Of a stretch of 13,911 nt of DNA, positions 1 to 13,911 are shown one piece after another. A model generated the notes under the pieces. The model searched no databases. It had not been told where the DNA came from and was given only the letters and a program-made list of their open reading frames with translations. Numbering within the stretch: position 1 is the stretch's first letter; the number at the start of each line of letters is the position of its first letter. Position numbers and translations under genes: made by a program. The DNA is from an uncultured Oscillospiraceae bacterium. GTDB taxonomy: Bacteria; Bacillota; Clostridia; Oscillospirales; Oscillospiraceae. Where the stretch lies: contig CANQKJ010000026.1 of NCBI GenBank assembly GCA_947624465.1, positions 1 through 13,911 of the forward strand. The letters are read 5' to 3'.

Positions 1-1716
1 GAGGAGCTGCTGCGCGCCGGCATGGAACAGGAGGTCCGGGTGGTCAAGACCGGCTGCTTCGGCCTGTGCGCCATGGGTCCCATCGTCATGGTGTTCCCCG
101 AGGGGGCCTGCTACACCCAGGTGAAGCTGGAGGACGTGGCCGAGATCGTGTCCGAGCACATCGTCAAGGGCCGCATCGTCACCCGCCTGCTCCACAAGGA
201 GGACGCCGAGACCGGCGCCGTCACCTCCCTGGCCGAGACCAATTTCTATAAGAACCAGATGCGCATCGCGCTGCGCAACTGCGGCGTCATCAACCCCGAG
301 TCCATCGACGAGTATATCGGCGTGGACGGCTATACCGCCCTGGAGCGCATCCTCACCGAGCAGATCCCGCCCCAGGAGATCATCGACTGCATCAAGAAGT
401 CCGGCCTCCGGGGCCGCGGCGGCGCCGGCTTCTCCACCGGCACCAAGTGGCAGTTTACATACGACGCCAAGAGCGACGACGGCGTGAAATTCGTGGCCTG
501 CAACGCCGACGAGGGCGACCCCGGCGCCTTCATGGACCGCTCCGTGCTGGAGGGCGACCCCTTCTCCGTCATCGAGGCCATGACCATCGCCGGCTACGCC
601 ATCGGCGCCCACCAGGGCTACATCTACATCCGCGCCGAGTACCCCATCGCCGTCAAGCGGCTGGAGATCGCCATCGGCCAGGCCAAGGACTACGGCCTGC
701 TGGGCAAGGACATCCTGGGCTCCGGCTTCGACTTCGACCTGGAGCTCCGCCTGGGCGCCGGCGCCTTCGTCTGCGGCGAGGAGACCGCCCTGATGACCTC
801 TATCGAGGGCCACCGCGGCGAACCCCGCCCCCGTCCCCCGTTCCCGGCGGTGAAGGGCCTGTTCCAGCGGCCCACCCTGCTGAACAACGTGGAGACCTAC
901 GCCAACATCACCTGGATCCTCAACAACGGCTGGGAGAAGTTCGCCGCCATCGGCACCGAGAAGTCCAAGGGCACCAAGGTGTTCGCCCTGGGCGGCAAGA
1001 TCACCAACACCGGCCTGGTGGAGATCCCCATGGGCACCACCCTGCGCACCATCGTGTACGACATCGGCGGCGGCTGCCCTGGCGGCAAGAAGTTCAAGGC
1101 CGCCCAGACCGGCGGCCCCTCCGGCGGCTGCATCCCCGCCTCCCTGATCGACACCCCCATCGACTACGACTCCCTGACGGCCATCGGCTCCATGATGGGC
1201 TCCGGCGGACTCATCATCATGGACGAGGACAACTGCATGGTGGATATCGCCAAGTTCTTCCTGGAGTTCTGCGTGGACGAGTCCTGCGGCAAGTGCACCC
1301 CCTGCCGCATCGGCACCAAGCGGCTGCTGGACCTGCTCACCAAGATCACCGACGGCAACGGCACCCTGGAGGATCTGGACACCATCGAGGAGCTGTGCTA
1401 CCACCTGAAAGACTCCTCCCTGTGCGCCCTGGGCCAGTCGGCCCCCAACCCGGTGCTGTCCACCCTGAAATACTTTAAGGACGAGTACATCGCCCACGTG
1501 GTGGAGAAGCGCTGCCCCGCCGGCGTGTGCAAGAAGCTGCTGAAATACGAGATCGTGGCCGACAAGTGCAAGGGCTGCACCCTCTGCGCCCGGAACTGCC
1601 CGGTGGGCGCCATCTCCGGCGTGGTGAAGGGTCCCCATTTCATCGACACCGAGAAGTGCATCAAGTGCGGCCTGTGCCAGTCCAACTGCCGGTTCGACGC
1701 CATTGTGAAGCACTGA
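1..1716 (+). CDS. hydB: NADH-binding (NuoF-like) subunit of [FeFe] hydrogenase, 5'-truncated
   Basis: This is the flavin and NAD(H) subunit of a multimeric, probably electron-bifurcating, cytoplasmic [FeFe] hydrogenase. The frame is open from base 1, so the Met at 22 is probably internal and the true start lies before the window; 571 residues are visible against roughly 600 or more in the family. Numbered from Met22: the second half of an N-terminal thioredoxin-like [2Fe-2S] domain (C12, C16; its first Cys pair is missing), the GRGGAGF nucleotide loop (131-137), the FMN loop CNADEGDPGAF (160-170), an SLBB region, the N3-type [4Fe-4S] site (C422, C425, C428, C468), and a C-terminal double [4Fe-4S] ferredoxin (C516/519/522/526 and C546/549/552/556). 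The ferredoxin tail separates it from complex I NuoF and fits HydB/HndC. hydA follows 16 bases later, and hydC is expected upstream. Whether it uses NAD or NADP cannot be read here. Confidence 0.93.
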   Translation, partial: EELLRAGMEQEVRVVKTGCFGLCAMGPIVMVFPEGACYTQVKLEDVAEIVSEHIVKGRIVTRLLHKEDAETGAVTSLAETNFYKNQMRIALRNCGVINPESIDEYIGVDGYTALERILTEQIPPQEIIDCIKKSGLRGRGGAGFSTGTKWQFTYDAKSDDGVKFVACNADEGDPGAFMDRSVLEGDPFSVIEAMTIAGYAIGAHQGYIYIRAEYPIAVKRLEIAIGQAKDYGLLGKDILGSGFDFDLELRLGAGAFVCGEETALMTSIEGHRGEPRPRPPFPAVKGLFQRPTLLNNVETYANITWILNNGWEKFAAIGTEKSKGTKVFALGGKITNTGLVEIPMGTTLRTIVYDIGGGCPGGKKFKAAQTGGPSGGCIPASLIDTPIDYDSLTAIGSMMGSGGLIIMDEDNCMVDIAKFFLEFCVDESCGKCTPCRIGTKRLLDLLTKITDGNGTLEDLDTIEELCYHLKDSSLCALGQSAPNPVLSTLKYFKDEYIAHVVEKRCPAGVCKKLLKYEIVADKCKGCTLCARNCPVGAISGVVKGPHFIDTEKCIKCGLCQSNCRFDAIVKH

Positions 1717-1732
1717 GAGAGGAGGGACGAAC

Positions 1733-3487
1733 ATGGAACAGAAAATGATCAATCTGACTATCGACAACATCCCCGTCACCGTCCCCGAGGGCACCACCGT
1801 GCTGGAGGCCGCCCGGGCCGCCGGCATCAAGATCCCCTCTCTGTGCTATCTGAAGGACGTCAACGAGATCGGCGCCTGCCGTATGTGCGTGGTGGAGGTC
1901 AAGGGCGCCCGCTCCCTGATGGCCTCCTGCGTCTACCCCGTGTCCGAGGGGATGGAGGTGCTGACCAACACCCCCAAGGTCCGCCACTCCCGCCAGCTCA
2001 CCTTGGAGCTGATGCTGTCCAACCACCGGATGGACTGCCTCACCTGCTCCCGGAACGAGCACTGCGAGCTGCGCCAGCTGGCCGCCGATCTGGGCATCGA
2101 CGCGGTCCGCTACGCCAACGACAATCTGAAGCCCCAGATCGAGGCCTCCGCCCTCCATCTGGTGCGGGACAACTCCAAGTGCGTGCTGTGCCGCCGCTGC
2201 GTGGCCGTGTGCCGCAAGCGCCAGTCGGTGGGCGTCATCGGCCCCAATGACCGGGGCTTCCGCACCCACATCGGCTCCGCCTTCGACCGGGACCTGGCCG
2301 AGGTGGACTGCGTCTCCTGCGGCCAGTGCATCGTGGCCTGCCCCACCGGCGCCCTTCAGGAGCAGGACTCCACCGCCGAGGTGCTGGCCGCCCTGCACGA
2401 CCCCAGCAAGCATGTGGTGGTGGGCCCCGCCCCCTCCGTCCGCGTCACCCTGGGCGAGTGCTTCGGCATGCCCGTGGGCACCAACGTGGAGGGCAAGATG
2501 GTCACCGCCCTGAAGCGCCTGGGCTTCGACAAGGTGTTCGACGTGGACACCGCCGCCGACTTCACCATCATGGAGGAGGGCACCGAGTTCCTGGAGCGGC
2601 TCCAGAACGGCGGCACCCTGCCCATGATCACCTCCTGCTCCCCCGGCTGGATCCGGTTCTGCGAGCAGCACTACCCCGACTTCATCCCCAACCTGTCCAC
2701 CTGCAAGTCTCCCCAGCAGATGTTCGGTGCCCTGGTGAAGAGCTACTACGCCGAAAAGGCGGGCATCGACCCCAAGGACATCTATGTGGTCTCCATCATG
2801 CCCTGCACCGCCAAGAAGTACGAGGTCAAGCGGGAGGAGCAGCGGATGAAGAACGGCTGTATGCCCGTGGACGCCGCCCTCACCACCCGTGAGCTGGGCC
2901 GCCTCATCACCCAGGCCGGCATGATGTTCGACCACCTGCCCGACGGGGAGTTCGACCCCATGCTGGGCGTCTCCACCGGCGCGTCGGTCATCTTCGGCGC
3001 CACCGGCGGCGTGATGGAGGCCGCGCTGCGCACCGTGGCCGCCAAGCTGATGGGCGACGATCAGGCCCCCCTGGAGTTCCACGAGGTCCGCGGCATCAAG
3101 GGCATCAAGGAGGCCTCCTACGAGCTGCCCGGCAGGACCGTGAAGGTCTGCGTGACCTCCGGCCTTGCCAACGCCAAGATCGTGCTGGACGGGGTCAGGT
3201 CCGGCGAGATGCAGTATGACTTCATCGAGTTCATGGCCTGCCCCGGCGGCTGCGTCAACGGCGGCGGCCAGCCCCTGCACTCCGCCATCACCCGGTCCTT
3301 CACCGACCTGCGGGGCCTCCGGGCCGCCGCCCTGTACAGCCAGGACGAGGGCATGGAGTACCGCCGGAGCCACCTGAGCCCGGTGGTCAAGGAGGTCTAC
3401 GAGACCTACCTGGGCGAGCCCGGCGGCCACAAGGCCCACGAGATCCTTCACTGCACCTATGTGCCCCAGACCCGCTACCGTATCTGA
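1733..3487 (+). CDS. hydA: [FeFe] hydrogenase catalytic subunit (group A, bifurcating type)
   Basis: This subunit reduces protons or oxidises H2 at an H-cluster and passes electrons to HydB. At 584 residues its order is: N-terminal [2Fe-2S] ferredoxin (C38, C49, C52, C66), a His-Cys [4Fe-4S] site (H98, C102, C105, C111), two [4Fe-4S] clusters (C150/153/156/160 and C193/196/199/203), then the H-cluster domain with L1 TSCSPGW (300-306), L2 MPCTAKK (356-362) and L3 ACPGGCVNGGGQP from 502, followed by a small-subunit-like tail ending near 584. L1 has Ser where the textbook motif has a second Cys. From memory this form is common in HydA of trimeric enzymes, so I expect an active enzyme. The start ATG follows AGGAGG with 7 bases spacing; Met5 is a less likely start. 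It is co-transcribed with hydB and ends just before a strong terminator. There is no C-terminal thioredoxin-like extension. Confidence 0.95.
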   Translation: MEQKMINLTIDNIPVTVPEGTTVLEAARAAGIKIPSLCYLKDVNEIGACRMCVVEVKGARSLMASCVYPVSEGMEVLTNTPKVRHSRQLTLELMLSNHRMDCLTCSRNEHCELRQLAADLGIDAVRYANDNLKPQIEASALHLVRDNSKCVLCRRCVAVCRKRQSVGVIGPNDRGFRTHIGSAFDRDLAEVDCVSCGQCIVACPTGALQEQDSTAEVLAALHDPSKHVVVGPAPSVRVTLGECFGMPVGTNVEGKMVTALKRLGFDKVFDVDTAADFTIMEEGTEFLERLQNGGTLPMITSCSPGWIRFCEQHYPDFIPNLSTCKSPQQMFGALVKSYYAEKAGIDPKDIYVVSIMPCTAKKYEVKREEQRMKNGCMPVDAALTTRELGRLITQAGMMFDHLPDGEFDPMLGVSTGASVIFGATGGVMEAALRTVAAKLMGDDQAPLEFHEVRGIKGIKEASYELPGRTVKVCVTSGLANAKIVLDGVRSGEMQYDFIEFMACPGGCVNGGGQPLHSAITRSFTDLRGLRAAALYSQDEGMEYRRSHLSPVVKEVYETYLGEPGGHKAHEILHCTYVPQTRYRI

Positions 3488-3506
3488 GCCAAAATCTGAC
3501 CGCAGA

Positions 3507-3538
3507 GGTCCCCGAGCCCCGGCTCGGGGACCTTTTTT
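3507..3538 (+). terminator. Rho-independent terminator of the hydrogenase operon
   Basis: Two perfect 12-base arms, GGTCCCCGAGCC and GGCTCGGGGACC, flank a two-base loop (or 11 bp with a four-base loop) and run straight into six T residues. It lies 20 bases after the hydA stop codon and separates the hydrogenase genes from the next transcription unit. Confidence 0.93.
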
Positions 3539-3561
3539 GCCCCGCCCGGACCACGGCGGCA

Positions 3562-3590
3562 TTGACGGCGGCCGCCGCAGGGAGTAAACT
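3562..3590 (+). promoter_or_regulatory. Candidate sigma-A promoter for the decarboxylase-holB-ricT unit
   Basis: TTGACG at 3562-3567 and TAAACT at 3585-3590 are 17 bases apart, close to the housekeeping consensus. The site lies between the hydrogenase terminator and the next start codon and would give a leader of roughly 20 bases. It was judged by eye only. Confidence 0.55.
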
Positions 3591-3617
3591 GGAGCTATCC
3601 TGAGACGGGACGGTGAC

Positions 3618-4934
3618 ATGATGCCCACTCCTCTGTATGACTTGCTGCGCTCTCTGGCGGACAGGGACCTGCTGCGCCTGGATATGCCGGGGCACCACGG
3701 CCTGCCCCTGCCCTATGACCTCCCCTGGCCGACGGACCTGGACTGCACCGAAAATGGCCTCTCCGGGGACCTGTTCGGGGGCGGGCGGGACGCCATCGCG
3801 GCGGCGGAGGAGCTGTGGGCGGAGCGGTTCGGCTTCGACGCCTGCCTGTTCCTCACCGGAGGCTCCACCCAGGGGGTCCACGCCGGGCTGGCCCTGCTGG
3901 CGGGGGCGGGGGGACACGTCGCCCTGGACCGGGGGGCCCACCGCTCGGCTTACAACGCCCTGGCCCTGCTGGACCTGACCCCCCACTATCTTCCCCGGCC
4001 CTGGCTGGAGCGGGAGGGCGTTACCGGGCCCATCGACCCGGACCAGGTGGAAAAACTGCTGGATGACCGCCCGGAAATAAAAACGATTTGTATTACATCG
4101 CCCACATATTACGGCGTGTTGTCGGATATCCCCGCCATCGCGGCGGTCTGCCATGCCTACGGGGCCAGGCTGATGGTGGACGGGGCCCACGGCGCCCACC
4201 TGCCCTTTCTGGGGTATGAGGGCTATTCCGCCGCCGACGCGGTGGTGATGTCCGCCCACAAGGCCCTGCCCGCGCCGGGGCAGACCGCATTGCTGTTCGC
4301 CAACGGGTCATCGCTGGACGATCTCCGCCGGGTGGGGAGCCTCTACGGCTCGTCGTCCCCCTCCTATGTGATGATGGCCGCTTTGGACCTGGCGCGGGAC
4401 TACATGGAGCGGGAGGGGACCACCAAATACCGGGAGACGGCGGCCTCCGCGGCTGCCCTCCGGGAGAAGTATCCGGCGCTGGGGGAGGTCCCCGGCCTGA
4501 CCCTGGATCCCGCCCGGCTCACCCTCCTGTGCGGGGACGGCTTCGCCCTGGCGGACCGCCTCCGGGAGAAGGGCTGCCTGCCCGAGTTGGCGGATATGGG
4601 CCATGTGGTGTTCATCTGCACCTGCGCCGACTCACCGGAGCGGTTCGCCCGGCTGGACGGCCTGCTGGCGGCGGAGGACTGGTCAAATCCCGCCCATTGT
4701 CCACCCCCGCCCGCTTTGCCGCCCATGGCCCTCGCCCCGCGGGAGGCCCTGTTCGCCCCGAGAGAGGCCGTCCCGCTGGCATCGTCAGAGGACCGGATCG
4801 CGGCGGAACAGATCGCCCCCTATCCCCCCGGGGTGCCCGTGGTGGCCCCCGGCGAGGTCATCACGAAAAAAACTCTGGCCTATTTGAAGCAAATAGGTTA
4901 TAATAGTGAGTTGGTAAGCGTAATTCGCCCCTGA
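3618..4934 (+). CDS. Orn/Lys/Arg decarboxylase-family PLP enzyme (YaaO/SpeA-like)
   Basis: This is a PLP-dependent fold-type I enzyme of the prokaryotic ornithine/lysine/arginine decarboxylase family, 438 residues. Visible marks: MPGHHG near the N-terminus (canonical PGHK), GGSTQG for the PLP phosphate (about 79-84), SPTYYG, DGAHGAH (188-194) with the PLP-nitrogen Asp, SAHKALPAPGQ with the Schiff-base lysine K215, and the C-terminal YPPGVP...PGEVIT signature. The family usually has DEAHGAH, so Gly replaces Glu here. It is somewhat shorter than Bacillus YaaO, and the substrate cannot be assigned. ATG codons at 3618 and 3621 are both possible; neither has a strong Shine-Dalgarno (GGGA lies 7 bases before 3618). 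It is followed after 22 bases by holB, matching the yaaO...holB-yaaT neighbourhood of Bacillus, but without tmk. The last 20 or so codons are unusually AT-rich and contain a TATAAT. Confidence 0.85.
   Translation: MMPTPLYDLLRSLADRDLLRLDMPGHHGLPLPYDLPWPTDLDCTENGLSGDLFGGGRDAIAAAEELWAERFGFDACLFLTGGSTQGVHAGLALLAGAGGHVALDRGAHRSAYNALALLDLTPHYLPRPWLEREGVTGPIDPDQVEKLLDDRPEIKTICITSPTYYGVLSDIPAIAAVCHAYGARLMVDGAHGAHLPFLGYEGYSAADAVVMSAHKALPAPGQTALLFANGSSLDDLRRVGSLYGSSSPSYVMMAALDLARDYMEREGTTKYRETAASAAALREKYPALGEVPGLTLDPARLTLLCGDGFALADRLREKGCLPELADMGHVVFICTCADSPERFARLDGLLAAEDWSNPAHCPPPPALPPMALAPREALFAPREAVPLASSEDRIAAEQIAPYPPGVPVVAPGEVITKKTLAYLKQIGYNSELVSVIRP
4899..4904 (+). promoter_or_regulatory. Possible internal -10 element for holB-ricT
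   Basis: A perfect TATAAT lies inside the last codons of the decarboxylase gene, about 53 bases before the holB start. The surrounding codons are AT-rich in an otherwise GC-rich gene. The hexamer 17 bases upstream (TGGCCT at 4876-4881) is a poor -35 box and no extended -10 TG is seen, so this is only a candidate secondary promoter. Confidence 0.3.
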
Positions 4935-4956
4935 ATGGCCGGAAGGAGGGCTTTTC

Positions 4957-5718
4957 GTGAATATCGATCTGCCCGCCTCCCTGTCCCACGCCTACCTCAT
5001 CACCGGCGGCAGCGGGGAGAGCCGCGCCGCCCTGGCGAAGCGTCTGGCCGCCGCTTACCTGTGCGAGGGGGACGGCCCCGTCCCCTGCGGCGTGTGCCGG
5101 CACTGCCGGAAGGCCGCGGCGGGCATCCACCCGGACGTGACCGTCCTGGGGCCGCCGCCGGACAAGAGGGAGATCGGCGTGGACCAGGCCCGGACCCTCC
5201 GGTCCGACGCCTATATCCGCCCCAACGAGGGCCGGCGCAAGGTATACATCGTCGACCCGGCGGACGCCATGAACCCCGCCGCCCAGAACGCCCTGCTGAA
5301 GGTGCTGGAGGACGGCCCCGCCTACGCCGCCTTCCTGCTGCTGGCCGCCGAGCCGGGGAAACTGCTGGACACGGTGCGCTCCAGGTGCGAGCCCTTTCCC
5401 CTCCCCCCGGAGGAGGCCCCCGTGGACCCGGAGCTGTCGGAACAGGCGGAGGAGCTGGCCGAGCTGCTGCTGACCGGGGACGAGTTCGCGGTGGCGAAGG
5501 GGCTCACCGCTCTGGAGCTGGAAAGGCCCAGGGCCGACCAGCTCGCCGCCCTGCTGGGAGAGACGGAAAATCAAATCGCCAGACGGCTGGCCGCCCATCC
5601 GGCCAGGGGCGCCCGGGTCCTGCGGGCGCTGAAGGCCTGCCGGGAGAACGCGGTGTTCAACCCCGGCGCGGGGCATACCCTGGGCTGGATCGCCGCCGCC
5701 CTGTTCCAAGAGGCGTGA
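4957..5718 (+). CDS. holB: DNA polymerase III delta' (clamp-loader) subunit
   Basis: This is a subunit of the clamp loader that places the beta sliding clamp on DNA. The start is a GTG preceded by GGAAGGAGG with 7 bases spacing. Features of the 253-residue protein: HAYLITG entry to an AAA+ domain, a degenerate Walker A GGSGESR (17-23) with Arg where ATP-binding subunits have Lys, a zinc site C36/C44/C47/C50, a Walker B-like IVDPADAMN (98-106), NALLKVLE (111-118), and the SRC motif (142-144) whose Arg serves as the arginine finger for a neighbouring subunit. Delta' commonly does not hydrolyse ATP, which fits the Walker A change. The protein is short (Bacillus delta' is near 330 residues), and the shortfall is in the C-terminal collar domain. 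It sits between the decarboxylase and ricT, a conserved Firmicutes order; ricT starts 32 bases later. Confidence 0.9.
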   Translation: MNIDLPASLSHAYLITGGSGESRAALAKRLAAAYLCEGDGPVPCGVCRHCRKAAAGIHPDVTVLGPPPDKREIGVDQARTLRSDAYIRPNEGRRKVYIVDPADAMNPAAQNALLKVLEDGPAYAAFLLLAAEPGKLLDTVRSRCEPFPLPPEEAPVDPELSEQAEELAELLLTGDEFAVAKGLTALELERPRADQLAALLGETENQIARRLAAHPARGARVLRALKACRENAVFNPGAGHTLGWIAAALFQEA

Positions 5719-5750
5719 CCCCCCATCCTTTCGATATTGGAGGACATCCC

Positions 5751-6959
5751 ATGACTGAGATCATCAGCGTCCGCTTCAGAAGCGGCGGAAAACAATACTA
5801 TTTCGATCCCCTGGGCCAGCAGGTAGCCGAGGGCCAGGCCGTCATCGTGGAGACGGGCAAGGGCCTGGAGTACGGCACCTGCGTCAAGGGCAACACCGCC
5901 ATCGACGACGAGGCGGTGGTCCAGCCCCTCCGCCCCCTGGTGCGTCTGGCCACTGAGAAGGATGAAAAGCAGGTGCGGGACAACCGCCGCCGGGAGAAGG
6001 ACGCTCTGCGCATCTGCCAGCAGCTCATCAGCCAGCACGGCCTGGAGATGAAGCTGGTGGATGTGGAGTACAGCTTCGACGGCTCCAAGATCATCTTCTT
6101 CTTCACCTCCGACGGGCGGGTGGACTTCCGGGCCCTGGTGAAGGACCTGGCCGGCATCCTCCGGGTCCGCATCGAGCTGCGGCAGATCGGCGTCCGGGAC
6201 GAGGCCCGGATGCTGGGCGGCTTCGGCATCTGCGGCAAGCCCTTCTGCTGCGCCCAGTTCCTGGGCGAGTTCCAGCCGGTGTCCATCAAGATGGCCAAGA
6301 CCCAGAACCTGTCCCTGAACCCCACCAAGATCTCCGGCACCTGCGGGCGGCTCATGTGCTGCCTCAAGTACGAGGAGGACGCCTATGAGGACGCGGTGAA
6401 GCACTGCCCCCGGCAGGACTCCTTCGTGGAGTGCCCCGACGGGGTGGGGGTGGTGTCCTCCGTCAACCTGCTGAAGGAACAGGTGAAGGTGAAGCTGGAG
6501 GACTCCACCGAACAGCCCAAGAGCTACCTCACCAGCGAGATCCGGGTGGTGCGCTCCGGCAAGGGCAGGCGGCCCGAGGACTATGTGGCTCCGCCCGCCT
6601 CCGAGCTGGAGAAGCTCCGGGATCCCCAGGCGGAGGCCGCCCGCACCGGCCGCCGGCTGGACGCCCCCGCTGACCTCTCCGCCGTTTTGGACCGCTATCT
6701 GGGGGAGCAGCCCCAGTCCGAGGACCCCAAGAAGGGCAAGACCCGCTCCCGCCGCAAAAACGGCGGCAAAGAGGCCCGGCCCGCCCAGGAGCGGCCCGCC
6801 GCCGAGCGCCCCGCCGCCAAAGCCGTCCGGCAGGCGGCCGCCCAGGGGGAGACCGCCCCGGCGGAGGAAAAGCCCGCCGCCCCGTCCGGCGCCGCCCATC
6901 ACCGCCGCCACTGGCGGCCCCACCGCCACCACAAGTCCGGCGGCCAATCCCAGAACTGA
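5751..6959 (+). CDS. ricT: PSP1-domain protein RicT (YaaT) with long basic C-terminal tail
   Basis: RicT (YaaT) works with RicA and RicF in Bacillus as an Fe-S complex that binds RNase Y and affects mRNA maturation, sporulation and competence. The 402-residue protein starts at ATG 5751 behind GGAGG (7 bases spacing). The frame is open further upstream, but only as an out-of-frame shadow of holB. The core (about 1-275) begins MTEIISVRFRSGGKQYYF, contains the PSP1 domain and keeps the conserved cysteines: CGKPFCC (C161, C166, C167) and CGRLMCC (C198, C203, C204). Residues from about 276 to 402 are an extra tail not found in the ~275-residue Bacillus protein. The tail has an EKLRDPQAEAARTGRRLD segment, then Ala/Pro/Lys/Arg-rich low complexity, and ends in a His/Arg cluster (HHRRHWRPHRHHK). 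The tail may bind RNA, but this is a guess. A terminator follows. Confidence 0.92.
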   Translation: MTEIISVRFRSGGKQYYFDPLGQQVAEGQAVIVETGKGLEYGTCVKGNTAIDDEAVVQPLRPLVRLATEKDEKQVRDNRRREKDALRICQQLISQHGLEMKLVDVEYSFDGSKIIFFFTSDGRVDFRALVKDLAGILRVRIELRQIGVRDEARMLGGFGICGKPFCCAQFLGEFQPVSIKMAKTQNLSLNPTKISGTCGRLMCCLKYEEDAYEDAVKHCPRQDSFVECPDGVGVVSSVNLLKEQVKVKLEDSTEQPKSYLTSEIRVVRSGKGRRPEDYVAPPASELEKLRDPQAEAARTGRRLDAPADLSAVLDRYLGEQPQSEDPKKGKTRSRRKNGGKEARPAQERPAAERPAAKAVRQAAAQGETAPAEEKPAAPSGAAHHRRHWRPHRHHKSGGQSQN

Positions 6960-6970
6960 GCGCCATCCAG

Positions 6971-7002
6971 GCCCCGCTGTGTACCTCACGGCGGGGCTTT
7001 TT
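6971..7002 (+). terminator. Rho-independent terminator after ricT
   Basis: Arms GCCCCGCTGTG and CACGGCGGGGC pair over 11 bp with one T-G wobble, enclose the loop TACCT, and are followed by five T residues. It closes the decarboxylase-holB-ricT unit and isolates the sigma/serpin operon. Confidence 0.9.
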
Positions 7003-7024
7003 CAAATATTTTTTCATCCCGCGC

Positions 7025-7054
7025 AACCTTTTCGGCCCGTGCAGGGTATTTGAT
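7025..7054 (+). promoter_or_regulatory. Candidate ECF-sigma-dependent promoter (likely autoregulated)
   Basis: AACCTTTT at 7025-7032, preceded by GC, resembles the AAC-containing -35 elements of many ECF sigma factors. GGTATTTGAT at 7045-7054 lies at suitable -10 distance. No good TTGACA/TATAAT pair is present in this gap, which holds the only promoter position for the sigma/serpin genes. The match is by recollection of ECF promoter shape, not by computation, and the exact -10 hexamer is uncertain. Confidence 0.4.
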
Positions 7055-7074
7055 ACAGAGAGGAGGCAAGGCCC

Positions 7075-7542
7075 ATGACCCAGGAGGAGCGCACCCAGGC
7101 GGTAGAGCGCTGGGGCGACATGGTGTGGCGGCTGGCGCTGGCCCGCACCGCCAACGTCCCGGACGCGGAGGACGTGTTCCAGGAGGTCTTTCTGCGCTTT
7201 TTCCGCCATGAGGACGAGCTGAAAAGCGACGAGCACCGCAAGGCGTGGCTCATCCGCTGCACGGTGAACCGGGCCAACAGCCTGTTCTCCTCCCCCTGGC
7301 GGAAGCGCGCCCTCCCGCTGGAGGTGGCCGCCCAGGTGGGGGTGGAGGACGAGTACCGCGAGGTGTACAGCGCGGTGCTGTCCCTGCCCGCACGATACCG
7401 GGCGGTGATCCATCTGCACTATTTCGAGGGGCTTTCGGTGGCGGAGATCGCCGGGACCCTGGATCTGCCGGAGGGCACGGTAAAGTCCCAGCTCAGCCGG
7501 GGCCGGGCCTTCCTGCGGGACCTGCTGAACGAGGAGGTATGA
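7075..7542 (+). CDS. ECF-type RNA polymerase sigma factor
   Basis: A 155-residue group IV (ECF) sigma-70 factor with only regions 2 and 4. Region 2 includes DAEDVFQEVFLRFFRH (30-45), the core-binding and -10 recognition part, and AWLIRCTVNRA (57-67). Region 4 includes LPARYRAVIHLHYFEGLS and the helix-turn-helix VAEIAGTLDLPEGTVKSQLS (122-141) for -35 recognition. The start ATG follows AGGAGG with 8 bases spacing. It is the first gene of an operon with two serpins and is preceded by a candidate ECF-type promoter, suggesting autoregulation. No separate anti-sigma gene is present; the next protein begins with an anti-sigma-like cytoplasmic segment and is probably its regulator. There is no long C-terminal extension, so control by a partner protein is more likely than by an internal domain. 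The subfamily could not be assigned. Confidence 0.93.
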   Translation: MTQEERTQAVERWGDMVWRLALARTANVPDAEDVFQEVFLRFFRHEDELKSDEHRKAWLIRCTVNRANSLFSSPWRKRALPLEVAAQVGVEDEYREVYSAVLSLPARYRAVIHLHYFEGLSVAEIAGTLDLPEGTVKSQLSRGRAFLRDLLNEEV

Positions 7543-7545
7543 GCG

Positions 7546-9096
7546 TTGGAACGGTATAAAAAGGCCAACGAGGGCATCCACGCCCCCGAGGAACTGAAGA
7601 AAAAGGCCGCCGAGGAACCTCCGGCCGCCAAGCGCCTCCACCGGGCGGCCTGGCTGGGGGCAGCCGCCGCCCTGCTGGCGGTGGTGCTGCTGGTTGGGGT
7701 CGTCCCCCGTCTCAGCGGGATCCAGGCGGGTACGTCCGCCCCCGGCAGCGCGCCAGCCCTCGGCGGCGACGCGCCCATGAGCAGCCCCGCCTCCGGCGAG
7801 GCTCCGGGGAGCGACCCCTCCTCCCCGCCCCAGGCCGGGGAGCCGGGCGCGGACCTCCCCGCAGCCGTTCCCCTGGCGGCGGCGGTGTACCCGGAGACGG
7901 TCCCCTATCCCAGCTCGGACGACTCCGCCGCCTATCACGCCTGGGAGGCGGATGTGAGGGCCCGTCAGGCCCTGGCCCCGGCGGAGGACGGGCTGGCGCC
8001 CTTCTGCGCCGCCGCCCTGCCGGAGTTTTTGGGGAACAGCGGCGGGGAAAACCGGGTGTTCTCCCCTCTGAACGTGTACCTGGCCCTGTCCATGCTGGCG
8101 GAGACCGCCGGCGGCAGCAGCCGCCAGCAGCTCCTGGACCTGCTGGACGCCGACAGCGTGGAGACCCTGCGGCAGCGGGCCTCCGGCCTGTGGCAGGCCA
8201 ACTACCGGGACGACGGGGCGGAGACCTCCCTGCTGGCCGCTTCCCTGTGGCTAAACGACGATTTAGAGGGCGCCTATCATCAGGATACCCTGGACACGCT
8301 GGCAAAGGACTACTATGCCTCCGCCTTTTCCGGGGAAATGGGCAGCGAGGACTACAACAAGGCCCTGCGGGGCTGGATCGACGACCAGACCGGCGGCCTG
8401 TTGAAGGACGCCTCCGGCAAGCTGGCCCTGGACCCGGAGACGGTGCTGGCCCTGGTGACCACCATCCACTTCAAGGCCCGCTGGACGGACGAATTCTCCC
8501 CGGAACAGAACACCGAGGACCTGTTCCACGCCCCCGATGGCGACGTGACCGCCGCTTACCTCCACCAGACCGACACGGGGAGTTACTACCGGGGCGAGGG
8601 GTTCGGCGCGGTGGAGAAGCCCTTCGGAGAGGGCGGCTCCATGTGGCTCCTGCTGCCTGACGAGGGGGTGTCTGTGGACGAGCTGCTGGCCTCTGGCGCG
8701 GCGGCGGAGTTCCTGGCCGCCGATAAGGGGGACTGGCCGGAGCAGAAGTTTTTACAAATCGACCTGTCCGTGCCCAAATTCGACGTGGCCTCCGACCTGG
8801 ACCTGATCGAAGGGCTGAAAGCGCTGGGGGTCACCGACGTGTTCGACAGCGCCGTCTCCGACTTCACCCCCCTGACCGATTTGGCAGGGCTGTTCGTCTC
8901 CAAAGCGGAACACGCCGCCCGTGTCACCCTGGACGAGGAGGGGGTGGAGGCCGCCGCCTTTACCTTTATCTCCGACAAGTTGGGGGCATTTTTCCCGGAT
9001 GAGACCATCGACTTCACCCTGGACCGGCCCTTCCTGTTCGCCATCGAGAGCGAGACGGGGCAGCTCCTGTTCGTGGGCGTGGTCAACCACCCGTAA
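7546..9096 (+). CDS. Membrane-anchored serpin with anti-sigma-like cytoplasmic head
   Basis: The 516-residue protein appears to join an anti-sigma-type head to a protease-trapping serpin. The start is TTG at 7546, the only start available after the in-frame stop at 7540, with GGAGG 8 bases upstream; only three bases separate it from the sigma stop. Residues 1-34 are charged and contain YKKANEGIHAPEELKKK, like the N-termini of many clostridial ECF anti-sigma proteins. KRLHR precedes one membrane helix (about 35-53), predicting head inside and bulk outside. Residues 56-112 are a Pro/Ala/Gly/Ser linker, then YPETVPYP. The serpin domain (about 145-516) has NRVFSPLNVYLALSML, LRGWIDDQTGG, TTIHFKARW, VPKFDV, and the reactive-loop hinge EEGVEAAAF (464-472), with Gly at P15 and Ala at P12-P10 as in inhibitory serpins. 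The scissile bond is near residues 478-482 (KLGAF). The target protease is unknown. The serpin call is firm; the anti-sigma role is inferred. Confidence 0.88.
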   Translation: MERYKKANEGIHAPEELKKKAAEEPPAAKRLHRAAWLGAAAALLAVVLLVGVVPRLSGIQAGTSAPGSAPALGGDAPMSSPASGEAPGSDPSSPPQAGEPGADLPAAVPLAAAVYPETVPYPSSDDSAAYHAWEADVRARQALAPAEDGLAPFCAAALPEFLGNSGGENRVFSPLNVYLALSMLAETAGGSSRQQLLDLLDADSVETLRQRASGLWQANYRDDGAETSLLAASLWLNDDLEGAYHQDTLDTLAKDYYASAFSGEMGSEDYNKALRGWIDDQTGGLLKDASGKLALDPETVLALVTTIHFKARWTDEFSPEQNTEDLFHAPDGDVTAAYLHQTDTGSYYRGEGFGAVEKPFGEGGSMWLLLPDEGVSVDELLASGAAAEFLAADKGDWPEQKFLQIDLSVPKFDVASDLDLIEGLKALGVTDVFDSAVSDFTPLTDLAGLFVSKAEHAARVTLDEEGVEAAAFTFISDKLGAFFPDETIDFTLDRPFLFAIESETGQLLFVGVVNHP

Positions 9097-9116
9097 ATGC
9101 GAAAGGAGGAGCAAGG

Positions 9117-10607
9117 ATGGAACAGAGACCAAAAAAGCGCCGTATCTGGATCGTTGTTGTGGCCGTGGTGCTGGTCATCGCCGTAGCCGCCGGGGTGGTG
9201 TTCTGGCCGGGCGGGCCCTTCCGGCGCACCACCGTGCAGAAGGCGGACCCCATTCCCGGCACGCCGGGCTACAAGGGCTCGGGAAAGGCCGTGGCCCTGG
9301 CCGCCGCTGAGTACCCCGAGATGGTCCCCTGCCCCAAGGACACCGACTACGTGGTGGCGGGCGTGCTGGACACTGACCGCTACTATGACGCCCGGCGGAA
9401 GTGGGCGAAGAGCGTGGGCGCCCTCTCCTCCGGCCGGGACTATGGCGGCCTGCTGGACGATTACCTGACCGCCACCGCCAAACAGTTCCTCTCCGGCGGG
9501 GAGGGGGAGAACCGGGTGTACTCCCCGCTGAACATCTATCTGGCGCTGTCCATGCTGGCGGAGACCGCCGGTGGGGAGAGCCGGGATCAGCTGCTGGCCC
9601 TGCTGGGGGCGGACTCCATCGAGGACGCGCGCTCCATCGCCCACGACCTGTGGGTGGACGATTACCGGGACGACGGGCAGACCGCCTCCATCCTGGCCAA
9701 CTCCATGTGGCTCAACGACACCTTCGACGGCCACTACGTCCAAAGTACGCTGGACCGGCTGGCGGGCGACTACTACGCCTCCGCCTTTTCCGGCGAGGCG
9801 GGCACCCCGGAGTATGACCAGGCCCTCCGGGACTGGATCGACGGCCAGACCCACGGCCTGCTGAAAAACTACTCCCAGGACCTGACGCTGCACCCCGCCA
9901 CCGTCATCGCCCTAGTATCCACCCTGTACTATCAGGCCAGGTGGGCCGATCCCTTCGATCCGGACCGCACCGCCCCCGGCGACTTCCACACGCCGGGCGG
10001 CGACGTGACCGCCGACCTGATGCACAAGTCCATGGAGGGCCAATACTACTGGGCGGAGCGGTTCGGAGCGGTCTGCCTGGACTTTGAGGACAACGGCTAT
10101 CAGATGTGGGTCCTCCTGCCCGATGAGGGCACCGCCCCGGATGAGCTGATCGCCTCCGGCGAGGCCATGGATTTCCTGACCACCGACTGGGGCAGCGCCG
10201 GGGAGTGGGACCTGGAGACCGGCGTCACCACCTATCCCTGGGGCGGGTCCGGGCGCTACGACATCCGCCTGACCCTGCCCAAGTTCGACGTGTCCTGCGG
10301 CATCGACCTCATCGACGGGCTGAGAGAGCTGGGCGTCACCGACGTGTTCGACATGGACGCCGCCAACTTCACCCCCCTCACCGACCTGCCGCTGGTATAC
10401 GTGTCCCAGGCCAAGCACGCCGCCCGGGTCATCGTGGAGGAGGAGAAGGTGGAGGCCGCCGCCTACACCATCCTCGACGCGGCGGCGGGAGCCCCCGCGC
10501 CTCCCGGCGACACGGTGGAGTTCACGGTGGACCGGCCCTTTGTGTTCGCCATCACCGGCCCCGCCGGGCTGCCCCTGTTCGTGGGCGTGGTCAATGACCC
10601 GGCGTGA
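9117..10607 (+). CDS. Second membrane-anchored or secreted serpin, paralogue of the first
   Basis: This 496-residue serpin starts at ATG 9117 behind AGGAGG (7 bases spacing), 20 bases after its paralogue. A basic head (EQRPKKRRI) precedes one hydrophobic segment (about 10-29), either an uncleaved anchor or a signal peptide; no lipobox is seen. It lacks the longer cytoplasmic head of the first serpin, so it should not act as an anti-sigma factor. It shares the YPEMVP juxtamembrane motif and serpin marks: NRVYSPLNIYLALSML (132-147), LRDWIDGQTHG, LVSTLYYQARW, LPKFDV and DRPFVFAI. The hinge reads EEEKVEAAAYT (441-451): P15 is Lys (444) instead of Gly, while P12-P10 remain Ala. Beyond it the loop is made of small residues (AAAGAPAPPG, 455-464), which would suit an elastase-like protease, with P1 perhaps near G458. 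Inhibitory activity is less certain than for the first serpin because of the P15 change. A strong terminator follows. Confidence 0.9.
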   Translation: MEQRPKKRRIWIVVVAVVLVIAVAAGVVFWPGGPFRRTTVQKADPIPGTPGYKGSGKAVALAAAEYPEMVPCPKDTDYVVAGVLDTDRYYDARRKWAKSVGALSSGRDYGGLLDDYLTATAKQFLSGGEGENRVYSPLNIYLALSMLAETAGGESRDQLLALLGADSIEDARSIAHDLWVDDYRDDGQTASILANSMWLNDTFDGHYVQSTLDRLAGDYYASAFSGEAGTPEYDQALRDWIDGQTHGLLKNYSQDLTLHPATVIALVSTLYYQARWADPFDPDRTAPGDFHTPGGDVTADLMHKSMEGQYYWAERFGAVCLDFEDNGYQMWVLLPDEGTAPDELIASGEAMDFLTTDWGSAGEWDLETGVTTYPWGGSGRYDIRLTLPKFDVSCGIDLIDGLRELGVTDVFDMDAANFTPLTDLPLVYVSQAKHAARVIVEEEKVEAAAYTILDAAAGAPAPPGDTVEFTVDRPFVFAITGPAGLPLFVGVVNDPA

Positions 10608-10617
10608 TATTTATGCG

Positions 10618-10652
10618 AAATACGCCTCTCCGTATCGGAGGGGCGTATTTTT
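10618..10652 (+). terminator. Terminator of the sigma/serpin operon
   Basis: Arms AAATACGCCTCTCCG and CGGAGGGGCGTATTT pair over 15 bp with one T-G wobble and a three-base loop, with the T run beginning inside the second arm and ending at 10652. It starts 10 bases after the second serpin stop. The A-rich first arm means it could also work on the minus strand. Confidence 0.92.
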
Positions 10653-10654
10653 GC

Positions 10655-10683
10655 TTGCGAAATTCCGCCCGATAGATTACAAT
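10655..10683 (+). promoter_or_regulatory. Sigma-A type promoter of the CLC transporter gene
   Basis: TTGCGA at 10655-10660 and TACAAT at 10678-10683 are separated by 17 bases, directly after the serpin-operon terminator and 32 bases before the start codon. The leader would be only about 25 bases, which leaves no room for a fluoride riboswitch. Confidence 0.65.
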
Positions 10684-10715
10684 AGGGGCAATGATTTTCG
10701 GAAGGGGGCGTCTCC

Positions 10716-11981
10716 ATGGAGCATCGGTTCGGACCCGCGGCCAGATCCGCCTGGGCGTCCATCGTGACCCTGTTGAAGTGGCTGGGGCTGGGGCTGATCG
10801 TGGGCGGCCTCTGCGGGCTGGTGGGAGCGGCGTTCAGCGCCTCCGTCACCGCCGTGACGGAACTCCGGGCGGCCCACGGCTGGCTGGTGTTCCTGCTGCC
10901 CATCGCGGGCCTGGTCATCGTGTTCCTCTACCGGGCCGCCGGCATGGAGAACGACAGCGGCACCAACCAGATCATCGCCTCCGTCCGGGGGGAGGACCGG
11001 CCTCCCCTGCGGCTGGCCCCCCTGATTTTCATCGCCTCCGTCCTCACCCACCTGTGCGGCGGCTCCGCCGGCCGGGAGGGGGCCGCCCTCCAGATCGGCG
11101 GGGCGCTGGCCTCCGGCGTGGGGCGGCTGTTCCGGCTGGGGGAGAACAGCTTCAAGACCATCGTCCAGTGCGGCATGGCGGGGCTGTTCGCCGCCCTGTT
11201 CGGCACGCCGCTGGCCGCCGCCGTCTTTGCCCTGGAGGTGGTGAGCGTGGGCATCTTCCAGTACTCCGCCCTGTTCCCCTGCATCGTGTCGGCGCTGACG
11301 GCCCTCCGGGTCACCCAGCTCGTCGGCGTGGAGGCGGAGGAGTTCCCCACCCTCACTCTGGGACCCGAGCTGGGCCTCCCGGTGATGCTCCGGGTGGGGG
11401 CCCTGGCGGTGCTGGCGGCGGTGGTGTCTATCGTCTTTTGCGTACTCATGCACAAGACCGCCCATCTGTACCAGAAGTACCTGCCCAACCAGTACGTCCG
11501 CATCGTTGTGGGCGGCGTGCTGGTCATCCTTCTGACGGCGATCGAGGGCAGCGGCGACTACAACGGCGCCGGCACCCACACCATCATGCTGGCCCTGGGG
11601 GCGGGGCAGGCGGCGCCCTGGGCCTTCGCCCTCAAAATGCTGTTCACCGCCGTCACCCTGGGGGCGGGCTACCGGGGCGGCGAGATCGTGCCCTCCTTCT
11701 TCGTGGGGGCCACCTTCGGCGCGGCGGTCTCCCCCCTGCTGGGGCTGGACCCGGTGTTCGGGGCGGCCCTGGCCATGATCGCCGTGTTCTGCGGGGTGGT
11801 CAACTGCCCCATGGCCTCCCTGCTGCTGAGCCTGGAGCTGTTCGGTGGGGCCAACGTGCTGTACTTCGCCCTGGCCGCTGCGGTGAGCTTTCTGCTCAGC
11901 GGCAAGTTCTCCCTGTACAGCGCCCAGAAGATCGCCTACTCCAAACTGGAGCCAGAGTTCATCGACGAGAACGCCCACTGA
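10716..11981 (+). CDS. CLC-family anion transporter, fluoride/proton antiporter-like (CLC-F type)
   Basis: A 421-residue polytopic membrane protein of the CLC family. The start ATG follows GAAGGGGG with 7 bases spacing. Diagnostic segments are GGSAGREGAALQIGG (115-129), with the gating glutamate at E121, FGTPLAAAVFALE (162-174), and GAGYRGGEIVPSFFVGATFG (316-335). Standard chloride CLCs have GREGP, a GSGIP serine loop and GIFAPMLALG in these places. Here the serine loop is replaced by a SGTNQII segment (81-87), and the late motif matches the GGEVTPLFFIGA style that I recall for CLC-F fluoride/proton antiporters. NCPMASLLLSLELFG (363-377) also fits that branch. The likely role is export of fluoride driven by protons. 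Simple chloride transport remains possible, since the sub-branch call comes from memory of motifs. It stands alone between its own promoter and the gap gene, with no riboswitch in its leader. Confidence 0.88.
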   Translation: MEHRFGPAARSAWASIVTLLKWLGLGLIVGGLCGLVGAAFSASVTAVTELRAAHGWLVFLLPIAGLVIVFLYRAAGMENDSGTNQIIASVRGEDRPPLRLAPLIFIASVLTHLCGGSAGREGAALQIGGALASGVGRLFRLGENSFKTIVQCGMAGLFAALFGTPLAAAVFALEVVSVGIFQYSALFPCIVSALTALRVTQLVGVEAEEFPTLTLGPELGLPVMLRVGALAVLAAVVSIVFCVLMHKTAHLYQKYLPNQYVRIVVGGVLVILLTAIEGSGDYNGAGTHTIMLALGAGQAAPWAFALKMLFTAVTLGAGYRGGEIVPSFFVGATFGAAVSPLLGLDPVFGAALAMIAVFCGVVNCPMASLLLSLELFGGANVLYFALAAAVSFLLSGKFSLYSAQKIAYSKLEPEFIDENAH

Positions 11982-11996
11982 CGGCGCGACAGGGCC

Positions 11997-12022
11997 TGTT
12001 TCCGGCAAAAAAACTGGAAACA
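11997..12022 (+). other. Hairpin in the CLC-gap intergenic region
   Basis: TGTTTCCGG and CTGGAAACA pair over 9 bp with one G-T wobble around a loop of C and seven A residues. A T run (ATTTTTTC) appears only about 20 bases later, so this is at best a weak terminator for the CLC gene. It may instead be chance structure. Confidence 0.35.
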
Positions 12023-12038
12023 CCGGCGAAAAGTTTGA

Positions 12039-13142
<1,104 letters not shown>

Positions 13143-13161
13143 TCCAGGTCCCAAATACGCC

Positions 13162-13189
13162 GAAAGCCCCGCCGTGAGGCGGGGCTTTC
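13162..13189. terminator. Terminator between gap and the convergent permease remnant
   Basis: Perfect 12-base arms GAAAGCCCCGCC and GGCGGGGCTTTC enclose the loop GTGA. It lies 19 bases after the gap stop and 11 bases before the end of the minus-strand gene, and the palindrome reads similarly on both strands. The T run is short (CTTTCTTG on the plus strand), so it is likely a shared, moderately strong terminator. Confidence 0.85.
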
Positions 13190-13200
13190 TTGCGCTTTGA

Positions 13201-13860
13201 CTATCGTATGATCCACGCCAGCGCCAGCAGCGCCGCCAGGAACCCCACGTTCCACAGGGTAAAGATCAGCAGATACCGTCCCTTCTGCTCCGGGGCGCGG
13301 AGGGCCACCTGCTTGTAGGAGATGAGGCTGGCCATGGAGGCGATCAGCGTCCCCAGGCCGCCGATGTTCACCCCCGCCAGCAGGGCGGTCCACCGGTCGG
13401 TGAAGCCGGACAGCAGCAGGGCCGCCGGCACGTTGCTGATGATCTGGCTGAGGGCGGCGGCGGTGACCAGCTCCCGGCCCTCCACCAGGGACTGCACCAG
13501 GTCCCGGAAGGGCCCGAACCGCCCCATATTCCCCACGAAGATGAACAGGAACACGAAGGTGGCCAGCAGGGAGTAGTCCACCTGGAGCAGCAGCCGGCGG
13601 TCCTTCAGCAGCACCGCCAGCACCACTAGGGCCAGCAGCGCCCAGCAGGACAGGACTTTGGCCACGGTGAGCAGACACAGACAGAACAGCACGGCGTAAA
13701 AGGCCAGTTCACCCCTCCTGAGGGGCGGGGCCGCGCCCTCCAGTTCGATCTGGATGGGCGCGGGCTGATACCCGAACCACACTGCCAGGGCCAGCAGGGC
13801 CGCCGCCAGCAGGGAGTATGGCCCCATGGCGGCGAAGATAATATAAAATGACTCCGCCTT
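13201..13860 (-). pseudogene. C-terminal half of an SLC13/YbiR-like permease, interrupted at its 5' side
   Basis: The minus-strand frame encodes about 219 residues of an integral membrane permease of the SLC13/ArsB/citrate-transporter superfamily. Recognisable parts are VDYSLLATFVFLFIFVGNMG, then SQIISNVPAALLLSGFTDRW and LAGVNIGGLGTLIASMASLI, which is the second-half re-entrant SNVP motif and following helix of YbiR-like proteins. Complete members have roughly twice this length, so the N-terminal half is absent. An ATG at 13827 could start a 208-residue protein, but it has no ribosome-binding site and sits inside a hydrophobic helix. The same frame continues upstream as KAESFYIIFAA to 13860, where an AT-richer sequence begins and soon gives an in-frame stop. 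I therefore read it as a gene split by an insertion. The anion substrate is unknown. Confidence 0.65.
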
Positions 13861-13911
13861 GTAAAGCGTGGATTAACCTGTATACTTAAGTTGGCACAAA
13901 AGCGAACAGGG
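13861..13911. mobile_element. Probable terminal end of an insertion sequence (IS66-like?), cut by window edge
   Basis: From 13861 the sequence starts GTAAAGCGTGGATTAACC and is distinctly AT-richer than its surroundings. IS66-family elements are known for terminal repeats beginning GTAA and for 8-base target duplications. The boundary coincides with the point where the permease frame stops making sense. The predicted duplicated target would be TCCGCCTT (13853-13860). No transposase is visible in the 51 bases available, so the family call is tentative. Confidence 0.45.

Follow-up and report, generated by a model that had tools for sequence, protein, structure and literature searches.

Does a serpin anchored in the membrane of an uncultured Oscillospiraceae bacterium act as the anti-sigma factor of the ECF sigma factor encoded directly in front of it, so that a protease inhibitor is the sensor of the system? 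Proteases rank among the main threats that gut bacteria face, and inflammation of the gut is marked by them. To our knowledge, little is known about protease sensing by Clostridia. Behind an ECF gene, the gene for the matching anti-sigma factor is often found, and a first-pass annotation of the stretch of DNA discussed here (13,911 nucleotides; referred to as the window) had suggested that the serpin may be such a factor and that trapping of a protease could alter its cytoplasmic part and free the sigma. No serpin anti-sigma factor was found in the literature on bacterial serpins and their regulation and anchoring, on ECF/anti-sigma classification, and on DUF4179, as far as the partial coverage extends. 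Below we refer to the serpin as serpin1 and discuss the sigma factor, the parts of serpin1, its relatives in other genomes, and the promoter-like motif in front of the operon, and then the reaction of the proposed circuit to protease.

Organization of the sigma-serpin locus

As the first-pass annotation had it, a TTG-started gene follows the sigma gene after three bases: the TGA stop codon (7540-7542) is followed by GCG (7543-7545) and the TTG at 7546 (Table 1). Serpin1 is followed, 20 bases further 3′, by a second serpin gene (serpin2, 9117-10607), which had been overlooked together with the promoter-like motif at 7023-7050. These two are the only serpins found in the genome of the window (assembly of 2.09 Mb, 78% complete). 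Terminator-like sites number 4 in the region against 2.0 expected (consensus scan).

Table 1. Positions of the features of the sigma-serpin operon in the window
Feature	Position	Strand	Basis
Putative ECF-type promoter, GCAACC-N16-GGTATT (GCAACCTTTTCGGCCCGTGCAGGGTATT)	7023..7050	+	Motif kept before type-1 operons
Ribosome-binding site GAGGAGG of the sigma gene	7060..7066	+	Sequence, by eye
ECF sigma factor, 155 aa; region 2, residues 10-72; region 4, residues 95-147	7075..7542	+	Pfam, NCBIfam
Serpin1, TTG-started membrane serpin, 516 aa, proposed anti-sigma factor	7546..9096	+	ORF, Pfam PF00079, full-length homologs
Serpin1 cytoplasmic head, residues 1-33, proposed sigma-binding segment (MERYKKANEGIHAPEELKKK...)	7546..7644	+	Conservation
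Serpin1 membrane helix, residues ~34-53	7645..7704	+	Sequence; model helix 34-51, low confidence
Serpin1 Pro/Gly/Ala/Ser-rich linker, residues ~54-112	7705..7881	+	Sequence; no structure predicted
Serpin1 serpin domain, residues 153-516	8002..9093	+	Pfam
Serpin1 reactive center loop, hinge EEGVEAAAFT then FISDKLGAFFPDETIDF	8935..9015	+	Alignment with conserpin
Serpin2, second membrane-anchored serpin, 496 aa, helix residues ~10-30	9117..10607	+	ORF, Pfam PF00079
Terminator-like stem-loop 3′ of serpin2	10625..10641	+	Consensus scan only

The ATGA at the sigma stop (7539-7559) opens just a six-residue frame in the window. In many relatives with the same type of sigma and head (type 1; see below), the serpin starts at an ATGA that overlaps the sigma stop, while the clade of the window starts at a TTG located seven bases further on, which looks like the result of losing the old start. 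The flanking genes (22-3487, 3618-4934, 4957-6959, 10716-11981, and 12123-13142) are ordinary by Pfam and belong to families of NADH-linked iron hydrogenase subunits, Orn/Lys/Arg decarboxylase, DNA polymerase III delta-type protein and PSP1 protein, chloride channel, and GAPDH.

The sigma factor and the partners of its relatives

The sigma protein matches the Pfam models PF04542 (Sigma70_r2, 43.1 bits) and PF08281 (Sigma70_r4_2, 63.1 bits) as well as the NCBIfam model TIGR02937, all above cut-off. With sigma-70 regions 2 and 4 and without regions 1 and 3, the 155-residue protein has the makeup that defines an ECF sigma factor.

Homologous sigma genes that are not linked to serpins had been named in the first-pass annotation as a point against its proposal. 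A profile search with the sigma factor covered 300 genomes of the family, with up to 12 candidates scored per genome and 30 loci fetched. Each of the 11 best matches (>200 bits, the window's own included) is followed by a gene for a head, a membrane helix, and a serpin; at a further locus (L124, ~191 bits), the sigma is also serpin-linked and the serpin runs off the contig. The close sigma clade (>190 bits) is hence serpin-linked in 12 of 12 cases, the window's own counted. In none of the 18 more distant loci examined (≤180 bits) was a serpin found downstream of the sigma gene; other proteins are encoded there. Ten of these 18 partners were scanned with Pfam: one shows DUF4179 above cut-off and four show it below, one (L142) has RsgI_M above cut-off, one has DUF4367 below cut-off, and three gave no match.

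A separate anti-sigma gene elsewhere had been named as another such point. Three paralogous sigma genes were found in the genome of the window, each with a downstream protein of its own that, by eye, carries an apparent head and membrane helix. In other ECF-linked, apparently single-pass proteins (L125-L142 and L145-L170), the head types are related and the ectodomains, most of them unnamed, are exchangeable.

Head, membrane helix, and linker of serpin1

Serpin1 begins with a head of ~33 residues, followed by the membrane helix, a low-complexity linker, a conserved extension of A-x-YPE type, and a full serpin domain. The charged head (residues 1-33), the single helix, judged from the sequence, and the Pro-rich linker that had been described before are all recognizable, and KRLHR precedes the helix.

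A search with full-length serpin1, in which the 7996 candidates sharing most words were scored, gave at least 3202 homologs, and each of the best 120 of the 3202 spans the whole query. Among these 120, the head pattern RY..A is found in all, RY..A...[IVL]H.P in 119, and the exact RY..ANEGIHAP in 96. In a 26-row alignment, R3, Y4, A7, I11, H12, A13, P14, and K18 of the head and W36 are invariant; the linker differs in both length and letters, and in several homologs it is far shorter than in the window. As judged from this conservation, the head is under strong selection.

In the AlphaFold2 model, the head forms two short helices at low confidence and the linker lacks predicted structure. When sigma and head were modeled as one fused chain, the head was mostly at pLDDT <50 and was not placed. 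Pfam recognizes the Serpin family and no other in serpin1 at E≤0.1. With ~33 residues, the head is shorter than the lower limit of about 50 residues given for the class I anti-sigma domain in PMC7406223, and no DUF4179, the mark of the RsiV family, lies beside the helix (Pfam, E≤0.1). Signal-peptidase A-x-A letters were considered as an RsiV-like site 1. They lie just outside the helix in several short-linker homologs; similar letters occur beside the conserved YPEM in long-linker forms, serpin1 of the window has no clean copy by eye, and the candidate was not relied on.

The serpin domain and its reactive center loop

The complete serpin domain that had been claimed for the ectodomain is borne out by Pfam (PF00079, residues 153-516, 207.7 bits, E 4e-61). 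The nearest solved relative by sequence is a conserpin (150.7 bits), whose EEGTEAAAAT aligns with the serpin1 hinge EEGVEAAAFT. The hinge motif of inhibitory serpins (P17-P9) is given as ExGTEAAAA in PMC8233489; compared with it, EEGVEAAAF keeps the Gly at P15 and the Ala residues at P12-P10, and differs at P14 and P9. Across the relatives, Gly at P15 and small residues at P12-P10 are conserved and the center of the loop is variable, with a few rows mis-parsed by the pattern; in the sigma-linked serpins, P14 is mostly hydrophobic and P9 aromatic. A variable loop center is expected for inhibitors with different targets.

The best of five AlphaFold2 models of serpin1 has a mean pLDDT of 72.5, with most of the serpin domain at 80-90; the other four are at 51.5-60.0. 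Latent and cleaved, that is, loop-inserted, serpins are the best matches of this model and native forms stand lower in the lists, which suggests that the loop can be modeled in the inserted state. A model of this kind does not by itself establish activity.

Serpin2 (Pfam PF00079, 188.8 bits) has a membrane helix and no anti-sigma-like head of the serpin1 type. The order sigma-serpin1-serpin2 is also present in the near relatives L033, L034, and L035, and we propose serpin2 as the effector of the operon. Its hinge, EEKVEAAAYT, has Lys for Gly at P15, which is unusual for an inhibitory serpin. Lys at P15 occurs in 4 of the 12 rows labeled "other", presumably serpin2 and its counterparts in the three relatives.

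Association of head-bearing serpins with ECF genes

The sigma-serpin adjacency on which the first-pass annotation had built its proposal recurs in other genomes. From a scan of public genomes, 80 loci of 533 relatives were kept; among these and earlier loci, 21 serpin ORFs (20 and the window's) match the head pattern. Immediately upstream of each of the 21 is a sigma gene of the window type, which either overlaps the serpin gene by four bases or ends three bases before it. Two further loci with variant heads (L048 and L059) have the same type of sigma upstream.

A census of serpins took in every match in 101 genomes of the family, from 100 genera. Matches were present in 53 genomes (77 match rows); six fragment rows on other contigs are omitted (G038:C5, G063:C199, G063:C157, G005:C16, G002:C155, and G081:C204), and 70 distinct serpin ORFs of at least 250 aa were classed. 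Five carry a type-1 head and lie directly behind ECF-1, and 16 carry a type-2 head and lie directly behind ECF-2; one of these sigma genes (L223) is cut by the contig end. One more serpin (L230, reverse strand, ORF 2086-3562) has an orphan type-2 head with no adjoining ECF gene. The rest comprises serpin2 of the window, 45 lipoproteins, labeled by lipobox pattern and eye, and two pieces that share a contig (L009) and are plain secreted; the second serpin of L182, those of L198, L212, L229, and L195, and the L186 piece (complete in L199) were classed as lipoproteins by eye. Accordingly, an ECF gene directly precedes 21 of the 22 head-bearing serpins (gaps of -23 to +27), compared with 0 of the 48 headless ones; for two lipoproteins among the 45, an ECF gene lies at a distance (L013, 616 bases; L177, 804 bases). 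With such a difference, the pairing of head-bearing serpins with an ECF sigma is no accident.

By eye, the serpins of L006 and L026 are joined to apparent S-layer homology repeats, the former within a 1273-aa frame with two serpin matches, and in L008 and L009 the serpin is preceded by an apparent copper amine oxidase-type surface domain.

Two ECF/head types and exchange of the serpin module

As is evident from the census, serpins are carried by two ECF/head types. Heads follow the sigma type; this is clear for type 2, where it holds across different ectodomains, and weak for type 1, to which the window belongs and whose heads bear only a weak likeness to other anti-sigma-like heads. The comparison drew on the non-serpin partners of window-like sigmas (16 of 18) and of sigma-2 (16 of 22), those with unclear starts or near-copies being left out. 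A separate shuffle test of the heads, which keeps composition and not the helix pattern, may overstate kinship. In the sigma-2 profile search, 8 of the 30 fetched loci are serpin-linked, a share that is biased upwards since the profile was built from serpin-linked sigma-2 genes.

In a quick LG+G4 tree of 156 serpin domains, some rows of which are copies of one gene, sigma-linked and lipoprotein serpins are interleaved. There are 13 changes between the two states, a count that leaves out 14 "other" rows and in which some labels may reflect cut contigs and two were set by hand. The minimum number of changes required by well-supported branches is 8 for the lipoprotein label, 9 for type 2, and 5 for type 1. 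The interleaving suggests that serpin modules have repeatedly moved between lipoprotein anchors and sigma-linked heads.

Promoter motif and candidate regulon

Of 32 inspected regions upstream of type-1 operons, 23 carry the motif GCAAC-N17-GGTATT without mismatch, 5 with a single mismatch, and 4 with two or three. The stricter pattern GCAACCNTTTN12GGTATT (≤1 mismatch) has a single match in each of 9 of the 12 genomes with the sigma, always just upstream of ECF-1, compared with one match in the 12 genomes for the reversed pattern. The strict motif being confined to the front of the operon, the sigma-serpin unit looks self-regulated.

The relaxed GCAAC-N17-GGTATT gave 16 matches in the 12 sigma-clade genomes, 9 at the operon, where it newly marks that of G089, and 7 elsewhere; 12 genomes without the clade gave 8 matches, and the reversed controls 0 and 1. 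With 7 matches elsewhere against 8 in clade-free genomes, no further target of the regulon is supported. The operon of two genomes (G051 and G256) is marked by neither pattern. Several type-2 operons (L052, L063, L067, L095, L099, and others) share, by eye, an upstream motif like TGTCA...TGCGAC-TATA, suggesting that they may be self-regulated too.

Proposed mechanism and alternatives

The claim that serpin1 is an anti-sigma factor has gained from adjacency, the conserved head, and the promoter motif; the correspondence between heads and sigma types adds to it clearly for type 2 and weakly for the type of the window. We consider it very probable that serpin1 is a single-pass membrane anti-sigma factor, the short cytoplasmic head of which would hold the neighboring ECF sigma. 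It is also likely that the sigma reads the promoter at 7023-7050; once free, it would transcribe the operon from there, the main output being more sigma, more serpin1 and, here, serpin2. For the input, the balance tips slightly toward the following model. Outside the cell, the serpin would trap a serine protease of the host, the food, or a rival and be spent in doing so. With the ectodomain trapped or cut, the stalk would become accessible to site-1 cleavage; a site-2 protease would then clear the stump, and with the head lost the sigma would be set free; for the site-2 protease family, just two partial matches were found. New serpin1 would replace spent copies, and its head would shut the circuit again ("use one, make one"). 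The chain as a whole, a self-regulated sigma/anti-sigma unit with a suicide protease inhibitor as input domain, is an account that we favor with some reserve.

The adjacency, promoter, and head data fit equally well with a circuit in which serpin1 is the anti-sigma factor and trapping is silent. Excess protease would then cut the linker, this cut would be the site-1 cleavage, and the serpin would set the threshold. In its favor, the linker of the window protein is long, rich in Pro, Gly, Ala, and Ser, and without predicted structure; however, in several of the 26 aligned homologs it is far shorter, so that long baits are not general among them, and we regard this circuit as unlikely. The serpin might also be cargo, its amount controlled by the sigma, and not a sensor; a general envelope signal would then release the anti-sigma factor through site-1 cleavage of the signal peptidase or PrsW type. 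This reading, which has a precedent in RsiP, a signal-peptidase-cleaved anti-sigma factor under a separate sensor (PMC8844934), would also accommodate the serpin modules that are plain lipoproteins without an adjoining ECF gene. Yet ectodomain and sigma clade stay together in all 12 close cases and serpins have joined two ECF/head types, which suggests that the serpin matters to the input and makes mere cargo rather improbable.

A head that is strongly conserved beside a freely varying linker is difficult to reconcile with the idea that head and helix form a long signal peptide or anchor without sigma binding, the sigma simply driving a surface serpin. The same holds for type-2 heads, which track the sigma type across different ectodomains, and for the frequent succession of ECF and anti-sigma genes mentioned above. 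Although serpin2 of the same operon has a helix without such a head and the fused-chain model did not place the head on the sigma, we find it very hard to believe that serpin1 is only anchored by these parts. Our preferred reading is still a serpin that reports the proteases it traps. On a wider scale, the chances seem evenly balanced that gut Clostridia use serpins as receptors in this way, the inhibitor being wired via an anti-sigma head to an ECF sigma, which is a dedicated one in the window's type, so that each trapped protease calls for its replacement.

If true, an anti-sigma factor with a serpin as part of it would sense proteases directly, as their receptor, which would explain the purpose of some enigmatic bacterial serpins. 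The restocking of a single-use inhibitor would become a directly testable question, and the sigma-serpin unit could serve as a genetic switch that responds to protease and needs no further design. Destruction of the sensor by its own ligand would make this a type of receptor for which we found no description in the literature searched, which was covered in part.

Comparison with known systems

The RsgI-type anti-sigma factors of Clostridia carry exchangeable sensory ectodomains on membrane anti-sigma factors and sense different ligands. The RsgI_M model was found in L142, in the partner of a sigma related to that of the window. In terms of length, the head can be compared with CnrY, which comes from a different phylum than the host of the window. 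As described in PMC7406223, this class II ECF anti-sigma factor has a very short two-helix anti-sigma part; the head of serpin1 has 33 residues and is predicted, at low confidence, as two short helices. RsiP, which acts on sigma-P of Bacillus thuringiensis, is a single-pass anti-sigma factor without DUF4179 that undergoes stepwise proteolysis; unlike what is proposed for serpin1, its sensor is a separate penicillin-binding protein (PMC8844934).

Among bacterial serpins, the siropins of Eubacterium siraeum and other gut serpins are likewise gut-bacterial and are described as inhibiting elastase-like proteases, whereas no sigma or operon link was found in passages of PMC5127057 and PMC8201313. 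Transcription of the Bifidobacterium breve serpin rises on protease treatment; according to PMC8012564, a two-component system encoded beside the serpin operon is involved, whereas here sensor and serpin are proposed to be one polypeptide.

The closest known logic is that of RsiV, the lysozyme receptor that acts on sigma-V of Bacillus subtilis. The RsiV ectodomain binds the host defense enzyme directly, the anti-sigma factor thereby being the receptor (PMC4183432 and PMC6066255). Sigma-V pairs with a DUF4179 protein, as do more distant relatives of the window sigma. RsiV, however, binds lysozyme and has DUF4179, whereas the ectodomain of serpin1 would be a single-use protease trap.
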